From positions 62,001 to 126,000 of the forward strand of contig NZ_JALLPO010000024.1 in assembly GCF_023276435.1 (NCBI RefSeq): DNA of 64,000 bases. The letters are read 5' to 3'. Below the pieces are notes generated by a model, which was not told the origin of the DNA, did not search any database, and saw only the letters and a program-made list of their open reading frames with translations. The stretch is from Sphaerisporangium perillae (GTDB lineage: Bacteria > Actinomycetota > Actinomycetes > Streptosporangiales > Streptosporangiaceae). Shown here one piece after another: positions 1-64,000 of this stretch; the stretch's first letter is position 1; the number at the start of each line of letters is the position of its first letter. The translations under genes and the position numbers were made by a program.

Positions 1-595
1 AGCGGCGCTCGGCGAACCCGTCGCCTGCGTCGTCGAGGCCCTGTCCAGGTGCGATCTGCGGCCTGGGCAGCGGGTCGCCGTCGTGGGTCTCGGATTCATG
101 GGGCTGACGGCGCTGCAGGTGGCGGCGAGCCGCGCGCCCGCCGGCATCGCCGGCGTCGACCCGGCGCCGCACCTGCGCGAGCTGGCCTTGGAGCTGGGGG
201 CCGGCGACGTTCTCATGCCGGAGGAGGCCGCGGACGACCTGCGCGCGAAGTTCGATGTGGTCGTCGAGTTCTCCGGGAGCGCGTCCGGGCTGGGCCTGGC
301 GGGCGACCTCGTCGCGGAGCACGGTGTGCTGTGCGTCGCCGGGTACCACCACGAAGGCCGCCGCGATCTGGACATCGAGCTCTGGTACCGCGGGGTCACG
401 ATCGTCAACGGCTTCACCAGCCGGCGATGGCGCCTGATGGAGTCGATGGCCGAAGGCCTCCATCTGATGTCCGAACGCCGGCTGACCCTCGAGCCCCTGA
501 TCACCCACAGTGTCACGCTGAACGACGTGGACAGGGGATTCGCCTACTTCGGCGACCGCCCCTCGGGGTTCGTCAAGTGCGTCGTCATTCCTTGA
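1..595 (+). CDS. zinc-binding (MDR-type) dehydrogenase, C-terminal part, 5'-truncated by window edge
   Basis: The reading frame is already open at base 2 and runs to the stop at 593-595, so about 197 residues of the C-terminal part are present. The first residues (ALGEPVACVVEAL) fit the loop just before the coenzyme domain of medium-chain dehydrogenases. The Rossmann motif follows as VAVVGLGFMGL, a GxGxxG fingerprint, and a later acidic residue in GVDPAP fits NAD-ribose binding. The family oxidises alcohols or polyols with NAD(P); threonine/sorbitol dehydrogenase-like members are closest by eye. The zinc ligands lie in the missing N-terminal half, so substrate and metal dependence cannot be judged. 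An internal GTG at 83 is only an apparent start. Confidence 0.8.
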   Translation, partial: AALGEPVACVVEALSRCDLRPGQRVAVVGLGFMGLTALQVAASRAPAGIAGVDPAPHLRELALELGAGDVLMPEEAADDLRAKFDVVVEFSGSASGLGLAGDLVAEHGVLCVAGYHHEGRRDLDIELWYRGVTIVNGFTSRRWRLMESMAEGLHLMSERRLTLEPLITHSVTLNDVDRGFAYFGDRPSGFVKCVVIP

Positions 596-671
596 CCGTG
601 GCGAGCGCGAGTCGATGGATCGTCAGGGCCGGTAGCCGGTCTTGTATGCCTGGGCGCACTGGTCCTACCCC

Positions 672-701
672 TTGACGATGCGACCAGATGGTCTCTAGCG
701 T
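672..701 (+). promoter_or_regulatory. probable sigma-70-type promoter for the molybdenum hydroxylase operon
   Basis: TTGACG (672-677) and TAGCGT (696-701) are separated by 18 bases, a good match to the housekeeping consensus. They lie about 100 bases before the ATG of the large subunit. No operator-like palindrome is obvious next to them. The call rests on sequence resemblance only. Confidence 0.4.
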
Positions 702-807
702 GACTTCGATCACACGCCCGGTGCGCCCGTTCCGGCGTTGCCCGACCCGCACGAGGGGTGCCCGCTCCGCGCGGATCCGCTCCAGGCGTCCGGCGAAAGG
801 GGATTCG

Positions 808-3048
808 ATGTGCGACCCCGTCGCGAATTCTGCCCGGCACGCGGACAGTGGAGTGAGCCGGCGCCGGTTCCTGACCTTCCTGGTCGCCGCCCCGACGCTG
901 ACGCTCGCGACCGGCCTGGCTCCTGAGGCGGCCCTGCCCGCGAACGCCGAGACGGCCCTGCCCGGCCTCCCGCAGCCCGCGGACATCATGGACCTCGGCG
1001 AGATACTCATCCTCGCCGGAACGCCGACGGCGCATCTGCTGGTGCTGGAGGTGACCGAAGAGGGCGAGGCCCACTTCGAGCTGCCCCGCGCGGAGGTGGG
1101 CCAGGGCATCACCACGGCGGTGGCGATGCTGGTGGCCGAGGAACTGGACCTCCCGCTTTCCAAGGTGCGGGTCCGGCTCGCCGACGCGCGGCCCGAGCTG
1201 CTGATGAACCAGCTCACCGGCAGTTCCAACACGATCCGCTCGGTCTACGGCCCGGTGCGCCGGACGGCCGCCGCCGCGCGAGCGCGCCTGATCGCCGCGG
1301 CCGGCGCGCAGTGGGGCCTGCCGGCCGACCGGCTGGTCACCCGGGACGGCGCGGTCGTGGCGCCGGACGGGCGCACGGCCCCGTTCGGCTCGCTCACGAC
1401 CATCGCGGCGAAGCTCTCCCTGCCGGATCTCACCGTCACGCCGAAGCCGGAATCCGAGCACCGGCTGGTGGGCACGCCGGCCTCGCGTATCGACGCCCGT
1501 GCGATGGTCACGGGCCAGATGCGGTACACGCTCGACCTCGACGTGGCCGGCGCCAAGCCCACGATGGTGCGGCGGCCACCGACGATCAACGGCACGGTGC
1601 GGTCGGTGAACAACGAGGCCGCGGTGCGGGCCATGCCCGGTGTGATCGATCTCGCCGTCGTCCCGACCGGCGTCGCCGTCATGGCCGAGACGTTCGGGCA
1701 GGCGCTGGACGCCAAGGACGCGCTCCAGGTCACCTGGAACGGCGGGACCGTCGACACCCTCTCGGACGCCGACATCCGCCTGCGGCTCCGCGCCGCCGCG
1801 CTGCCGTTCGTGGTGCCGCCGCTGCTGACCCTGCACCTGGACGCGGAGTTCGACTTCGCCTTCGTCAGCCACGCGCCGCTGGAGACCAACTCCGCGATCG
1901 CGGACGTGCGCGACGACCGGGCCGAGATCTGGGCCGGGCTCAAGTCCCCGATCGTCGCCAAGCAGACCATCGCCGCGGCGGTAGGCCTGCCGGCGGACCG
2001 GGTCACCGTGCACGTGACGCAGAGCGGCGGCTCGTTCGGCCGCAGGCTGTTCTTCGACGGCGCGCTCGAAGCGGCGCGGATCTCCAAGGCGATGCGCAAG
2101 CCGGTCAAGCTGATGTGGTCGCGGATCGACGACATGCGGCATGGCCGGGCCCGGCCGGCGACCCACCACAAGATCCGCGCCACCTACGCGCTCGGGCAGG
2201 TGCTGACCTACGAGCACCGGGTGGCCGCCGTGGAGACCGACTTCCGGCATGGTCTCGGCGAGATGCTCACCGCCGTCGCCGCCGACCTCCCGGTGGGCGG
2301 CGACCTGACCTTCGCGCAGACGGTGTTCCTCACCACGGTGAAGGTGCCCTACGACTTCGGGGTCGTGACCGAGCTGCTCAGCGAGGTGCCGCTGAAGATG
2401 CACACCGCGAGCTGGCGGTCGGTCTACTCGGCCAACACCCGGGGCGCCGAGGAGATCCTCGTCGACGAGCTGGCGAAGAAGATGGGCCAGGATCCGGTCG
2501 CGTTCCGCCGCAGGTTCCTCAAGACCGCCCGGCAGCGCGCGGTGCTGGACAAGGTCGCCACCGCCGGGAGCTGGGGGCGCGCCATGCCCGCGGGCTTCGC
2601 CCAGGGCGTCGGGTTCCACGAGGAGTACAAGTCCTGCACGGCCTGCCTGGTCGAGATCGACGCGCGCGACCCGAAGACGCCGAGGGTGGTCAAGGCGGTG
2701 ATCGCGGCCGACGTCGGCCGCCCGATCAACCCGCGCGGGCTGGAGGCGCAATTGCTCGGCGGCCTGACCGACGCGATCTCCACGACGCTGCGCGCGGGCC
2801 TGCACATCGACAAGGGCCTGCCGCTGGAAGGCAGCTACTCACAGTTCCACTACGCCCGGCAGAAGGATTCACCGTCCGACGTGCAGATCTTCATCATGCC
2901 GGCCGGCGGCGAGCCGGGCGGCGCGGGCGAGCTGGGCGTCCCGGCCGCGGTCGGCGCGATAGCCAACGCCTACGCACGCGCCACAGGCCGCAAGCCGCGC
3001 GGCTTCCCGATCAACTTCGACGTCGACTTCACCCCGTTCCCTCGTTGA
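808..3048 (+). CDS. molybdopterin-binding hydroxylase large subunit (isoquinoline 1-oxidoreductase beta-like), Tat-exported
   Basis: This 746-residue protein is the molybdenum-cofactor subunit of a two-subunit xanthine dehydrogenase-family hydroxylase of the IorB type, in which no FAD subunit is used. The start is ATG 808 behind GAAAGGGG; longer readings from 688 lack a ribosome binding site. A twin-arginine signal (SRRRFLTF, residues about 16-23, then a hydrophobic run) predicts folded export with its cofactor. Family marks are VGQGITT (the glutamine-glycine loop), SGGSFGRR, and near the C-terminus the GGEPGGAGELG segment that carries the catalytic glutamate in this family. Twelve bases downstream lies the iron-sulphur subunit gene, so both are co-transcribed. 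Substrate unknown: N-heterocycles or aldehydes are typical. Confidence 0.88.
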   Translation: MCDPVANSARHADSGVSRRRFLTFLVAAPTLTLATGLAPEAALPANAETALPGLPQPADIMDLGEILILAGTPTAHLLVLEVTEEGEAHFELPRAEVGQGITTAVAMLVAEELDLPLSKVRVRLADARPELLMNQLTGSSNTIRSVYGPVRRTAAAARARLIAAAGAQWGLPADRLVTRDGAVVAPDGRTAPFGSLTTIAAKLSLPDLTVTPKPESEHRLVGTPASRIDARAMVTGQMRYTLDLDVAGAKPTMVRRPPTINGTVRSVNNEAAVRAMPGVIDLAVVPTGVAVMAETFGQALDAKDALQVTWNGGTVDTLSDADIRLRLRAAALPFVVPPLLTLHLDAEFDFAFVSHAPLETNSAIADVRDDRAEIWAGLKSPIVAKQTIAAAVGLPADRVTVHVTQSGGSFGRRLFFDGALEAARISKAMRKPVKLMWSRIDDMRHGRARPATHHKIRATYALGQVLTYEHRVAAVETDFRHGLGEMLTAVAADLPVGGDLTFAQTVFLTTVKVPYDFGVVTELLSEVPLKMHTASWRSVYSANTRGAEEILVDELAKKMGQDPVAFRRRFLKTARQRAVLDKVATAGSWGRAMPAGFAQGVGFHEEYKSCTACLVEIDARDPKTPRVVKAVIAADVGRPINPRGLEAQLLGGLTDAISTTLRAGLHIDKGLPLEGSYSQFHYARQKDSPSDVQIFIMPAGGEPGGAGELGVPAAVGAIANAYARATGRKPRGFPINFDVDFTPFPR

Positions 3049-3059
3049 GGAGCAGCAAC

Positions 3060-3521
3060 GTGCCCACCTACTCCTTCTCCGTGAACGGGAGGACCGTCAC
3101 CGTCGACGCGCCCGCCGACCTGCCCCTGCTGTGGGCGCTGCGCGACAGGCTCGGTGTGAAGGGGCCCAAGTACGGCTGCGGCATCGATGTCTGCAAGGCC
3201 TGTACCAGCCACCTCGACGGGAAGGCGATCAACCCGTGTGTCGTCCCGCTCTCCGAGGTGGAAGGCAGGGAGGTCACCACGATCGAGGGCCTCGCCGACG
3301 GTGACAAGCTGCACCCGGTGCAGGAGGCCTGGCTCGAGCAGGACGTCGCACAGTGCGGCTACTGCCAGCCCGGCCAGATCATGGCCGCCGTCGCGCTGCT
3401 GAAGACGACCGGCGATCCCACCGACGCGGAGATCGACGCGATCCAGAACGTCTGCCGCTGCGGCACCTACTTCCGGATCCGGGAGGCGATCAAGAGCGCG
3501 GCGGCGAAGATGCGCAAATAG
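3060..3521 (+). CDS. [2Fe-2S] iron-sulphur subunit of molybdenum hydroxylase (isoquinoline 1-oxidoreductase alpha-like)
   Basis: This 153-residue protein carries the two iron-sulphur centres that pass electrons from the molybdenum subunit encoded just upstream. The plant-ferredoxin-type cluster is held by C40, C45, C48 and C60. The second, helical-domain cluster is held by C99, C102, C132 and C134 (QCGYCQPGQ and CRCG). The start GTG 3060 follows GAGGAG that overlaps the stop region of the large subunit, indicating translational coupling. It has no signal peptide of its own, which fits hitch-hiking through Tat with its partner. The length is the family norm. No FAD subunit gene is present, as expected for the IorAB branch. 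Confidence 0.9.
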   Translation: MPTYSFSVNGRTVTVDAPADLPLLWALRDRLGVKGPKYGCGIDVCKACTSHLDGKAINPCVVPLSEVEGREVTTIEGLADGDKLHPVQEAWLEQDVAQCGYCQPGQIMAAVALLKTTGDPTDAEIDAIQNVCRCGTYFRIREAIKSAAAKMRK

Positions 3522-3522
3522 A

Positions 3523-3561
3523 TCCGGTGAATGCACCATTCCCGGCAATCTGTTCACCGGA
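3523..3561. terminator. bidirectional hairpin between convergent genes
   Basis: TCCGGTGAA at 3523-3531 is the exact inverse of TTCACCGGA at 3553-3561, giving a perfect 9-bp stem with a 21-base loop. It fills the gap between the molybdenum hydroxylase operon (ends 3521) and the convergent DUF397 gene (ends 3564), so it can serve both. No U-tract follows, which is usual in high-GC actinomycetes. Confidence 0.55.
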
Positions 3562-3563
3562 CG

Positions 3564-3773
3564 TCAGACCGTGTCGAACGCGCCGTCCCGCACGCCGCTG
3601 ATGAAGGCGGCCCACTCTCCCTTCCCGAAGATCAGGATCGGCCCGTCGGGTCGCTTCGAATGGCGCACGCCGACGCTTCCATCCGAGCGTCGCGTTACCT
3701 CTACGCATTCACCGTTGCCGAGGCTCCACCTGCTCTTGTGCCAAGACTCCGTCGAGGCATTCCCGTCGCCCAT
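3564..3773 (-). CDS. DUF397 domain protein (partner of XRE-DUF5753 regulator)
   Basis: This small 69-residue protein is a typical DUF397 member: W-HKSRWS start region, the GECVEV core (residues about 21-26), a VRHSK strand, and a WAAFISGVRDGAFD end. DUF397 proteins are almost confined to actinomycetes and are usually encoded beside an XRE/DUF5753 regulator, as here with the gene at 3834-4703 directly upstream on the same strand. Such pairs have been described as antitoxin-like or developmental (BldB/WhiJ-related) modules; the molecular role of DUF397 is not settled. The start ATG 3773 has only a modest GTGAGG upstream. Confidence 0.8.
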   Translation of the reverse strand: MGDGNASTESWHKSRWSLGNGECVEVTRRSDGSVGVRHSKRPDGPILIFGKGEWAAFISGVRDGAFDTV

Positions 3774-3833
3774 GCAGCCATCCTCACCATAGGATCTACA
3801 GAGATATGCCCTACTGGCGGGAAGATCTAACTT

Positions 3834-4703
3834 TTAGGTGTTTGTCAGGGTATGGAGAAGTTCGACCGACTTGTCGGGCGGCAAGGCCGCGTCTTCCAGG
3901 CTCTCGAGAAGGCGGGTGTACTTGAAGGTGATCTCCTCGTTGTCGGCCAGCACCGGAGAACTCAAGTCGTCGACGTAGATCACGTCGGGATAGAGCCGGC
4001 CGAGGGTCTCGACCTCAGGGAATCTCAACAATACGAAATTGCTGAAGTCCACGGGATGCGGATGGGACAACGGCAGGACGCGAATCGTCATATTGGGGAA
4101 CTCGGTCAGCCGTAGCAGATGGCGCAGCTGTCCCCGCATGACGCTCTCGTCGCCGAAGCACCGCAGCAGAACGGCCTCGTCGATGACCGTGGAGTACCGC
4201 ACGCCGTCCGGATCCGCCAGCCGCTCCTGCCGCCGCAGCCTGAACTGGGTTCGGCGCTCCACCTTGCCCGGGGTGAGGGTGTCCACCGGACGATGCAGGC
4301 TGTTGACCGCGCGAGCGTAGTCGGCCGTCTGCAGCAACCCCGGTATCACGGTGCTCTGCCAGCTCCAGATCTCGTCGGCCTCCGCCTCGAAGCCGACGAA
4401 TGTGATGACGGGCTCCGGGAGGTCATCGGAGTATGACTCCCACCACGCCTTCCCCGCCGCCCCTCGGGCCAGGGCCAGGAGGCGTTCTCGTGTCTCGTGG
4501 TCGGTACCGTACCTGTCCAGGAGCGCCGCCACATCGTCCGCGTGCGGGATCACCTGGCCGTTCTCGATCCGGGACATCTTCGAGGTGGACCATCTGAGCT
4601 GTTTGGCGACCTGGACGCCATTGAGGTCGGCCTCGCCACGGAGCCGTCTCAGCTCGGCCGCGAGCCTGCGACGGCAGACGGTCGGGCTGAGTTCGCGCAC
4701 CAC
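3834..4703 (-). CDS. XRE-family helix-turn-helix regulator with DUF5753 C-terminal domain (WhiJ-like)
   Basis: The 289-residue protein begins with an XRE helix-turn-helix (about residues 12-70; VAKQLRWSTSKMSRIENGQ is the recognition region). It then has a DUF5753 domain with the characteristic IPGLLQTADYARAV and VIDEAVLLR segments. The domain order and length are normal and no frame damage is visible. It sits upstream of a DUF397 gene on the same strand, the classic actinomycete pair related to S. coelicolor WhiJ/SCO4542-type regulators. The divergent intergenic region 4704-5079 holds short repeats that are candidate operators. Target genes are not known. Confidence 0.88.
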   Translation of the reverse strand: MVRELSPTVCRRRLAAELRRLRGEADLNGVQVAKQLRWSTSKMSRIENGQVIPHADDVAALLDRYGTDHETRERLLALARGAAGKAWWESYSDDLPEPVITFVGFEAEADEIWSWQSTVIPGLLQTADYARAVNSLHRPVDTLTPGKVERRTQFRLRRQERLADPDGVRYSTVIDEAVLLRCFGDESVMRGQLRHLLRLTEFPNMTIRVLPLSHPHPVDFSNFVLLRFPEVETLGRLYPDVIYVDDLSSPVLADNEEITFKYTRLLESLEDAALPPDKSVELLHTLTNT

Positions 4704-5079
4704 CGGCCGCCTCCTCTCAGCAATTCGTAAGTGATACCCCTCCGGTGGAGGCGCAACGCTCGCCGGGACGCCTGAATATTATCCCGGCGGGTGTCCCGTA
4801 TACCTTCCCAGCGGGAATTGCAGCGGGTGTCCCTTCCGCTCATTCTGAGACCAGCCCCTTCAGGCGAGCGGGGCAGGAAAGCAGCCAAGATGAGCCAGCC
4901 GCAGGAGTGGCGGGCGCCGCGACTTCCCGAAGTCGGCGCGCATCCGCCCTAGGACCTTCTCCCCTCGGCCCCCAACGAGCGCGCCTCGCACGAAACGGGC
5001 CGGGCCGGCGGCTCTCACCCGCCGGCTCAGCCCACTGCTTCAGACGCTTTCCCCTCGTTGTCAGAAGGATGCGTGCTGT
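4704..5079. promoter_or_regulatory. divergent intergenic region with an 11-bp direct repeat (candidate operator)
   Basis: This 376-base gap separates the XRE-DUF5753 gene from the rightward small gene at 5080. GCGGGTGTCCC occurs at 4787-4797 and again at 4823-4833, exactly 36 bases apart. A related inverted half (GGGACGCC) lies at about 4765-4772. Clustered GGGTGTCCC elements upstream of a helix-turn-helix gene suggest autoregulation, but no protein is known to bind this motif. No gene was recognised in the gap. Confidence 0.35.
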
Positions 5080-5376
5080 ATGACCGAGCGTAACAATGTG
5101 CGTGCGTATTTCAAGGCCCTGTTCCATGACCTCGACCGGGCCATCTGGGCGCGGGATGACGCGTTCGCCCGCCGAGCCGGCTGGCGGATCAGCAGGACGC
5201 GGTTCGGCGGCCGCGCATACCGGGACCCTCGTTTCGACGATCTGAGGATCGCCCGCACGCGGGACGGCTGCCGGGAACCTGCCCCGGCGGAGCGCGCTCC
5301 CAAGGAAAGGAGCGGATCAGGAGGTGGTGTTCCGCCTATGCGGGGGTTTCATCGGCGGGCCAGGACATCCGCGTAG
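5080..5376 (+). CDS. small basic protein of an integrative-element type cluster, function unknown
   Basis: This 98-residue reading frame starts at ATG 5080 behind AGAAGGATG. Its first 60 residues are rich in Arg, Asp and Phe (for example YFKALFHDLDRAIW and GRAYRDPRFDDLR) and look like a folded conserved segment. The last 35 residues are low-complexity and overlap the next gene in another frame. Similar short genes sit just before tra/FtsK-like genes in actinomycete integrative conjugative elements; that comparison is from memory, not a search. It overlaps the next frame by 53 bases, which suggests its 3' end or the downstream start is not original. Confidence 0.45.
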   Translation: MTERNNVRAYFKALFHDLDRAIWARDDAFARRAGWRISRTRFGGRAYRDPRFDDLRIARTRDGCREPAPAERAPKERSGSGGGVPPMRGFHRRARTSA

Positions 5377-5854
5377 CCATCCGGACATCCCCCGAGCGAC
5401 CGGACTTCTCGCCGTCCTCGGGATGATCTGGCGCTGGCGCGTAGAAGCGGCGGCCGTCACCGCCACGGCCGGCCTCACCGGCTGGATGGTGGACGGCTCC
5501 GGCCTGCCGTTCGCCTGGCTGATGCCGGCCGGCGTCGTCCTCGCCTGTATAGGAACCCCGGTCATCCGGCAGGGCATCGGCGACCGGGTCAGAGCCCTGG
5601 TGATCAGGCACCGTTTCCAGGGGCTCTGCCTGGACACCGCGATGCGGACGAGGAAGGGCAGACTCCCGCTGGTGCTGACCACCACCGTAGTGCCGGGCGG
5701 GGCGCTGCTGCTGCTCTGGCTTCGCAGAGGGCTCACCGCGGAGCTCGTCGCGGACTACCTGCCGGAGATCCGCAGCGCGTGCTTCGCCGAGCACGTGACC
5801 ATGACCCCGCACCACCTCGGCCCTCATCTGATCATGCTGGAGATCAGCCGCTAG
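5324..5854 (+). CDS. membrane-anchored N-terminal domain of a TraB/FtsK-like transfer protein (ATPase part missing)
   Basis: This frame of up to 176 residues contains two hydrophobic stretches (about residues 36-58 and 65-82). They are followed by a segment ending in GLTAELVADYLPEIRSACF and a HLIMLEISR strand. That layout matches the N-terminal region found before the motor domain in actinomycete TraB/FtsK-type conjugation proteins, but the protein stops before any Walker A motif. It is therefore either a stand-alone relic or a split transfer gene. The start is uncertain: GTG 5324 has GGAAAGGAG 11 bases upstream, while an internal ATG 5423 would keep only part of the first membrane segment. 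Confidence 0.45.
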   Translation: MVFRLCGGFIGGPGHPRSHPDIPRATGLLAVLGMIWRWRVEAAAVTATAGLTGWMVDGSGLPFAWLMPAGVVLACIGTPVIRQGIGDRVRALVIRHRFQGLCLDTAMRTRKGRLPLVLTTTVVPGGALLLLWLRRGLTAELVADYLPEIRSACFAEHVTMTPHHLGPHLIMLEISR

Positions 5855-6106
5855 CCCGGCGACCCGGGTGGAGCGCCGCCCGGGTCGGTCCGAGATCGCT
5901 CGGACCGGATGACCGGCGGGCACGGCGCTCTTGGGCCACCGTGCGCGCAGGCATCGGCCGGGGCAACCTTCGATCAAGTGTCGTTGCACGTGTGGCTGTT
6001 TTGGCTTCTGTGGCCAGTGTTATAGGGCATCATCGTCGCGTTGTGTCCGTGGACCGGGATGAGGACGGCACCGTCACGCCGGGCCGTACGCGAGAGTAGG
6101 TAGTCG

Positions 6107-6328
6107 GTGTCCTCGATGAACCATGTCGATGTGCAGTCGGTCCAGGTCCCCGTGTGGCGAAAGAGCAGCCACAGCATGGCGAACGGGGAGTGCGTCGAGG
6201 TGGCCGGAGGCCTTCCCGGCGCCCGCATCGGGATTCGGGACTCCAAGGACTCCTCCGGCCCGATCATTACCTTGCCGGTCGAGGCGTGGACGCACTTCGT
6301 CGGAGGTCTGAAGTCGGCAGGCCTCTGA
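6107..6328 (+). CDS. DUF397 domain protein, without an adjacent regulator
   Basis: This 73-residue protein (70 if ATG 6116 is the start) has all DUF397 marks: VWRKSSHS, GECVEV, IGIRDSKDSSGPI and a W-THFVGGLK end. Unlike the copy at 3564-3773 it has no XRE-DUF5753 gene directly next to it; the nearest is the intact one at 3834-4703 on the other strand. It could be a second partner of that regulator or an orphan left by rearrangement. Neither possible start has a strong ribosome binding site. Confidence 0.75.
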   Translation: MSSMNHVDVQSVQVPVWRKSSHSMANGECVEVAGGLPGARIGIRDSKDSSGPIITLPVEAWTHFVGGLKSAGL

Positions 6329-6398
6329 CACCGGCACGCCTCTGGCGCCCTCGCGCAGGGATCATGCGCTAGGGCGCTGTCAGGCGCGGGGGCGAAGG

Positions 6399-6546
6399 GG
6401 ATGCCGGGCCGTTCGTGTTCGCGGTCCAGGTCCCAGGAATCGCGGCAGTGGCCGTTGAGAGCGCCGCCCAGCTTCATGCCCGGGGCGATGGTTCCGTCGG
6501 GGGCGATGGCGGGGGTGGGGTAGCAGCCGTCCTTGTCGTGGTGACC
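6399..6546 (-). pseudogene. fragment resembling an NPP1-type necrosis-inducing (secreted) protein
   Basis: In the minus frame a stretch of about 45 residues reads [20 protein letters not shown], then a GALNG-CRD-WDLD segment. This pattern is typical of the region following the start of bacterial NPP1-like proteins, recalled from Streptomyces homologues. No signal peptide, start codon or the rest of the domain (GHRHDWE motif) can be found, so only a remnant exists. It occupies most of the 341-base gap before the DNA ligase gene. The family assignment is by eye and moderate at best. Confidence 0.3.
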
Positions 6547-6669
6547 AGTCCGAGGACCGCGGCGCTCAGGCTCCGTCCAAGGTCGGTCCCGAGCGCGACC
6601 ACACTGGCGCGCTGTCGACGTGGCCGAGCCTCGGTTCGCATTGTCGGTGGCGCACGGCACGATGTGGGC

Positions 6670-8796
6670 ATGACCGACGCACTCCATGCCACCCCGCTCG
6701 CCGACCAGGCCGAATACGCCCAGGCCGTGCGACTGGCCGTCGACGCCGCCGCCGCGTACTACGGGGCGGGTGCCTCCGCCTTGGACGACGATTCCTATGA
6801 CCGGCTGGTGCGCGGCATCGAGGCGTACGAGGCAGCCCACCCCGATGATGTGCTGCCCGGCTCGCCCACGGGGAAGGTCGCGGGGGGAGCGGTCGTCGGG
6901 GATGTGCCGCACACCGTCCCGATGTTGAGCCTGGACAACGTGTTCTCGCCCGAGGAGCTGGCCGGGTGGGCGGCCGGTCTGGAGCGCCGGCTGGGGCGTC
7001 CGGTCGCGGTGTGGAGCGTGGAGCCGAAGCTGGACGGGCTGGCGGTCTCGGCCCGTTATCGCGGTGGCAGGCTGGTCCAGCTGGTCACGCGTGGCGATGG
7101 CACGGCGGGTGAGGATGTCACGCACGCGATCGGCACCGTCGCCGGTCTTCCCGCGCGGCTGGCCGAGCCGGTGACGGTGGAGATCCGCGGCGAGGTGCTG
7201 ATGACCGGCGAGCAGTTCGAGGCCGCGTGCGCCAAGCGGACCGCCCACGACGGGACGACGTTCGCCAATCCGCGCAGCGCCGCCGCCGGAACGCTGCGCG
7301 CCAAGGACCGGCCCTACACCTGCGAGATGACCTTCTTCTCCTACGGCGCCCTGCCGCTGCCGCCGCAGGACGACTCCGACCTGGCCGGGCGGCTGCGCGA
7401 GTCGCCGCACAGCCAGATCATGGCGATGGTGGCCGGCTGGGGTGTGCGGACCACCGAGGCCACTCCGGTCGCCGGGGTCGCCGTTGACTCGATCGAGCAG
7501 GTGCAGGTGCGCGTCGAGCAGGTCGCCGCCGCCCGGGCGGAGCTGCCGTTCGGCATCGACGGCATCGTGATCAAGGCCGACCTGGCCGCCGACCAGCAGG
7601 AGGCCGGGCTCAGCTCGCGCGCGCCCCGCTGGGCGATCGCCTACAAGCTGCCGGCCGTCGAGAAGATCACCAAGCTGGTCGGCGTGGAGTGGAACGTCGG
7701 ACGCACCGGCATCATCGCGCCCCGCGCGGTGCTGGAGCCCGTCCAGCTCGACGGCAGCGTGGTCACCTACGCCACGCTGCACAACCCGGCCGACATCACC
7801 CGCCGTGGCCTGATGCTCGGCGACTCGGTCACCGTCTACAAGGCCGGTGACGTCATCCCCCGGGTCCAGGCGCCGGTGACCCACCTGCGCACCGGCCAGG
7901 AGCAGCCGATCGAGTTCCCGCAGGAGTGCCCGCGCTGCGGCAGCGACATCGACTCCTCGCAGGAGCGGTGGCGCTGCGTACGAGGACGGGCCTGCCACGC
8001 GGTCGCCTCGATCACCTACGCGGTGGGCCGCGACCAGCTCGACATCGAAGGGCTCGGCCAGACCCGCATCGTCCAGCTCCTTTCCGCCGGGTATGTCGCC
8101 GACTTCGCCGACCTGTTCACCCTCACCCGCGAGCAGCTCCTGGCCCTGGACCGGATGGGCGAGGTCAGCACCGACAACCTGCTGGCCGCCATCGAGCGGG
8201 CCAAGGGCAAGCCGCTCAACAAGGTGTTCTGCGCTCTCGGAGTGCGGGGGACCGGCCGGTCGATGTCGCGGCGGATCGCCCGGCACTTCGCCACGATGGA
8301 CGCCATCCGGGCCGCCGGCGTCGAGGACGTGCAGGCCGTCGAGGGCATCGGCCCGGAGAAGGCCGCCGTCATGGTCGCAGAGCTCGCCGACATCGCGCCG
8401 CTCATCGACAAGCTGGCCGCGGCCGGGGTCAACATGACCGAACCCGGCGCGACCCCGCCCACCGCGGCCGGTACGGCCGGTGCCGCAGGTGCGGACGGCG
8501 GGGACGGTGCGGCCGGCGGGGAAGCGGAGACCGTCCCGGCGGCTGAGCCGCCGCTTTCGGGAATGGCCGTGGTGGTCACCGGCTCGATGAGCGGCCCGCT
8601 TGCGGCGCTGTCGCGCAACGAGATGAACGAGCTCATCGAGCGCGCCGGAGGCAAGGCCTCCTCCAGCGTCTCGGCCCGCACCTCGCTGCTGGTGGCGGGA
8701 GAGAAGGCCGGCTCCAAGAAGGCCAAGGCCGAGTCACTGGGCGTGCGCATCGCCACCCCGGAGGAGTTCGCCGCCATGCTCGGCGAATACATCTGA
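6670..8796 (+). CDS. ligA: NAD-dependent DNA ligase LigA
   Basis: The 708-residue enzyme seals nicks in DNA using NAD. The adenylation-site lysine is K120 in EPKLDGLAV. The zinc finger uses C420, C423, C436 and C442, helix-hairpin-helix repeats follow (about 460-590), and a BRCT domain closes the protein (about 630-708). The start is ATG 6670, after which the usual Ia domain ([19 protein letters not shown]) follows; longer upstream readings are not coding-like. An Ala/Gly-rich linker of about 35 residues between the HhH region and BRCT is longer than usual. Genome position next to accessory genes suggests a possible second copy beside a housekeeping ligase, which cannot be tested here. Confidence 0.95.
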
Positions 8797-8854
8797 CAGA
8801 CCGCGGCCCGCCCAGCCGCCCAAAGCCGCCCGACGCCGGCGGTGCGGCGGTCTG
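8797..8854 (+). terminator. possible hairpin terminator after ligA
   Basis: CAGACCGC at 8797-8804 pairs perfectly with GCGGTCTG at 8847-8854. The 42-base loop between them contains further GCC/GGC self-complementary segments. The stem begins one base after the ligA stop codon. The long loop makes this weaker than a simple terminator. Confidence 0.3.
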
Positions 8855-9287
8855 GTGCCGGTGGTGCGCAGGCCGGGCGCGCGGTGGAAGGCGAGTGCCG
8901 CATCGGTGGGGTGAGTGTTTCGGTCAGCCCTTCTTGGTGGGCACCGTCCGGGCCACTCAGCCGTCGCCGTCGGCGGTGTTCGGCGAAGGACATGGGGTGC
9001 TCCGTGTTCGCCGATTGTCGGCATCGCGGTAGATATTGCCGTATCGGAGCGCTACGAGTGCGCACCTTTGGCACGAGCGATCAGGTACCCGGCAGGGGTA
9101 TAGGCCCATGCCGAACCAGGTGTGGTGTTATGGGCGCTTTGTCGGTACTGATCTGTGTGGATCATGTCCGATCGCCGGCCTTCTGAATCCGAACGTCACA
9201 CGCCTCATCGCCGTGGCCGTGCGGTGATCCGTGGGGGGAGCCGGCGTGTGCCGCCTTCCCGGGCGGCGCTTGTGGTCATAGGGCGTA
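8855..9287. other. non-coding stretch with no recognised gene
   Basis: Open frames in this 433-base stretch have no family features, no ribosome binding sites and unlikely codon use. Apart from the regulatory elements of the sugar transporter that begin at 9288, no feature was recognised. Confidence 0.5.
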
Positions 9288-9299
9288 CGAAATGTTTCG
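9288..9299. promoter_or_regulatory. distal palindromic operator (CGAAA-N2-TTTCG)
   Basis: CGAAATGTTTCG has perfect 5-base inverted arms around TG. Twelve bases (GAAATGTTTCGA, 9289-9300) recur identically at 9490-9501. LacI/GalR-family sugar repressors in actinomycetes bind such GAAA/TTTC palindromes, for example those reported for xylan/xylobiose regulators. The distance of 201 bases to the second copy, with the promoter between them, would permit repression by looping. No regulator gene lies next to it. Confidence 0.5.
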
Positions 9300-9428
9300 A
9301 GATCGGGGCGCGAGAGGTCCCCTCGGGGCGAAACCGTCAGGTGGCCGCCGAGGCGAGGCCTTTGAACACGGTCTACCTGCCCGGCGAAGCCGGTGGATCA
9401 AAGCGCCTTTACAGCCGGGAAATGGGTC

Positions 9429-9457
9429 TTGACACGCCAACATCCGAAATCTAGATT
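9429..9457 (+). promoter_or_regulatory. strong promoter of the sugar ABC transporter operon
   Basis: A perfect -35 box TTGACA (9429-9434) is followed after exactly 17 bases by TAGATT (9452-9457). Transcription would begin near 9464, giving an untranslated leader of about 155 bases that contains the second operator at 9490-9501. This is the best consensus promoter in the window. Confidence 0.6.
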
Positions 9458-9489
9458 GCGTGCCTGCACAGTATTGTCGCAAAAATAGT

Positions 9490-9501
9490 GAAATGTTTCG
9501 A
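9490..9501. promoter_or_regulatory. proximal palindromic operator downstream of the transcription start
   Basis: GAAATGTTTCGA is the exact repeat of the distal site and contains the GAAA-TG-TTTC palindrome. It lies about 26-37 bases after the predicted transcription start, a position where a bound repressor blocks elongation or promoter escape. The identical pair flanking one promoter strongly suggests a shared regulator. Confidence 0.5.
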
Positions 9502-9619
9502 CGGGCCGATCCGGGAGGAGTGAGGAGCGGCATCCGGGGATGCCGATCCAGGCCCGCCACCACCGCGTCCACGATCAACGAGCCGCGGCAAGCCCCGGCA
9601 TTCGAGTACGGAGATCAGC

Positions 9620-10948
9620 GTGGAGCCCAGGACAACGTCTCGCCGCACCTTCCTCAGCCTCTCCTTGGGTCTTCCTCTAGGAGCCGCGCTCGCCGCCTGT
9701 GGCAGCGCGGGACCCGGCACCACCAGCGGTGGTGGTACCAAGGCCACCTACTGGTACCTCTCCACCCAGCCGGCGGAAGGCGTGCGCAAGGCCGCCGTGG
9801 ACCGGTTCAACAAGGCCAACCCGAACGGCCAGATCGCCGCGACCACCTTCCAGAACGACGCCTTCAAGACGAAGATCAAGACAGCGATCGGTGCGGGCCA
9901 GGCGCCCACCATCATCTTCGGCTGGGGTGGTGGCGGCCTGCGCAGCTACGTCCAGGCCGGTCAGGTCGACGACCTCACGTCATGGTTCGCGGAGAACCCC
10001 GCCGTCAAGGACCGGCTCTTCCCGTCCGCTTTCGGGGCCGCGACGATCGACGGCAAGATCTACGCGCTGCCGATCGAGCGGGTGCAGCCGATCGTCCTGT
10101 TCTACAACAAGAAGGTTTTCGAGCAGGTCGGCGTCGAACCGCCGCAGACCTGGGGCGACATCATGGACCTGGTGCCCAAGTTCAACGCCAAGGGCATCGC
10201 GCCGTTCTCCCTCGGCGGGCAGTCGCGCTGGACGAACATGATGTGGCTGGAGTTCCTCTTCGACCGCATCGGCGGTCCCGAGGTGTTCCAGGCCGTGTTC
10301 GACGCGGAGAAGGACGCCTGGTCCCACCCGAGCGCCATCGACGCCCTGACCAAGGTGCAGGACCTGGTCAAGGCCGACGGGTTCATCAAGGGCTTCTCCT
10401 CGATCACCGCCGACTCCAACGCCGACCAGGCGCTGCTGTACACCGGCAAGGCCGCGATGATGCTGCACGGGAGCTGGTCCTACGGGATCCAGGCGAACGA
10501 CGGGGGAGACTTCGTCTCCAGTGGCGGCCTCGGCTACCTGAACTTCCCCCCGGTCGACGGCGGCAAGGGCGACCCCAGCGACACCGTCGGCAACCCCGGC
10601 CAGTACCTCGCCATCTCCTCCAAGGCCGGCCCCGAGCAGAAGGAGATCGCCAAGAAGTTCTTCGCCACCGGGCTGTCCACCGACGAAGAGGTCAAGCAGT
10701 GGATCGACGTCGGCTCGGTGCCGATCGTCAAGGGCACCGACAGCCTGCTGGCCGCCTCCAAGGACGCCGCGTGGCTGCAGTTCCAGTACGGCGTCGCCGG
10801 CAAGGCCAAGACCTTCTCCCAGTCCTGGGACCAGGCACTCAGCCCGGCGGCGGCCGAGACACTGCTCGACAACATCTCCAAACTGTTCCAGCTGTCGATC
10901 TCACCGAAGCAGTTCACGTCGAACATGAACGCGGTCATCGGCACGTGA
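9620..10948 (+). CDS. sugar ABC transporter substrate-binding lipoprotein
   Basis: This 442-residue protein captures a sugar outside the membrane for the two permeases encoded downstream. The N-terminus has a twin-arginine start (SRRTFLSLSLG) and a lipobox ending ALAAC with the lipidated cysteine at about residue 28. A Gly/Thr-rich linker and a family 1 extracellular solute-binding fold follow, with motifs such as YALPIERVQPIVLFYN and the GKAAMMLHGSW signature. The start is GTG 9620 with GGAGAT upstream. The stop overlaps the first permease start (GTGA). No ATPase gene is in the operon, so it probably uses a shared MsiK-type ATPase, as is common in actinomycetes. The sugar is unknown. Confidence 0.9.
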   Translation: MEPRTTSRRTFLSLSLGLPLGAALAACGSAGPGTTSGGGTKATYWYLSTQPAEGVRKAAVDRFNKANPNGQIAATTFQNDAFKTKIKTAIGAGQAPTIIFGWGGGGLRSYVQAGQVDDLTSWFAENPAVKDRLFPSAFGAATIDGKIYALPIERVQPIVLFYNKKVFEQVGVEPPQTWGDIMDLVPKFNAKGIAPFSLGGQSRWTNMMWLEFLFDRIGGPEVFQAVFDAEKDAWSHPSAIDALTKVQDLVKADGFIKGFSSITADSNADQALLYTGKAAMMLHGSWSYGIQANDGGDFVSSGGLGYLNFPPVDGGKGDPSDTVGNPGQYLAISSKAGPEQKEIAKKFFATGLSTDEEVKQWIDVGSVPIVKGTDSLLAASKDAAWLQFQYGVAGKAKTFSQSWDQALSPAAAETLLDNISKLFQLSISPKQFTSNMNAVIGT

Positions 10949-11871
10949 GCACGTTCGCGACCTCCGTTCCGCGCGGGACGCCGCCGGCCACCACGCGAGG
11001 CGGTCGTGACCGCTCCCTCGCGTGGCTGGCCGCGCCGGCACTGATCGTCTTCGTCGCCTTCGGCGTGATCCCGCTGATCGGGGTCCTCCTGCTCAGCTTC
11101 ACCACCTGGGACGGGATCGGCACCATCCAGCCGTCGGGCTTCGCCAGCTGGCGGGCCGTCCTCACCGATCCTGGCCTGCCGCACGCGCTCTGGGTGACGT
11201 TCCTGGTGATGGCCCTGTCATGGGGGGTCCAGACGCCGCTGAGCCTCCTCCTCGGGGTGTTCCTGGCCGGCGCCCAGCGCTACCGCGGGGTGCTGGCGGT
11301 GGTGTACTTCGTCCCGCTGCTGCTCAGCTCGGCCGCCATCGCCGTCACCTACAAGGCCCTGCTCGACCCGAACTTCGGGCTCGGCGCCGGCCTTGGGATC
11401 GAACTGCTCAGCCAGGACTGGCTGGGGGAGTCCCACCTCGCCCTGGGTGTCGTGATCTTCGTGGTGTCCTGGCAGTTCATCCCGTTCCACTCGCTGATCT
11501 ACCAGGGTGGGGTCCGGCAGATCCCGCGCTCGATGTACGAGGCCGCGGAGCTGGACGGGGCCGGGCGGATCCGCAAGTTCTTCAGCATCACCTTGCCGCA
11601 GCTGAAGTACACGATCATCACGTCCTCGACCCTCATGGTGGTCGGGTCGCTGACCTTCTTCGACCTGATCTTCGTGCTCACCGCCGGTGGCCCGGGGGAC
11701 GCCACCCGGGTGCTCGCCCTGGACATGTACAAGCGGGGCTTCCAGGGCAATCTCATGGGCCCTGCCAGCGCGATCGCCGTGATCCTCGTGCTCGTGGGCC
11801 TCGCCCTGGCGCTGTTGCTGCGCCGGCTCGGCGGGGGCGGCGACAGCGCCAGCCAGTTGGACGGAGCCTGA
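10945..11871 (+). CDS. sugar ABC transporter permease, MalF-like
   Basis: This 308-residue protein starts at GTG 10945, overlapping the binding-protein stop by four bases. It has about six membrane segments beginning LAWLAAPALIVFVAFGVIP. The cytoplasmic EAA loop (YEAAELDGAGRIRKFFSITLP), where the ATPase docks, is intact. It pairs with the MalG-type permease one base downstream to form the membrane channel of a family 1 carbohydrate importer. Longer upstream readings run through the binding protein in another frame and are not real. Confidence 0.92.
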   Translation: MSTFATSVPRGTPPATTRGGRDRSLAWLAAPALIVFVAFGVIPLIGVLLLSFTTWDGIGTIQPSGFASWRAVLTDPGLPHALWVTFLVMALSWGVQTPLSLLLGVFLAGAQRYRGVLAVVYFVPLLLSSAAIAVTYKALLDPNFGLGAGLGIELLSQDWLGESHLALGVVIFVVSWQFIPFHSLIYQGGVRQIPRSMYEAAELDGAGRIRKFFSITLPQLKYTIITSSTLMVVGSLTFFDLIFVLTAGGPGDATRVLALDMYKRGFQGNLMGPASAIAVILVLVGLALALLLRRLGGGGDSASQLDGA

Positions 11872-11872
11872 C

Positions 11873-12763
11873 ATGGCGACGACCCTTACAGAGGCCCCCG
11901 AGCAGGCGGCCGCACCCCCGCCGCAGAGCCGCCGCGGCGTGGCGGCCCGTCACCGGAACTGGCTGGGCGGTGCGGCCGGCTGGCTGTGGCTGGTGATCGT
12001 GATCGTCCCCATCTACTGGATCGTCATCACGAGCCTCAAGGCGCAGTCCAACTACTACGCGACGAATCCGCTGGCGCCGCCGGGCGAACCGACCCTGGAC
12101 AACTACGTGCTGGTCATCCAGTCGGACTTCGCCCGGTACTTCCTCAACAGCGTCATCGTCACCGCCGGCGCGGTGGTTCCCGCGGTCACCATCTCCTTCA
12201 TGGCGGCCTTCGCGATCGTCCGGGGCGGCTCCGGCGGGTTCCTGCGGTCGGTGAACTCCCTCTTCCTCATGGGCCTGGCCATCCCGCTCCAGGCGACGAT
12301 CATCCCGGTGTACCTGATCATCATCCGGCTCCACCTCTACGACACCCTGCTGGCGATGATCCTGCCGTCGATCGCCTTCGCGATCCCGCTGTCCGTGCTG
12401 GTCCTGGCGAACTTCATCCGCGACGTCCCCAAGGAGTTGTTCGAGTCGATGCGGATGGACGGCGCCGGCACCTGGACGGTGCTCTGGCGCCTGGCGTTCC
12501 CCCTGACCCGGCCGGCCGTGGTGACGGTGACGGTCTACAACGCGCTGCACATCTGGAACGGGTTCCTGCTGCCGCTGATCCTCACCCAGGACCCGAGCAA
12601 GCGGACGCTGCCGCTGGCCCTGTGGAACTTCCAGGGCGAGTACAGCGTGAACGTCCCGGCGGTACTCGCCTCCGTCGTGCTCACCACGCTGCCCATCCTG
12701 ATCCTGTACGCGATCGGCCGGCGCCAGCTCCTCAGCGGTCTCACCGCGGGGTTCAGCAAGTGA
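11873..12763 (+). CDS. sugar ABC transporter permease, MalG-like
   Basis: This 296-residue protein has a Pro/Gln-rich cytoplasmic tail and six predicted membrane helices, beginning with GWLWLVIVIVPIYWIVITSLK. The EAA loop reads ESMRMDGAGTWTVLWRLAFP, and the C-terminus (RRQLLSGLTAGFSK) is typical of MalG-type permeases. The gene starts two bases after the partner permease stop. Together with the binding protein it forms a complete importer apart from the ATPase. Confidence 0.92.
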   Translation: MATTLTEAPEQAAAPPPQSRRGVAARHRNWLGGAAGWLWLVIVIVPIYWIVITSLKAQSNYYATNPLAPPGEPTLDNYVLVIQSDFARYFLNSVIVTAGAVVPAVTISFMAAFAIVRGGSGGFLRSVNSLFLMGLAIPLQATIIPVYLIIIRLHLYDTLLAMILPSIAFAIPLSVLVLANFIRDVPKELFESMRMDGAGTWTVLWRLAFPLTRPAVVTVTVYNALHIWNGFLLPLILTQDPSKRTLPLALWNFQGEYSVNVPAVLASVVLTTLPILILYAIGRRQLLSGLTAGFSK

Positions 12764-12857
12764 CGCAGGGCGGCGGGGCGCGGCGACCCGGCTTCCTCGC
12801 CTGCCGATGTGCGGGAGGATTCCGGCAGGTGACCGCGACGGTTCCGGAAGGAGTCAG

Positions 12858-13802
12858 GTGGACCTCGTCAGGTATCGAACGCGACATTCCGGTCGGCCCC
12901 GGGTCGGTCTGCACGACGGCGGAGGCGTCGCCGAGCTGACGGGCGTCACCTCACTCGCGGAACTGTGGGCGCTGCCGCTGGCGGACCTGCGCGCCCGGCT
13001 GGCCGGCGGCCCGCTCGGTGAGCCGGTGCCGCTCTCGGAGGTCGAGCTCCTGGCGCCGGTCGACGGCCGCACCGAGATCTGGGCGGCCGGCGTCACCTAC
13101 GAGACGTCCCGGGAGGCACGGGTCGAGGAGAGCGAGCGGGCCGCGACGGTCTACGAGCTCGTCTACGACGCCGAGCGGCCGGAGCTGTTCTTCAAGTCCG
13201 CCGGGTGGCGGGCCGTCGGTCCCGGCGGACTCCTGTCCATTCGTCCCGACTCGACCGTGGACGTGCCCGAGCCAGAGCTCGCCTTGGTGGTGAACCACCT
13301 GGGAGAGATCGTCGGCTACACCGTGTGCAACGACATGTCCTCGCGCAGCATCGAGGGGGAGAACCCGCTCTACCTGCCACAGGCCAAGATCTATTTCGCC
13401 GCCTGCGGTCTCGGGCCGTGGATGAGGCCGGTGTGGGAGATCGAGGATCCCTACGCCCTGACGATCGACATGGTGATCCACCGGGACGGCGGACCGGTGT
13501 GGAGCGGCCGGGCGAGCACCGCCCGGCTGCGCCGGCGGCTGGACGAGCTGGTGTCGTACCTGATGCGCGGCGACGTCCACCCCGACGGGGTGGTCCTGTC
13601 GACCGGCACCTGCCTGGTGCCGCCGTCGCCGTTCACGCTCGCCCACGGTGACGTGGTGGAGATCGCCATCGAGGACGTGGGCGTGCTGTGCAACACCGTC
13701 GTGCGCGGCAGGCCTCGCGCATCCGATCACGGGCAAGGCCCCGGCGGCGTCTCCTGGGAGGGAACGGCCGGCACATTCGGTCCCGGAGCCACCACCGGGT
13801 AG
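12858..13802 (+). CDS. fumarylacetoacetase-fold hydrolase/dehydratase (2-keto-3-deoxy-sugar acid dehydratase-like)
   Basis: This 314-residue protein starts at GTG 12858 behind GGAAGGAG. It has the FAH-family C-terminal fold with the metal-binding pattern PEPELALVVN and VGYTVCNDMSSRSIEGENPL, and a late STGTCLVPPSP-TLAHGDVVEI segment. Members next to sugar transporters often dehydrate 2-keto-3-deoxy sugar acids (arabinonate, rhamnonate, fuconate pathways). Its place directly after the ABC permeases supports a role in breakdown of the imported sugar. The last 30 residues (after VRGRPRA) do not look like the family and lead in frame, across one TAG, into an epimerase fragment. The true C-terminus may have been altered by a deletion. 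Confidence 0.78.
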   Translation: MDLVRYRTRHSGRPRVGLHDGGGVAELTGVTSLAELWALPLADLRARLAGGPLGEPVPLSEVELLAPVDGRTEIWAAGVTYETSREARVEESERAATVYELVYDAERPELFFKSAGWRAVGPGGLLSIRPDSTVDVPEPELALVVNHLGEIVGYTVCNDMSSRSIEGENPLYLPQAKIYFAACGLGPWMRPVWEIEDPYALTIDMVIHRDGGPVWSGRASTARLRRRLDELVSYLMRGDVHPDGVVLSTGTCLVPPSPFTLAHGDVVEIAIEDVGVLCNTVVRGRPRASDHGQGPGGVSWEGTAGTFGPGATTG

Positions 13803-14273
13803 CCCGGGCGGATCCCCTCGCCGGGCTACTTCACCGACGCGCGGACGCTCAACGAGAACAACGCCATGAACGTCAACGTCTTCCTGGCCGCCGCCAAGCT
13901 CGGGGTCGGCCGGATCGTGTGGACGTCGAGCGAGGCGACGGGTGGCTACCCGTTCGGGCCGGCCTCCCCGCCGCGCTATCTGCCCGTCGACGAGGACCAC
14001 TACCCCTACCCGAGGTCCGCCTACGCGCTGTCGAAGGTGGTCGGGGAGACGATGGCCGAGCACGTCTCGTCGTGGTCGGGCATCCCGATCATCGCCCTGC
14101 GGCCGTCGAACGTCTTCGACGCCGGAGACTACCCGAAGATCCCCTCCTACTGGGACGACCCGCTGATCAGGGCGGTCAACCTGTGGGACTACGTCGACGC
14201 CCGCGACGTCGCGCAGGCCTGCCGGCGGGCGTTGCTCGCGCCGGTCACAGTACTCGGCTACCCGCCGTCGTGA
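13803..14273 (+). pseudogene. NAD-dependent epimerase/dehydratase (extended SDR), both ends missing
   Basis: In frame directly after the TAG of the preceding gene the sequence reads IPSPGYFTDARTLNENN, then NVFLAAAKLGVGRIVWTSSE, the YALSK active-site YxxxK and VDARDVAQACRRAL. These are central and C-terminal landmarks of extended SDR sugar epimerases. The N-terminal Rossmann GxxGxxG segment (about 60 residues) is absent, and the end is cut short right after RRALLAP. It is therefore an internal fragment, not a working enzyme. An ATG at 13866 could start a 135-residue product, but it would lack the cofactor site. Confidence 0.7.
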
Positions 14274-14361
14274 CCGTTCCGGCTGCCCCCGTGGGTCTGG
14301 GAAAGCCGGCGATTGGTGAGTAGTGGTGGACTTTGTGGCGGATCGGGCATTGATTTGATGG

Positions 14362-15798
14362 ATGGAGAACCCCCCTTCAAAGCGTGCGGGTTCGACCCGC
14401 CGCACCTTCCTGTCCGCCTCGGCCGTCACCGCGGTGACGGCGCCCCTGCTGGCGGGCCCGGCGCTCGGAGATGCCGGGCATGGCCTGGGCTCGCAGCCGG
14501 GACGGCCCGTCACCCGGCAGCGACCCGGCAAGGATCTGCGCGACCTGCTGGGTGAGATCGACCGCGACCGCCTCGAGGCCACGGTGATGCGGTTGACCCG
14601 GTTCGGCACCCGGCACACCCTGTCCAGCCAGGACGATCCGGAACGTGGCATCGGCGCGGCCACGGCCTGGGTGCACGGGCAAATGCAGGCGTACGCGGCC
14701 CTGTCCGGCGGCCGGATGACCGTGGAGAGGCAGTCGTTCGTCCAGCCTGTCTCCCCGCGGATCCCCGTGCCGACCACCATCACCAACGTCATCGCGACCC
14801 TGCGCGGAGACGCCTCGCCGGAGCGGGTCTACGTGGTGACGGGCCACCTCGACTCTCGCGTCACCGATGTCATGAACGCCACCGGCGACGCCCCCGGCGC
14901 CGACGATGACGCCTCCGGCGTCGCCGTCGTGCTCGAACTCGCCCGGGTGTTCGCCTCTCGTCACACCGAGGCCACCGTGGTGTTCGCCGTGGTCTCCGGC
15001 GAGGAGCAGGGACTGTACGGCTCGGCGTACATGGCCAGGCAGATGAAGGCGGCCGGCGCGGACGTGCAGGGCATGTTCAGCAATGACATCGTGGGCGCCA
15101 GTTCGGCCTGGGACGGCACCCGGCCCGATCCGCATACGGTCCGGCTGTTCGTGGAGGGCGTGCCGACCACCGAGACCCCGGCCGAGGCGTCGATCCGGCA
15201 GTCGGTCGGTGGCGAGAACGACGGACCGTCGCGCCAGCTGGCCCGGTTCGTCCAGGACGTGGCGGAGAACGAGTCGACGGACATGAACGTCCGGGTGATC
15301 TGGCGGCGGGACCGATATCTGCGCGGCAGCGACCACATATCGTTCCTGCAGCAGGGCTACCCGGCGGCACGGTTCACCGAGCCGCGGGAGAACTTCGACC
15401 ACGAGCACCAGGACGTCCGGGTCGAGAACGGGAAACAGTTCGGCGATCTGCCGGAGTTCGTGGACTTCGGGTACCTCGCCCGGGTCGCCAAGGTGAACGG
15501 TGCGACATTGTGGTCGCTGGCCCAGGGACCGGGCACGCCGAAGAACCTCAAAATCCTCGCGGCGGTGCTCACCAACGACACCACTCTCACCTGGGATCGC
15601 GGAACCGAACCCGACCTCGCCGGGTACGAGGTGGTCTGGCGGGAGACCACGTCTCCGGACTGGACGCAGGTCCTCGATGTCGGTGATGTCACCTCGGTGA
15701 CGATCGACATCGCCAAGGACAACGTGCAGTTCGGCCTGCGAGCCGTGGATCGGGGCGGTCACCGCAGCCCGGTCGCGTTCCCGCGGGTGTCGACATAG
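14362..15798 (+). CDS. secreted M28-family zinc metallopeptidase (aminopeptidase) with C-terminal Fn3-like domain
   Basis: This 478-residue protein is exported by a Tat signal (STRRTFLSASAVTAVTAP, about residues 11-28). The zinc-site residues of the M28 family are visible: H162 (VTGHLDS), the Asp cluster 181-183 (GADDDASG), E214/E215 (SGEEQGLYGS), D242 (FSNDIVG) and H325 (GSDHISF). A domain of about 90 residues follows (about 390-478, LTWDRGTEPDLAGYEVVWRE), which resembles a fibronectin type III-like beta sandwich. It is probably an extracellular aminopeptidase releasing amino acids from peptides. It is a stand-alone gene with no clear operon partner. The start ATG 14362 precedes the Tat motif at the expected distance. 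Confidence 0.88.
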   Translation: MENPPSKRAGSTRRTFLSASAVTAVTAPLLAGPALGDAGHGLGSQPGRPVTRQRPGKDLRDLLGEIDRDRLEATVMRLTRFGTRHTLSSQDDPERGIGAATAWVHGQMQAYAALSGGRMTVERQSFVQPVSPRIPVPTTITNVIATLRGDASPERVYVVTGHLDSRVTDVMNATGDAPGADDDASGVAVVLELARVFASRHTEATVVFAVVSGEEQGLYGSAYMARQMKAAGADVQGMFSNDIVGASSAWDGTRPDPHTVRLFVEGVPTTETPAEASIRQSVGGENDGPSRQLARFVQDVAENESTDMNVRVIWRRDRYLRGSDHISFLQQGYPAARFTEPRENFDHEHQDVRVENGKQFGDLPEFVDFGYLARVAKVNGATLWSLAQGPGTPKNLKILAAVLTNDTTLTWDRGTEPDLAGYEVVWRETTSPDWTQVLDVGDVTSVTIDIAKDNVQFGLRAVDRGGHRSPVAFPRVST

Positions 15799-16064
15799 GG
15801 GCCGCGGCAAGCACGCCGTCCGCATCGGGTGAGCCGGGCCGGCGCCGCGGATCGCCGAGGCCGGGCCGGTGCCGCCGCTCGCGGAAGCCGGATCACCATC
15901 GAGGCTCGCGGAGGCTGGGGGTGGTTGAACTCCTGCCCCCGCGCGGGCAGGGTCAGGGCGCGCCAGTCACCATGCGGCTGCGCGACCGGTGGGAGGAGCG
16001 CAGGCACTGAAGAGGGTCTTAGGACGCAGGGGACCCGGCCACAGCTCTCAATGTCCGGGACGAT

Positions 16065-16640
16065 TCACAGCAGGGTCGATATGACGAAGCGGGAATGCTC
16101 CGTCTCCAGCCACCGATCGGTCAGGTGGACGCCGCTCAGGCGGGCGGCGAGGGTGAAGGCGGCGATCTTCCACTGCTCGTCGAGGGCGGTCGTGAACGGC
16201 AGGCCGTGAGTATGGGGGACGAGGGGGACGCGGGCGGCGGGGGGCCAGTCGTCGACCAGGGATTTGGGGATGCTGGTAATCAGGTGTCCGTGGGCGGCAT
16301 AGTTCATCTCGATTTTGACGGGGCCGTCCCAATAGATGCTGAATGCCTGATCGCTGTTGGAGAGGGAGGCGATGGTGTCCGGTGAGCGTCCTTCGCCGCC
16401 ATTCGGTTCCATTGCGATGGTCCAGCCGTCGAGCGAGCCGATGAGGACGGTCTGGAGGGCCTCATCGTAGTGCTCCATCTCGGCGTCGGTGAAGGTCATC
16501 GGGGTGCCACTCGCGGGATCCGCGCCGAAACGGCGGGCGGCCTCCTCCACATCGATGCCGGAACACCAGGTGACGCAGGCCGGATCGGTCATCCACCGCG
16601 TGACCAGCCTGCCGTAATGGGAAACGTCGTCATCTGACAT
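16065..16640 (-). CDS. DUF6461 family protein, function unknown
   Basis: A 191-residue protein starting at ATG 16640 behind AGGGTGACCGG; a reading from 16685 would add 15 residues without a ribosome binding site. Recognisable parts are the DPACVTWCSGIDVEEAARRFGADP opening, GWTIAMEPNG and the Y-DGPVKIEMNY region. These resemble the DUF6461 family, common in actinomycetes and often regarded as an immunity-like or housekeeping protein of unknown role. There is no signal peptide and no membrane segment. It lies downstream of the strong terminator of the secreted nuclease gene, so it is probably transcribed separately. Confidence 0.6.
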   Translation of the reverse strand: MSDDDVSHYGRLVTRWMTDPACVTWCSGIDVEEAARRFGADPASGTPMTFTDAEMEHYDEALQTVLIGSLDGWTIAMEPNGGEGRSPDTIASLSNSDQAFSIYWDGPVKIEMNYAAHGHLITSIPKSLVDDWPPAARVPLVPHTHGLPFTTALDEQWKIAAFTLAARLSGVHLTDRWLETEHSRFVISTLL

Positions 16641-16690
16641 CCGGTCACCCTGACATGGTGTCCAAGGGGCGTCAAGAAGCGTCACGCCCT

Positions 16691-16720
16691 GGCCGGAGAC
16701 CGCCCTTGCGGTCTCCGGCC
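16691..16720 (-). terminator. perfect 13-bp hairpin terminator of the secreted nuclease gene
   Basis: GGCCGGAGACCGC (16691-16703) pairs perfectly with GCGGTCTCCGGCC (16708-16720) around a CCTT tetraloop. It begins about 20 bases after the stop codon of the minus-strand DNRLRE/nuclease gene and ends before the DUF6461 start. It is the most stable simple hairpin noticed in the window. Confidence 0.8.
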
Positions 16721-16740
16721 GGCGTTATGGAATGGTCCGG

Positions 16741-19700
16741 TCAATCGCCCGGATCGTCACCGGAATACCATTCGTCGGCGACGTTCCGCGAGTGCACCAC
16801 GCTCACCTTGAACGGGTCATTCTCCAGGACACGGTATCTCCGCCACAGGATGTTCTGCCGGGCGCCGCCCGAGGTGTTGGCGGACTTCGTTATCGGCCTT
16901 ACGGAGAAGTCCCACTTCGGACTGGCCGCGCCTTCATGGGATTTGGCGAACGGATACTCGTCGCACTCCTTTCCCGCTCGTTGCTGCTCCGTCCACCATT
17001 GCTCGCACGCGGCGCCCATGACAGTTCTGTTCGACGCCTCCACCGCGGGGTCCATCGCCCGGGTGAGCGGGGGCTCCCAGCCGCCGTACGGGCTGTTGGC
17101 CCCGTTGCCGGGGAACTTCTTGTTGGTGCCCGGAGGCTTGGTCTTGTCCGGGTACCTGAAGACGTATCCGATGTGCTTGGCGAATTCCTGGGCCTTGTTG
17201 GGCTCGCCGTTCACCTGGGCCGTGGTGCTCACGACCATCGTGGGCATCGCCCTGACGAGCACGCAGCCGCCGTAGTACATCACGTTCGTGCGGGAGGTGT
17301 CGCAGTCGATGACCGGAGGATAGAGCCGGTGGGCTCCCCGGAGCCGGGTCGGCCTGTCGTCGTGGAAGCCGATGATGTGCACGTACGGCCGCAGAGTGCA
17401 GGTCGACAGCAGGTGCTCGTTGTGCGCCTGGGTCTCGTCGGAGTAGAAGGTGAACTCCTCCGTGGGAGTGGTGTCCGCGTTCCACTGGGTGATGGACTTG
17501 TTGTTTATCTCGGCGCCGCTGATCTGTGCGCATCCGCCGCTCACGGTCCAACCCGGCCGCAGGTACACGCTGGCGTTCTTGTGGCTCATGGACTTGCTGA
17601 ATGGCCAGACGTTGTTGATCCGGAGCTGCCCGCGGATCTGCCGGGCCTCGGGGATCGATGGCGGCCACGTGAGGGGCGCACCGTCCTCGGACGTCGGCTT
17701 CTTGATGCCCTTGCCGACGTAGGTATTGAGCAGCGCGGTGAACACCCAGGTCGCGTCGTCGATCGTCACGCGGACCCAGCCGTCCGTCAGGCCCCGCCAC
17801 ACGGTCCTGTAGTAGTAGATCTTGTGGGTGTACTTGATGCACCAGGAGAAGGAGTTCTTGGTCCACCCCTCGTAGAAGGCCGCGCTCCACACCGGGCCCT
17901 CGTGCTCGGGTTTGTCGCACTCTTCGAAGGTCGCGTGCTTGTAGAAACTGCGATTGGGGAGCGGCGCGGCGGCGGCCGCGGTCTTCGACGGTTCCTCCGG
18001 CGTTCGCGTGATGGGCGGTGCCTCCGATGTGCCGATCCGCAGGGATGACCATGGCGACCACCGGCCGGTGACGCCGTCCGTCACCGGGCGGGCGCGCCAG
18101 CGCACCGTCCAGCCCTGCTTCAGTTTGCCCGGCGGCACCTGGACGCTCGTGACGGTCTTCGCCGGCGCTTCGCGGACGGTCCCGCTCCAGATGACGCCCT
18201 TGCCCTGGGACGACCCGGGGGTGTGGGCGACCTCGACCTCGACCGAGGAGCGGCGGTTGAGCCGGTCCTTGACGTTGACCAGCAGGTACGGCTCGGCGGT
18301 GGTGCTCGTCCGCCTGTTCGCCGTGTCGGAGCCGCGGACCCGCAGGTCCTCCGCGACCGGCTGCACCTGCGACGAGGCCCGGGCCGCCCAGCCGGCGGTG
18401 AGGAAGTACCAGGAGTACAGACCTGCCATCGTGTTGCCGGCGGTGTCCCGGGCCCCGTCCACCTCGGCGGAGTAGACGCCGTCCAGCGGCTCCGATGGGG
18501 TGAAGGTCAGTACGGTGCCACCGGGGTTCATCGAGGTGGTGCCCGCGACCTGCTCTTCGGTGAAGATGTCCACGAGCGCGAACCGGACGCCGGTCACCGG
18601 CTCGCTGAAGGTCACCGTCACCTGCGTGCCGGACGGCACCTCCTCGGCGCCGTCGGCCGGGCTCACCGCGACGACCTCGGGGGCCGTGGTGTCCGGGCCC
18701 GGGGTGGTCGGGGTGGTCGGGGTCGCGCCGCCGTCTACATAGGTCACGGTCAGCGTCGGCGGGTCCTCCCCGAGTGCCCGGGAGGAGGCGAACCCGCGGT
18801 CGTAGAGCGGCGCGGTGCCGGACTCGTTGGCGCTCTGCAGCACTAGGCCGTGGTCGGGCTGGCCCGACGCCCACGCCTGCGCGATGCCGGTCACCGCCCA
18901 CGACCACTCGACGTCGGCCGGGGGCGATCCGGTGCAGCCGCCCGGGTCGCGGGCCACCGCCTCGTCGCCGCCGGTGGCGGCCGGCTGGCTGCTCCAGCCG
19001 AGCGTGTCAGGGTCCCAGGCGCCGGTGATCCGGCGGGCCTTGATGCCCGACGTGCCGTCGCCGCACCCATAGGAGTCGATGTTCCACAGATTCAGCCGGG
19101 CGTTGGTGATCGTCTTCCCGGCCAGCTCCGTCGTGTCGAAGTTCAGGTACGTGCGCTCGGTCGTGCTCGGACTGCCGTAGACACCGGCCCACAACGTGTC
19201 ACCGAACTGGTCGGTGTACTCGTTGCTGTCCAGCCACAGGTCGGTCTCCAGCGGCAGGGTGATCGTGTGCTCTCCGCCCGGCGGGCCGGTGGGCGTCGGC
19301 GTCGGGCCGGGCGTCGTGTCCCCGACCGTGAACGTCCAGGTGTACGGCGCGGCCATGACGTTCCCGGCTTCGTCTCGGGCGCCGGTCACTTGGCCGGTGT
19401 AGGTCGATGTGGGCAACCCTGCGGACGGCGCGAAGGTGAGCACCATCCCCTCGTCGTCCATGGCCGCGGTGCCCTGGATCGGGGAGCCGGCCTGGTCGGT
19501 CAAGGAGAGCGCCGCGCCGGTCACGGGTTCGTCGAAGACCACCCGCACCTGCGTCTGCGACGGGACGTCCTCGGTGTCCTCGTCGGGGCTGGTCTCGTGT
19601 ACGAGCGGGGGCGTGGTGTCGGGCACCGGTCCCGGGAAGCAGTCGAGAGCCGACTCACCGCATTCAGGGATCGTCTCCGACCAGTCCTCGTCCGGCAGCG

Positions 19701-21381
19701 GCTTGGCGATGTCCTCACCTGGCGAGAACGCCTGCCGCGACTGCTGGCCGATGACCGTCGACTGCTCGCTGGTGGTGAGCGGGGCGTCCGACTCCTGTTC
19801 CGGCGAGCTCACCTGGTGCGCCAGCATCTCCTCGTACGAGGGTTCTTCCGTGACGTCCTCGGGGAAGACGGCGGCGATCTCCTCGGTGACCGCGGGCTCG
19901 TACCCGATGACCAGTCGCGGGCCGTGGGCGGGGTCGGGGTCAGTCGTCTCCTTGCTCCGGTAGCGGCGCCAGTTCGTGAGATCGGACTCGTTGCCCGCGG
20001 TGAGCTGGAACCCGTAGTTGGCGCCTCCGTCGGCCCAGGTTTGGACAATGGAGTTCACGCCGTGGTAGAGGTCCCACGGGTAGTCCATGTAACCCCGGCC
20101 GCAGTCGGGGCTGTAGGCGCCGAACTCGGTGTTCTGGCCGGTCGTGGTGACCGTCGGCTGGTTGGCCCAGGTCAAGGTGGACACGTCCCAGCGCTGGGTG
20201 ACCCGGCGGGCGGTGATGCCGGAGCCGACACTCGCGCCGCAGTCGTTGGACAGGTAGTTCCACAGGATCAGGTCGGCGTTGGTGACCCGGCCGCCGCGCA
20301 GCGGGGAGTCCTCCGGCAGCTCCTCGAAACGGATGTAGCCGCGCCAGCGCACCGATCCACTGTTCGACTTGCCGACGAGGATGCGGTCCAGCCCGCTGTT
20401 GGCGTAGCCGTCGGGGTATTCGGCGTTGTTGACGAAGGTGTCGTTGCCGACCGCGCTGCTCGTCCAGTCGGTGGCGCTCACGGACAGGGTCACCGGGAAG
20501 GTCACCCCGGGGTCGGCGAGGAAGGCGGCGTCCGGCTTGATCACCAAAGTGGAGGCGCCGTCCACCGTGGTGACGGCGTGGCCCACGCGGCCCTGCTCCG
20601 GCTTGGCGTCGGCGGCGGCGTCCAGCATGAGGGTGGTGGAGACGTGGGCGATCTCCTCCGCCTTCGTGCCCGCGGTCTTGGTCACGGACAGCTCTCCGGA
20701 GGCGTTCTTCCCGTACTGGATACCGGCCGGGAGCCCGATCGGGACACGGAACCGCAGGTCCTTCTCGGGCCGCTGCCGGATGACGATGTCCTGCCGGAAA
20801 CCGGTGGGAATGGCGGTCACCACGAGGTCGATGCCCGGCCCGTACACCGATGCGTATTCCGCCTTATTTCCGGACAGCCGCGGTGCGGGAAGGTCGACCG
20901 GCGCAAATACCTTGGTCAGGCCTTTCTTGCCGTCGGCCTCGGGTAACTCTCCATTCATGGAGAGTAACTCCGTGCCGCCCCCGTCGGAGAGACGCAGTTC
21001 GGGCTTGGTCATGCGCGGCCTTACGAAACCGCCCTCCGACACGAGCGTGGTGTCGATGTCATGCCACTGGCCGTTCCGCTTGGTGCGGACGGGCGCGCCG
21101 TACATCACCGTCTGCAGTGTCCTGCCGTCGCTGTTGGCGTACGTGCTCGACGACTCGGTGCGCAGAGACTCGATTTCGACCGGGGTCTTCCGTTGCTTGG
21201 CCTGCTGTCTGGCGACCTGCATGGGATCGTTCGCGGCGGGAGTGGGGGGCGTCTGTTTCAGCGGTGCGGGTGTCGGCGCCGCCGCCGCGGAAACGCCGAC
21301 CATCAGGGACACGAGCAGTCCTGACACCATTAACAGCGCGGTACGGCGGTAAGTGCGGCATAAAACCCCTCGACTTTTCAC
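16741..21381 (-). CDS. giant secreted DNRLRE-domain protein with C-terminal NucA/NucB nuclease domain
   Basis: The chosen start, GTG 21381 behind TTGGAGTGG, gives 1546 residues beginning with a Sec signal peptide (TALLMVSGLLVSLMVGVSAAAA). The body has two DNRLRE-type beta-sandwich domains (about 300-480 and 690-870), as in many secreted actinomycete wall and adhesin-like proteins. Each is followed by a bacterial Ig-like domain (about 590-685 and 885-985, VSPADGAEEVPSGTQVTVTFSEPV) and later an Fn3-like stretch. The last 150 residues resemble the NucA/NucB DNase family, with the hallmark CDEYPFAKSHEG at about 1473-1484. It is likely a large extracellular DNase or polymorphic-toxin-like exoprotein. 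No immunity gene is obvious unless the neighbouring DUF6461 gene serves that role. Confidence 0.8.
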   Translation of the reverse strand: MKSRGVLCRTYRRTALLMVSGLLVSLMVGVSAAAAPTPAPLKQTPPTPAANDPMQVARQQAKQRKTPVEIESLRTESSSTYANSDGRTLQTVMYGAPVRTKRNGQWHDIDTTLVSEGGFVRPRMTKPELRLSDGGGTELLSMNGELPEADGKKGLTKVFAPVDLPAPRLSGNKAEYASVYGPGIDLVVTAIPTGFRQDIVIRQRPEKDLRFRVPIGLPAGIQYGKNASGELSVTKTAGTKAEEIAHVSTTLMLDAAADAKPEQGRVGHAVTTVDGASTLVIKPDAAFLADPGVTFPVTLSVSATDWTSSAVGNDTFVNNAEYPDGYANSGLDRILVGKSNSGSVRWRGYIRFEELPEDSPLRGGRVTNADLILWNYLSNDCGASVGSGITARRVTQRWDVSTLTWANQPTVTTTGQNTEFGAYSPDCGRGYMDYPWDLYHGVNSIVQTWADGGANYGFQLTAGNESDLTNWRRYRSKETTDPDPAHGPRLVIGYEPAVTEEIAAVFPEDVTEEPSYEEMLAHQVSSPEQESDAPLTTSEQSTVIGQQSRQAFSPGEDIAKPLPDEDWSETIPECGESALDCFPGPVPDTTPPLVHETSPDEDTEDVPSQTQVRVVFDEPVTGAALSLTDQAGSPIQGTAAMDDEGMVLTFAPSAGLPTSTYTGQVTGARDEAGNVMAAPYTWTFTVGDTTPGPTPTPTGPPGGEHTITLPLETDLWLDSNEYTDQFGDTLWAGVYGSPSTTERTYLNFDTTELAGKTITNARLNLWNIDSYGCGDGTSGIKARRITGAWDPDTLGWSSQPAATGGDEAVARDPGGCTGSPPADVEWSWAVTGIAQAWASGQPDHGLVLQSANESGTAPLYDRGFASSRALGEDPPTLTVTYVDGGATPTTPTTPGPDTTAPEVVAVSPADGAEEVPSGTQVTVTFSEPVTGVRFALVDIFTEEQVAGTTSMNPGGTVLTFTPSEPLDGVYSAEVDGARDTAGNTMAGLYSWYFLTAGWAARASSQVQPVAEDLRVRGSDTANRRTSTTAEPYLLVNVKDRLNRRSSVEVEVAHTPGSSQGKGVIWSGTVREAPAKTVTSVQVPPGKLKQGWTVRWRARPVTDGVTGRWSPWSSLRIGTSEAPPITRTPEEPSKTAAAAAPLPNRSFYKHATFEECDKPEHEGPVWSAAFYEGWTKNSFSWCIKYTHKIYYYRTVWRGLTDGWVRVTIDDATWVFTALLNTYVGKGIKKPTSEDGAPLTWPPSIPEARQIRGQLRINNVWPFSKSMSHKNASVYLRPGWTVSGGCAQISGAEINNKSITQWNADTTPTEEFTFYSDETQAHNEHLLSTCTLRPYVHIIGFHDDRPTRLRGAHRLYPPVIDCDTSRTNVMYYGGCVLVRAMPTMVVSTTAQVNGEPNKAQEFAKHIGYVFRYPDKTKPPGTNKKFPGNGANSPYGGWEPPLTRAMDPAVEASNRTVMGAACEQWWTEQQRAGKECDEYPFAKSHEGAASPKWDFSVRPITKSANTSGGARQNILWRRYRVLENDPFKVSVVHSRNVADEWYSGDDPGD

Positions 21382-21616
21382 CTGTGTATCCACTCCAAGC
21401 ACGCCGAAGTACCCGAACAAGGACACTTGATCTTCCCATGTGATCCTGGTCGAGTACATATCTGGTCAAATCTGCCGAGGTGTGTTTGAATCCTTCGTCC
21501 TTGCCGGTAAATGCGTCTTGTCAACGCCTGGACACGGAATGAGTCGGCGCCGGGAATAACGCCAGGCAGATCTGGGTGAATGAACCGAGGCGCCGACCTG
21601 CCGGGGGTCCGGCCGG

Positions 21617-21736
21617 CCTGGTTGAGGTTGTGTTGACGGCGCCGTCGTCGGCGACGTGGCGGCGGCAGGCGCGTAGGAACGCGGCGCGCAGGTCGTCGTC
21701 GGCGGTCTCGATGACGAACGACATCAGTAGCACGAT
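21617..21736 (-). pseudogene. fragment resembling a class I SAM-dependent methyltransferase
   Basis: In the gap between the nuclease gene and the first kinase gene one minus frame reads IVLLMSFVIETADDDL, then RAAFLRACRRHVADDGAV. This resembles the strand-4/helix segment of class I methyltransferases (usually D-VLL-S-V-NT-D--LRRAFL-ACRRHVA-GG). Motif I and everything else are absent. The 378-base gap otherwise holds only the upstream region of the nuclease gene. The assignment rests on about 35 residues. Confidence 0.3.
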
Positions 21737-21759
21737 GCCGCTCGGCCGAGGCCGCGCGA

Positions 21760-23775
21760 TCAGGTTCTGGTGTACCGCATCAGGAGTTTCGTGAGCCCGT
21801 ACTCGGCCGGCGGGATTTCGGCGAGGACGCGCACGACCTTGCCCTGGAGGTTCACCACGACGATCTGGCGCGGGTCCTTCGTCTCGTCGGCCAGAATGAG
21901 ATGGGCGTCGTTGAACCAGCCGATGAGCGTCGTGCCGGCGGGCGCGGGAACGGTGGCCTGCCCACGGCCGGTGGCGACGTCCCACACGCATACCGATGAC
22001 GTCGGACTCGGGCAGAGCGTGGCGAAGCGTCTTCCGGCGGGGGCGAAGGTGCTCTCCTTGAAGCTCGGCTGGCCCACCTTCTGGAAGCCCCGCACGGCCT
22101 TGCCCCGCAGGTCGAACAGGCGAAGGCCGATGTCCACGCCGGACGGGAAGCGATGGGCGACCCCGGTCTCGCCGGGCGCCCACATGAAGGGAGCGTCGCT
22201 GTCGTCGCCGGCGTCGGCCGAGACGGTCGTCGCCGTCGCGGTCGCGGTGTCGACGACGACGAACCCCACGGCGTGCTTCGAGTTCCCCGAGGTCGCGTAG
22301 GACGTCAGCAGGAGTCGCCGGCCGTCGGCGGACCAGTAGGGGTTGAAGGTCTGCAACGGCGTCCGCACGGTGTTCACCAGGAACTCCTCGCCGGTGGCCC
22401 GCCTGATCAACTTGATCGAGTCGTAGGTTCCCGGTGTCTCCGGCTTGATCCAGGGCTGGAGCGCCGTCCAGGTTCCGTCCGGTGAGACGAGGGCTTCGTG
22501 GGCTCGGCCGATCTGCCGGAACTCGTCCCCCTTGGGGACCCGGGCGTAGGTGCGCGCCTCTCCGGCCTTGGCGTCGATGTGCAGAAGGGACGTCACGCGC
22601 AGCGGATCGCCGGGGTTCTCGTGCAGGACGGCGTTCATCCGAGGAAGGCGAACGTCCTTGGTGGGCGTGGCGGGGGCGGCGGTGACCTCTCTGACGGCGA
22701 CCGGGGAGGGGGTCCCGGACCGGGCTCGCGCTCCGATGCCGCCCGAGGCCACAGCGTAGATCGCCCCGCCGGCCAGCAGAGCCGCCGCCGCGGTCACCGC
22801 TCCGAGGACGATCCGGACGCGACGCCGGTCGGACCGCCCGCCGGGCACGGTGGTGGGCTGAGCGCCGGGTTCGGTGACGGGCAGGCCGCCGGATCCGGTG
22901 GTGGGCTGAGCGCCGGATCCGGTCGGTCTGGCCGCGATGGAAGTGCCCTGCTCGAGCAGGTTCCCGCCCGGGCGCACGCGCGTTCCGATCAGGCGCAGCA
23001 GCGCGTCCTTCGTCGTGGGACGCCGGTCCGGGTCCTTGGACAGGCATTCGGCGGCCAGAGCCCGCAGGTCGCCGTCGAGGGCGCCGAGGTCCGGCTCGCC
23101 GCGCAGGATCCGGTGGACGATCGCCGGAATGGAGTCCGCTCCGAACGGCGGTCGTCCCGAGGCGGCGAAGACCATGGTGGCCCCCCAGGCGAACAGGTCG
23201 GCCTCCGGCCCCACCAGGCCGGACTCGAACTGCTCGGGAGCCATGTAAGGCGGCGTGCCGACCGCGTGCGAACTGGTGAGCGCGACGTCCAGCGCGCGGG
23301 CGATGCCGAAGTCGATCACCCGTGGCCCGTCCCCGCCGAGCAGGACGTTGCTCGGCTTGAAGTCCCGGTGCACCACGCCCGCCCGGTGGATGGCCGCCAG
23401 GGCGGTCATCGTGCCGACGGCCAGCCGCCGCAGCCGGCCGCCCCGCAGCGGCCCGCCGGTGTCGACGGCGTGCTGGAGCGTCGGTCCGGCGATGTACTCG
23501 CTGACGATGTACGGCCGCCCGTCCGCCGTGCCGGTCTCGACGACCTGGGCGGTGCAGAAGGGGGACACCTGGCGGAGGATCTCGGTCTCGCGCAGGAACC
23601 GTCCCGGCGCGGAGTCGTCGGGGACCCGGTACAGCAGCTTGACGGCCACCTGCTCGCCGGAGCCGGTGATCGCCAGGAAGACCGCTCCCTGGCCGCCGTC
23701 GCCGAGCCGCCCGATGAGCCGGTAAGGACCCAGGTGCGCCGGGTCGCCCGTGCGCAGGGGATCGATGCCCGTCAT
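21760..23775 (-). CDS. membrane-anchored Ser/Thr protein kinase with extracellular beta-propeller-like sensor
   Basis: The 671-residue protein has an intact kinase domain (about 15-270): glycine loop IGRLGDGGQGAV, lysine K46 (VAVKLL), HRDFKPSN with catalytic D138, DFG at 155-157 and APE at 179-181. One membrane helix follows a Pro/Gly/Thr-rich juxtamembrane stretch (about 321-343). The outer part (about 365-671) has repeated LVSPDGTW and YWSADGRRLLLTSY blades of a TolB/WD40-like propeller. ATG 23775 overlaps the stop of the upstream pseudokinase gene by four bases (ATGA), so the two are translationally coupled. Longer upstream frames are artefacts. It probably senses an extracellular signal; substrates are unknown. 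Confidence 0.9.
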   Translation of the reverse strand: MTGIDPLRTGDPAHLGPYRLIGRLGDGGQGAVFLAITGSGEQVAVKLLYRVPDDSAPGRFLRETEILRQVSPFCTAQVVETGTADGRPYIVSEYIAGPTLQHAVDTGGPLRGGRLRRLAVGTMTALAAIHRAGVVHRDFKPSNVLLGGDGPRVIDFGIARALDVALTSSHAVGTPPYMAPEQFESGLVGPEADLFAWGATMVFAASGRPPFGADSIPAIVHRILRGEPDLGALDGDLRALAAECLSKDPDRRPTTKDALLRLIGTRVRPGGNLLEQGTSIAARPTGSGAQPTTGSGGLPVTEPGAQPTTVPGGRSDRRRVRIVLGAVTAAAALLAGGAIYAVASGGIGARARSGTPSPVAVREVTAAPATPTKDVRLPRMNAVLHENPGDPLRVTSLLHIDAKAGEARTYARVPKGDEFRQIGRAHEALVSPDGTWTALQPWIKPETPGTYDSIKLIRRATGEEFLVNTVRTPLQTFNPYWSADGRRLLLTSYATSGNSKHAVGFVVVDTATATATTVSADAGDDSDAPFMWAPGETGVAHRFPSGVDIGLRLFDLRGKAVRGFQKVGQPSFKESTFAPAGRRFATLCPSPTSSVCVWDVATGRGQATVPAPAGTTLIGWFNDAHLILADETKDPRQIVVVNLQGKVVRVLAEIPPAEYGLTKLLMRYTRT

Positions 23776-25778
23776 CTCGGCGAGAACCTGAGCTCGGCCA
23801 CGTCCTCGTCCTTCTTGGGGATCTCGGCGAGGGTGCGCACCGCCTTCGCGTGGAAGTCCATGACGACGTACTCGTAGGGATCTCTTCTGGTGTCCATGAC
23901 GATCAGATGGTCTTCGTCCCACCAGCCCCGCACGATGGCGCCGCGACTGGACACCGGGACCGTGGTCCTCCGGTCGCCGGTCCCGGTGTCCCACACGCAT
24001 ACGGCGGTCCGCACACGGGGGCAGTAGGTGACGAACGACCTGCCCGACGGCGAGAACGTGGCGGGCTCGGTGGAGGCGCCGACCCAGCTCAGCTCACGCC
24101 TGATCCGGCCGTCCAGGTCGCGGAACCGCAGTCCCCACTGGCCGCCGTCGTGGACGTACGCCGCGGTGACGCCCTTCCCGCCGGGCGCCCAGCCGAAGAA
24201 GCCGCGGTCGTGGCGGGTGTCCCCGGTCACGACGACCGTCGCCTTCCGCGTCTCGACGTCCACGACGACGAACCCCTTGGGGTTCGGCACGGTCTTGCCC
24301 TTGAACTCGTAGAAGGTGAGCAACACGCGCCTGCTGTCGGGGCTCCAGTTCACGTAGTAGCCCTTCAACGGCTCCCCGGTGGTCTCGACGGCGAATCTCT
24401 CGCCGGTCGCGCGATTGATGATCGTGACGAAGTCGGTGGTCGACGCGGTGAACTTGAACCAGGGGTTCACCGCGATCCACTTGCCGTCCGGGGAGACGGC
24501 GGGATCGCCGTAGTCGCCGTCCCTGGCGGCCAGGCGGAAGGCGTCGCCGCCTGAGTCGCGGACGTAGGTCCGGTAGGTCCCGGCCTTGACGTCGCCGATG
24601 AAGTACGAGGTCAGGCGGACCGGATCCGAGGGGTGCTCGTGCACCGTCAGCTTCAGCCCAGGAGGCTTGAGCTTCTTGGCGGGGGGACGGGGCGAGGTGG
24701 GCGACGCCTGGACGACCTTGACGCTCGGGGCTCGCACCGGTGTGGGGGTGGGACGGGAGACGGCCGTGGCCTGGACGGCCGTCGCCCGGGGAGCCAGCAT
24801 GTAGACGGCTCCCCAGGAGATCATCGCGATGACGACGCCGATCGCCACCGAGGGCAGAGCGACGCGGCGCCGGGTCGGCGGGCGCGGAGGCACGAGCGGG
24901 ACCCGCGTGGACGGGGTGGGCGGCGGCGCCGAACGGAGGTCTGCGGGGGGCGGGTCGATGGTGGCCAGGATCTGGGAGTGGCCGACCAGCCTCAGGAGGG
25001 CGTTGCTCGCGAGGGGCCGCTGCGATGGGTCCTTCGCCAGGCAGTCGGCCACCAGCCCGCGCAGTCCATCCTCCAGGAGGCCGAGGTCGGGCTCGGTGCC
25101 GAGGATGCTGTTCGTCGTCGCCGCCATGGATCCGGTGCGGAAGGGCGACCGCCCGGAGGCGGCGAAGAGCATCGTGGTGGCCCACGCGAACATGTCCGCG
25201 GCGGGTCCCGCGGGCGTACCGGACAGTTCCTCGGGTGTGACATGCACGGGTATGCCGAACGGCCGGGTCGCGCTGGTGGCGCCGGCCTCCGTCGCCCGGG
25301 CCATGCCGGGCTCGATCACCCGTGGACCGTCGGAGCCGAGGATCACGTTCCCGGGCGTGAGGTCATGATGCTGGACGCCGGCCTGGTGCATGGAGGCCAG
25401 CGCCGTCATCGTGCCGATGGCCAGCCGGTACAGCGCCGGCCCCTTGAGCGGGCCCTGGCTCTCGACGGCCGTTCGCAGCGTCGGGCCAGGGACGTACTCG
25501 CTGACGACGTACGGCCGGTCGCGGTACATGCCCGTGCCGATGATGTGGGCGACGCCCGCGACGGAGGCCAGGCGCAGCCTGCCGGCCTCGTCGGCGACCC
25601 GCGCCAGGGCGGCGCCGGTGGCCAGGCCGGCGTGGAAGAGCTTGAGCGCCGCCCGCCCGCCTGCCCGGGCGTGCACCAGATAGACGACGCTCCGGCTGCC
25701 TTGACCCAGCCTGCCGACGATCCGATGACCGTTCACGGACAGCGGATCGTCGGGCTCGAGGGGGAGGACGTCAGACAT
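23772..25778 (-). CDS. membrane pseudokinase paralogous to the adjacent Ser/Thr kinase
   Basis: The 668-residue protein has the same layout as its neighbour: kinase fold (15-270), a single membrane helix (about 305-329) and an outer beta-propeller-like region with VSPDGKWIAVNPW and NWSPDSRRVLLTFY blades. The kinase core is degenerate. HRD-K is HHDLTPGN (137-144), so the catalytic-loop lysine is Thr. DFG has become EPG (156-158), removing the magnesium-binding Asp, and APE is TPE (181-183). K46 and the catalytic-loop Asp D139 remain. It is probably unable to phosphorylate normally and may act as a regulator or ligand-binding partner of the kinase encoded 4 bases overlapping downstream. Confidence 0.88.
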   Translation of the reverse strand: MSDVLPLEPDDPLSVNGHRIVGRLGQGSRSVVYLVHARAGGRAALKLFHAGLATGAALARVADEAGRLRLASVAGVAHIIGTGMYRDRPYVVSEYVPGPTLRTAVESQGPLKGPALYRLAIGTMTALASMHQAGVQHHDLTPGNVILGSDGPRVIEPGMARATEAGATSATRPFGIPVHVTPEELSGTPAGPAADMFAWATTMLFAASGRSPFRTGSMAATTNSILGTEPDLGLLEDGLRGLVADCLAKDPSQRPLASNALLRLVGHSQILATIDPPPADLRSAPPPTPSTRVPLVPPRPPTRRRVALPSVAIGVVIAMISWGAVYMLAPRATAVQATAVSRPTPTPVRAPSVKVVQASPTSPRPPAKKLKPPGLKLTVHEHPSDPVRLTSYFIGDVKAGTYRTYVRDSGGDAFRLAARDGDYGDPAVSPDGKWIAVNPWFKFTASTTDFVTIINRATGERFAVETTGEPLKGYYVNWSPDSRRVLLTFYEFKGKTVPNPKGFVVVDVETRKATVVVTGDTRHDRGFFGWAPGGKGVTAAYVHDGGQWGLRFRDLDGRIRRELSWVGASTEPATFSPSGRSFVTYCPRVRTAVCVWDTGTGDRRTTVPVSSRGAIVRGWWDEDHLIVMDTRRDPYEYVVMDFHAKAVRTLAEIPKKDEDVAELRFSPR

Positions 25779-25979
25779 GGCTGCGGGGTATCCCTTGTCG
25801 CGATGAGCCGATCTCGCCGCCGTCGACCCTGACGACGAGCCGGGGCGGCCCGGTGGACTTCACCGTTCAGCAGGTACACATCTGGGAATACACGCCACCG
25901 CTTGCAAGGTCATTGAGGATCGCTAACGCGGGGGCTTCCGGCGGCGCCGACCGGCCATGTCCTTGAGGCCGGAGACCGC

Positions 25980-26209
25980 GAGCGGTTCCGGCCGGGGGTC
26001 AACCTGGCGACTGTGCGGCTGCCGCTGCGGGACGGGCTGGGGACGTCATCGCGGCCGTCAACGTCAACGCGCACGCGGCCGAGACCTCTGTGGAGAAACT
26101 GACCGAGGAGCACCTGCCGCTGCTCCTCAAGATCTCCAGCGCGATCAGCGCCGACTGGGCGCTGTACGAGGCGGTTCCGCAGGTCACGGCATGCTCCGCT
26201 CGAAAGTAG
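25980..26209 (+). pseudogene. C-terminal remnant of an IclR-family (PcaR/PobR-like) regulator, frameshifted
   Basis: One frame gives RPGVNLATVRLPLRDGLG, and after a one-base slip another frame continues VIAAVNVNAHAAETSVEKL, ISSAISADWALYEAV and a stop at 26207-26209. Joined, this is the end of the effector-binding domain of an IclR regulator. The helix-turn-helix and most of the effector domain are missing. It lies just before and in the same direction as the benzoyl-CoA pathway genes, which in other bacteria are often controlled by such regulators. The rest of the 643-base gap 25779-26421 shows no gene. Confidence 0.55.
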
Positions 26210-26255
26210 CAAGCGTCGCGAGCGAGCGCGCACCGGGAAACATGCTACAAAGACA

Positions 26256-26285
26256 TTGACGGATGCCCGCTCTAGTGTGGAATAT
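26256..26285 (+). promoter_or_regulatory. possible promoter of the acyl-CoA ligase/box cluster
   Basis: TTGACG (26256-26261) is followed after 18 bases by GAATAT (26280-26285). This is a fair -35 and a poor -10, so the call is tentative. A short imperfect palindrome, TGGA-N7-TCCA, overlaps the -10 region at about 26278-26292 and could be an operator. The leader to ATG 26422 would be about 130 bases. Confidence 0.25.
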
Positions 26286-26421
26286 CGCTCCACGGCTGTA
26301 ATCCGCGTCACATGAGCCGGTGACCGGTTCCACGGCCGGATCGGAGCACCATGCCACGCTTCGCGCCGTCGGAGACGGGTGGGGTGCCTCGTACGGAACG
26401 CCGCACCCCCCGAAGGTGATC

Positions 26422-28245
26422 ATGTCGATTCCCCTTTACGCGACACCTCGCACCGTCCGCCGCGACCGTCCGGACGGCTCGGTGCTGCTCGAGTCGGCGC
26501 ATCCGCTCCGGCCGCACGGGACGCGGCTGGCGGAGATGCTGCGCACCTGGGCGGCCGTCGATCCCGGCCATCCGCTCGTCGCCGAGCGCGGGCCGGACGG
26601 AGCCTGGCGGCGGCGTACGTACGGTGAGGCGCTGGCCGCCGCCAACGCCATCGGGCAGGCGCTGCTCGATCGCGGCCTGTCGGCCGAGCGCCCGCTGCTG
26701 CTCCTGTCGGGGAACTCGATCGGGCACCTGCTGATGACGCTCGGCGCGCTGACCGCCGGGGTGCCGGTGGTGCCGATCAGCGTGGCCTACTCCCTGCAGA
26801 GCCGTGACCACGCCCGGATCAGGGCCATCGACGCCCTGGTGCGGCCGGGCGCGGTGTACACCGAGGACGCCGAGCCGTACCGGGCCGCGGTGTCGGCGAT
26901 GAGCGGCGGGGCGGTGCAGGTCGCCGCGGTCGGGGGACCCGCGGAGCACTCACTGGAGGCGCTGCTGGCGACGGCGCCCGGCGCCGCGGTCGAGGCGGCA
27001 TACGAGTCGGTCGGCGGGGACACGGTAGCCAAGATCCTGTTCACCTCCGGCTCGACCGGCATGCCGAAGGGGGTGATCAACACCCATGGCATGCTGTGCG
27101 CCAACCAGCAGATGATGCGGCAGGCCTGGCCGTTCCTGGCCGAGGAGCGGCCGGTGCTGGTCGACTGGCTGCCGTGGAGCCACACCTTCGGCGGCAACCA
27201 CAACATGAACATGGTGCTGGCCAACGGCGGCACGATCTACATCGATGAGGGGCGCCCGGCGCCGGCCCTGTTCGGCAAGAGCCTCGCCAACTACCGGGAG
27301 GTCTCGCCGACGCTCGCGTTCAACGTGCCCGCCGGGTACGCGCACCTGGTGCCGGCCCTGGAGCGGGATCGCGACCTGGCCGAGCGCTTCCTGGCCCGCA
27401 CCCGCCTGGTGTTCAACGCGGCCGCGGCCCTGCCGCCGGCGCTGCGCGCACGGCTCGAGGCGCTCGCGCGTGAGGTCACCGGCAGGGACATCCCGGTGAC
27501 CGGATCATGGGGGACCACCGAGACCTCCCCGGCGGCGACCTCGGCGCACTTCGACTACGCGGACGCGCGGTGCATCGGCGTTCCGCTGCCCGGCGTCACG
27601 GTCAAGCTGGTGCCCGCGAGCGGCGACACCTACGAGATCCGGCTGCGGGGCGTGTCGGTCACGCCCGGCTACCATCTGCGTCCCGACCTGACCGAGGCGG
27701 CCTTCGACGACGAGGGCTTCTACTGCCCGGGCGACGCGGCCGGCTTCGCCGACCCCGCGGACCCGGACGCCGGGCTGCTGTTCCGGGGCCGCCTGGCGGA
27801 GGACTTCAAGCTGTCGACGGGCACCTTCGTGCACGTCGGCGCGCTGCGCACCGCGCTCCTGTCGGCCGCGCCCGTGCTGGCCGACGCGGTGATCGCCGGC
27901 GAGGGCCGTGACAAGGCGTGCGCGCTGGCCTGGCTCAACGCCGCCGAGGCCGAGCTGGTGCTCGGCGAGCCGCCCGCCGCCGACGGCGAGACCGTGCACT
28001 CGGGACGGCTGGCGGCCCACCTGGCGGCCGTCCTCGCCGGATTCAACGCCGGGGCCGGCTCCTCGGCGCGGATCGAGCGGCTCCTGATCCTGGCACGGCC
28101 CCCCGGCCTGGACGCGGGCGAGATCACCGACAAGGGCTACGTGAACCAGCGGCAGGTCCTGGCGCAGCGCGCGGACCTGGTCGAGCTGCTGTACGCCGAC
28201 CCGGCGCCCGCGCCCGTCATCACCCCGGAGGCACGCGTCTCATGA
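26422..28245 (+). CDS. acyl-CoA synthetase, feruloyl-CoA synthase-like (AMP-binding)
   Basis: The 607-residue enzyme has the AMP-binding P-loop FTSGSTGMPKGVINTH, the WLPWSHTFGGNHN region and the SWGTTETSP adenylate motif. These fit the feruloyl-CoA synthase branch that activates aromatic or hydroxycinnamic acids. ATG 26422 with GAAGGTGAT upstream is the start; earlier in-frame codons lack support. The gene is immediately upstream of boxC and boxB. It may widen the range of aromatic acids entering the pathway, alongside the benzoate-CoA ligase-like gene at 31561. A hairpin at its stop codon may lower expression of the genes after it. Confidence 0.8.
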   Translation: MSIPLYATPRTVRRDRPDGSVLLESAHPLRPHGTRLAEMLRTWAAVDPGHPLVAERGPDGAWRRRTYGEALAAANAIGQALLDRGLSAERPLLLLSGNSIGHLLMTLGALTAGVPVVPISVAYSLQSRDHARIRAIDALVRPGAVYTEDAEPYRAAVSAMSGGAVQVAAVGGPAEHSLEALLATAPGAAVEAAYESVGGDTVAKILFTSGSTGMPKGVINTHGMLCANQQMMRQAWPFLAEERPVLVDWLPWSHTFGGNHNMNMVLANGGTIYIDEGRPAPALFGKSLANYREVSPTLAFNVPAGYAHLVPALERDRDLAERFLARTRLVFNAAAALPPALRARLEALAREVTGRDIPVTGSWGTTETSPAATSAHFDYADARCIGVPLPGVTVKLVPASGDTYEIRLRGVSVTPGYHLRPDLTEAAFDDEGFYCPGDAAGFADPADPDAGLLFRGRLAEDFKLSTGTFVHVGALRTALLSAAPVLADAVIAGEGRDKACALAWLNAAEAELVLGEPPAADGETVHSGRLAAHLAAVLAGFNAGAGSSARIERLLILARPPGLDAGEITDKGYVNQRQVLAQRADLVELLYADPAPAPVITPEARVS

Positions 28246-28254
28246 AGTGCCTCC
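28227..28254 (+). terminator. hairpin spanning the stop codon of the first ligase gene
   Basis: GGAGGCAC (28227-28234) pairs with GTGCCTCC (28247-28254) around a 12-base loop that contains the TGA. It could act as a partial terminator or processing site separating the ligase from boxC. The 156-base gap before boxC leaves room for a separate promoter, but no convincing one was seen. Confidence 0.4.
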
Positions 28255-28401
28255 AGGGGACGCCGGTGCTCCTGGACGGCCCGTCGCGGCGCGCTCTCCC
28301 TCCATCGAGCCCAGGTCATCAGGCTACAAGCTGTTGACGTGGGGCAATCAGAATGTGGAGTATGAACTGACCGTTGACACCGCGCCCGGGAGGACGACCC
28401 C

Positions 28402-30123
<1,722 letters not shown>

Positions 30124-30125
30124 CC

Positions 30126-31544
30126 ATGACGAGCACCGCCGACTACTCGGAGAAGATCCCGAACAACGTCGACCTGCACGAGGACCGCCGGCTGCAGCGG
30201 GCGCTGGAGTCCTGGCAGCCGAACTTCCTGTCCTGGTGGGAGTCGATGGGCCCCACCCTGCCCACCCAGGACGTCTACCTGCGCACCGCGGTCAACGTCG
30301 GCCGGGAGGGCTGGGCGCACTTCGGGCACGTCCCGATGAAGGACTACCGGTGGGGCGTCTTCCTCGCCGAGCGCGACCCCGACCGGCGCGTCGCCTTCGG
30401 GCAGCACAAGGGCGAGCCCGCCTGGCAGAAGGTGCCGGGGGAGTACCGTGCGGCCCTGCAACGCCTGATCGTCATCCAGGGCGACACCGAGCCCGCGTCA
30501 GTCGAGCAGCAGCGCAACCTCGGCGCCACCGCCCCGAGCCTGTACGACCTGCGCAACCTGTTCCAGGTCAACGTCGAAGAGGGCCGCCACCTGTGGGCCA
30601 TGGTGTACCTGCTGCACGCCTACTTCGGCAGGGAGGGCCGCGAGGAGGCCGAGCAGCTGCTCCACCGCAACTCCGGCAGCGAGGAGTCGCCGCGCATCCT
30701 CGGCGCCTTCAACGAGGAGACCCCCGACTGGCTGTCGTTCTTCATGTTCACCTACTTCACCGACCGCGACGGGAAGTACCAGCTCGGCACGCTGAAGGAG
30801 TCGGCGTTCGACCCGCTGTCCCGCACCTGCGAGTTCATGCTGAAGGAGGAGGCGCACCACATGTTCGTCGGCACGACCGGCATCGACCGGGTCGTGGAGC
30901 GGACCGTGCAGCTGATGATCGAGCACGACACCGACGACGTCGGCCCGTACGGCGGCATCCCGCTGAACGTGCTGCAGAAGTACCTGAACTTCCACTACTC
31001 GGTGTCGCTGGACCTGTTCGGGTCGGAGACCTCGACGAACGTGGCCAACTACTTCACCGCCGGGCTGAAGGGGCGCTGGTCCGAGGAGCGGCGCCGCGAC
31101 GACCACCTGCTGACCGACGACTCCATCATGGTGGACGCCGTCGTCGACGGCCGCATCGGCCAGAACGAGGTCGCCGCCCTGGTCGGGCTGAACACCGACC
31201 TGCGCCGGGAGTACATCGGCGACTGCCAGAACGGTGTCAACCGGTGGAACCGCATCCTGGAGGACGCCGGCATGCCACAACGCCTGCGCCTGCCGCACGT
31301 CGCCTTCAACCGGAAGGTCGGCGCGTTCTCCGGCATCGAGGCCACCCCCGGCGGCGAGATGATCTCGGCCGATGAGTGGGAGCGGCGCAAGGGCGCGTGG
31401 CTGCCGACCGAGTTCGACAAGACCCACGTGCGCTCACTGATGCGCCCGGTGCACGAGCGCGGCAAGATCGCGGCCTGGATCGCGCCGCCGCGCCAGGGCA
31501 TCAACGGCAAGCCGTTCGACTACGACTACGTACACCTCGCCTGA
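30126..31544 (+). CDS. boxB: benzoyl-CoA 2,3-epoxidase oxygenase component BoxB
   Basis: The 472-residue diiron enzyme inserts oxygen into benzoyl-CoA to form the 2,3-epoxide. Ferritin-like iron ligand motifs are visible as NVEEGRHLWAM and LKEEAHHMFVG (ExxH pairs). Other BoxB landmarks are PNFLSWWESMGP near the start and the GKPFDYDYVHLA C-terminus. ATG 30126 is chosen; GTG 30120, overlapping the boxC stop, is possible and adds two residues. BoxB needs electrons from a reductase, BoxA; no boxA is present in the window, so this must be supplied elsewhere or by a different reductase. Confidence 0.93.
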   Translation: MTSTADYSEKIPNNVDLHEDRRLQRALESWQPNFLSWWESMGPTLPTQDVYLRTAVNVGREGWAHFGHVPMKDYRWGVFLAERDPDRRVAFGQHKGEPAWQKVPGEYRAALQRLIVIQGDTEPASVEQQRNLGATAPSLYDLRNLFQVNVEEGRHLWAMVYLLHAYFGREGREEAEQLLHRNSGSEESPRILGAFNEETPDWLSFFMFTYFTDRDGKYQLGTLKESAFDPLSRTCEFMLKEEAHHMFVGTTGIDRVVERTVQLMIEHDTDDVGPYGGIPLNVLQKYLNFHYSVSLDLFGSETSTNVANYFTAGLKGRWSEERRRDDHLLTDDSIMVDAVVDGRIGQNEVAALVGLNTDLRREYIGDCQNGVNRWNRILEDAGMPQRLRLPHVAFNRKVGAFSGIEATPGGEMISADEWERRKGAWLPTEFDKTHVRSLMRPVHERGKIAAWIAPPRQGINGKPFDYDYVHLA

Positions 31545-31560
31545 ACCCGAAACGGTGGTC

Positions 31561-33120
31561 ATGACCGAGCCCTTCAACGCCTCCGCCTACCTGCTCGACC
31601 GGCACCTCGAGCGGGGGGACGGCGACCGCCTCGCGCTCACCGGCGCGCACGGCGAGCTGACCTACGCGCAATTACACGACCGCGTCCTGCGCACCGCCGC
31701 GGGCCTGCGGCAGGCCGGCCTGCGGCCCGAAGAGCGGCTGCTGATGTTCATGGCGGACTCGCCGGACTTCGTCACGGTGTTCCTGGCCGCGCTGCGCATG
31801 GGCGCGGTGCCCGTCCCGGTCTCGACGATGCTGCGCGCCGACGGGCTGGCCGATCTGCTGGTCGACTCGCGGGCCCGGTTGCTCGCGGTGAGCCCGGAGT
31901 TCACCGAAGTGGCCTGGGAGGCGGCGGCTAAGGCGCCCGAGCTGGAAGGCGTCATCGGCGACGCGGCGTCCGGCTCGGGCATCCCGGTCCACTCGCTGGA
32001 GGAACTCGCCCGAGCCGAACCGGACGCCGCGGCGTACCCGACGAGCGCGGACTCCCCGGCGTTCTGGCTCTACACCTCCGGCACCACCGGCACCCCGAAG
32101 GCCGCCATGCACCGGCACGGGGCGATCCGCGTGGTGTGCGAGACCTACGGCGAGCAGGTGCTCGGCATCCGTCCCGGCGACCGGTGCCTGTCCGCGGCCA
32201 AGGCGTTCTTCGCCTACGGCCTCGGCAACTCGGTGCTGTTCCCCCTGGCGGCCGGCGCGGCGGCGATCCTCGAGCCCGCCCCCTCGCGGCCGGACACGAT
32301 GGCCGAGCGGGCACAGGCGTACGGCGCGACGCTGTTCTTCGCCGGGCCGACGTTCTTCGCCAACATGCTCCGCGCCGGCCTGCCGAAGGACGCCCTGCCC
32401 GCCGTACGGCTGGCGGCCTCGGCCGGCGAGCCGCTGCCGGCGGCTCTGTACGAGCGGTGGACCGCGCACTTCGGCGTCGACATCATCGACGGCATCGGCA
32501 TGACCGAGATGCTGCACATCTTCTTGTCCAACCGCCCCGGCGCGGTGCGGGCGGGCACCACGGGGGTCGCCGTACCGGGCTACGACCTGCGGATCCTCGG
32601 CGACAACGGCCAGGAGGTCGCCCCGGGTACGGCCGGCACGCTGTTCGTGCGCGGCGAGTCCACCGCGACCGGCTACTGGTCCCGTTACGCGGCCTCGCGC
32701 CAGGTGTTCCAGGGCGAGTGGCTGCGCACCGGCGACACCTACGTCCAGGACGGCGATGGCTACTACACCTGCCTCGGCCGTTCCGGCGACATGCTCAAGG
32801 CCAGCGGCATCTGGGTGTCCCCGGCGGAGGTGGAGAGCCGGCTGCTGGCGCACCAGGCGGTGGCGCAGGCCGTGGTCGTCGCCGCGCCCGACGGCGACGG
32901 GCTGGAGAAGCCGGTGGCCTACGTCATCCTGGACGCCGGGCGGGCGGCGACGGAGGAGGAGCTGATCGAGTTCTGCCGCGCCGGCCTGGCGTCGTTCAAA
33001 CGGCCACGGAAGGTGGTCTTCGTCGACGGCTTCCCGACCACGGCGACCGGCAAGATCCGCCGCGTCGAGCTGCGCGCCCGGGCGGCGACCGTCCTGCTGG
33101 AGCCGGGGGTGCTGTCATGA
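31561..33120 (+). CDS. benzoate-CoA ligase family enzyme
   Basis: This 519-residue AMP-forming ligase shows YTSGTTGTPKAAMHRHGAI, AKAFFAYGLGNSVLFPL (typical of benzoate-CoA ligases), DGIGMTEMLHIF, GDTYVQDGDGYYTCLGRSGDMLK and the C-terminal catalytic lysine in TTATGKIRR. It would form benzoyl-CoA for BoxB. ATG 31561 is the likely start; a GTG six bases earlier is in frame. Its stop overlaps the start of a 24-residue frame, which in turn overlaps the amidohydrolase, so these genes are translationally linked. Confidence 0.88.
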   Translation: MTEPFNASAYLLDRHLERGDGDRLALTGAHGELTYAQLHDRVLRTAAGLRQAGLRPEERLLMFMADSPDFVTVFLAALRMGAVPVPVSTMLRADGLADLLVDSRARLLAVSPEFTEVAWEAAAKAPELEGVIGDAASGSGIPVHSLEELARAEPDAAAYPTSADSPAFWLYTSGTTGTPKAAMHRHGAIRVVCETYGEQVLGIRPGDRCLSAAKAFFAYGLGNSVLFPLAAGAAAILEPAPSRPDTMAERAQAYGATLFFAGPTFFANMLRAGLPKDALPAVRLAASAGEPLPAALYERWTAHFGVDIIDGIGMTEMLHIFLSNRPGAVRAGTTGVAVPGYDLRILGDNGQEVAPGTAGTLFVRGESTATGYWSRYAASRQVFQGEWLRTGDTYVQDGDGYYTCLGRSGDMLKASGIWVSPAEVESRLLAHQAVAQAVVVAAPDGDGLEKPVAYVILDAGRAATEEELIEFCRAGLASFKRPRKVVFVDGFPTTATGKIRRVELRARAATVLLEPGVLS

Positions 33121-33191
33121 CCGCCGTCGAGCCCGACCTGCTGATCATCGCCGCGGCACCGGCTCCGGTGACCGCGCACGGGGGGCACTGA
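33117..33191 (+). CDS. possible 24-residue coupled mini-gene between the ligase and amidohydrolase genes
   Basis: An ATG overlaps the ligase stop (ATGA), and the frame of 24 residues (MTAVEPDLLIIAAAPAP-) ends in TGATG, whose ATG starts the amidohydrolase. Such overlaps on both sides suggest that ribosomes pass through it. The peptide has no known relatives that I recognise. It may be only a translational bridge or the remnant of a lost pathway gene. Confidence 0.3.
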   Translation: MTAVEPDLLIIAAAPAPVTAHGGH

Positions 33192-34051
33192 TGCTCGACG
33201 GCCGCCCCCTCGTGGACGTCCACCAGCACGCGGCGCGCCTGCCCACGCTGAAACCCGCCTGGCGCCAGTGGGCGAGCGACTTCGGCGACGCGTCGGTGCT
33301 GGACCGGGTCTACGACGCCGGCGGCACCGTCGACCCGGCCCGCTTCGACGCCTACCTCGCCGAGGAGGGCGTCGACGTGGCGCTGGTGCTCGCCGAGTAC
33401 AGCCCGAAGGCCACCGGCATCCAGCCCATCGAGGACCTGCTGCCGCTCGCCGAGCACAACCCCGCGCGGGTGAAGGTGATCGCCAACATCAACCCGCACC
33501 TGCACTACCCCATCGAGGAGGAGCTCCAGCGGCAACTCGAGCTCGGCGCGGTCGCCTGCAAGCTGCATCCGGTGCACGCGGGCGTCGCGGCCAACGACCG
33601 GGCGCTCTACCCCGCCTACGAGCTGTGCCAGTCGGCGGGCGTCCCCCTGGTCGTGCACTGCGGCACCAGCACCTTCCCGGGCTCCTCCAACCGCCTGGCC
33701 GACCCGGTGCTGCTCGACGACGTGCTGCGCGACTTCCGCCGGCTGAACGTGGCGCTCGCGCACGGCGGGCGCGGCTGGTGGTACGACGCAGCGGCGTTCA
33801 TGGCGCTGTCGAACGAGCGGGTCTGGATCGAGCTGTCCGGCCTGCCGCCGTCCCGGCTGCGCGAGTACTACTCCCGGCACAACTGGAACCGGCTCACCCG
33901 CCGGATGATCTTCGGTACGGACTGGCCCGGCGTGCCCGGCATCGCGAGGAACGCCCGCGCCGTCGCCGCCCTCTGCCCGGACGAGGAGACGGCCTGCCTC
34001 GTCCTCGCAGGCAACGCGACCCGCGTCTACAACCTGAAGCCGGTGAGCTGA
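33191..34051 (+). CDS. amidohydrolase-2 family metal-dependent hydrolase/decarboxylase
   Basis: The 286-residue TIM-barrel protein has VDVHQH near the start, KLHPVHAG on strand 4, VVHCGTS on the next strand and FGTDWPG near the end. This is the metal-ligand order of amidohydrolase-2 enzymes (ACMSD, gamma-resorcylate decarboxylase and related hydrolases). Its position at the end of the box cluster suggests a role in an aromatic acid or ring-opened intermediate. Neither decarboxylation nor hydrolysis can be chosen from sequence. ATG 33191 overlaps the preceding stop. Confidence 0.75.
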   Translation: MLDGRPLVDVHQHAARLPTLKPAWRQWASDFGDASVLDRVYDAGGTVDPARFDAYLAEEGVDVALVLAEYSPKATGIQPIEDLLPLAEHNPARVKVIANINPHLHYPIEEELQRQLELGAVACKLHPVHAGVAANDRALYPAYELCQSAGVPLVVHCGTSTFPGSSNRLADPVLLDDVLRDFRRLNVALAHGGRGWWYDAAAFMALSNERVWIELSGLPPSRLREYYSRHNWNRLTRRMIFGTDWPGVPGIARNARAVAALCPDEETACLVLAGNATRVYNLKPVS

Positions 34052-34131
34052 GGGCCGTCCACGCCGCGGGCGATCTGACACCCGGCATCCACCCGGACGC
34101 GTTCGTGCACCCGGACGTGGTCGTGATCGGG
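34051..34131 (+). pseudogene. N-terminal fragment of a gamma-carbonic anhydrase-like hexapeptide-repeat protein
   Basis: Directly after the amidohydrolase stop, one frame reads VHAAGDLTPGIHPDAFVHPD and VVVIG. This is the typical opening of gamma-class carbonic anhydrase/PaaY-like left-handed helix proteins. The resemblance ends at about 34131, and the stop of the convergent eCIS cargo gene lies 29 bases further on. The gene was evidently cut at the eCIS boundary. No start codon is clear. Confidence 0.45.
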
Positions 34132-34159
34132 AGGTCCGGTGAGGGGAGTGGCCGGCCTG

Positions 34160-36553
34160 TCAGTCGCTCTGGGTTCTGGTGATGTCCCTCAGGCCGGGGG
34201 TGGCGATGTTGCGGACCGGGACGACCACCTGGCCACCCGTGGTCGTCGCCCAGACCTCGACCGCGTAGGGTGCGAGCTCGTGGCCCCTGTACTTGGGCCG
34301 TACCCCGAACCGGACGCTCTGTCCCGACTCCAGGGCGCGCCGCAGCGGGTTCTCGAACTGGACCTTATAGTCGGAGTTGTTGATCTTCTCGTGCATCCAT
34401 GCCAGGTTGCCGCGGTCGCGGCCCGAGCCGCCGAACAGGTTGCCGAGCAGGTGACCGCGCCGCGCGCCCAGCGGGTCGAGCTCGCCGGTCCGCAGGCCGA
34501 TCGGGTTGACGTCGCTCGACGACGGTGATCCGGTGTGCAGGTCCGCTGGGACCAGCTCGCCGGTCACACCCGTCGGCAGGCCGTTCTCCAGATCGCCCAC
34601 CAGCACCCGCTCGGAGATCGGCAGCGTCTCGTTCTCCGCCGGCTTGGCCGTCTTGGCGGCGGCGCCGGAATCTGAGCGCCGTCCCGGGGTACGTCCCGGG
34701 GTCGCGTCACGGCGCATGCCGCCGGACTCGAGGGCGCGTTCCTCGAGCGATGCGCCCCGATCGGCGCTCTTCATGGCTTCGGCGGCCCCCTCGCCTTCGG
34801 CGAACCGGCTGCGCGAGCCGGGACGGCGCGCTCCAAGCGGCCCCTCGGGCGCCGGCGTGGATCGCCGCGTGGCCGTCGCCTCGGGCCGTGCGGTCGTCGC
34901 TTTGGGCTGCGTGGTCGTGGCTTTGGGTGGGGCGGTCGTCGCTTTGGGCTGCGTGGTCGTGGCCTTGGGCGGGGTGGCAGTCGTGCCGGTGGGTGCCGGT
35001 TCGCTCGTCTTGGCCGTCGGCTTCGGTGTGCCGGTGGCGGGGGCCGTCTCGGCCGGCGATTTCGGCGTGACGCTCGTGGGTGCCGTCTCGGTCGGTGGTT
35101 TCGATGTGGTGCTCGTGGGGGCCGGTGAGGCCGTCTTGGGGGCGGGAGTGGGAGTCGCGGGAGTGGGCTGCGTCTTGGGGGCCGGGCCACCGGCGGGAGC
35201 GGGGCTGCGGGCGGGTGCGGAGCCGGGCGCGGAAGCGGGACCAGACGCGGAGGTGGAAGTGGGGGTGGAGGGGCGGGCCGCGCGGTCCACGGCGATGCTC
35301 GCGCCCAGTGGGACGGCGCTCATCAGGGCCGCCATGAACAGGCCCTTCGGATCGGTGAGCCGCTGCTCCAACTGGTCGGCGAAGCCCGCCCAAGTGACAT
35401 CGCGACCCCGTAAGGCGTCGACGGTCTGGTGTACCGCGACGGAGAACCCCTGCGACAGTTCGTGGGTCGTCACGCCGGCGGCGATCGAGGCGAACGCCTT
35501 GCGGGCGAGTGTCTGGGCGGCGGGATTCCCGGCCAGACGGCCGAAGATGGTGTGGCTGACCCGTCCGCCGACCCGGGCGAGCACCACCTGGACCGCCGCC
35601 TCCACCGCGATGGCCCCCCAGTCGACCTTCTCCCCGTACGCGGCCTTCACCGCTCCCACGCCGACCGTAGCGGCGATCGGGGCGCCGACCGAGATGGCGG
35701 TCGCCGTGCCGCTCACGCTGAGGCCGGCCACCCCGGTGCCGATGACCTCGGGCGCGAGCCCCAGTGCGGCGCCGCCCGACACCAAGACCGCCAGGACGCC
35801 GAGGGTGACGAAAGCGGCGTCCCTGGTGTATTCGAGCCCGGTCGCGAGGCTCTCACCACCCTCGATCAACTGGTCGACGTAGGCGCGCACCAGCATCGCC
35901 GACCGCTCGGAGGCCGCGTCCGCCTTGGCCAGATGGCCTGCGGCCTCGGTGAACGCGCCGGCCGTGATCGCGTGGCGGGCCGCGGCCGACTCCGCCGTCA
36001 AGGTGAATCGCAGAGCCTCCAGCGCGGTGCCGGGGTGGTCATAGCCGCCCCACGTGCGGACGTAGGCCCATGCCTTCACCGCGTGGGACGTGACCGGGAA
36101 GTCGGAGTTCACCTCCTCCTGGGCCCGGTAGCGGCCCATCGCGTCCTCGGACCGCCTGGCGCTCCGGTTCAGCGCCAGCGTCAGCGCCGTCCGGGCCGAG
36201 GCGCGTACGCGCTCCGCCTGCTCAGGGGTGAGCGTGATGACCTCGCCCCGGTAGGTGGTGCGCATGAGGGAGTCCGGGCCCATCGAGAGGCCCTCGATGG
36301 CAGCCATCACGGTCCGCGCCGCCGCCAGTCCGTCGCCGGGCGGCAGTGTCAGCTTCGCCAGGGCCTCCGTTCCGGCGCCCGTGCCGTGCCCGCCGACCAG
36401 GCCCGTGACCGCCTGGTTGCCGGCGACGGCCTGCGAGGCCAGCATCCCCTGGCCGGTGCCGCCCGGGCCGGCCCGCCTGGCCGCCGGTGGAGGCCGGACC
36501 GCTTCCGGTGACGGAGCGGGCCTGGAACGCAGATGACCGTCATGCCCGCCCAT
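34160..36553 (-). CDS. probable eCIS cargo protein with C-terminal DNA/RNA non-specific endonuclease domain
   Basis: The 797-residue protein starts at ATG 36553, chosen because its opening (HDGHLRSRPAPSPEA) then lines up with the neighbouring cargo; ATG 36610 lacks a ribosome binding site. Residues about 41-56 (QAVAGNQAVTGLVGGH) are shared with that cargo. A helical region with hydrophobic stretches (about 245-300) is followed by a Pro/Thr/Lys-rich linker of about 150 residues. The C-terminus (about 690-797) has ARRGHLLGNLFGGSG-DRGNLAWMHEKIN, as in the Endonuclease_NS_2 toxin domain with its catalytic His. As the last gene of the operon, it is probably a nuclease delivered or released by the injection system. 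Confidence 0.78.
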   Translation of the reverse strand: MGGHDGHLRSRPAPSPEAVRPPPAARRAGPGGTGQGMLASQAVAGNQAVTGLVGGHGTGAGTEALAKLTLPPGDGLAAARTVMAAIEGLSMGPDSLMRTTYRGEVITLTPEQAERVRASARTALTLALNRSARRSEDAMGRYRAQEEVNSDFPVTSHAVKAWAYVRTWGGYDHPGTALEALRFTLTAESAAARHAITAGAFTEAAGHLAKADAASERSAMLVRAYVDQLIEGGESLATGLEYTRDAAFVTLGVLAVLVSGGAALGLAPEVIGTGVAGLSVSGTATAISVGAPIAATVGVGAVKAAYGEKVDWGAIAVEAAVQVVLARVGGRVSHTIFGRLAGNPAAQTLARKAFASIAAGVTTHELSQGFSVAVHQTVDALRGRDVTWAGFADQLEQRLTDPKGLFMAALMSAVPLGASIAVDRAARPSTPTSTSASGPASAPGSAPARSPAPAGGPAPKTQPTPATPTPAPKTASPAPTSTTSKPPTETAPTSVTPKSPAETAPATGTPKPTAKTSEPAPTGTTATPPKATTTQPKATTAPPKATTTQPKATTARPEATATRRSTPAPEGPLGARRPGSRSRFAEGEGAAEAMKSADRGASLEERALESGGMRRDATPGRTPGRRSDSGAAAKTAKPAENETLPISERVLVGDLENGLPTGVTGELVPADLHTGSPSSSDVNPIGLRTGELDPLGARRGHLLGNLFGGSGRDRGNLAWMHEKINNSDYKVQFENPLRRALESGQSVRFGVRPKYRGHELAPYAVEVWATTTGGQVVVPVRNIATPGLRDITRTQSD
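34891..34973. repeat. two copies of a 42-bp tandem repeat in the cargo linker
   Basis: The unit beginning CGGTCGTCGCTTTGGGCTGC occurs at 34891 and again at 34933, identical but for a few bases. It encodes a repeated 14-residue Pro-Lys-Ala-Thr-rich block in the linker before the nuclease domain. Such repeats expand and contract easily and lengthen the flexible tether. Confidence 0.75.
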
Positions 36554-36633
36554 GACACGTCCCGGCAGTGGTGGGGAAGTAGACGGGCAGGCGGTGACGT
36601 CGAGGGGCATTGGGGAGGTGGGCGGCCATCGTG

Positions 36634-38976
36634 CTACTCGAAATCGACGATTTTGAGGATGACGATCGCGTCGGGGTCGTTCACCAGAATGCGCTTCGCG
36701 TGATCCATCGCCCGCTCTCCCGGTGCCCGGTCATATTCGATGTGGATGCGGCGGCCGTTCAGCTCGGTCTCGATGGTGAGCTGAAAGTCCGGGCGGTTCG
36801 TGCCCGCGCGCGTGGCGGCGGCACTGGTCTGAGTCTGGTCGACCCGTACGTCGGTGATCTGCATGTTCGTGTCTTTCAGAGCGTCCTTGGTGAGCCTGAA
36901 ATCGGCGTCGAGCTCGGCTGCCTGCAGCTTGCTGCGGCTCACCTTCCGGCCTTGTATCGGTAGCGCCTCCGGGGCGGGGCGACCAGGCGGGGGCGCCTTC
37001 GCGGGGACGAGCTCCGGGAAGTCGGCGCCGGTGAAAACGGTTCCGCTGTCCAGGACCAGATCGGGTACCCCGGCCTGCCTGGCCACCTCCCGGCTCTCCA
37101 GCAGCGCCGGCGACGGGGACAGGGCGGCCGGGTCGGCACGGTCCGTCGTGGGGCCGCGGCGCTCCTCCGGCACCATCGTCGCCGCCTCGTCCAGAGACTC
37201 CTGGACCTCTGCCTCGATCGACCTCTCCCGTCGCACCGGGGCCTCAGCGGCCTTGACGGGTTGGCCAGGGCGATGGCCGGCGGGATGGGGGCCGGGTTGG
37301 CCGGCCGGACGGCGGATCGTGTCCGGCATCGAGGTCTCCACCCGCTTGTAGCGGAATCCGGCACCGGTCCCCTCTGCCGTGGCGCCTCTCAGCGGGGCGC
37401 GTTCCAAGGGCCTCGACGCCTTCACCGGTCTCACGGGTTTCGCGGGTGCGGCCGGGTTCCGCGTCTGCGCGATGGTCGGCTGCGCCCCGATCGTCGTCGG
37501 GATGGTTTCGGAGCCGGCCGATGTCGCTGTGGTCTCGACACCGACCGGTGTCGCTGCGGCGTCGACGGCCGTGGGGTGGGGCGAGTTCGGGTGGAGCCTT
37601 CCTCGTTCGGCCGGCGCCGGGTGTGCGAGCTTCGCGCCGCCTCTGGCCACGGCCTCGCCGGCCTCCCGTTCGGCCGCGCCGAGCATTCGTTTGAGAAGGC
37701 GCTGCAACCGGGAGACGAATCGCTCCAACGGCTCGGCGATGGGCTTGAGCAACTTGCCCACGACGAGGCCGATCGCCGTCTCCACGATTTCGATCACCTT
37801 GCCGATCGCCACCACGGCCTCGCCGGCACGCGTGAGCAGCGGGGCGAGCCTCCCGAGGCCGGCTCCGATCTTGGTGAGGGCGTTGCCGACCCCGCTGGTG
37901 AACACGAACAGCAGCAGGTTGCTGACGACGCCGCCGATGACGTAGCCGAGGTTGTAGCCGATCTTCCTCCATTCGGTGTCGAACGCCGCTCTGCGCAGGC
38001 GGGTGGCCTTGGACATGATCACGCTGAGCACGCCCGCGTGTTCCTCGTCCGTACGGTTGGCGAGGATCGTGCCCACGCTCTCCTTGGGCCCGTCCGGCTC
38101 GTCCTTGCCGCTGACGTATCCGGCCACGCCCGCGGCCACCGACCGTCCGGCTCGCCCCGCCTCGGCCACCGCCCTGTCCTGTACTTCGTCCAGGAACTCC
38201 ATGACGGCCGCGACATCCTTCTTCTTCCAGATCTGGGCCAGCGTCTCCTCGATCCTGGCTCTCACTTCCGCCAAATCCTTGCTCAGCAGCTCAGCCTCGC
38301 CCGCCAGTCCGGCGACCTTGGCGTAGGCCGACGTGGCGAGTCCGGAGACGATCCGGGGGAGCTGCTCGGCCAGGGCACCGATGCCCAGCAGGTCCGTCAA
38401 CGGGCTGACGAAGCCCGCCGCCGCCCCGCCGGCATACCCCAGGAAGAAGTCGGCCGCGTTGCCGGGTACCAGCAGCTCCCTCAACGCGGAGCCCAGCCGC
38501 GACCGCTCCTTCTCGCCTCGCGTCTGCCGGCTCATCTCGGCGATGAATCCGCGTAACGCGGAGGCGAGCATCCGTTGCCCGACGCCGCTTCCCGCCGCGC
38601 CGCGGGTGACGGCTTCGACCACGAGGTCGCCCATGGCGCCGAGAGAGTCGTCGGGAACGGGGCGCGGCCTGTCCGGCGACGCGGCCGGAGTGGCCGGAGT
38701 GGCCGTGGAGGGTGCGGCAGGTCCGGCCGCATCGCCTCCGGCGTGCCCGCCGACCAGTGCCGTGACGGCCTGGTTGCCGGCAGTGGCCTGCAACGACGTC
38801 ACCGCCTGGCCGACGGTCCCGCCGCCGCCCGCCCCGCCCGGCGAAGATGTCCCGGCCCGGGCGGACGCCCCGGCATGTGCTGAGGCCCCGGCGTATGAGG
38901 ACGGCGCGGAGTGCCGGGCCGCCTCGCTGGAGGGAGCCGGTCCGGGTCGCTGGTGGTGTCTGTCCTGTTCACTCAC
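36634..38976 (-). CDS. second probable eCIS cargo protein with putative restriction-fold nuclease C-terminus
   Basis: This 780-residue protein opens with an Ala/Ser/Gly-rich stretch and residues 63-78 QATAGNQAVTALVGGH, nearly identical to the signature in the other cargo. A helical region includes one strongly hydrophobic segment (about 350-372, IGGVVSNLLLFVFTSGVG). A disordered Pro-rich part follows (about 465-640). The last 90 residues contain NRPDFQLTIETELNGRR, HIEYDRAPGE, then DHAKRILVNDPDAIVILK. The D...E-Y-D spacing resembles toxin-type PD-(D/E)XK nuclease domains; this is a by-eye inference. It sits between the coiled-coil gene and the first cargo gene on the same strand. Confidence 0.65.
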   Translation of the reverse strand: MSEQDRHHQRPGPAPSSEAARHSAPSSYAGASAHAGASARAGTSSPGGAGGGGTVGQAVTSLQATAGNQAVTALVGGHAGGDAAGPAAPSTATPATPAASPDRPRPVPDDSLGAMGDLVVEAVTRGAAGSGVGQRMLASALRGFIAEMSRQTRGEKERSRLGSALRELLVPGNAADFFLGYAGGAAAGFVSPLTDLLGIGALAEQLPRIVSGLATSAYAKVAGLAGEAELLSKDLAEVRARIEETLAQIWKKKDVAAVMEFLDEVQDRAVAEAGRAGRSVAAGVAGYVSGKDEPDGPKESVGTILANRTDEEHAGVLSVIMSKATRLRRAAFDTEWRKIGYNLGYVIGGVVSNLLLFVFTSGVGNALTKIGAGLGRLAPLLTRAGEAVVAIGKVIEIVETAIGLVVGKLLKPIAEPLERFVSRLQRLLKRMLGAAEREAGEAVARGGAKLAHPAPAERGRLHPNSPHPTAVDAAATPVGVETTATSAGSETIPTTIGAQPTIAQTRNPAAPAKPVRPVKASRPLERAPLRGATAEGTGAGFRYKRVETSMPDTIRRPAGQPGPHPAGHRPGQPVKAAEAPVRRERSIEAEVQESLDEAATMVPEERRGPTTDRADPAALSPSPALLESREVARQAGVPDLVLDSGTVFTGADFPELVPAKAPPPGRPAPEALPIQGRKVSRSKLQAAELDADFRLTKDALKDTNMQITDVRVDQTQTSAAATRAGTNRPDFQLTIETELNGRRIHIEYDRAPGERAMDHAKRILVNDPDAIVILKIVDFE

Positions 38977-39028
38977 GGGGCATCCCGCCGTCCACGAGTC
39001 CCGCCTGCCCGCTTTGCCGTGGTCTGTG

Positions 39029-39361
39029 CTAGGGCACGGTCAGTACGGCGGGCTGGTCGCCGGCCCCGTTCCGGTCGCCTGGTTCGTTCGCGGTCACGTT
39101 CCGTTCGGTGGGCTGGTCGCCGGTCCCGTTCCGGTCTCCGGCCACGCTCCGGTCGGCCCGGGTGGGGCCGGAACGCGCGCCGTCGCCGGCCTCGGCTGCG
39201 GTCAGTTCCTCCAGGACCTGGATGGCGCCGCTGATGCGCAGCAGCGTCTCGCGCAGGGCGGCCTCCTGTCTGGTGAGCTCACGCAACTGCCCTTCGCCCA
39301 GCTGGTACTCCCGCTTCAGTTCGGCCAGCCGGGCCTGCAACTGTTCGATCACGGCGATCAC
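39029..39361 (-). CDS. small coiled-coil protein of the eCIS cluster, function unknown
   Basis: The 110-residue protein starts at GTG 39361, 16 bases after the stop of a tail-fibre gene. The first 55 residues form a clear heptad coiled coil (VIEQLQARLAELKREYQLGE and onwards). The remainder is a low-complexity tail with the near repeat GDRNGTGDQP / GDRNGAGDQP. It lies exactly between structural and cargo genes. It may be a chaperone or adaptor for cargo or fibre, a suggestion from position only. Confidence 0.55.
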   Translation of the reverse strand: MIAVIEQLQARLAELKREYQLGEGQLRELTRQEAALRETLLRISGAIQVLEELTAAEAGDGARSGPTRADRSVAGDRNGTGDQPTERNVTANEPGDRNGAGDQPAVLTVP

Positions 39362-39377
39362 TTCCTCCGTCGTGTGG

Positions 39378-41552
39378 TCATCTCGGTTCGAGCCCGGGAT
39401 CCATGACGTTCATGGCTTCCGGCTGGTCGTACATCTCCGGGTGCAGGAGCAGGCCACGCTCGGCGGCCGGCTTGTCCTCCTCCACCACCATGCGGTTGGC
39501 CTCGGCCCACGGGTCCTGCCGGACGCCGGTCACCTGCCACGAGACCGTGACCCCGGGCTTGTCGGTGCAAATGGTGAAGGCGCCGTCCCGGACCTCCTCG
39601 CGTACCCACGTCAGGGCCGCCTGGCCGACGGGCGTCAGCTGGAAGCGGTGGTCTCGGTTGAGCGCCTCGAAGAAGCCGGGGAGGGTGATCTCGGCCTCGC
39701 CCCGCTCGTCGGTCACGGCCACGCCGGCGTACACGTTCAGCCGGTCCGGCGACTCGACGAACGAGTGCGACAGGTACTTGTTGTCCGGGTCGAGCGGATG
39801 GTCGATCCGGAAGCCGCCGCCGCCCTTGGAGAGCGTGCCGCGGACGTCGAGGTCGCCGTTGATCTGCACGCGGCCCAGGAACAGGCCCGCGGAGTTGCTG
39901 CCCGCCGCCATGATGCCGGTGCCGGTGCCCTCGACCCACGCGCCGATTGTGCCGGTCGCCCGTATGCCGGCCTGGAAGGCGCCGTTGCCGCCGCGCGCGG
40001 TGATGGCGGTGCCCCCGCTGACGACGTCGAGCGGGGTGGCCGGGGCCCTGGTGTTGATGCCGACGTTGTCCCCACCGTCGAAGGCCACGACGCCGCCGCC
40101 GCTGCGCACGAACAGGACCCCGCTGCCGGTGTCGCCGATCCGCGAACCCCACAGCGACAGCGTGGAGGGACCGTTCGGCTGCCCGTAGTCGCCGCCGAAC
40201 TGCAGCTCTCCGCTGTTGACGTGCATCCGCAGCGCCCATCCGATGCCGATGCCGAACAGTCCCACGTGGTCGTTGCCGGCCATCCCGACGAACGCGCGGT
40301 CGGCGTCCGGGTTGGCCTGCCGGAACCAGATGCCGGCCGATCCGTCGCCGCCCTGCCGTACGCGCATCCGGCGTGCCACATCGAGCCCGCCGCCCTCCCC
40401 GGTGGCGGAGACGCTGATCCGGTTGAAGTTGGACCACAAGTGCGCGGCGCCGTCCTGGGAGTACCAGACCCAGCGCTGTCCGGTGCCCGCGCCCGGTGTC
40501 TCGACGAAGCCGGCCACGTTGCGGTCGGCGAAGGAGTACCCGCCGGCGGTGCCGCCGCTGTGCACCTCCGTGCCTTCTACGTGCACGATTCGCTGTGCCG
40601 GCGCCGCGCCGATGCCCACGCCCAGCTTCCCGGACTTGTCGATCACAAGCCGGTCGGCGCGCGTGGTCGCGTCCGTCAGCCGCCACGTGCCGTCGGAGTT
40701 CGATGACAGCTGGTAGGCCGGGCCCGCCGGGGACGACAGCCGCAGGGGGGCCGACACCGACAGCGTCGAGGACACCGACAGCGTCGACACCCGGACCTCG
40801 CCGGTCGCTCCGGTGACCGCCAGGGCTTCGCGAGGCGCCGCCCCGGACAGCAAGGTCAGGGCGACGTTCCCGGTTGCGTCGGCGGTCAGTTCGGCCACCG
40901 GCCGGTCGTCGACGCCGGGCACGCCTCCGCCGGCCGTACGCGGCGCGCGCAGCTCCAGCCTGCCCGCGGGGACTCCCGCCGGGCGCCGGGCGCCCGCCGA
41001 CAGCCCGGTGACCCTGCCCTCGCCGTCTAGCACCACCCGGGCGAGCACCACCTGCCTGCCGTCGTCCTGGAATCCGGCCGCCGGGACGAGGCGCAGCCAA
41101 GGCGCGTGCAGCAGGGCGGGCGCGTTGGCCAGCGCGCTGTCGCCCAGCACCTCGCGCCAGGTGAGGGTGAGCAGGCTGTCGGCGCCCGCGCCGGCCGTGT
41201 CCAGGTTGAGCCCGTCGTCCCCCGCCAGGACGGTCGGCACGTCCTGGATCTGGGCCGGGTCGACGGTCTGATCGACGACGGCTGTGCCGCCCGGGGGCAG
41301 GACGATCAGCCGGCCGTCGGCGTCCAGGGCCGTACCCGGTGAGACCGTGACCCCCGTCTGACCTACGGTGGCGCGTACCGCCAGCCCGCCTGCGACCCCC
41401 CAGGAGTGCAGGCCGGCGTTGCGGGCCCGGTCCAGCGGCAGCAGGTAGGTCTCCATGTCGGTGAGACTCTCGCCGTGCCCGGTGGCTCCGTTGCGCACGG
41501 TGCCCGTACTGAGGTTCCAGTACTCGGTGCGCTTGACGCCGCTATCGCTCAT
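39378..41552 (-). CDS. eCIS tail-fibre-like protein (second of two paralogues)
   Basis: The 724-residue protein starts at ATG 41552, overlapping the stop of the preceding paralogue by four bases. The N-terminus (VKRTEYWNLSTGTVRNGATGHGESLTD) is shared with that paralogue and is probably the baseplate attachment part. The middle has phage-tail-spike style blocks (LGVGIGAAPAQRIVHVEG, GINTRAPATPLDVVSGG). The C-terminal third has FRIDHPLDPDNKYLSHSFVESPD, a module of phage tail fibres. It is likely a host- or surface-binding fibre of the particle (Afp13-like by role). Confidence 0.78.
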   Translation of the reverse strand: MSDSGVKRTEYWNLSTGTVRNGATGHGESLTDMETYLLPLDRARNAGLHSWGVAGGLAVRATVGQTGVTVSPGTALDADGRLIVLPPGGTAVVDQTVDPAQIQDVPTVLAGDDGLNLDTAGAGADSLLTLTWREVLGDSALANAPALLHAPWLRLVPAAGFQDDGRQVVLARVVLDGEGRVTGLSAGARRPAGVPAGRLELRAPRTAGGGVPGVDDRPVAELTADATGNVALTLLSGAAPREALAVTGATGEVRVSTLSVSSTLSVSAPLRLSSPAGPAYQLSSNSDGTWRLTDATTRADRLVIDKSGKLGVGIGAAPAQRIVHVEGTEVHSGGTAGGYSFADRNVAGFVETPGAGTGQRWVWYSQDGAAHLWSNFNRISVSATGEGGGLDVARRMRVRQGGDGSAGIWFRQANPDADRAFVGMAGNDHVGLFGIGIGWALRMHVNSGELQFGGDYGQPNGPSTLSLWGSRIGDTGSGVLFVRSGGGVVAFDGGDNVGINTRAPATPLDVVSGGTAITARGGNGAFQAGIRATGTIGAWVEGTGTGIMAAGSNSAGLFLGRVQINGDLDVRGTLSKGGGGFRIDHPLDPDNKYLSHSFVESPDRLNVYAGVAVTDERGEAEITLPGFFEALNRDHRFQLTPVGQAALTWVREEVRDGAFTICTDKPGVTVSWQVTGVRQDPWAEANRMVVEEDKPAAERGLLLHPEMYDQPEAMNVMDPGLEPR

Positions 41553-43681
41553 GCCGGCTCCATCATCGGGATCGCGGAGGGTCTCTTCTCGGTCTCGACC
41601 ACCAGCGGGTCGACGTCGGCCCTGACCGCCTTGACCTCCCAGCAGAAGCGCTGGGCGGGGTTGCGGCCGTCGGCGGCCAGCACGGTGAACCCGCCGCCGG
41701 CGACGGGGGTGGCGGCCAGCGCGCACACCGGCTCGTCCAGGTCCGACACCGGCGTGAGCAGCACCGTGCGGCCGTCGGCGCGGGCGAGGGCCTCGAAGTA
41801 GTCCGGCAGCGTCACCCGGGCGCGGCCACCGCTCAGCCGTCCCTCGCCCCGGTAGTAGACCGCCGCCTCCGGTCCCTCCACGCACGCGTGCGTGAGGACG
41901 CGGCCACCGGGGTCGAGCGGGTGGTCGATGGCGAACCGCTTGGTGCCGTCGTTGAGGAACTGGCACCTCGGGTGATCGGGATCCGTGCCGACGTACACCG
42001 CGCCTCGGGCGAACACGTCCCACGTGCCGATGCCGCCGCCGGACCAGTCGGGGTACCGCGGGACGTCGGGCCAATGGATGGTCATGTACATCCTGTCCGG
42101 ACCGGTGACGTTCAGCCGTGTCGTCGCGCTGACGACGTTGCCGTCGAGCAGGGTGAGCCCGCCGCCGGCCCGCACCGTGGAGGCCGTCGCGAGAGCGCCG
42201 CCGATCACCGTGTCGCCGCCGACCACGGCGTCGCCGGCGACGTGCAGGCTCGCACGCGTGGGACCGCCGATGTTGACCGACCCGGTCGCCACGTCCATCC
42301 GCAGCCCCCATCCGGCGCCGCCGTTGCCCCAGAAACCGACGTGCCCGTCATCGAGCATGCCGACGAACGCGCGGTCGGCCTGCGGGCCGGTCTGGAAGAG
42401 CCAGATCCCGGCGGAGCTGTCGCCGCCCTGCCGGACCCGCATCCGCCGGTACACGTCCAGGCCGCCGCCTTCACCGGGCGCGCCGATGGACAGCCGGTCC
42501 TGGCCGGACCACAGCCGGGCGGTGCCGCCGTGGGCGTACCAGACCCAGCGCTCGGCCGCGCCGGGCGTCTCCACGAAAGTGCGCACTGCCCGGTCCGCGA
42601 AGGAGAACCCGCCGCCGGGGCCGCCGCTGTGCACCTCCGACCCCTCGACGTGCAGCACGCGCACCGCCTTCGCCCCGCCGATGCTCACGTTGCCCGCGGT
42701 GTCGACCACGAGGCGGTCTCGTACGCGCAGGTCGCCCGCGATGGTGACGGTGCCCGTGTTGTCGACGGTGAGGCGGTCGCTCACACGCAGGTCGCCGGTG
42801 ATGGTGACGGTGCCGGCGGTGTCGACGGTGAGGCGGTCGCTCACCAGCAGGGCGCCGGAGATGTTGACGGCGCCGGTGGGCTCGACCGTGAAATGGTCGC
42901 GTACGCGCAGGTGCCCCACGACGATGATGTCGTCGGAGAACTGCACGGCGCCGGTGCCGAAGACCGACAGCGCGCGGCGCGGTGGCCCGGTGGGCGGGAG
43001 CATGTTCAGATCCACCCTGTCGTCCGCGCCGGCCACCAGCTCGGCGGCCGCGCCGTGGTCCACGCCGAGGGCATCACCGCGGGGCCGGCGCAGCTCCAGG
43101 CGTCCGGTGGGCGTGCTCGCCTGGCGCCGCACGCCTGGGCCCAGGGCGTCGACGACGCCGCCGGTGCCGAGCGTGACCTCGGCCAGCACCACCTGGTCGC
43201 CGACGTCGGGGAAGCCGGCCGCCGGGACCAGGCGCAGCCAGGGCGCGTGCAGCAGCACGGGCGCGTTCGGCAGCTCGAAGCCGGCCACCTCGCGCCAGGT
43301 CAGGGTCAGCAGGACGGCGCCGGTGAGGTCGGCGGAGTCCACGGTCACGCCGGTGGCGGTGACCGGGACCGTCGGGACGTTCTGCACCTCGTCCGGGTCC
43401 ACCGCGGGGTCGACGATCGCGACGCCGCCATCGGTGAGGACGATCAGGTTGCCCTCGGCGTCCAGCGCGGTGCCGAGGGACACCGTGACGCCGGCGGCCC
43501 CGGGCGTCGCCGTCACGCGGAGCCCGGCGGCCACGCCCCAGCCGTGCAGGCCCGAGTTGCGCAGCCGGTCCATCGGCATCAGGTGGCTCTCGATGTCGGT
43601 CAGGCTCTCGCCGTGCCCGGTCGCGCCGGAGCGTACGGTGTCGGCGCCGAGGTTCCAGTACTGAGTGCGTTTCACTGCCAT
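41549..43681 (-). CDS. eCIS tail-fibre-like protein (first of two paralogues) with 20-residue repeats
   Basis: The 710-residue protein begins at ATG 43681 behind GGGAGGAGG. It shares its N-terminal 200 residues and the IDHPLDPGGRVLTHACVEGP module with the next gene. Its shaft contains about four 20-residue repeats (LTVDTAGTVTITGDLRVSDR type, about residues 252-330) encoded by exact 60-bp DNA repeats, absent from the paralogue. Two fibres of different length could widen the target range or form a hetero-fibre. The stop overlaps the next gene's start (ATGA). Confidence 0.8.
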   Translation of the reverse strand: MAVKRTQYWNLGADTVRSGATGHGESLTDIESHLMPMDRLRNSGLHGWGVAAGLRVTATPGAAGVTVSLGTALDAEGNLIVLTDGGVAIVDPAVDPDEVQNVPTVPVTATGVTVDSADLTGAVLLTLTWREVAGFELPNAPVLLHAPWLRLVPAAGFPDVGDQVVLAEVTLGTGGVVDALGPGVRRQASTPTGRLELRRPRGDALGVDHGAAAELVAGADDRVDLNMLPPTGPPRRALSVFGTGAVQFSDDIIVVGHLRVRDHFTVEPTGAVNISGALLVSDRLTVDTAGTVTITGDLRVSDRLTVDNTGTVTIAGDLRVRDRLVVDTAGNVSIGGAKAVRVLHVEGSEVHSGGPGGGFSFADRAVRTFVETPGAAERWVWYAHGGTARLWSGQDRLSIGAPGEGGGLDVYRRMRVRQGGDSSAGIWLFQTGPQADRAFVGMLDDGHVGFWGNGGAGWGLRMDVATGSVNIGGPTRASLHVAGDAVVGGDTVIGGALATASTVRAGGGLTLLDGNVVSATTRLNVTGPDRMYMTIHWPDVPRYPDWSGGGIGTWDVFARGAVYVGTDPDHPRCQFLNDGTKRFAIDHPLDPGGRVLTHACVEGPEAAVYYRGEGRLSGGRARVTLPDYFEALARADGRTVLLTPVSDLDEPVCALAATPVAGGGFTVLAADGRNPAQRFCWEVKAVRADVDPLVVETEKRPSAIPMMEPA
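42691..42930. repeat. 60-bp tandem repeat array in the fibre gene (about four copies)
   Basis: Blocks such as GTCGACGGTGAGGCGGTCGC recur with a strict 60-base period at 42701, 42761, 42821 and, more diverged, 42881. The two central copies are nearly identical over the whole unit, while the outer ones differ more. The period equals 20 codons, so gain or loss of a unit keeps the frame and changes fibre length. Confidence 0.85.
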
Positions 43682-43718
43682 GCCGCCTCCTCCCTTCAGT
43701 GGGCGATCGCCCGTCCGG

Positions 43719-45410
43719 CTAGATCGCGGTGATCAGGTTCCACAGCGTGTGCGCCGGCTTCTCCTGGTCGATGATGCTGCGGATGTTGCCCACCGCCTGG
43801 TTCAGCACGAGCTGGCGTGCGGAGGCGTCCGGCGGCAGCCGCCCGTCGGCGAAGTGGACGACGACGCCGAACTGGAACGGCCGTACCCGCGACCAGAACG
43901 GCTGCAGCCCCGCCACCTCCGGCTGGCCCGGATCGCACACGACCAGCCGGTCGCCGGTCGCCGCCATGCCGGTCGGGTAGACGAACTGCCCGGGCTCGGT
44001 GATCCGTACGGCGGTGGGCGGCGCGGCGGCCGGATCGACCTCGAACACCGCCGCGTGTTCGGCCACGGCGCAGATGAACGGGTCGGTGGCCGACGGCGCG
44101 AACGGCTTCAGCCCGGCGTCCAGGACGTACAGCCGCCCGTCGCCAGTGCGGGCGATGGCGGTCGGCGCCACCAGCGGGTTGCCGGCGGGGAGCAGCGGTG
44201 TCTCGGTCCATGCCTGGGCGGCGCGGGTGATCCGTACCAGGTTGCCGGGGAACCGGGCCGGCGCGGCGGGTTCCTGATCGCCGCCGTCGCCGACCAGCAG
44301 CGTGCCGCCGGGTTCGACGGCCAGCGACAGCGGCTCGACGACCGTGCGCAGCGTGGTGCGGGTAGCGGCCGGTGGGTCGGTGCGCACGGTGATGATCTTG
44401 GGTCGGCTCGGCGAGCCGGGCCCGTCGCCGCGGTCCAGGACGAGCAGGTCGCCGCTCGCGGGATCGACGGCCATCGCGACGGGCCACAGCGGGGTGCCTG
44501 CCGTGGCCAGCGAGATGATCTGCGTCGCGGGGGTGTCGGGGAACGGCGCGGGGACCGCGTACAACTGCCCCGCACGGTCCAGCACGTAGAGCGTCTCGGG
44601 CGCCGCGCCCCGGGCGGGCCGCACGGCGGCGGCGACCACGCGGGTCAGGTTGAGGGTGTCCGGCGCGACCGGCCGGGGCTTCGGCGGCGTTCCCGCCACG
44701 TCGTGGTTGCCGGCCGGGCTCAGCCGCCACACCCTGTTCTTGAGCTGCGGCGAGACTCCGGCGGGCAGTGCGATGTCGCCGGCGAACAGGCCACCGTCCG
44801 TGCCGGCTGCCACGCACCAGGGCCTGGTCACGCCTTCGACGCGGACGCCGGCGCCGGTGACGACCGGTCCCTGCACGACCAGCCCGGCCACCGACGCGGC
44901 CGTGCCGGGCTCGGGTCCGGGGGTGACGGTGAGCAGGCGGGTGCCGTCGTCGAGGGCGACCCGGGGGCGGGTGCGGCCCACGGCGTACAGCTCGAGGTAC
45001 TTGTTCAGCCCGGCCTTCCTGCCGCGCAGGCGGTAGATCCGGGCGATCTCCGAGGTCACTTTGCGCCGCTGGTACTCGTCCCACAACGGGGCGTCCTGCA
45101 GGGTCGGGTAGCGCAGCGCCACCCAGGAGGCGAGCCAGGGCAGGAACGGCTCCGGGGTCGTCCACGGGTCGAACAGCCGGTCCAGCCGGGCGATCTCAGT
45201 GGTGATCGGCTCGTGCTCGTGCTCGCGGGGCGGTTCGTGCTCGTGCTCACGCTCGTGCGGGCGGTGCGGCAGGGGGACGCCGTCCGGGATGCCGGTCAGC
45301 ACCTTCTCGAAGATCCGCAGCGCGGTGCCGAGGCCGAACTCCGATGTCTCGGGCTCGTCCTGCCACAGCACCGGCGGGAGGTGCCGCAACCAGCCGCTCT
45401 TGTCGCTCAC
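43719..45410 (-). CDS. eCIS baseplate protein, phage tail protein I-like (Afp12-like) with inserted beta-propeller
   Basis: This 563-residue protein starts at GTG 45410 behind GGAGGTGAGG. The N-terminus (LRHLPPVLWQDEP, then SWVALRYPTLQDAPLWDEYQRRKVTSEIARIYRLRGRK) and the C-terminus (NIRSIIDQEKPAHTLWNLI) are typical of P2 gpI/Afp12-type proteins joining baseplate and fibres. About 330 residues between them (about 170-500) form repeated AVDPASGDLLVLDR-like blades of a beta-propeller, much longer than in phage gpI. A His/Glu-rich stretch (HEREHEHEPPREHEHEP) lies at about residues 52-68. It lies just upstream of both fibre genes. Confidence 0.8.
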   Translation of the reverse strand: MSDKSGWLRHLPPVLWQDEPETSEFGLGTALRIFEKVLTGIPDGVPLPHRPHEREHEHEPPREHEHEPITTEIARLDRLFDPWTTPEPFLPWLASWVALRYPTLQDAPLWDEYQRRKVTSEIARIYRLRGRKAGLNKYLELYAVGRTRPRVALDDGTRLLTVTPGPEPGTAASVAGLVVQGPVVTGAGVRVEGVTRPWCVAAGTDGGLFAGDIALPAGVSPQLKNRVWRLSPAGNHDVAGTPPKPRPVAPDTLNLTRVVAAAVRPARGAAPETLYVLDRAGQLYAVPAPFPDTPATQIISLATAGTPLWPVAMAVDPASGDLLVLDRGDGPGSPSRPKIITVRTDPPAATRTTLRTVVEPLSLAVEPGGTLLVGDGGDQEPAAPARFPGNLVRITRAAQAWTETPLLPAGNPLVAPTAIARTGDGRLYVLDAGLKPFAPSATDPFICAVAEHAAVFEVDPAAAPPTAVRITEPGQFVYPTGMAATGDRLVVCDPGQPEVAGLQPFWSRVRPFQFGVVVHFADGRLPPDASARQLVLNQAVGNIRSIIDQEKPAHTLWNLITAI

Positions 45411-45441
45411 GGCGTCCTCACCTCCCGCGCGTCCGCCCGTC

Positions 45442-47649
45442 TCATGCGTTCAGTACCGTGGTAGTGATCTTGTGGGAGTTCTCGGCGGCGGCGCAGACCA
45501 GCTCGTAGTCGGCGACCCGCACCGACGCCCCGAACGGCGACAGCCGGAACGGCCGCTCCCGGTCCTGGTTGTAGTTGTCGGCGGTGCCGGCCGGGTTGAG
45601 CGGCGGGAAGTGATAGGCCGGGACGTCCGGGCGCAGCTGCAGGGTGGAGATGTAGCCGAGGTCCCCGGACGGCATGATCGCGCGGAACAGGTCGGAGGTG
45701 AACACCGGCTGCCCGACCTGCCAACCGGTGCCGGCCGGCCCGCCCCGGGTCGGGTGCAGAAATGCCTGGATCCGGGCCAGGGTGTCGCTCCGCACCTTGT
45801 CCTGGTCGGCCCCCGCGTCGATCGCCTGCTGCCACACCACCAGCTCGACGTTCACGATCACGGGCAGGTACCGGGGCCCGAGCACCTCGAGGCGGGCGGT
45901 CAGGTCCCGCCGGGGGTCCAGGTACGCCCGCACCTGGCGGATCTGGTCTTGCGTGGGCTCCGGCCGGGCGACCGTAGCGTCCTGGTCCGGGACGATGATC
46001 ATGTTGACCGTGCCGGGCGCGCGCACGATGCCGGCGAAGGTCCACGGGTCGCCCTTCACCCACGGTAGCGGGGCCGGGCCGGGGCCGTCGGCCGCCTGCA
46101 GGCGCGGCGGCAGGCAGCGGCGGATCAGCACGTCGTTGCCCGCCTCGCCGGCGAGGAACTCGTAGTCGTCCACGGTGACCGCGCGGTCGCGGATCTTCAG
46201 CTCCTCGGGCGCACGGCGCAGCGTGTCCTCGATCGGCTCCTCATCGGCGCCGTCGCGGCCGGGCCCGAGGTTGGTGACGTTCGTGACGCCGGTGGGCAGG
46301 ATGCCGGAGAGGGTGGTGCCGAGCACGGTCACCTGGGCGGGCGCGACGTTCCCCGCCGCCCCCGCGTCGACGTACCGGTAGCTCAGCGCACGGATCAGGC
46401 TGCCGGCCGGCGGCACCGAGCCGTGCCCCTGCCTGCCCTGCTCGCTCCGGTCGTCGTGGTTGCCGAAGCTGATCTCGCCGGTCACCGGGTCGGCCCGGTA
46501 CACGGTGCCGGGGCCGGGCGGGAAGTCCTCGACGAGCGTCCAGTCCTGCCAGACCGCCGGGTCACCGGTGCCCACCTGCACCTTCAGGTCGGCGTACGGC
46601 GCGCCGGTGCCCAGGCGGCGCAGCAGCGGCCGGTAGCGGAGCGGGAACACCTGGAACGCCTCGCCGGTGCTCTGCCCGAGCGGCTCCGGCGCCCGTACGG
46701 TCAGCGCGGTACGCGCGGCGGCGGCGTTGAACAGCAGCCGGTCGACGCCGATGGCCAGCGGCGTCGCGGCAGGGTTGGCGATCCGCAGGCCGATCCAGAA
46801 CAGCGGGTCGGTGACCGCGGCGGCACCGTCGCGGGGTGTCACCGTCGTCCACGGCTTGGTGGCTGCCGGGCCCGCCGCGCGCTGCGGCGTCCAGTCGCCC
46901 GGCGGCGTCAGCCGCACCCTGCCATCGCGCCGTAGCCCGCCGGTGGCGTCGGCGACCCCGTTGATGGAAGGCCATGCCAGAGGCTCGGCCGTGCCTCGGG
47001 AGTAGGTCCAGGTGAGGGTCGCCTGGGCCTGCTCGGGCACCGGCAGGTACAGCCGCAGGCCGAGCGTGATCTCCTCGGCGACCTGCCGGTCGAAGCCGAG
47101 GCACAGCTGCGTGGCCTGCCCGGGCGGCACCTCCACCAGGTACTTGCCCGCCGGCGGGCCGACCAGTGTGGCCGTGACCACGTCGTACCGGCTGGACGCC
47201 GCGCCCGCCGGGTGCGGGCCGGCCGCGAGCGCGGCGGTGAGGGTGGTCGGCAGCACCCGGACGTCCTCGTCGGTCTCGAACACGACCGGTGTGCGGCCTT
47301 CGAGCGCGGTGGTCTGGGCCTGGGTGCCGACGGCAACGACGACCGGACCGGCTTTGGCGGTGAAGGTCAGGTGGGTGCGGGCGGGCGTGGCCGGGTTCCT
47401 GGTGATCCCGAGCAGGTTCAGGAACGCCACGTAGTTCTTGTCCGGGGTTTGGTTCAGGCGGTAGATCACGCCCTCGGCAAGCCACGCGAACAGTTCGATC
47501 AGCGTGATGCCGAGGTCGCTCGGGTTGTGGTCGGTCCATTGCGGGGCGTACCTGGGGATGAGCGCGCGCATCTGGTCGACGAGGTCCTGCCAGGTCCGGT
47601 CGTCGAGGTCCGGGGGCAGGATCCGCCCGCGGCGCGATTCGAACGTCAT
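45442..47649 (-). CDS. eCIS baseplate wedge protein, gpJ-like (Afp11-like)
   Basis: The 735-residue protein starts at ATG 47649, overlapping the gp25 stop by four bases. The opening (DLDDRTWQDLVDQMRALIPRY, then DLGITLIELFAWLAEGVIYRLNQ) is characteristic of eCIS baseplate J proteins. The C-terminal half has VTVDDYEFLAGEAGNDVLIRR and the late region found in phage gpJ/T4 gp6 wedge proteins. It forms the ring connecting hub and sheath. An upstream extension of the frame to 47880 is an overlap artefact with gp25. Confidence 0.88.
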   Translation of the reverse strand: MTFESRRGRILPPDLDDRTWQDLVDQMRALIPRYAPQWTDHNPSDLGITLIELFAWLAEGVIYRLNQTPDKNYVAFLNLLGITRNPATPARTHLTFTAKAGPVVVAVGTQAQTTALEGRTPVVFETDEDVRVLPTTLTAALAAGPHPAGAASSRYDVVTATLVGPPAGKYLVEVPPGQATQLCLGFDRQVAEEITLGLRLYLPVPEQAQATLTWTYSRGTAEPLAWPSINGVADATGGLRRDGRVRLTPPGDWTPQRAAGPAATKPWTTVTPRDGAAAVTDPLFWIGLRIANPAATPLAIGVDRLLFNAAAARTALTVRAPEPLGQSTGEAFQVFPLRYRPLLRRLGTGAPYADLKVQVGTGDPAVWQDWTLVEDFPPGPGTVYRADPVTGEISFGNHDDRSEQGRQGHGSVPPAGSLIRALSYRYVDAGAAGNVAPAQVTVLGTTLSGILPTGVTNVTNLGPGRDGADEEPIEDTLRRAPEELKIRDRAVTVDDYEFLAGEAGNDVLIRRCLPPRLQAADGPGPAPLPWVKGDPWTFAGIVRAPGTVNMIIVPDQDATVARPEPTQDQIRQVRAYLDPRRDLTARLEVLGPRYLPVIVNVELVVWQQAIDAGADQDKVRSDTLARIQAFLHPTRGGPAGTGWQVGQPVFTSDLFRAIMPSGDLGYISTLQLRPDVPAYHFPPLNPAGTADNYNQDRERPFRLSPFGASVRVADYELVCAAAENSHKITTTVLNA

Positions 47650-48035
47650 TGTGCGCGCTCCAGGTAGAACGGGTAGACGAGGTTGCGTACATCTCGTGTC
47701 GCGCGCAGCCGGTAGCGGATGTCGATCAGCAGCCTGGCGCGCACGTTGTCGTTGGCGACCTCGACGTCCAGGACCTCGATGCGCGGCTCCCACTGGGCCA
47801 GGCCCTCGGTCACGTAGTAGCGGGCGAGGTCGGCGGTCGACCCGTTGTTTGGGGCGAAGGCGAGGGTCTTGAGGTTGCACCCGAAGCGGGGGCGCATCAC
47901 CCGCTCGCCGTGCTGGGTGCCGAGGATGATGCGGATCGACTCCTCGACCTTGGCCACGCCCGTGGACTCGGCGAGCCCGGCGACGCCGAGCCGCATCGGG
48001 AAGGCCGGCCCTCGGCCGGGGAACGGCTCGGTCAC
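47646..48035 (-). CDS. eCIS baseplate wedge protein, gpW/gp25-like (Afp9-like)
   Basis: This 129-residue protein has the gp25 landmarks VEESIRIILGTQHGERVMRP and FGCNL near the middle, followed by the RARLLIDIRYRLRATRD strand region. gp25 nucleates sheath assembly on the baseplate. The gene overlaps both neighbours by four bases, so its production is coupled to the PAAR and J proteins. Confidence 0.9.
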   Translation of the reverse strand: MTEPFPGRGPAFPMRLGVAGLAESTGVAKVEESIRIILGTQHGERVMRPRFGCNLKTLAFAPNNGSTADLARYYVTEGLAQWEPRIEVLDVEVANDNVRARLLIDIRYRLRATRDVRNLVYPFYLERAQ

Positions 48036-48370
48036 GTCGCCGCCAGCCTGCCCTGGACGGCCCTCACCGTCAGGGTGCCCGTGACGCCGCTGATCTGGCC
48101 GCTGGTGGTCCCGGCGAGTGAGTCCAGCATCACTGGAAACCCGCCGGCGAAGAGCTTGGCCGACCGCCCGCCTGTGATCGCCGTGACGGTCGCGCAGGGG
48201 ACGTCCCCCTGTGCCCTGACCGTGCAGCCGGTGCCGATCGTCTTGATGCCCGATTCGACGAGCACCGGCTTGCCGCCCACGGCGAGCTTGGCCGCGCTCT
48301 GCGGCACCACGGTACCGGGCGGCACGTGCCCGCAGGTCACCGTGCTTTCGGTGGTCAGTACGCGCGCCAT
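48032..48370 (-). CDS. PAAR-type spike tip protein (Afp10-like)
   Basis: The 112-residue protein (ATG 48370) has ESTVTCGHVPPGTV near the start, GGKPVLVESGIKTIGTGC and CATVTAITGG. This is the pattern of eCIS PAAR-like cap proteins with Cys/His residues able to bind a metal at the spike point. It sits between the VgrG-like spike gene and gp25, as in other Afp-type clusters. Its stop overlaps the gp25 start. Confidence 0.85.
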   Translation of the reverse strand: MARVLTTESTVTCGHVPPGTVVPQSAAKLAVGGKPVLVESGIKTIGTGCTVRAQGDVPCATVTAITGGRSAKLFAGGFPVMLDSLAGTTSGQISGVTGTLTVRAVQGRLAAT

Positions 48371-48384
48371 CCGCGCCTCCCTCC

Positions 48385-50028
48385 TCAGGTGACGTTCACC
48401 TGGGTGCTGGTCATCGAGATCTTGGTGGCGCCGCCGGCGGCCTCCAGGTTGATCTCGCGGTTGGCCTTGATCGTGAGGCTGCCCTGGGCGCTGATGGTGA
48501 TCGAGCCGTCCTGGGCGTCCAGCGTGATCGAGCTTCCCGACTTGTCCTCGATCGTGAGCTTTCCGATGTTCGCGGTGTCGTCGAACGTGATCGTGTGGCC
48601 GGCCCTGCTCTTGATCACGCGCTTGCTGTTGGTGCCGTCCACGTTGGTCGCCGGCGGTGCCTGCTTGGCGGTCCACAATCCGCCGATCACGTACGGCTTG
48701 GCGAGGTCGCCGTGCTCGAACGCGACCAGCACCTGGTCGCCGGGTTCGGGCAGCGCGTAGAAGCCCATGTCCTTGCCGGCCATCGGGCGGGCGCACGGCG
48801 CCCAGCCGCTGGTGAAGTTGTCCGACATGCCGGGAAACGCCACCTTGACCCGCCCGATCGGCACCTGGGGCGGCAGGTCGCGCAGCTCGTCGTTGTCCTG
48901 CACCACGCCGACCACCACGCCGTAGAACCGCTGCGGCTCGTTCGGCGACGGCTCCTGAACCATCTGCCTGCGCAGCAGCCCCAGCAGGCTGGAGTGGCCG
49001 CGCTGGGTGATCGAGAACTCGGTGGTGAAGCCGTTGCCGTCGATCCGGTGGGTGACCTTGCGCGCCCGATAGGTGCCGCTGAACCGGCGCCCCACGCCCT
49101 GGACCGCGATGTAGTCCCCGGCCCGCAGGTCAGGGATGCCGATGCACGATCCGGACCCCTCGTACATGCCCTCGAGCAGGTCCGCCAGCAGCGACCTGGC
49201 CAGCACCGCGGCGTCCAGCGGGTTCTCCACCGTGTGCTGCCTGATGCCCTTGCGGGCCAGCGAGCCGAGCAGCTCGATCGCCGCGCTGCCGAGGCGTTCC
49301 ACCAGGTCGTCGAGGTCGAAGTCGGCCGCGAGGGCGGTGACGGTGATGGCCTGGGCGAGCTCCTGGTTGTACCCGCGGATCACCTGCAGGCCCGCCATGC
49401 CGGCCGCCGAGATGCGCGGGCTGAAGCCGGACAGGTTCCTGCCCCACGTGAGGACGTGCGCGGCGAGCCGGGGCCGGGGGAGCTGGAAGTGCAGCCGGTC
49501 CCACTCGACGTAGACGTCGAAGAAGTACCGCTCGGCCCGGCTCTTGAGGAAGGCCATGTCGCTCTCGGCCTGGATCACCTTCGCGGGCAGGCCAGGTGTG
49601 GGGTCCACGACCGGGATCAGCCCGTTCTCGGCCGCGATCCGCGCCGCGATGAGGCTGTCGTTCATGAAGGTGTACTCGGTGGGCTCGGGCTGCGCGCGGC
49701 GCATCCGGAAGGACTTGTCGTAGCCGGACACGCGGATCGTCGGCGGCCCGTCCTGCGGGAACGACGGTTCGATCGCGGCGATCTCGCCGAGGAAGGCGGG
49801 CCTCAGGTCGTTGCCGTAGCCGAGGTGGATCTCGACGGTCTTGCCCAGGTCGAGCAGTGCCGAGTCCAGCAGGGCGTTGCCGGCGTTGTGCAGGGTGATG
49901 CCGAAGGAGCCCGCGAGGTCCAGGTCGCTCTCCACGACCAGGCCGAGGATCTGGCGGGTCAGGTCGGCGGCGAGCGTCACGCCGGAGAGGCGCACCTCGA
50001 ACCGCGGCGCGAACGGCGGCGCGCTCAC
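48385..50028 (-). CDS. VgrG-like central spike protein (Afp8-like)
   Basis: This 547-residue protein contains the gp27-like hub (about 1-360, with LHLGYGN-type strands and VSGYDKSFRMRRA). It continues into a gp5-like OB fold (RFYGVVVGVVQDNDE to YALPEPGDQVLVAFEHGD) and ends in a beta-helical spike (about 480-547). It starts at GTG 50028, overlapping the LysM protein stop. A VgrG-type trimer plugs the tube and carries the PAAR tip. Confidence 0.9.
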   Translation of the reverse strand: MSAPPFAPRFEVRLSGVTLAADLTRQILGLVVESDLDLAGSFGITLHNAGNALLDSALLDLGKTVEIHLGYGNDLRPAFLGEIAAIEPSFPQDGPPTIRVSGYDKSFRMRRAQPEPTEYTFMNDSLIAARIAAENGLIPVVDPTPGLPAKVIQAESDMAFLKSRAERYFFDVYVEWDRLHFQLPRPRLAAHVLTWGRNLSGFSPRISAAGMAGLQVIRGYNQELAQAITVTALAADFDLDDLVERLGSAAIELLGSLARKGIRQHTVENPLDAAVLARSLLADLLEGMYEGSGSCIGIPDLRAGDYIAVQGVGRRFSGTYRARKVTHRIDGNGFTTEFSITQRGHSSLLGLLRRQMVQEPSPNEPQRFYGVVVGVVQDNDELRDLPPQVPIGRVKVAFPGMSDNFTSGWAPCARPMAGKDMGFYALPEPGDQVLVAFEHGDLAKPYVIGGLWTAKQAPPATNVDGTNSKRVIKSRAGHTITFDDTANIGKLTIEDKSGSSITLDAQDGSITISAQGSLTIKANREINLEAAGGATKISMTSTQVNVT

Positions 50029-50789
50029 GGCCGCCGCCCCGTCGCGCCGGTGGTCGCGCCGCCCGGCGCGGGGATGACCAGCGACCTGCCCGGCAGCAGG
50101 TCGAACGGGTCGTCGATCCTGTTGGCGCCGGCGATCTCCCGCCAGCGGCCCGGATCGCCCAGGTAGGCGGCGGCGATGCCGCTCAGCGTGTCGCCGGACA
50201 CCGTGACGTGGAGCGTCGCCGACCCGGACAGCACCGCGTTCGCCGCCGCCACCGTGCCGGCCGCCGCCGCGTTCGCCGCCGCCGAGACGGTCGGCGAGCC
50301 GAAGAACACTCCTTGGCGGATCTCGACGCCCACCTCGACGTACTCCTGCAGGCGCACCGACATGGTGGAGCGCACCGGGGTGCCGTCGCGCCGGAACATG
50401 GTGAACCGCTGCCCGGCGTCGGTCAGCACGCAGCGGAACTGCACCCGGCCGAGGGAGAACAGCAGCACCGGCGGCGCCTGGGTGCGCGGGTCCCTGTCGA
50501 GCAGCCGCACGATGGGCGCCGTGTGCTCGCGCACGTCCTCGCCGGTCTCGTAGGTGTCGAAGAACAGCTCCATGGTGAGCACCCGCGCCTTGCCCCGCAC
50601 GTACTGCAGCGGCGGCGCGTCCAGGCCCGGGATGCCGACCTCCGCGAACACGTTGCCCTGCTCGAGCTGGAGCTCCTCCGGGTTGTACATCACCGCGTGG
50701 CCGGTGCCGGTGGTGGTGTCGATGATCAGCGCCTTGGCCAGCTCGTTGCTGACCCGCCTGGCCGGGCGTACGGGCTTCGGCACGGGCAT
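50025..50789 (-). CDS. LysM-domain tube-spike adaptor protein (Afp7-like)
   Basis: The 254-residue protein has an N-terminal part typical of CIS tube-initiation proteins (MYNPEELQLEQGNVFAEVGIPG, TMELFFDTYETGEDVR). It ends with a LysM domain (about 195-245, VSGDTLSGIAAAYLGDPGRWREI). An Ala-rich stretch links the two. It joins the inner tube to the VgrG hub. The ATG 50789 lies one base after the upstream stop, and its own stop overlaps the spike gene. Confidence 0.88.
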   Translation of the reverse strand: MPVPKPVRPARRVSNELAKALIIDTTTGTGHAVMYNPEELQLEQGNVFAEVGIPGLDAPPLQYVRGKARVLTMELFFDTYETGEDVREHTAPIVRLLDRDPRTQAPPVLLFSLGRVQFRCVLTDAGQRFTMFRRDGTPVRSTMSVRLQEYVEVGVEIRQGVFFGSPTVSAAANAAAAGTVAAANAVLSGSATLHVTVSGDTLSGIAAAYLGDPGRWREIAGANRIDDPFDLLPGRSLVIPAPGGATTGATGRRP

Positions 50790-50790
50790 G

Positions 50791-51792
50791 TCAGCCTCCC
50801 CGCTCGAACTCGGTGCGCAGCTGGCGCATCAGGTCGGCGATGAGGCCGCGGCGCAGTGCCTCGACGTCGAACGGCGGCTGCTGAGCGAGATCGCGGCCGA
50901 CCGGCGCCGTCATCGGGTGCGCCGCCGCGTGCGGCGCGATGGCCGGGGTGGGAGCGGGCGCGGCGGCCGGAGCGACGCCGGGATCGGGGAGCGCGGGCGG
51001 GCCGGCCGGGGGCGGCGCCGCACCCGGGCCGGGCGCGCGCAGATCGGGGTCGTCGCCCGAGCCGGGGGCGTGGCGGGCCGCCGACTCCCGTGCCAGCGCC
51101 GCCCGCTCCTCGGCGGCGACTCCGCCGGGCGCCGCGCGCCGCCAGGCACCGCCTGGGTCCAGCAGCGCGGTCACGTGGGTCGCCTCGTGGGCGAGCAGCC
51201 CGAAACCGGCCGGATCCCCGGGACGGAACCGGCCGTCGCGGAAGTAGACGTCGGCGCCCTGAGTCACGGCGTCGGCGCCGTGCGCCCGGGCGACGGTGTC
51301 GGCCGCCGCGTCGTCGTGGACGCGCAGCGCGTCGGCGCCCAGCCCGGCGACGCCGCGCAGGCGCGAGCGCACGCCGGACGGCAGGGCCCGTCCCGGGGCG
51401 GCGGCCGGGGCGCGCACCGGCTCCGCACCCGGGAACTCGGCCGGCGTCCGATCGCCCGAGGGGTCGTGCGCGGCGGGCGGCCCCGGGGGAGAGGCCTCAC
51501 CCGGGGATGCCGCGGAAGGGCCGGCGCCGGGCGCATCGCCCACCGGCACGCCGCGCACGATCTCGCCCTGCCGGCCGACAGGCGACTCCTGCCGTTCGAA
51601 CCGCCCGTCGAACGGCTCGGTCAGGCGCGTCACGTGCTCGAACACCCGCGCCAGCCCGCCGGCCCAGGGATAGGACGGCAGGTGACGTGCGGCCATCCGG
51701 CGGCCGGCCTCGTCGAGGCGCTCCCCGAGCGTCCCCGCCGGTGTGCCGTCGTCCGTCATCGTTCGCGCCACCCCCTCCACCTGCTCGTCCAT
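50791..51792 (-). CDS. DUF4157 (eCIS core) protein with HExxH motif
   Basis: This 333-residue protein has a Pro/Ala-rich N-terminal half. The conserved DUF4157 core lies at about 138-215: RSRLRGVAGLGADALRVHDD, a DVYFRDGRF strand and LLAHEATHV, with the metallopeptidase-like HEATH at 202-206. A Pro-rich tail ends in a helix. DUF4157 proteins are among the most constant eCIS accessory proteins; they have been suggested to act as proteases or cargo-linked factors. ATG 51792 behind GGACGGGACGG is used. No catalytic third ligand was assigned. Confidence 0.82.
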   Translation of the reverse strand: MDEQVEGVARTMTDDGTPAGTLGERLDEAGRRMAARHLPSYPWAGGLARVFEHVTRLTEPFDGRFERQESPVGRQGEIVRGVPVGDAPGAGPSAASPGEASPPGPPAAHDPSGDRTPAEFPGAEPVRAPAAAPGRALPSGVRSRLRGVAGLGADALRVHDDAAADTVARAHGADAVTQGADVYFRDGRFRPGDPAGFGLLAHEATHVTALLDPGGAWRRAAPGGVAAEERAALARESAARHAPGSGDDPDLRAPGPGAAPPPAGPPALPDPGVAPAAAPAPTPAIAPHAAAHPMTAPVGRDLAQQPPFDVEALRRGLIADLMRQLRTEFERGG

Positions 51793-51832
51793 TTCCGTCC
51801 CGTCCTGCCGCGGCCGGCGTCGGGTCCGCGCC

Positions 51833-52045
51833 TCACCCGCCGCCCCGCTCGCGTTCGAGCTGGCTCGCGACCTCCCGCACCCAGCGCCGCCGCTGGGCGT
51901 GGTCGAGGTTCAGCACCTCGGTAAGGGTCCAGTGCACATGTCTTCCGAGGAAGGCCGCCTCCTGGTGGACCCGGTCCAGGGGGTAGCCCGCTATCCCCCC
52001 AGCGGCGGCACCTCCAGCTCCTGGCGGCGGCCACAGTGCGGGCAC
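51833..52045 (-). CDS. DUF6760-type extension frame, probably made by -1 frameshift from the upstream gene
   Basis: The conserved part (GYPLDRVHQEAAFLGRHVHW, then LDHAQRRRWVREVASQLE) matches the short DUF6760 proteins found between tube and later genes of actinomycete eCIS clusters. The frame is open from 52045 (a GTG deep inside the upstream gene). The homologous part begins only at about 51994, at an ATA codon without a usable start. That point is exactly where a -1 slip at G-GGG-GGA would enter this frame. I therefore read it as the C-terminal extension of the 120-residue chaperone-like protein, giving a fusion of about 173 residues. An internal GTG start at 52045 is the alternative. Confidence 0.6.
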   Translation of the reverse strand: MPALWPPPGAGGAAAGGIAGYPLDRVHQEAAFLGRHVHWTLTEVLNLDHAQRRRWVREVASQLERERGGG

Positions 52046-52353
52046 TCCGCCGTGAGCGTCCGCGGGCTCAGGCCGTTGACGCGGTTGTAGAGGTCCTGCA
52101 GGTAGGCCAGATCCGCGGAGAACAGCCCTTCGATGACCCCGGGATTGACCTCCTCCAGGCCGCCGAGCTTGATCACCACCCGGGAGAGCAGGATGACGAT
52201 CAGGTAGGCGGGCAGGTTCCGCACCCGTGGATCGTTGAGCGGGTAGATCTCGTCGGCGGCCGTCGCCAGCCGCATCACGCCCGTGCGGTGGAGGTTGCCC
52301 TCCGCGTCCACGTACCCCTTCGGCAGCTCGAACTCGACCTCGGTGACCAGCAC
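51991..52353 (-). CDS. tail-assembly-chaperone-like protein (P2 gpE/Mu gp41-like)
   Basis: The 120-residue protein starts at GTG 52353, two bases after the tube gene stop. Its sequence (FELPKGYVDAEGNLHRTGVM, RLATAADEIYPLNDPRV, NLPAYLIVILLSRVV) resembles the phage tail assembly proteins encoded between tube and tape-measure genes. A C-terminal CPHC pair (about 104-107) might bind a metal with partners elsewhere. The stop TAG at 51993-51991 directly follows GGGGGGA. The shift into -1 would add the DUF6760 segment, as in the E/E+E' pair of P2. Confidence 0.75.
   Translation of the reverse strand: MLVTEVEFELPKGYVDAEGNLHRTGVMRLATAADEIYPLNDPRVRNLPAYLIVILLSRVVIKLGGLEEVNPGVIEGLFSADLAYLQDLYNRVNGLSPRTLTAECPHCGRRQELEVPPLGG
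51994..52015 (-). promoter_or_regulatory. programmed -1 ribosomal frameshift site (slippery G-GGG-GGA with upstream SD-like stimulator)
   Basis: Read on the minus strand the zero frame is CTG GGG GGA TAG, with the heptamer at 52000-51994 fitting X-XXY-YYZ. A Shine-Dalgarno-like GGAGG (52015-52011) ends exactly 10 bases before it, the spacing known to stimulate the dnaX frameshift. A short hairpin (TGGAC-N3-GTCCA, 51966-51978) lies 15 bases downstream. All elements are visible in the sequence; function is inferred. Confidence 0.6.
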
Positions 52354-52355
52354 GC

Positions 52356-52796
52356 TCAGACCCGCGTCAGTCCCTCGTGCGCGAGCACGAGGGTGTCGAT
52401 GGCGATGTCGCCGCCTTTGGCGCTGAACGCGGGGCCCTCCCACTTGGTCGGCCAGGCGCGGAAGAAGTTCCACCGGGCCACCTCGGCGCTGTTGGCCAGG
52501 TCGAACACGACGATCGAGCCGTTCTTGCGCACGACCAGGCCGTCGGCGATCTGCTGGCGCCACTCCCACAGCTCGGTGGAGGCGGTCAGGCCCCACTTCA
52601 GGGAGATGTCGGAGAAGCTGGTCTTGCCGGGCAGCTTGCGCACCGTCACGTTGTCGCCGCCCTCGCGGTTCTCGATCACCTCTGTGGTGGAGCCGAGCCC
52701 GCTGCACTCGGTGAAGCTCGCCTGGGCGATGCCGTCGAGCTCCACCAGGAAGTTGAAATTGCGGAAGGGATCGACGCGCTGTCCTGTCTGAGCCAT
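52356..52796 (-). CDS. eCIS inner tube protein (gp19/Hcp-like, Afp1-like)
   Basis: The 146-residue protein (ATG 52796) has the full tube-protein pattern: DPFRNFNFLVELDGIAQASF, ECSGLGSTTEVIENREGG, RKLPGKTSFSDISLKWG and WEWRQQIADG. It polymerises into the channel inside the sheath. Only one tube gene is present, whereas Afp has two or three variants. It is directly upstream of the chaperone-like gene. Confidence 0.92.
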   Translation of the reverse strand: MAQTGQRVDPFRNFNFLVELDGIAQASFTECSGLGSTTEVIENREGGDNVTVRKLPGKTSFSDISLKWGLTASTELWEWRQQIADGLVVRKNGSIVVFDLANSAEVARWNFFRAWPTKWEGPAFSAKGGDIAIDTLVLAHEGLTRV

Positions 52797-52810
52797 CTGC
52801 TGTCCTCCTG

Positions 52811-53947
52811 CTAACCTTCGCTGATCCGCGCGCCGCCGTCCCACAGGCCGATGCGCAGCACGACGTATTCGGCCGGACGGGTGGGGGCCACCCCGATCTC
52901 GACGATGACCTGGCCGAGGCCGCGCACCGCCGGAGGGTTGAGCTCCTCGGTGATGCGCACGTAGAACGCCTCCTTGGCGGTGGCGCCGAACAGCGCGCCC
53001 GCCTCCCAGACCCGGGTCAAGAACTCGGTGATCGAGCGTTCCAGGCCCTTCCACAACGCGGTGTTGTTGGGCGCGAAGACCGCCCAGCGGACGCCCTGGA
53101 CGATCGAGTCCTCGATGTAGGACACCAGCCGCCGCACGTTGACGTACCGCCACTGCGTCCCGTCGGTCAGGGTGCGGGCGCCCCAGACCAGGGGCGGGCG
53201 CCCGGGGAAGCGGCGGATGGCGTTGATCCCGGCCTTGTTCAGCGCCCCCTGCTCGGCGTCGTTGAGCGCGTACTCCAGGTCGACCGCACCTCGTACGGTC
53301 TCGTTGGCCGGCGCCTTGTGCACCCCGACGGAGCCGTCGCAGCGCGCCATCACGCCGGCGACATGCCCGGAGGGTGGGACGGTGACGGTCGCCGAGGTGC
53401 CGGGCCGCGCGGTGGGATCGGGGATCACGATCCACGGCCAGTACAGCGCCCCGAAGCCGTTGGCGGACTTCAGGCCGCCGCGCTGCTTCTGCAGGGCGCC
53501 GTCGGCCTTGAGCGGCGTGGTGTCCTGCGCGCCGTCGAGCACGGCGAACCGGTCGCCCATCGTCTCGCAGTGCGCGAGCACCTTCGCCTGGACGGTGGGG
53601 TCGACGACGCCGGGCAGGCAGACCATGCTGACGTCGGCCAGCCGGGTCAGCGCGTCGAGCGCGCCGTCCACCCCGCCGTTGTCCTTGATCGGCACGACGT
53701 ACGCGAACGTCCCGCCGTTCTCCAGGAAACCCCGCACCGCGTACGGCAGGTTCAGCGACGCCTTGTAACCGCCGAAGGCGTCGGTGTACGCGGTCCAGTT
53801 GGTGATCGCCACCGGCTTGCCGAGGGCGCTGTCGGCCGCGGCGACCCCGATGAGGGCCGGGACGCTGGTGCCCGCGCCCGTGATGGGCCCGGCCGGCGTG
53901 ATCTCCTCGATGTAGACGCCCGGCGCCTTGGACTCATAGTCGATCAT
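52811..53947 (-). CDS. eCIS contractile sheath protein (Afp2-4-like)
   Basis: The 378-residue protein starts APGVYIEEITPAGPITGAGTSVPALIG, the standard opening of CIS sheath proteins. It ends with the conserved domain containing RRLVSYIEDSIVQGVRWAVFAPN, the F-VRITEELNPPAV region and VAPTRPAEYVVLRI. A single sheath gene is present. It is 14 bases upstream of the tube gene on the same strand. Its size is near the short end for eCIS sheaths. Confidence 0.92.
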   Translation of the reverse strand: MIDYESKAPGVYIEEITPAGPITGAGTSVPALIGVAAADSALGKPVAITNWTAYTDAFGGYKASLNLPYAVRGFLENGGTFAYVVPIKDNGGVDGALDALTRLADVSMVCLPGVVDPTVQAKVLAHCETMGDRFAVLDGAQDTTPLKADGALQKQRGGLKSANGFGALYWPWIVIPDPTARPGTSATVTVPPSGHVAGVMARCDGSVGVHKAPANETVRGAVDLEYALNDAEQGALNKAGINAIRRFPGRPPLVWGARTLTDGTQWRYVNVRRLVSYIEDSIVQGVRWAVFAPNNTALWKGLERSITEFLTRVWEAGALFGATAKEAFYVRITEELNPPAVRGLGQVIVEIGVAPTRPAEYVVLRIGLWDGGARISEG

Positions 53948-53974
53948 CGTCTCCTCCTACGCCTGCGGGACGGG

Positions 53975-54799
53975 TCAGTGGCCGGGCAGGACCACGTCGT
54001 GGATCTGGGCCTCGGCCGCGTAGTTCACGGGCACCTGCCGGTCGGGATGGCCGGCGGCCTGCACCCGCAGGTGGTAGGCGCCGAAGCCGAGGCCTTCGAC
54101 GGCGAACCCACCGTCGCGGCCCGAGGTGACCTGGTCGCCGGTCTCGGTCACGGTCACCGTGGCGCCGGGGACCGGGGCCAGGGTGTGGTCCAGTACCCGG
54201 CCGGCGAGCGCGGGATACTGCGGCGAGGCGGTCCGCACCTGCACACCCTGCACCGCGGCGAACTCCTCGACCTGGTCGAAGGGGTCCACCGTGATGGTCA
54301 CGGTCAGCGCGAAGGCCGGGCGGGGCGGCACGCCGAGGGCGCTCCAGAAGTGGCCCATCGCCTGCCCCTCCCTGGTCTGCGCCACGACGGCCGGCAGCGG
54401 GTACGGCTGGGGCGGGGTCTGCAACGTCCCCTGCAGGAAACGTTCGTCGATCACCGGGAACCGGCTCAGCCACACCAGGGCGAGGCCGAGCAGCCGATGT
54501 TCCTCGGCGGCCCTCATCCCGGCCGTCCGCGACGACCACGCGGTGGTGAGGTAGGTGCAGTCGACGCGCAGCGACGGCAGCCGGGCGCGGTAGCCGCTCC
54601 CGGCGCGCTCCAGCACTCGCGCCTCGTCGCGCAGCGTGCGGTTCTCGGTGACCTCGTGCAGGAACAGGTTCACGGTGGCCTGCGCCGGCTTGTAGTCCTT
54701 GTCGGGGGTGTCGAAGCTGACGTCGGCGTCGCGCAGGAATTCCGGGGCCGCCGGGTCGCGCAGGAGCGCCTTCAGGGTCGCGTCGAGGTCCTGGAACAT
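53975..54799 (-). CDS. DUF4255 tail-terminator protein (Afp16-like) with C-terminal carboxypeptidase-regulatory-like domain
   Basis: This 274-residue protein has the DUF4255 part in its first 190 residues ([55 protein letters not shown]). An added Ig-like, CarboxypepD_reg-type sandwich follows (about 198-270, [20 protein letters not shown]). DUF4255 proteins cap the distal end of the tube and fix its length. The added domain may mediate attachment of the cap. It lies between the ATPase and sheath genes. Confidence 0.87.
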
Positions 54800-54808
54800 G
54801 TGGTGTCC

Positions 54809-57061
54809 TCATCCCTCACCCGGCCCGGTGCGAAGCTCCGAGTCCAGCAGGATCTTGCCCATGTTGTGGTGCTCGCGGCGGACGGCCTCGAGCAGATGGG
54901 ACATGCCGATCGGGCGGTCCTGCGCGGCGGCGAGGAAGGCCGCGCGCAGCACGGCGTTGCCGATGTTCCCGCCGGAGAGGCGGAAGTCGCGGCCGAGCCG
55001 CCCGAAGTCGACGTCGTCCTCGCGCGGCGCGCTGTCCGGGAGGCTGACCTGCCAGATGCGCCGCCGCTGCGCCTCGTCGGGGAAGGGGAAGTCGACGACG
55101 AACTGGAGCCGGCGGGTGAAGGCGTCGTCCAGGTGCTGGCGCAGGTTCGTGGCCAGGATCGCGACGCCGTCGTGCTGCTCCATCCGCTGCAGGAGGTAGG
55201 CGGTCTCGATGTTGGCGTACCGGTCGTGGGCGTCGCGTACCTCGGAACGCTTGCCGAACAGCGCGTCGGCCTCGTCGAACAGCAGGATCGCGTCGGCGTC
55301 GGCGGCCGCGGTGAAAATGCGCTCCAGGTTCTTCTCGGTCTCGCCGATGTACTTGCTGATCACCGAGGACAGGTCGATCTTGAACAGGTCCAGGCCCAGC
55401 TCGCCGGCGACGACCTCGGCGGCCATGGTCTTGCCGGTGCCCGGCGGGCCGGCGAACAGGGCGCTGACGCCCTTTCCCCGTGCGGGCCCGCCGTCGAAGG
55501 CCCAGTCGTGCCAGACGCGCCGGCGCAGGGCAACCCGCAGGCACAGCTCGCGTAGCTGGGTCGTGGGGTCGCCGGGCAGGACGAGATCGTCCCAGGTGCG
55601 GGATGAGGTGATCCTGCGGGCCAGGGCCGCCAGTTGGTGACCGGTCTGGTCGCGCGCCGCGGCGAACAGGTCCCCGCGCGCCGGTCCGCTTGGTGATGCG
55701 GGCCCGCAGGCGGACGCCGCGCCCGCGGCCGCGACGGCGTGGGCGATCTGGCCAGGCCCGAAGCGGAAGCGGCCCGCGAGCGCCTCGGCCAGGTCGCCGG
55801 GGGCGGCGACGCCGGCCTCGGCCAGGCAGGCCGCCCATACCTGGCGCCGGACCTCGTGCCCCGGGCGGGCGAACGGCACCGTGACGACGCCGAGCGGCGG
55901 CCCGCCGAGCGGCAGCCAGGGCCGGTCGCCGGCCATGATCACGATGCCGGGGTGGCGGGCCAGCCGCTCGGCGAGCGCCCGGCGGGCGTGGGCCGGCCCA
56001 TGGGCCGCGACCCCGGCGTCCTCGGTGTCGCTCGGGCGCAAGGCGTCCGCGGCGTCGAGGTAGAGCAGCGCACCGTGCAGCTGGGCTTCGCGGAAGGCGC
56101 GGAACAGCACCTCCTCCGTCTCCTCGCCGGTGGTGGGCGGGCCGGCCAGGCCGAGCGTCAGCAACGGTGCCCGCAGCTCCCCCGCCAGGGCTTCGGCGGT
56201 GGTCCGGCGGCCCGACCCCGGCGGCCCCTGGAAGTACAGCCGCAGCGGACGGTGCTCCCGCGCGGCCCGCGCCGTGGCCAGCAGCGGCTCACGCGCGGAG
56301 GCCGGCAGGGGGACGGCGGGCCAGCGGCCGGGCGGGGGAGCGGTGAGGCGGCAGCGGGCGGCGAGCCTGCGGTCGAGGCCGCCCTGGAGGAGCAGGACGT
56401 CGACGATCTGCTCGTCGAGGGCGATGAAGTGCGCGAGCAGCGGCGGCCGGACCGGCCGCTCGTCCGGCACGAGCGTGACCACGTGCTCGCCGACCAGCGG
56501 TGCGTCGGCACGGAACATCGAGCGGGCGGCGAGCTTGCCGGCCACGGTCGTGGTGACCAGGTCCAGGGCGAGGTTGACGGTGGGACGCCGGCGGTTGACG
56601 TCGTCCTGCAGGTAGCCGTACAGCCGTTCGTACCGCGGATCCACCTCGGGCGCGAGGGCGACCAGGACGACGTCGAGTTCCTGGTCGGTGAGGCCGTAGG
56701 TGTCGCGCAGCCAGCTCCAGCCGGCGTGGTCGCCGGTCACCTCGTCCCAGCCCGGCCGCACCGGCTCGGCCGTGCCGCGCGCGGCCGTTCCGGCCAGCAG
56801 CGGGGCGCCGGGCTCGCCGTGGAGCGAGGTGGCGGCCTGCTCGGCGGTGACGTACAGCCCCCGGAAGGCGTCGGCGGCGGCCCCGGCGCCGAACCGCTCG
56901 CGGGCCTGGGCCGTGGCGCGGGTGAGAAGCACGTCGAGCCGCGTGAAGGGGAGCTCGATGGCATTCACGTGCTCGGCCGGGAAAATCGCGTCGTCCACCG
57001 TGGAAGGAAATAAAGGTACGCCAATAGACACATCTGCCCCCGAGGACGAACCGATGAACAC
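54809..57061 (-). CDS. AAA+ ATPase of the eCIS (Afp15-like) with a degenerate first NTPase module
   Basis: This 750-residue protein begins, after a short tail, with the helical region [15 protein letters not shown] to [29 protein letters not shown], typical of eCIS ATPases. The C-terminal AAA+ module is intact: Walker A GPPGTGKT (538-545), Walker B LLFDEAD (593-599) and sensor LATN. An earlier module (about 271-440) has GPPGSGRRT in place of Walker A and LLYLDAADA, so it is probably inactive. It is the first gene of the operon, about 36 bases after a predicted transcription start. The GTG 57061 start is uncertain; GTG 57031 is possible. Confidence 0.88.
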
Positions 57062-57103
57062 TCCCGGCCCGATCGATGCGACGACTCATCCCCCCGGCTT
57101 GGA

Positions 57104-57133
57104 ACGTTACGAATCACGTGATGGCATTGTCAA
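57104..57133 (-). promoter_or_regulatory. promoter of the eCIS operon
   Basis: On the minus strand TTGACA (57133-57128) and TAACGT (57109-57104) are separated by 18 bases, close to the housekeeping consensus. Transcription would start near 57097, about 36 bases before the ATPase start. No other good promoter was noticed within the following 23 kb of tightly packed minus-strand genes. Confidence 0.55.
57113..57122. promoter_or_regulatory. palindrome ATCACGTGAT inside the eCIS promoter spacer
   Basis: A perfect 10-base palindrome lies between the -35 and -10 boxes of the eCIS promoter. A dimeric regulator bound there would cover both boxes. No regulator is assigned; the nearest candidate gene, an XRE-DUF5753 protein at 57.8-58.5 kb, is broken. 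Confidence 0.4.
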
Positions 57134-57628
57134 TAGTTCGAGCGACTTCAACGGTGTTGATCAGAAACGCGGTCTTCCTCGCCTTGGTGCCCTTGGTCGT
57201 AGGTGTCCCCGAGCTCGGCCGATCCGTCACGCCGGGCTACTTCGCTGCTGCCGTGGAATTGCTGGTTTGCGGCAATTGACCGCAAATGAGGGGCTATGAC
57301 GGCCGTTCGACCGGCTTTTCACGGTTGTCACCGTGTGCCGCCTCGTACGGGCAGGGCGGCACCGGGAGCCGGCCGGCCCGGCCAGACGTCGGCCACGGCG
57401 TCTTCGTCGCTCCGCCCGTATGACGCCCCGCCCGTGTGACGTCCCGCCGGTGTGTCGCCTGTCGAGGGCGTCGGCGCCTTCGCCGGCACCGTCGTCCCCG
57501 GCGCCCCTGCGATCCCCGTCCCCACCGCCCGCCCACGGCCCCGGACCCGCCCGTGAAGGACCCCGAGAACCCCACGGCGCATCGCACCGGCCTCAGTGGA
57601 TCACACCTTGAATCAAACCCGCAGACGG
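57134..57628. other. non-coding stretch between the eCIS promoter and the DUF397 remnant
   Basis: About 495 bases without a gene I can support. Short open frames here are Arg/Pro-rich or hydrophobic by composition only and lack ribosome binding sites. Confidence 0.5.
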
Positions 57629-57830
57629 TCAGATCAAGGGGTCGAACTCGCCGGTCTTGACGCAGCCGATGAAGGTCTGCCAGGTGGGGCGAGGAGGAGC
57701 TTAGGGCCGTGGGGATTCTTGCTGTCCCGGACCGCTACCACCCGGGGACGTTGGCGGCCACCTCGACACACTGCCCGCCGTTGCCACCGGAATGCGATGA
57801 CTTCCGCCATGCAGCGGTGCTCAGATCCAT
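57629..57830 (-). pseudogene. DUF397 gene broken by two frameshifts
   Basis: From ATG 57830 the frame reads DLSTAAWRKSSHSGGNGGQC and VEVAANVPGW before a TAG. After a one-base shift VAVRDSKNPHGPK continues, and after a second shift TWQTFIGCVKTGEFDPLI follows to a stop at 57631-57629. Together this is a complete DUF397 protein. Both lesions are single-base losses and the rest is well preserved, so inactivation is recent, or sequencing errors must be excluded. It follows the broken XRE gene with overlapping ends. Confidence 0.75.
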
Positions 57831-58485
57831 TCCCGCTTCACTTCCTCGATCATTTTGAGGGATACATGCTCAGGATAGGCCCATAGTCGTATGGCTTCAT
57901 ATCGGTTTCGTATCGAGGTCACGAGCCCAGGTTCACTCGTGATCTGACCTTCGGCTGAGGAATCCACATGAACGGTGTCGGGTTCTGCGTTCGGTAGCTT
58001 GGCAATCATGAAAGCGCCGAGCAGGCCTGGAAGGCATTCCGGGTCGACGATTTGGATGGAGATGGTGGGCCTGTCGGCGAGTTCTACATCAGGGGCTCCC
58101 GGCTGAAGATACGCCGTGCGTAGGACTCGGTTCGCAGGAGGCCGGGGACAAAGAGGGGATCCCAGGAGTGGAGGACGAGCGCCGTGGGTTCTATTTCTTC
58201 GACCCAGCTTCTGAACCATATAGGTCCTCCGGGGGCGATGATGCGTTCGCGCAGTCCGGTGAAGTATGTACTGCCGCCCGATCCGAAGAGGCGGTCGAGG
58301 CGTTCGGCGTCGGACTTCGATGGCGTGCGGGTGGCGGCTTCCAGGCGGCTGACCTGGGTCTGGGTGCAGCCGAGGCGGGAGGCCACGGCGGCCTGGGACA
58401 GTCGCGCGGCCTCGCGCAGGCGGCGCATCTCGGCGCCGAAGCGCATGCGGGGGGAGTCGGGACCGGGAAAGGGTTCGACGCTCAT
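57821..58485 (-). pseudogene. XRE-DUF5753 regulator with internal deletion and frameshift
   Basis: ATG 58485 behind GGGAGGAAC opens a normal XRE domain (RMRFGAEMRRLREAARLSQA, CTQTQVSRLEA) and the start of DUF5753 (DPLFVPGLLRTESYARRIF). It stops at about 58084. The C-terminal end of DUF5753 (LADRPTISIQIVDPE to LKMIEEVKREWI) continues in another frame to 57821. The roughly 90-residue middle of DUF5753 is missing, so this is a deletion, not only a slip. The pair with the DUF397 remnant mirrors the intact pair at 3.5-4.7 kb. Confidence 0.7.
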
Positions 58486-58813
58486 CGCGTTCCTCCCGAA
58501 ATGGAGAAAAACGGACCTTTCAGCTCGAGATGCGATACCGGACGCTGGTTTCGATAAACTGTTGTCCGTCATTAGCGGTCATCCAATGGGATGCCGATCG
58601 GGTCATGGATTCATCGCTCACGGGGGCAATCTAAGCACAGCTCTTGTTCATTCGGCAGGACGGAAAAAGAAAAGCGATCCGGTATTCCACGAGGCAGGGA
58701 CGGGGCGGGTGCCGCATGATCGAAAGGGCCGTCTTCGGTACGTGCTGACGCGGCTGCCCTGGCGGATCGCGGACGCGGCGCGCTTTGCGGGAGTCCCCGG
58801 CGTCGTCGGCCCG
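58486..58813. other. gap without recognised gene
   Basis: This 328-base stretch lies between the XRE remnant and the acyl-CoA dehydrogenase stop. It is noticeably less GC-rich near 58500-58690 than the surrounding genes. No coding frame, hairpin or promoter could be supported. Confidence 0.4.
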
Positions 58814-60010
58814 TCACTCGGGCAGGCGGTACTCCTCGAGGAGGCGGCGGCCGATGATCATTTTCTGGATCTCGGAGGTGCCCTCGCCGATGAGCAGCAT
58901 CGGGGCCTCGCGGTACAGGCGTTCGATCTCGAACTCCTTGGAGTACCCGTACCCGCCGTGGATCCGGAAGGCGTCCTCGACGACCTCCTTGCAGTACTCC
59001 GCGGCGAGGTACTTGGCCATGCCGGCCTCCAGGTCGTTGCGCTCGCCCGCGTCCTTCTTGCGGGCGGCCATCACCATCATCTGGTGCGCGGCCTCGACCT
59101 TGGTGGCCATCTCGGCCAGTTTGAACTGGATGGCCTGGTGCTCGTGGAGCGCCTTGCCGAAGGTCTCGCGCTGCTGGGCGTACCGGATGCCGAGCTCGAA
59201 CGCGCGCTGGGCCACCCCGCAGCCCCGCGCCGCCACGTTGACCCGGCCCACCTCGACGCCGTCCATCATCTGGTAGAAGCCCTGGCCCGGCACGCCGCCG
59301 AGCACCCGTCCGGCGGGGACGCGGACGCCGTCGAGCACCATCTCGGTGGTGTCGACGCCCTTGTACCCCATCTTGTCGATCTTCCCGGGGATGGTGAGGC
59401 CAGGACGGGTCTCGCCGAAGCCCGGCTCCTTCTCGACCAGGAACGTCGTCATGTTCCGGTACACCGAACCGGCGCCCTCGTCGGTCTTGGCGAGCACCGC
59501 CACCAGGTTGGCCGACCCGCCGTTGGTCAGCCACATCTTCTGGCCGTCGATGACGTACTCCTCACCGGAGCGGACGGCCTTCGTGCGGATGGCCGAGACG
59601 TCGGACCCGCAGTGCGGCTCGGACATCGAGAAGGCGCCGCGGATCCGCCCCTCGGCCATCTCCGGCAGGAAGTGCTCCTTCTGCTCCGGCGTACCGTGCT
59701 GCTCGATCATGTAGGCGACGATGAAGTGGGTGTTGACGATCCCCGAGACGCTCATCCAGCCGCGGGACAGCTCCTCCACCACCAGCGCGTAGGTGAGCAG
59801 CGACTCGCCGAGCCCGCCGTACTCCTCGGGGATCATGAGCCCGAACAGGCCCATCTCCTTCATCCGCTCGACGATCTCCGAGGGGTACTCGTCCCGGTGC
59901 TCGAGTTCGGTCGCGACCGGGATGACGTCCCTGTCGACGAAGGCCCGCACCGTGGCCAGGATCTCCCGCTGCACGTCGCTCAGGCCGTCGGTCTGCGCAA
60001 GCCGACCCAT
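58814..60010 (-). CDS. acyl-CoA dehydrogenase
   Basis: The 398-residue flavoenzyme starts at ATG 60010 behind GGAGGAGGA. Family signatures are GAFSMSEPHCGSDVS (FAD/substrate site), MWLTNGGSANL, the RETFGKALHEHQAIQF region and the late YREAPMLLIGEGTSEIQ, whose Glu sits at the catalytic-base position of short-chain enzymes. It introduces a double bond next to a CoA thioester and passes electrons to electron-transfer flavoprotein. Encoded with a class III CoA-transferase upstream, it probably belongs to a dedicated acid-degradation route, whose substrate is not evident. Confidence 0.92.
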   Translation of the reverse strand: MGRLAQTDGLSDVQREILATVRAFVDRDVIPVATELEHRDEYPSEIVERMKEMGLFGLMIPEEYGGLGESLLTYALVVEELSRGWMSVSGIVNTHFIVAYMIEQHGTPEQKEHFLPEMAEGRIRGAFSMSEPHCGSDVSAIRTKAVRSGEEYVIDGQKMWLTNGGSANLVAVLAKTDEGAGSVYRNMTTFLVEKEPGFGETRPGLTIPGKIDKMGYKGVDTTEMVLDGVRVPAGRVLGGVPGQGFYQMMDGVEVGRVNVAARGCGVAQRAFELGIRYAQQRETFGKALHEHQAIQFKLAEMATKVEAAHQMMVMAARKKDAGERNDLEAGMAKYLAAEYCKEVVEDAFRIHGGYGYSKEFEIERLYREAPMLLIGEGTSEIQKMIIGRRLLEEYRLPE

Positions 60011-60055
60011 TTCAGTCCTCCTCCTGCTCAGGTGGGCCGATCTCCACGGCGGGGA

Positions 60056-61300
60056 TCACCCGATCACGCCCCGGTCCCGCAGCGCGGCGAGGTCCGCGGG
60101 GGAGTGGCCGAGCGCCTCGCCGAGCACCTCGCCGGTGTGCTGACCCACCGCCGGCGCGGGACGGGCCCCGCATCGCTCGCCGTGCATCACCAGCGGCGAG
60201 CCGGCCGCGATGTGCGGGCCCACGCCGGGCTGGTCCAGCATGGCCAGCACGGGATTGCCGGCCAGCAGCGCGGCCGGGTCGGCGACGAGATCGCCGAACG
60301 TGCGGTACCGCGCGTACAGCAGGCGCCGGGACGACAGGGCGGCGTCGACCTCCTGGAAGGTGTGCCGGGCGAACCACGCTTCGAGCAGGCCGCTGATGAC
60401 GGCGCGGTGGGTGTACCGGTCGCCCTCGCGGGTGAAGTCGGCCCCGAGCGCCCGCTCGACCGCCTCCATCGCCGCGCCGAGGCCGGTCAGGGCGAGCAGG
60501 TCCGTCCAGTGCCGCCGGGTGAGCACGACCAGCATCACGCGATGGCCGTCACCGGTCGGGAAGTCGCGGCCGTAGCTGCCGTAGACGTGGTTCCCGTCCT
60601 GGTGGCGCTCCCCGCCAAGCTGAGCCTCGGCGAGGTAGCCGAGATTGCCGGCCATGGCCATCGCCACGTCCTGGAGGGCCACGCTCACGTACTGCCCCTC
60701 CCCGGTGAGCAGGCGGCGGCGCTCGGCGGCCAGCAGGCCGAGGGCCAGATAGAGGCCGGCGGCGATGTCCCAGGCGGGGAGCACGTGGTTGACCGGCCCC
60801 GCGCCGGCCGGTCCGGTGACCGAGGGGAGGCCGGTCTCCGCGTTCACGGTGTAGTCGACGGCCGTCCCCCCGTCGGCCTTCCCCGTGAGCTCGACGTGGA
60901 TGAGGTCGGGGCGGCGCGCGCTGAGGGCCTCGTAGGACAGGCCGGGGAACCGGGCGTTGCTGACGACGATGCCTCCACGCGGGCCGCCCCCGGTCACGAG
61001 ATCGGCGATGACGGAACGGCCGGCGTCGGAGCGGAAGTCGACCTCGACGGCGCGCTTGCCCTTGTTCAGGCCGGTCCAGTAGAGGCTGGTCCCGGACTCG
61101 CTCAGCGGCCACCGGGAGCGGTCCACCTGGCCGCCGATCGGCTCCACGCGGATGACGTCGGCGCCGAGCTGGGACAGCGCCATCCCGCACAGCGGCGTGG
61201 CGACGTAGCCGGACAGCTCGACGATCCGCATTCCCCGCAGCGGGGCGCCGGCGGGCACGGCCGGGGCGGCCGGCCTGCTCTCCTCGGCCGCGCCAGTCAC
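60056..61300 (-). CDS. class III (CaiB/BaiF-type) CoA-transferase
   Basis: The 414-residue protein opens [20 protein letters not shown], then [30 protein letters not shown] and the [17 protein letters not shown] region holding the catalytic Asp of formyl-CoA-transferase-type enzymes. The usual C-terminal [11 protein letters not shown] is present. It would move CoA between organic acids, feeding the downstream acyl-CoA dehydrogenase 45 bases away. GTG 61300 overlaps the stop of an SDR remnant (GTGA). Confidence 0.9.
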
Positions 61301-61713
61301 ATCAACCGCCCGCCGGTGACCTCGTGCACCGTGCCCGTCATGTAGCTGGACAGGAACAGCACGACGCTCGCGACCTCGGACGGCTCGCCCGCCCGGCCCA
61401 TCGGGATCTCCGCCATCTTCTGGTCCCAGGCGTGCCGCGGCATGGCCTCGGTCATCGCGGTGCGGATGAGTCCCGGCTGGACGGCGTTGACCCGCACGCC
61501 CAGGTGGGCCAGCTCCTTGGCAGCGGCCTTGGTGAGGCCCACGATGCCGGCCTTGGCCGCCGAGTAGTTCGTCTGGCCGACCATGCCGACCTTGCCCGAC
61601 AGCGAGGACATGTTGACGATCGACCCCCGGCCGGCCTCCCTCATCACGAACCGGTGCACCGGCGCCCGGATGCTTTCGAACTCGTCGGCGCCTACGGCTC
61701 CTCGCCCAGTCAT
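61297..61713 (-). pseudogene. short-chain dehydrogenase lacking its N-terminal half
   Basis: The 138-residue frame contains the SDR catalytic part: [12 protein letters not shown] (Ser), [13 protein letters not shown] (YxxxK), [17 protein letters not shown] and the C-terminal VTGGRLM. The first 18 residues do not look like an SDR, and the cofactor-binding TGxxxGxG half (about 110 residues) is absent. It cannot bind NAD(P) in the usual way and is probably a deletion remnant. It still overlaps the CoA-transferase start by four bases, so it was once part of that operon. Confidence 0.7.
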
Positions 61714-61768
61714 GTGTATAAGCTACTTAAGACCGTGAGGAGCCCTGGCACGTGGTCCCGGCGCGCGG

Positions 61769-63181
61769 TCACAGGCCGTAGGCCTCCAGCAGGCGCAGCC
61801 AGACCTCGCTGACCGTCGGGAACGACGGGACCGCGTGCCAGAGCCGCTCCAGCGGCACCTCGGCCGTGACCGCGATGGTCGCGGAGTGCAGCAGCTCGGC
61901 CGTGTCCGGCCCGGCGAAGGTGACCCCGAGCAGCACCTGGCGCTCGGTGTCGACCACGGCCTTGGCCCGGCCCCGGTAGCCGTCGCCAAGCAGGTAGGCG
62001 CCGGTCACGTTGCCGAGGTCGTACTCCACCGTGCGCACGGGGAATCCCTCGGCCCGGGCGAGGGCCTCGGTCCGGCCGACCGCGCAGATCTGCGGGTCGG
62101 TGAAGACCACCTGCGGAGCGCCGTACCCGTCGCCGATGTCGCGCAGCCCAGGCAGGTCGTCGGGTTCGCCCTTGGCGCGGGCGGCGATGACGTCGCCGCA
62201 GAGGCGCGCCTGGTACTTGCCCATGTGGGTGAGCAGGTTGCGGCCGTTGACGTCGCCCACGGCGTACAGCCAGCCTCCCGCGACACCGGTGGCCCGCATG
62301 CTGTCGTCCACCTCGACCGGACGGTCGCCGGCCAGCCCGACCGATTGCAGGCCCACGCCGGCGAGGGCGGCGCGGCGGCCGGTGGCCACCAGCAGTTCGT
62401 CGGCCTCCACCGGGGGGCCGGAGGCGAGGTGCACGGTGACCGGGCCGCCCGGCACCGGACGCTCCACCCGGGTCACGCTCGCGCCCATGCGCACCTCGAT
62501 GCCCACGTTGGCGAACTCCTCGGCCACGAGCCGCCCGGCGAAGGGCTCCATCCTCCCCAGCAGCCGGTCGCCGCGCACCAGCACCGTGGTCTCGGCCGCG
62601 CCGAGCCCGTGCATGGCCTGGGCCATCTCGCAGGCCACCACGCCGCCGCCGATGACGGTCAGCCGCCCGGGTATGGCCTTGGCGGCGGTCACCTCGTGGC
62701 TGGTCCACGGCCGGGCCTCGGCCATGCCCGGGACCGGCGGGACGGCCGCGACGCTGCCGGTGGCGAGCACGACCGCGTGCCGGGCGGTCAGCGACCGGGA
62801 CGTGCCGCCGGGCTCCTGCACCCGGACCCGCCTCGGACCGTCCAGGCTTCCCCGCCCGCGCACGAACGTCGCCGGCACCCCCTCGAGCCACGCCACCTGC
62901 CCGGCGTCGTCGTAGTGCGAGACGGTCTCGTCGCGGCGGGCCAGCACGGCGGCGGCGTCGATCGGCCCGATCGAAAGGCCCGGGACCCGGCGGACCTCGG
63001 CGGCCAGGTCCACCGGCCGCAGCAGCGCCTTGCTCGGCACGCACGCCCAGTAGGCGCACTCACCGCCGACCAGGTTCTCCTCCACGACCGCGGCACTGAG
63101 GCCGCCTCGTACGGCCCTGGCCGCGACGTTCTCACCGGCCGGGCCGGCGCCGATGACGATCACGTCGAACTCGTCCGGCAT
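61769..63181 (-). CDS. FAD-dependent pyridine nucleotide-disulfide oxidoreductase (lipoamide dehydrogenase-like), catalytic His replaced
   Basis: The 470-residue protein starts at ATG 63181 behind AGGAGGTAG. Marks are FAD motif VIVIGAGPAGENVA, redox disulfide C42/C47 (ECAYWACVPSK), second Rossmann LTVIGGGVVACEMA and LYAVGDVNGRNLL. The C-terminal dimer segment reads AVPSFPTVSE, so the His of the HPTxxE motif in lipoamide dehydrogenase is Phe454. This places it in the quinone/NADPH-type side branch of uncertain substrate rather than true lipoamide dehydrogenase. No 2-oxoacid dehydrogenase genes are nearby, which supports this. Confidence 0.88.
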   Translation of the reverse strand: MPDEFDVIVIGAGPAGENVAARAVRGGLSAAVVEENLVGGECAYWACVPSKALLRPVDLAAEVRRVPGLSIGPIDAAAVLARRDETVSHYDDAGQVAWLEGVPATFVRGRGSLDGPRRVRVQEPGGTSRSLTARHAVVLATGSVAAVPPVPGMAEARPWTSHEVTAAKAIPGRLTVIGGGVVACEMAQAMHGLGAAETTVLVRGDRLLGRMEPFAGRLVAEEFANVGIEVRMGASVTRVERPVPGGPVTVHLASGPPVEADELLVATGRRAALAGVGLQSVGLAGDRPVEVDDSMRATGVAGGWLYAVGDVNGRNLLTHMGKYQARLCGDVIAARAKGEPDDLPGLRDIGDGYGAPQVVFTDPQICAVGRTEALARAEGFPVRTVEYDLGNVTGAYLLGDGYRGRAKAVVDTERQVLLGVTFAGPDTAELLHSATIAVTAEVPLERLWHAVPSFPTVSEVWLRLLEAYGL

Positions 63182-63409
63182 GACTACCTCCTGGGAACTG
63201 AGCGTCTTCTCCACGGCCCCCGCGACCGCGGGTCGGCGGCGGCGGTCACCCGGCGGCGAGGGAACAGGCCTTCCCTTGATCGCGCCACCGATCGGGGCTG
63301 ATCATCCCACAGGGCCCGCCACGGGGCCCTGCACGGAACGGTCAAGTCCGGTCGGCGGCGCGAGCCGTTCGCTGAACGCCGGGGCGATCGCCACGGCGGC
63401 ACGGGCCGG

Positions 63410-64000
63410 TCAGGGACCCGTGAGGCGGCGTTCGCCGTTCGTGGTGAGGACGAACACCTGCCAGTTGTAGTACGCGTAGTAGTTCCTGCTGTCCCGCTTC
63501 ATCTGCCGGGCGTGCAGCAGGACGGCGTTCACGTAGGCGTTGGACGGGTTGTAGGCGTGTAGCGCCCTCTTGTAGTCGCGGGGGGCGCCGGAGGCGCGCA
63601 GGTAGTTGGCGGCGCCCGCGATGGCATCCTCCGGGTCCTGGATGTCCCCGCCCATGCCGTACGCCTTCCAGGTCGCCGGCATGAACTGCATGGGACCCTG
63701 CGCGCCCGCGTAGCTCGCGGACCTGACCCGGCCGAACTTGGTCTCCACGAGCATCACCGCGGCCAGGACCTCCCACTCCACCCCGAACCGGCGCTCGGCC
63801 TTCTTGAACTGGCCGAGGAGGACGCCCGCGGGCAATGGACGCTGAACCTTGAACGTCGCCGAGCCCTTGAGGGGGTGGGCCAGCGAGAGCAGCTCGCGGA
63901 TGGCCTCGGTGTTGTCCCTGGCCTCCCCGGCGAGCGGCGCGGCCAGCTCGCCGAAGGCGCGGGAGGCCGGCCCGGGATGGCGGGCGGCGAAGCGGTAGAT
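63410..64000 (-). CDS. lytic transglycosylase (SLT domain), C-terminal part, truncated by window edge
   Basis: The minus frame is open from the window end to the stop at 63410, giving about 196 residues. The catalytic region reads LAAVMLVETKFGRVRSASYAGAQGPMQFMPATWKAYG, with the Glu of VETKFG as the expected acid and the GAQGPMQFMPATW signature intact. The end contains NPSNAYVNAVLLHARQMKRD. The enzyme cleaves peptidoglycan; preceding residues (RDNTEAIRELLSLAHPLKGS) are a helical linker. An internal ATG at 63835 is not the start. Signal peptide and N-terminus lie outside the window. Confidence 0.88.
   Translation of the reverse strand: MYRFAARHPGPASRAFGELAAPLAGEARDNTEAIRELLSLAHPLKGSATFKVQRPLPAGVLLGQFKKAERRFGVEWEVLAAVMLVETKFGRVRSASYAGAQGPMQFMPATWKAYGMGGDIQDPEDAIAGAANYLRASGAPRDYKRALHAYNPSNAYVNAVLLHARQMKRDSRNYYAYYNWQVFVLTTNGERRLTGP

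What the first reader, a model, noticed from the sequence alone, without database searches (positions are those of the whole stretch)
51833..52353. P2-E/E'-like programmed -1 frameshift inside an eCIS operon
Directly after sheath and tube comes a tail-assembly-chaperone-like gene whose last codons are CTG GGG GGA TAG. The heptamer G-GGG-GGA fits the -1 slippery rule, and GGAGG lies exactly 10 bases upstream, as in the dnaX stimulator. The -1 frame enters the conserved DUF6760 segment, which has no plausible start codon of its own (it begins at ATA). Phage P2 makes E and E+E' by a -1 shift in the same gene position (FI sheath, FII tube, E, E'). I know of no description of this in contractile injection systems. 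It would mean DUF6760 'proteins' are often the shifted C-terminus of a chaperone.
Basis: partly seen in the sequence, partly recalled or inferred. Interest (0 to 1): 0.88.

Follow-up and report, generated by a model that had tools for sequence, protein, structure and literature searches.

The report
Frameshifted assembly chaperone in contractile injection systems
A bacterial "syringe" gene cluster very probably keeps the old phage trick of making one assembly helper in two lengths by letting the ribosome slip back one base, and the same slip signal is found in related clusters across many bacterial groups and in archaea.

Summary
On the minus strand of an eCIS cluster, a tail-assembly-chaperone gene ends CTG GGG GGA TAG. 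DUF6760 follows in the -1 frame with no start codon after the heptamer, and GGAGG lies 10 nt upstream.

Comparison makes a strong case for programmed -1 frameshifting. DUF6760 is in the -1 frame in 137 of 140 loci with a chaperone hit. Of 66 non-redundant loci, 63 are in this phase, and 55 of those carry GGGGGAN, GGGGGGN or TTTTTTA at the junction; 29 of the 55 have no start codon in the next six codons. Synonymous recoding gives a GGGGG heptamer in 7.3±2.6 loci against 54 observed. A covarying hairpin follows in 36 of 55, but in 1 of 11 loci without the heptamer. GGGGGAA is the motif of about a thousand annotated actinophage chaperone frameshifts.

The P2 analogy looks like remote homology: chaperone ~ gpE, DUF6760 ~ gpE'.

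Limits: the window's own hairpin is weak. In 26 of 55 a start codon also follows, and some actinobacterial lineages have an ATGA start instead. No protein evidence exists here.

The parts
51991..52353 (-). Tail assembly chaperone (gpE-like), 0-frame ORF, GTG start, TAG stop; 120 aa
   Evidence: PHROG 508 tail assembly chaperone E=0.0011 (30 of 30 aligned members match at E<=0.1, best 6.7e-11); AF2 pLDDT 87; first PDB match HK97 tail assembly chaperone 2ob9, prob 0.87, E 0.15, no match below E 0.001
51994..52000 (-). Slippery heptamer G GGG GGA (-1 slip GGG->GGG, GGA->GGG)
   Evidence: position and register conserved
52011..52015 (-). SD-like GGAGG, 10 nt upstream of the heptamer (putative stimulator)
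   Evidence: spacer 10-11 nt enriched in relatives, 18 of 55 vs 9.6±1.7
51833..51994 (-). -1-frame extension with DUF6760 domain (gpE'-like), 53 codons and TGA; no start codon between heptamer and domain
   Evidence: AF2 three-helix domain pLDDT 90; PF06528 touches 18 of 31 aligned members, not the window member
51952..51989 (-). Downstream hairpin, 4 nt after the heptamer; imperfect in this genome
   Evidence: z 0.78, not stronger than shuffles; strong and covarying in relatives
52356..52796 (-). Tail tube protein (T4 gp19 type), directly upstream
   Evidence: PF06841 E=1.2e-43, PHROG 4542 tail tube E=2e-14, translation
52811..53947 (-). Tail sheath
   Evidence: PF04984 E=4.2e-22
50791..51792 (-). 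eCIS_core domain protein downstream
   Evidence: PF13699 E=3.1e-18

Best explanation
The chaperone gene is decoded in two ways. Most ribosomes stop at TAG and give the 120-aa chaperone (gpE-like). A fraction, held up by the downstream hairpin and helped by the upstream SD-like element, slip one base back on G GGG GGA and continue into DUF6760, giving a fusion of about 173 aa (gpE+E'-like). As in P2 and lambda (recalled model), the two forms are inferred to act together in tail assembly: the chaperone coats a tape-measure-like client while the DUF6760 helices recruit tube subunits. Shown here by computation: frame, heptamer, conservation, hairpin covariation in relatives, remote similarity of both parts to P2 E and E'. 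Inferred: that slippage happens, its rate, which product prevails, and the roles of the two products.
For: DUF6760 in -1 frame in 137 of 140 loci with a chaperone hit, and in 3 of 3 extra loci. 55 of 63 non-redundant -1 loci have the junction heptamer; synonymous null 7.3±2.6 vs 54 observed for GGGGG. 29 of 55 have no ATG/GTG/TTG in six codons after it. The first post-slip codon encodes I/V/M in 50 of 55, although in the 0 frame the codon after the heptamer is a stop in 14 of 55 and a sense codon in the rest. Hairpin: synonymous z mean -1.77 in 55 heptamer loci vs -0.32 in 11 without (p=0.0014); covariation score reached by 0/500 shuffles in both hairpin classes; the third base of the Leu/Ser codon on one arm tracks a Glu/Gln change on the other, p=0.0002. 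Other solutions at the same place: T TTT TTA in L030 and L148, one in-frame single-ORF fusion (L014). GGGGGAA is the 'fivetwo' motif of annotated actinophage chaperone frameshifts. P2 and Mu records carry annotated -1 and -2 shifts in the same gene position; DUF6760 profile vs P2 E' hhalign P=1.2e-7.
Against: No protein or reporter data. The window's own hairpin is not stronger than shuffles (synonymous z +2.1), and with the heptamer included an alternative fold pairs G6 with the C-run. 26 of 55 heptamer loci also have a start codon within six codons. Some lineages use ATGA with no heptamer (L123, L126, L127, L130, L131); in the wider phylum sample only 12 of 22 new matches carry the heptamer. 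In two of five pair-count measures class A did not beat its shuffles (pairs with double change 207/500, further pair types 144/500). GGGGGAN is not strict X XXY YYZ. L117 and L146 lack a qualifying heptamer. The title of a paper seen only in a reference list says T4-like phages make their chaperones by another route than frameshifting, so a split form is a real option for such genes.
Confidence: 0.91

Rival explanations
1. Termination-reinitiation: ribosomes finishing the chaperone restart on a nearby GTG/ATG or non-standard codon and make DUF6760 as a separate protein, the G-run serving as its SD sequence.
For: GTGA or ATGA overlaps in many actinomycete loci, and in heptamer-free lineages such as L123, L127, L130, L131; record annotations list DUF6760 as a separate CDS; T4-like phages are said, in a title seen only in a reference list, to use a route other than frameshifting for their chaperones.
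Against: 29 of 55 heptamer loci have no start codon in six codons, the window included. Where a start follows directly, the G-run sits 0-4 nt from it. The first codon after the heptamer is conserved as I/V/M in 50 of 55. The 'start' follows the stop choice: N|TGA gives NTG while N|TAA or N|TAG gives NTA (inference). None of the seven non-redundant -1 loci that rely on their own start (L054, L123, L124, L127, L130, L131, L136) has hairpin z below -1.5. In Rhodococcus (L139) the annotated start lies inside the domain (with sequence).
Confidence: 0.06
2. Both routes operate in GTGA/ATGA lineages: frameshift fusion plus a free DUF6760 by coupled initiation; the window itself has only the frameshift route.
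For: 26 of 55 loci have heptamer and start codon together; hairpin z is somewhat weaker there (mean -1.49 vs -2.02).
Against: In class B the GTG lies at the foot of the stem, and the start codon is not conserved across the family.
Confidence: 0.2
3. Transcriptional slippage on the G-run, or a sequencing/assembly error, explains the frame change.
For: Homopolymer at the junction.
Against: Runs of 5-7 G are short for transcriptional slippage (general knowledge); same frame relation in finished and draft genomes from many phyla; a hairpin in the RNA after the site fits ribosomal slippage.
Confidence: 0.02

Closest known systems
Phage P2 gpE / gpE+E' tail assembly chaperone with -1 frameshift (AF063097)
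   Same: Sheath-tube-chaperone order; -1 shift near the end of the chaperone gene; 0-frame protein in the PF10109 sphere and extension in the PF06528 sphere by remote similarity
   Different: Cellular eCIS cluster, not a phage; G-run heptamer; conserved hairpin in relatives; CPxC motif in the chaperone; next gene is not a tape measure
Actinophage tail assembly chaperone frameshifts with GGGGGAA (PRFect 'fivetwo' motif, PMC10885494, section 26 read)
   Same: Identical heptamer and register (GAA tRNA rebinding GGA) in many actinomycete relatives
   Different: Window itself has GGGGGGA; host machine is eCIS
Phage Mu gp41 / FS-gp41, annotated -2 shift (AF083977)
   Same: Same position; the eCIS chaperone model matches FS-gp41 in BFVD at rank 12, TMq 0.52; L117 has a GGGGCGA similar to the Mu sequence
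   Different: -2 instead of -1
dnaX -1 frameshift (recalled)
   Same: SD-like element about 10 nt upstream, heptamer, hairpin downstream
   Different: Different gene, heptamer and purpose
Cis6/Alg6 spike plug (PMC8894135 and PMC8894136, passages read)
   Same: Small gene near the same place in eCIS clusters
   Different: No contractile-system chain among the PDB sequence hits shown for DUF6760 (3 of 3, 60 of 163); not the same protein as far as this shows

Membership tests
Phage-type tail assembly chaperone with programmed frameshift | Gene follows sheath and tube | tested here: met
   Sheath PF04984; tube PF06841 E=1.2e-43
Phage-type tail assembly chaperone with programmed frameshift | 0-frame product related to TAC families | tested here: met
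   PHROG 508 in 30 of 30; PF10109 in 5 of 30 at E<=0.1, best 3.1e-4, not the window protein; HK97 chaperone first in PDB at prob 0.87, E 0.15. Remote, below curated cut-offs
Phage-type tail assembly chaperone with programmed frameshift | Extension related to P2 E' (PF06528) | tested here: met
   18 of 31 members match, best E 0.0011; the window member itself only matches PF20546; hhalign with P2 E' prob 94. Remote
Phage-type tail assembly chaperone with programmed frameshift | Slippery heptamer in register within the ORF overlap | tested here: met
Phage-type tail assembly chaperone with programmed frameshift | Two products made in a fixed ratio | not testable with these tools
   Needs proteomics or a reporter
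Phage-type tail assembly chaperone with programmed frameshift | Tape-measure client in the same cluster | tested here: inconclusive
   No tape-measure Pfam match among the cluster ORFs scanned; long minus-strand ORFs at 36634-43681 have no Pfam match at E<=0.01. Tape-measure-like effectors are reported for actinobacterial CIS (PMC13277306, abstract and passages)
Three-part bacterial -1 stimulator set (SD, heptamer, hairpin) | Stable downstream hairpin | tested here: inconclusive
   Met in the family; weak in the window
DUF6760 (PF20546) | Score over the curated cut-off | tested here: met
   30.9 bits vs 27

The most novel reading that the evidence does not exclude
An ancient frameshift cassette (heptamer, hairpin, E'-type domain) inherited from a phage tail is kept as a cellular recoding element in contractile injection systems of many bacterial phyla and of archaea. 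Lineages that leave recoding, by in-frame fusion or by an ATGA start, lose heptamer and hairpin together. It may be among the most widely spread cellular -1 frameshifts besides dnaX and could couple machine assembly to the state of translation.
Probability: 0.5. Interest if true: 0.87.

Novelty: new variant of a known kind. Interest (0 to 1): 0.8.

Why it matters
It gives an identity and a way of expression to DUF6760, which records list as a stand-alone protein, sometimes truncated or missed. It says that many eCIS, a class of machine now being engineered for protein delivery, may need an assembly chaperone made in two forms from one gene; rebuilding a cluster from annotated ORFs could lose the fusion. 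It also gives a natural comparison of recoded, fused and split forms of one gene.

Tried and rejected
Internal start at GTG 52045: rejected, since the -1 frame is closed a few nt upstream of the junction in L040, L041 and L052. DUF6760 as the Cis6/Alg6 plug: no sequence support among the PDB hits shown. A zinc site shared by CPxC of the chaperone and HxH of DUF6760: dropped, because HxH stays where CPxC is lost (L127, L128, L130, L131). Rfam: no match at 51500-52500 up to E 1. My own slip: the tube gene was given one base out of frame, so its 'no family' there means nothing; the right frame is.

Literature: searches for DUF6760 (0 papers), contractile injection system + frameshift + chaperone (11), eCIS + tail assembly chaperone (1), eCIS + frameshift (27 papers, 20 listed), contractile injection system + ribosomal frameshift (2), phage tail assembly protein + extracellular contractile injection (0). 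I saw listings of these and term searches in nine papers (PMC8894135, PMC8894136, PMC10066040, PMC10020575, PMC11566945, PMC12998442, PMC8718954, PMC13277306, PMC13222765; PMC12998442 gave no passage). None of what I saw describes this. PMC13222765 holds the words only in a cited title on T4-like phage chaperones made without frameshifting (Virology 2022), a paper I could not read. Subscription papers and preprints were not searchable, so novelty is a statement about this library only.

HMM-based samples are less biased: 31 of 33 matches from the order, but only 12 of 22 new matches from the wider phylum. Of 34 plasmid records with a match, 9 were fetched. Non-redundant loci are still related by descent, so p-values are guides. 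Two loci without a chaperone HMM hit (L125, L140) were left out of the phase count. Heptamers of L124 and L136, counted among '57 with any heptamer', look spurious and are not in the 55. Hairpin classes were assigned by a rule on the 5' arm; five of 55 loci fit neither class, L020 and L133 were dropped from the class B alignment and L008 was moved to it by hand.

Full report
What is there. The window's minus strand carries an eCIS cluster: sheath, T4 gp19-type tube, eCIS_core, CIS_tube with LysM, Phage_base_V, gp25, Baseplate_J, Tail_P2_I, Pvc16_N and AAA genes. Between the tube and the eCIS_core gene lies a 120-aa ORF (52353-51991) ending CTG GGG GGA TAG. DUF6760 continues in the -1 frame from ATA 51994 to TGA 51833 with no start codon between the heptamer (52000-51994) and the domain; GGAGG lies 10 nt upstream.

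What the two parts are. The ORF has no Pfam family over a cut-off but matches PHROG 508, tail assembly chaperone (E=0.0011; 30 of 30 aligned members, best 6.7e-11). Its AlphaFold model (pLDDT 87) has the HK97 tail assembly chaperone as first PDB match (prob 0.87, E 0.15, nothing below 0.001) and Mu FS-gp41 at rank 12 in the viral library; several of the higher viral ranks are named T4-like baseplate hub assembly or baseplate proteins. Five of 30 members touch PF10109, the family of P2 gpE. DUF6760 members touch PF06528, the family of the P2 E' extension (18 of 31, best E 0.0011), and their profile aligns with P2 E' (prob 94, P 1.2e-7). These similarities are remote, but both halves point to the matching halves of P2. 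A contractile Bordetella phage bridges the two: its chaperone is PF10109 (1.3e-12), it has T TTT TTG in register, and its -1 frame, unannotated in the record, matches a DUF6760 model of 12 relatives at E 8.2e-5 and a model of the other 141 loci at E 0.0013 (the 7.9e-10 came from a model that held it), and PF06528 at 0.0087.

Phase and heptamer. In 142 loci from whole genomes, genome contigs, plasmids and one phage, 140 have a chaperone hit upstream and 137 place DUF6760 in -1. The three exceptions are an in-frame single-ORF fusion (L014), a same-frame pair split by a stop (L128) and a draft genome with a T7 run (L132). Three further loci are all -1. At 80% identity 66 loci remain, 63 in -1; 55 carry GGGGGAN, GGGGGGN or TTTTTTA at the junction. 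Among all loci, the heptamer occurs in records titled as Actinomycetota, Chloroflexota, Cyanobacteriota, Myxococcota, Nitrospirota, Planctomycetota, Pseudomonadota, Acidobacteriota, Bacillota and Methanoperedens-type archaeal bins. Recoding the chaperone end with local codon usage gives GGGGG heptamers in 7.3±2.6 of 63, against 54. Three cyanobacterial loci at 42% GC (L067, L138, L142) use GCG or TCG, codon endings expected at 3-10%, before GGG. GGGGGAA, the commonest form (31), is reported as the sole 'fivetwo' motif in about a thousand annotated actinophage chaperone frameshifts (PMC10885494, section 26 read).

Start codons. Of the 55, 29 have no ATG, GTG or TTG in the six codons after the heptamer. 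In most of the rest the GTG or ATG overlaps the chaperone's TGA. The first codon after the slip is I, V or M in 50 of 55, although in the 0 frame the codon after the heptamer is a stop in 14 and a sense codon, often serine, in the others. This argues that the -1 frame is read from the heptamer on.

Stimulators. SD-like tetramers 10-11 nt upstream occur in 18 of 55 against 9.6±1.7; at 15-18 nt there is no excess (12 vs 12.2). The larger surprise is a hairpin starting a few nt after the heptamer. Two classes use different sequences: GGCTACC...GGTAGCC in most phyla sampled and GTGACGTACGCG...CGCGTACGTCGC in mostly actinomycete loci. Synonymous z is -1.77 on average (36 of 55 below -1.5). Covariation score and double-change cells exceed all of 500 shuffles in both classes, though two lesser measures in class A do not. 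Eleven non-redundant loci without the heptamer average -0.32, one below -1.5; that one, L117, has no start codon and a GGGGCGA resembling the Mu sequence. In the window the hairpin is imperfect and no stronger than shuffles, so its role there is uncertain.

Exceptions. Deep actinobacterial lineages (L123, L127, L130, L131) have an ATGA start, no heptamer, no strong hairpin, and chaperones without CPxC. A two-domain chaperone lineage uses T TTT TTA (L030, L148), T TTC TTG (L146) or the in-frame fusion L014. The family thus shows recoded, fused and split forms.

Mechanism and limits. I take the gene to make chaperone and chaperone-DUF6760 fusion by -1 frameshifting, as P2 makes E and E+E'. By the phage model (recalled) the chaperone would bind a tape-measure-like client and the extension the tube. 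Streptomyces CIS clusters are said to lack a typical tape measure (PMC10066040, passage), but tape-measure-like effectors are reported for actinobacterial CIS (PMC13277306, abstract and passages); those are candidate clients. No slippage was measured. In GTGA/ATGA lineages a free DUF6760 may also be made.

Noticed in passing
L140 2241-2626 (Bordetella phage vB_BbrM_PBb002): Chaperone with T TTT TTG and an unannotated -1 E'-like frame before the tape measure gene.
   Followed up: partly
L014, L030, L146, L148: Chaperone ORF with two tandem chaperone-like domains; L014 is fused in frame to DUF6760 and has no hairpin.
   Followed up: partly
L123, L124, L127, L128, L130, L131: Chaperones without CPxC, mostly with long charged tails, go with ATG/GTG-started DUF6760 and no G-run heptamer.
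   Followed up: partly
L139 2528-2671; L142 2501-2650: Annotation artefacts: DUF6760 called from a TTG inside the domain in Rhodococcus, and not called at all in Brasilonema.
   Followed up: yes
window 36634-43681, minus strand: Long ORFs without Pfam match in the eCIS cluster (36634-38976, 39378-42311, 41549-43681; the last two overlap, so not all need be genes); possible tape-measure-like, fibre or effector genes.
   Followed up: no
window 34160-36610, minus strand: C-terminal DNA/RNA non-specific endonuclease domain (PF13930) at the edge of the eCIS cluster, a possible cargo.
   Followed up: no
L117, L121: GGGGCGA / GGGGGGGCGA at the junction, resembling the Mu sequence.
   Followed up: partly
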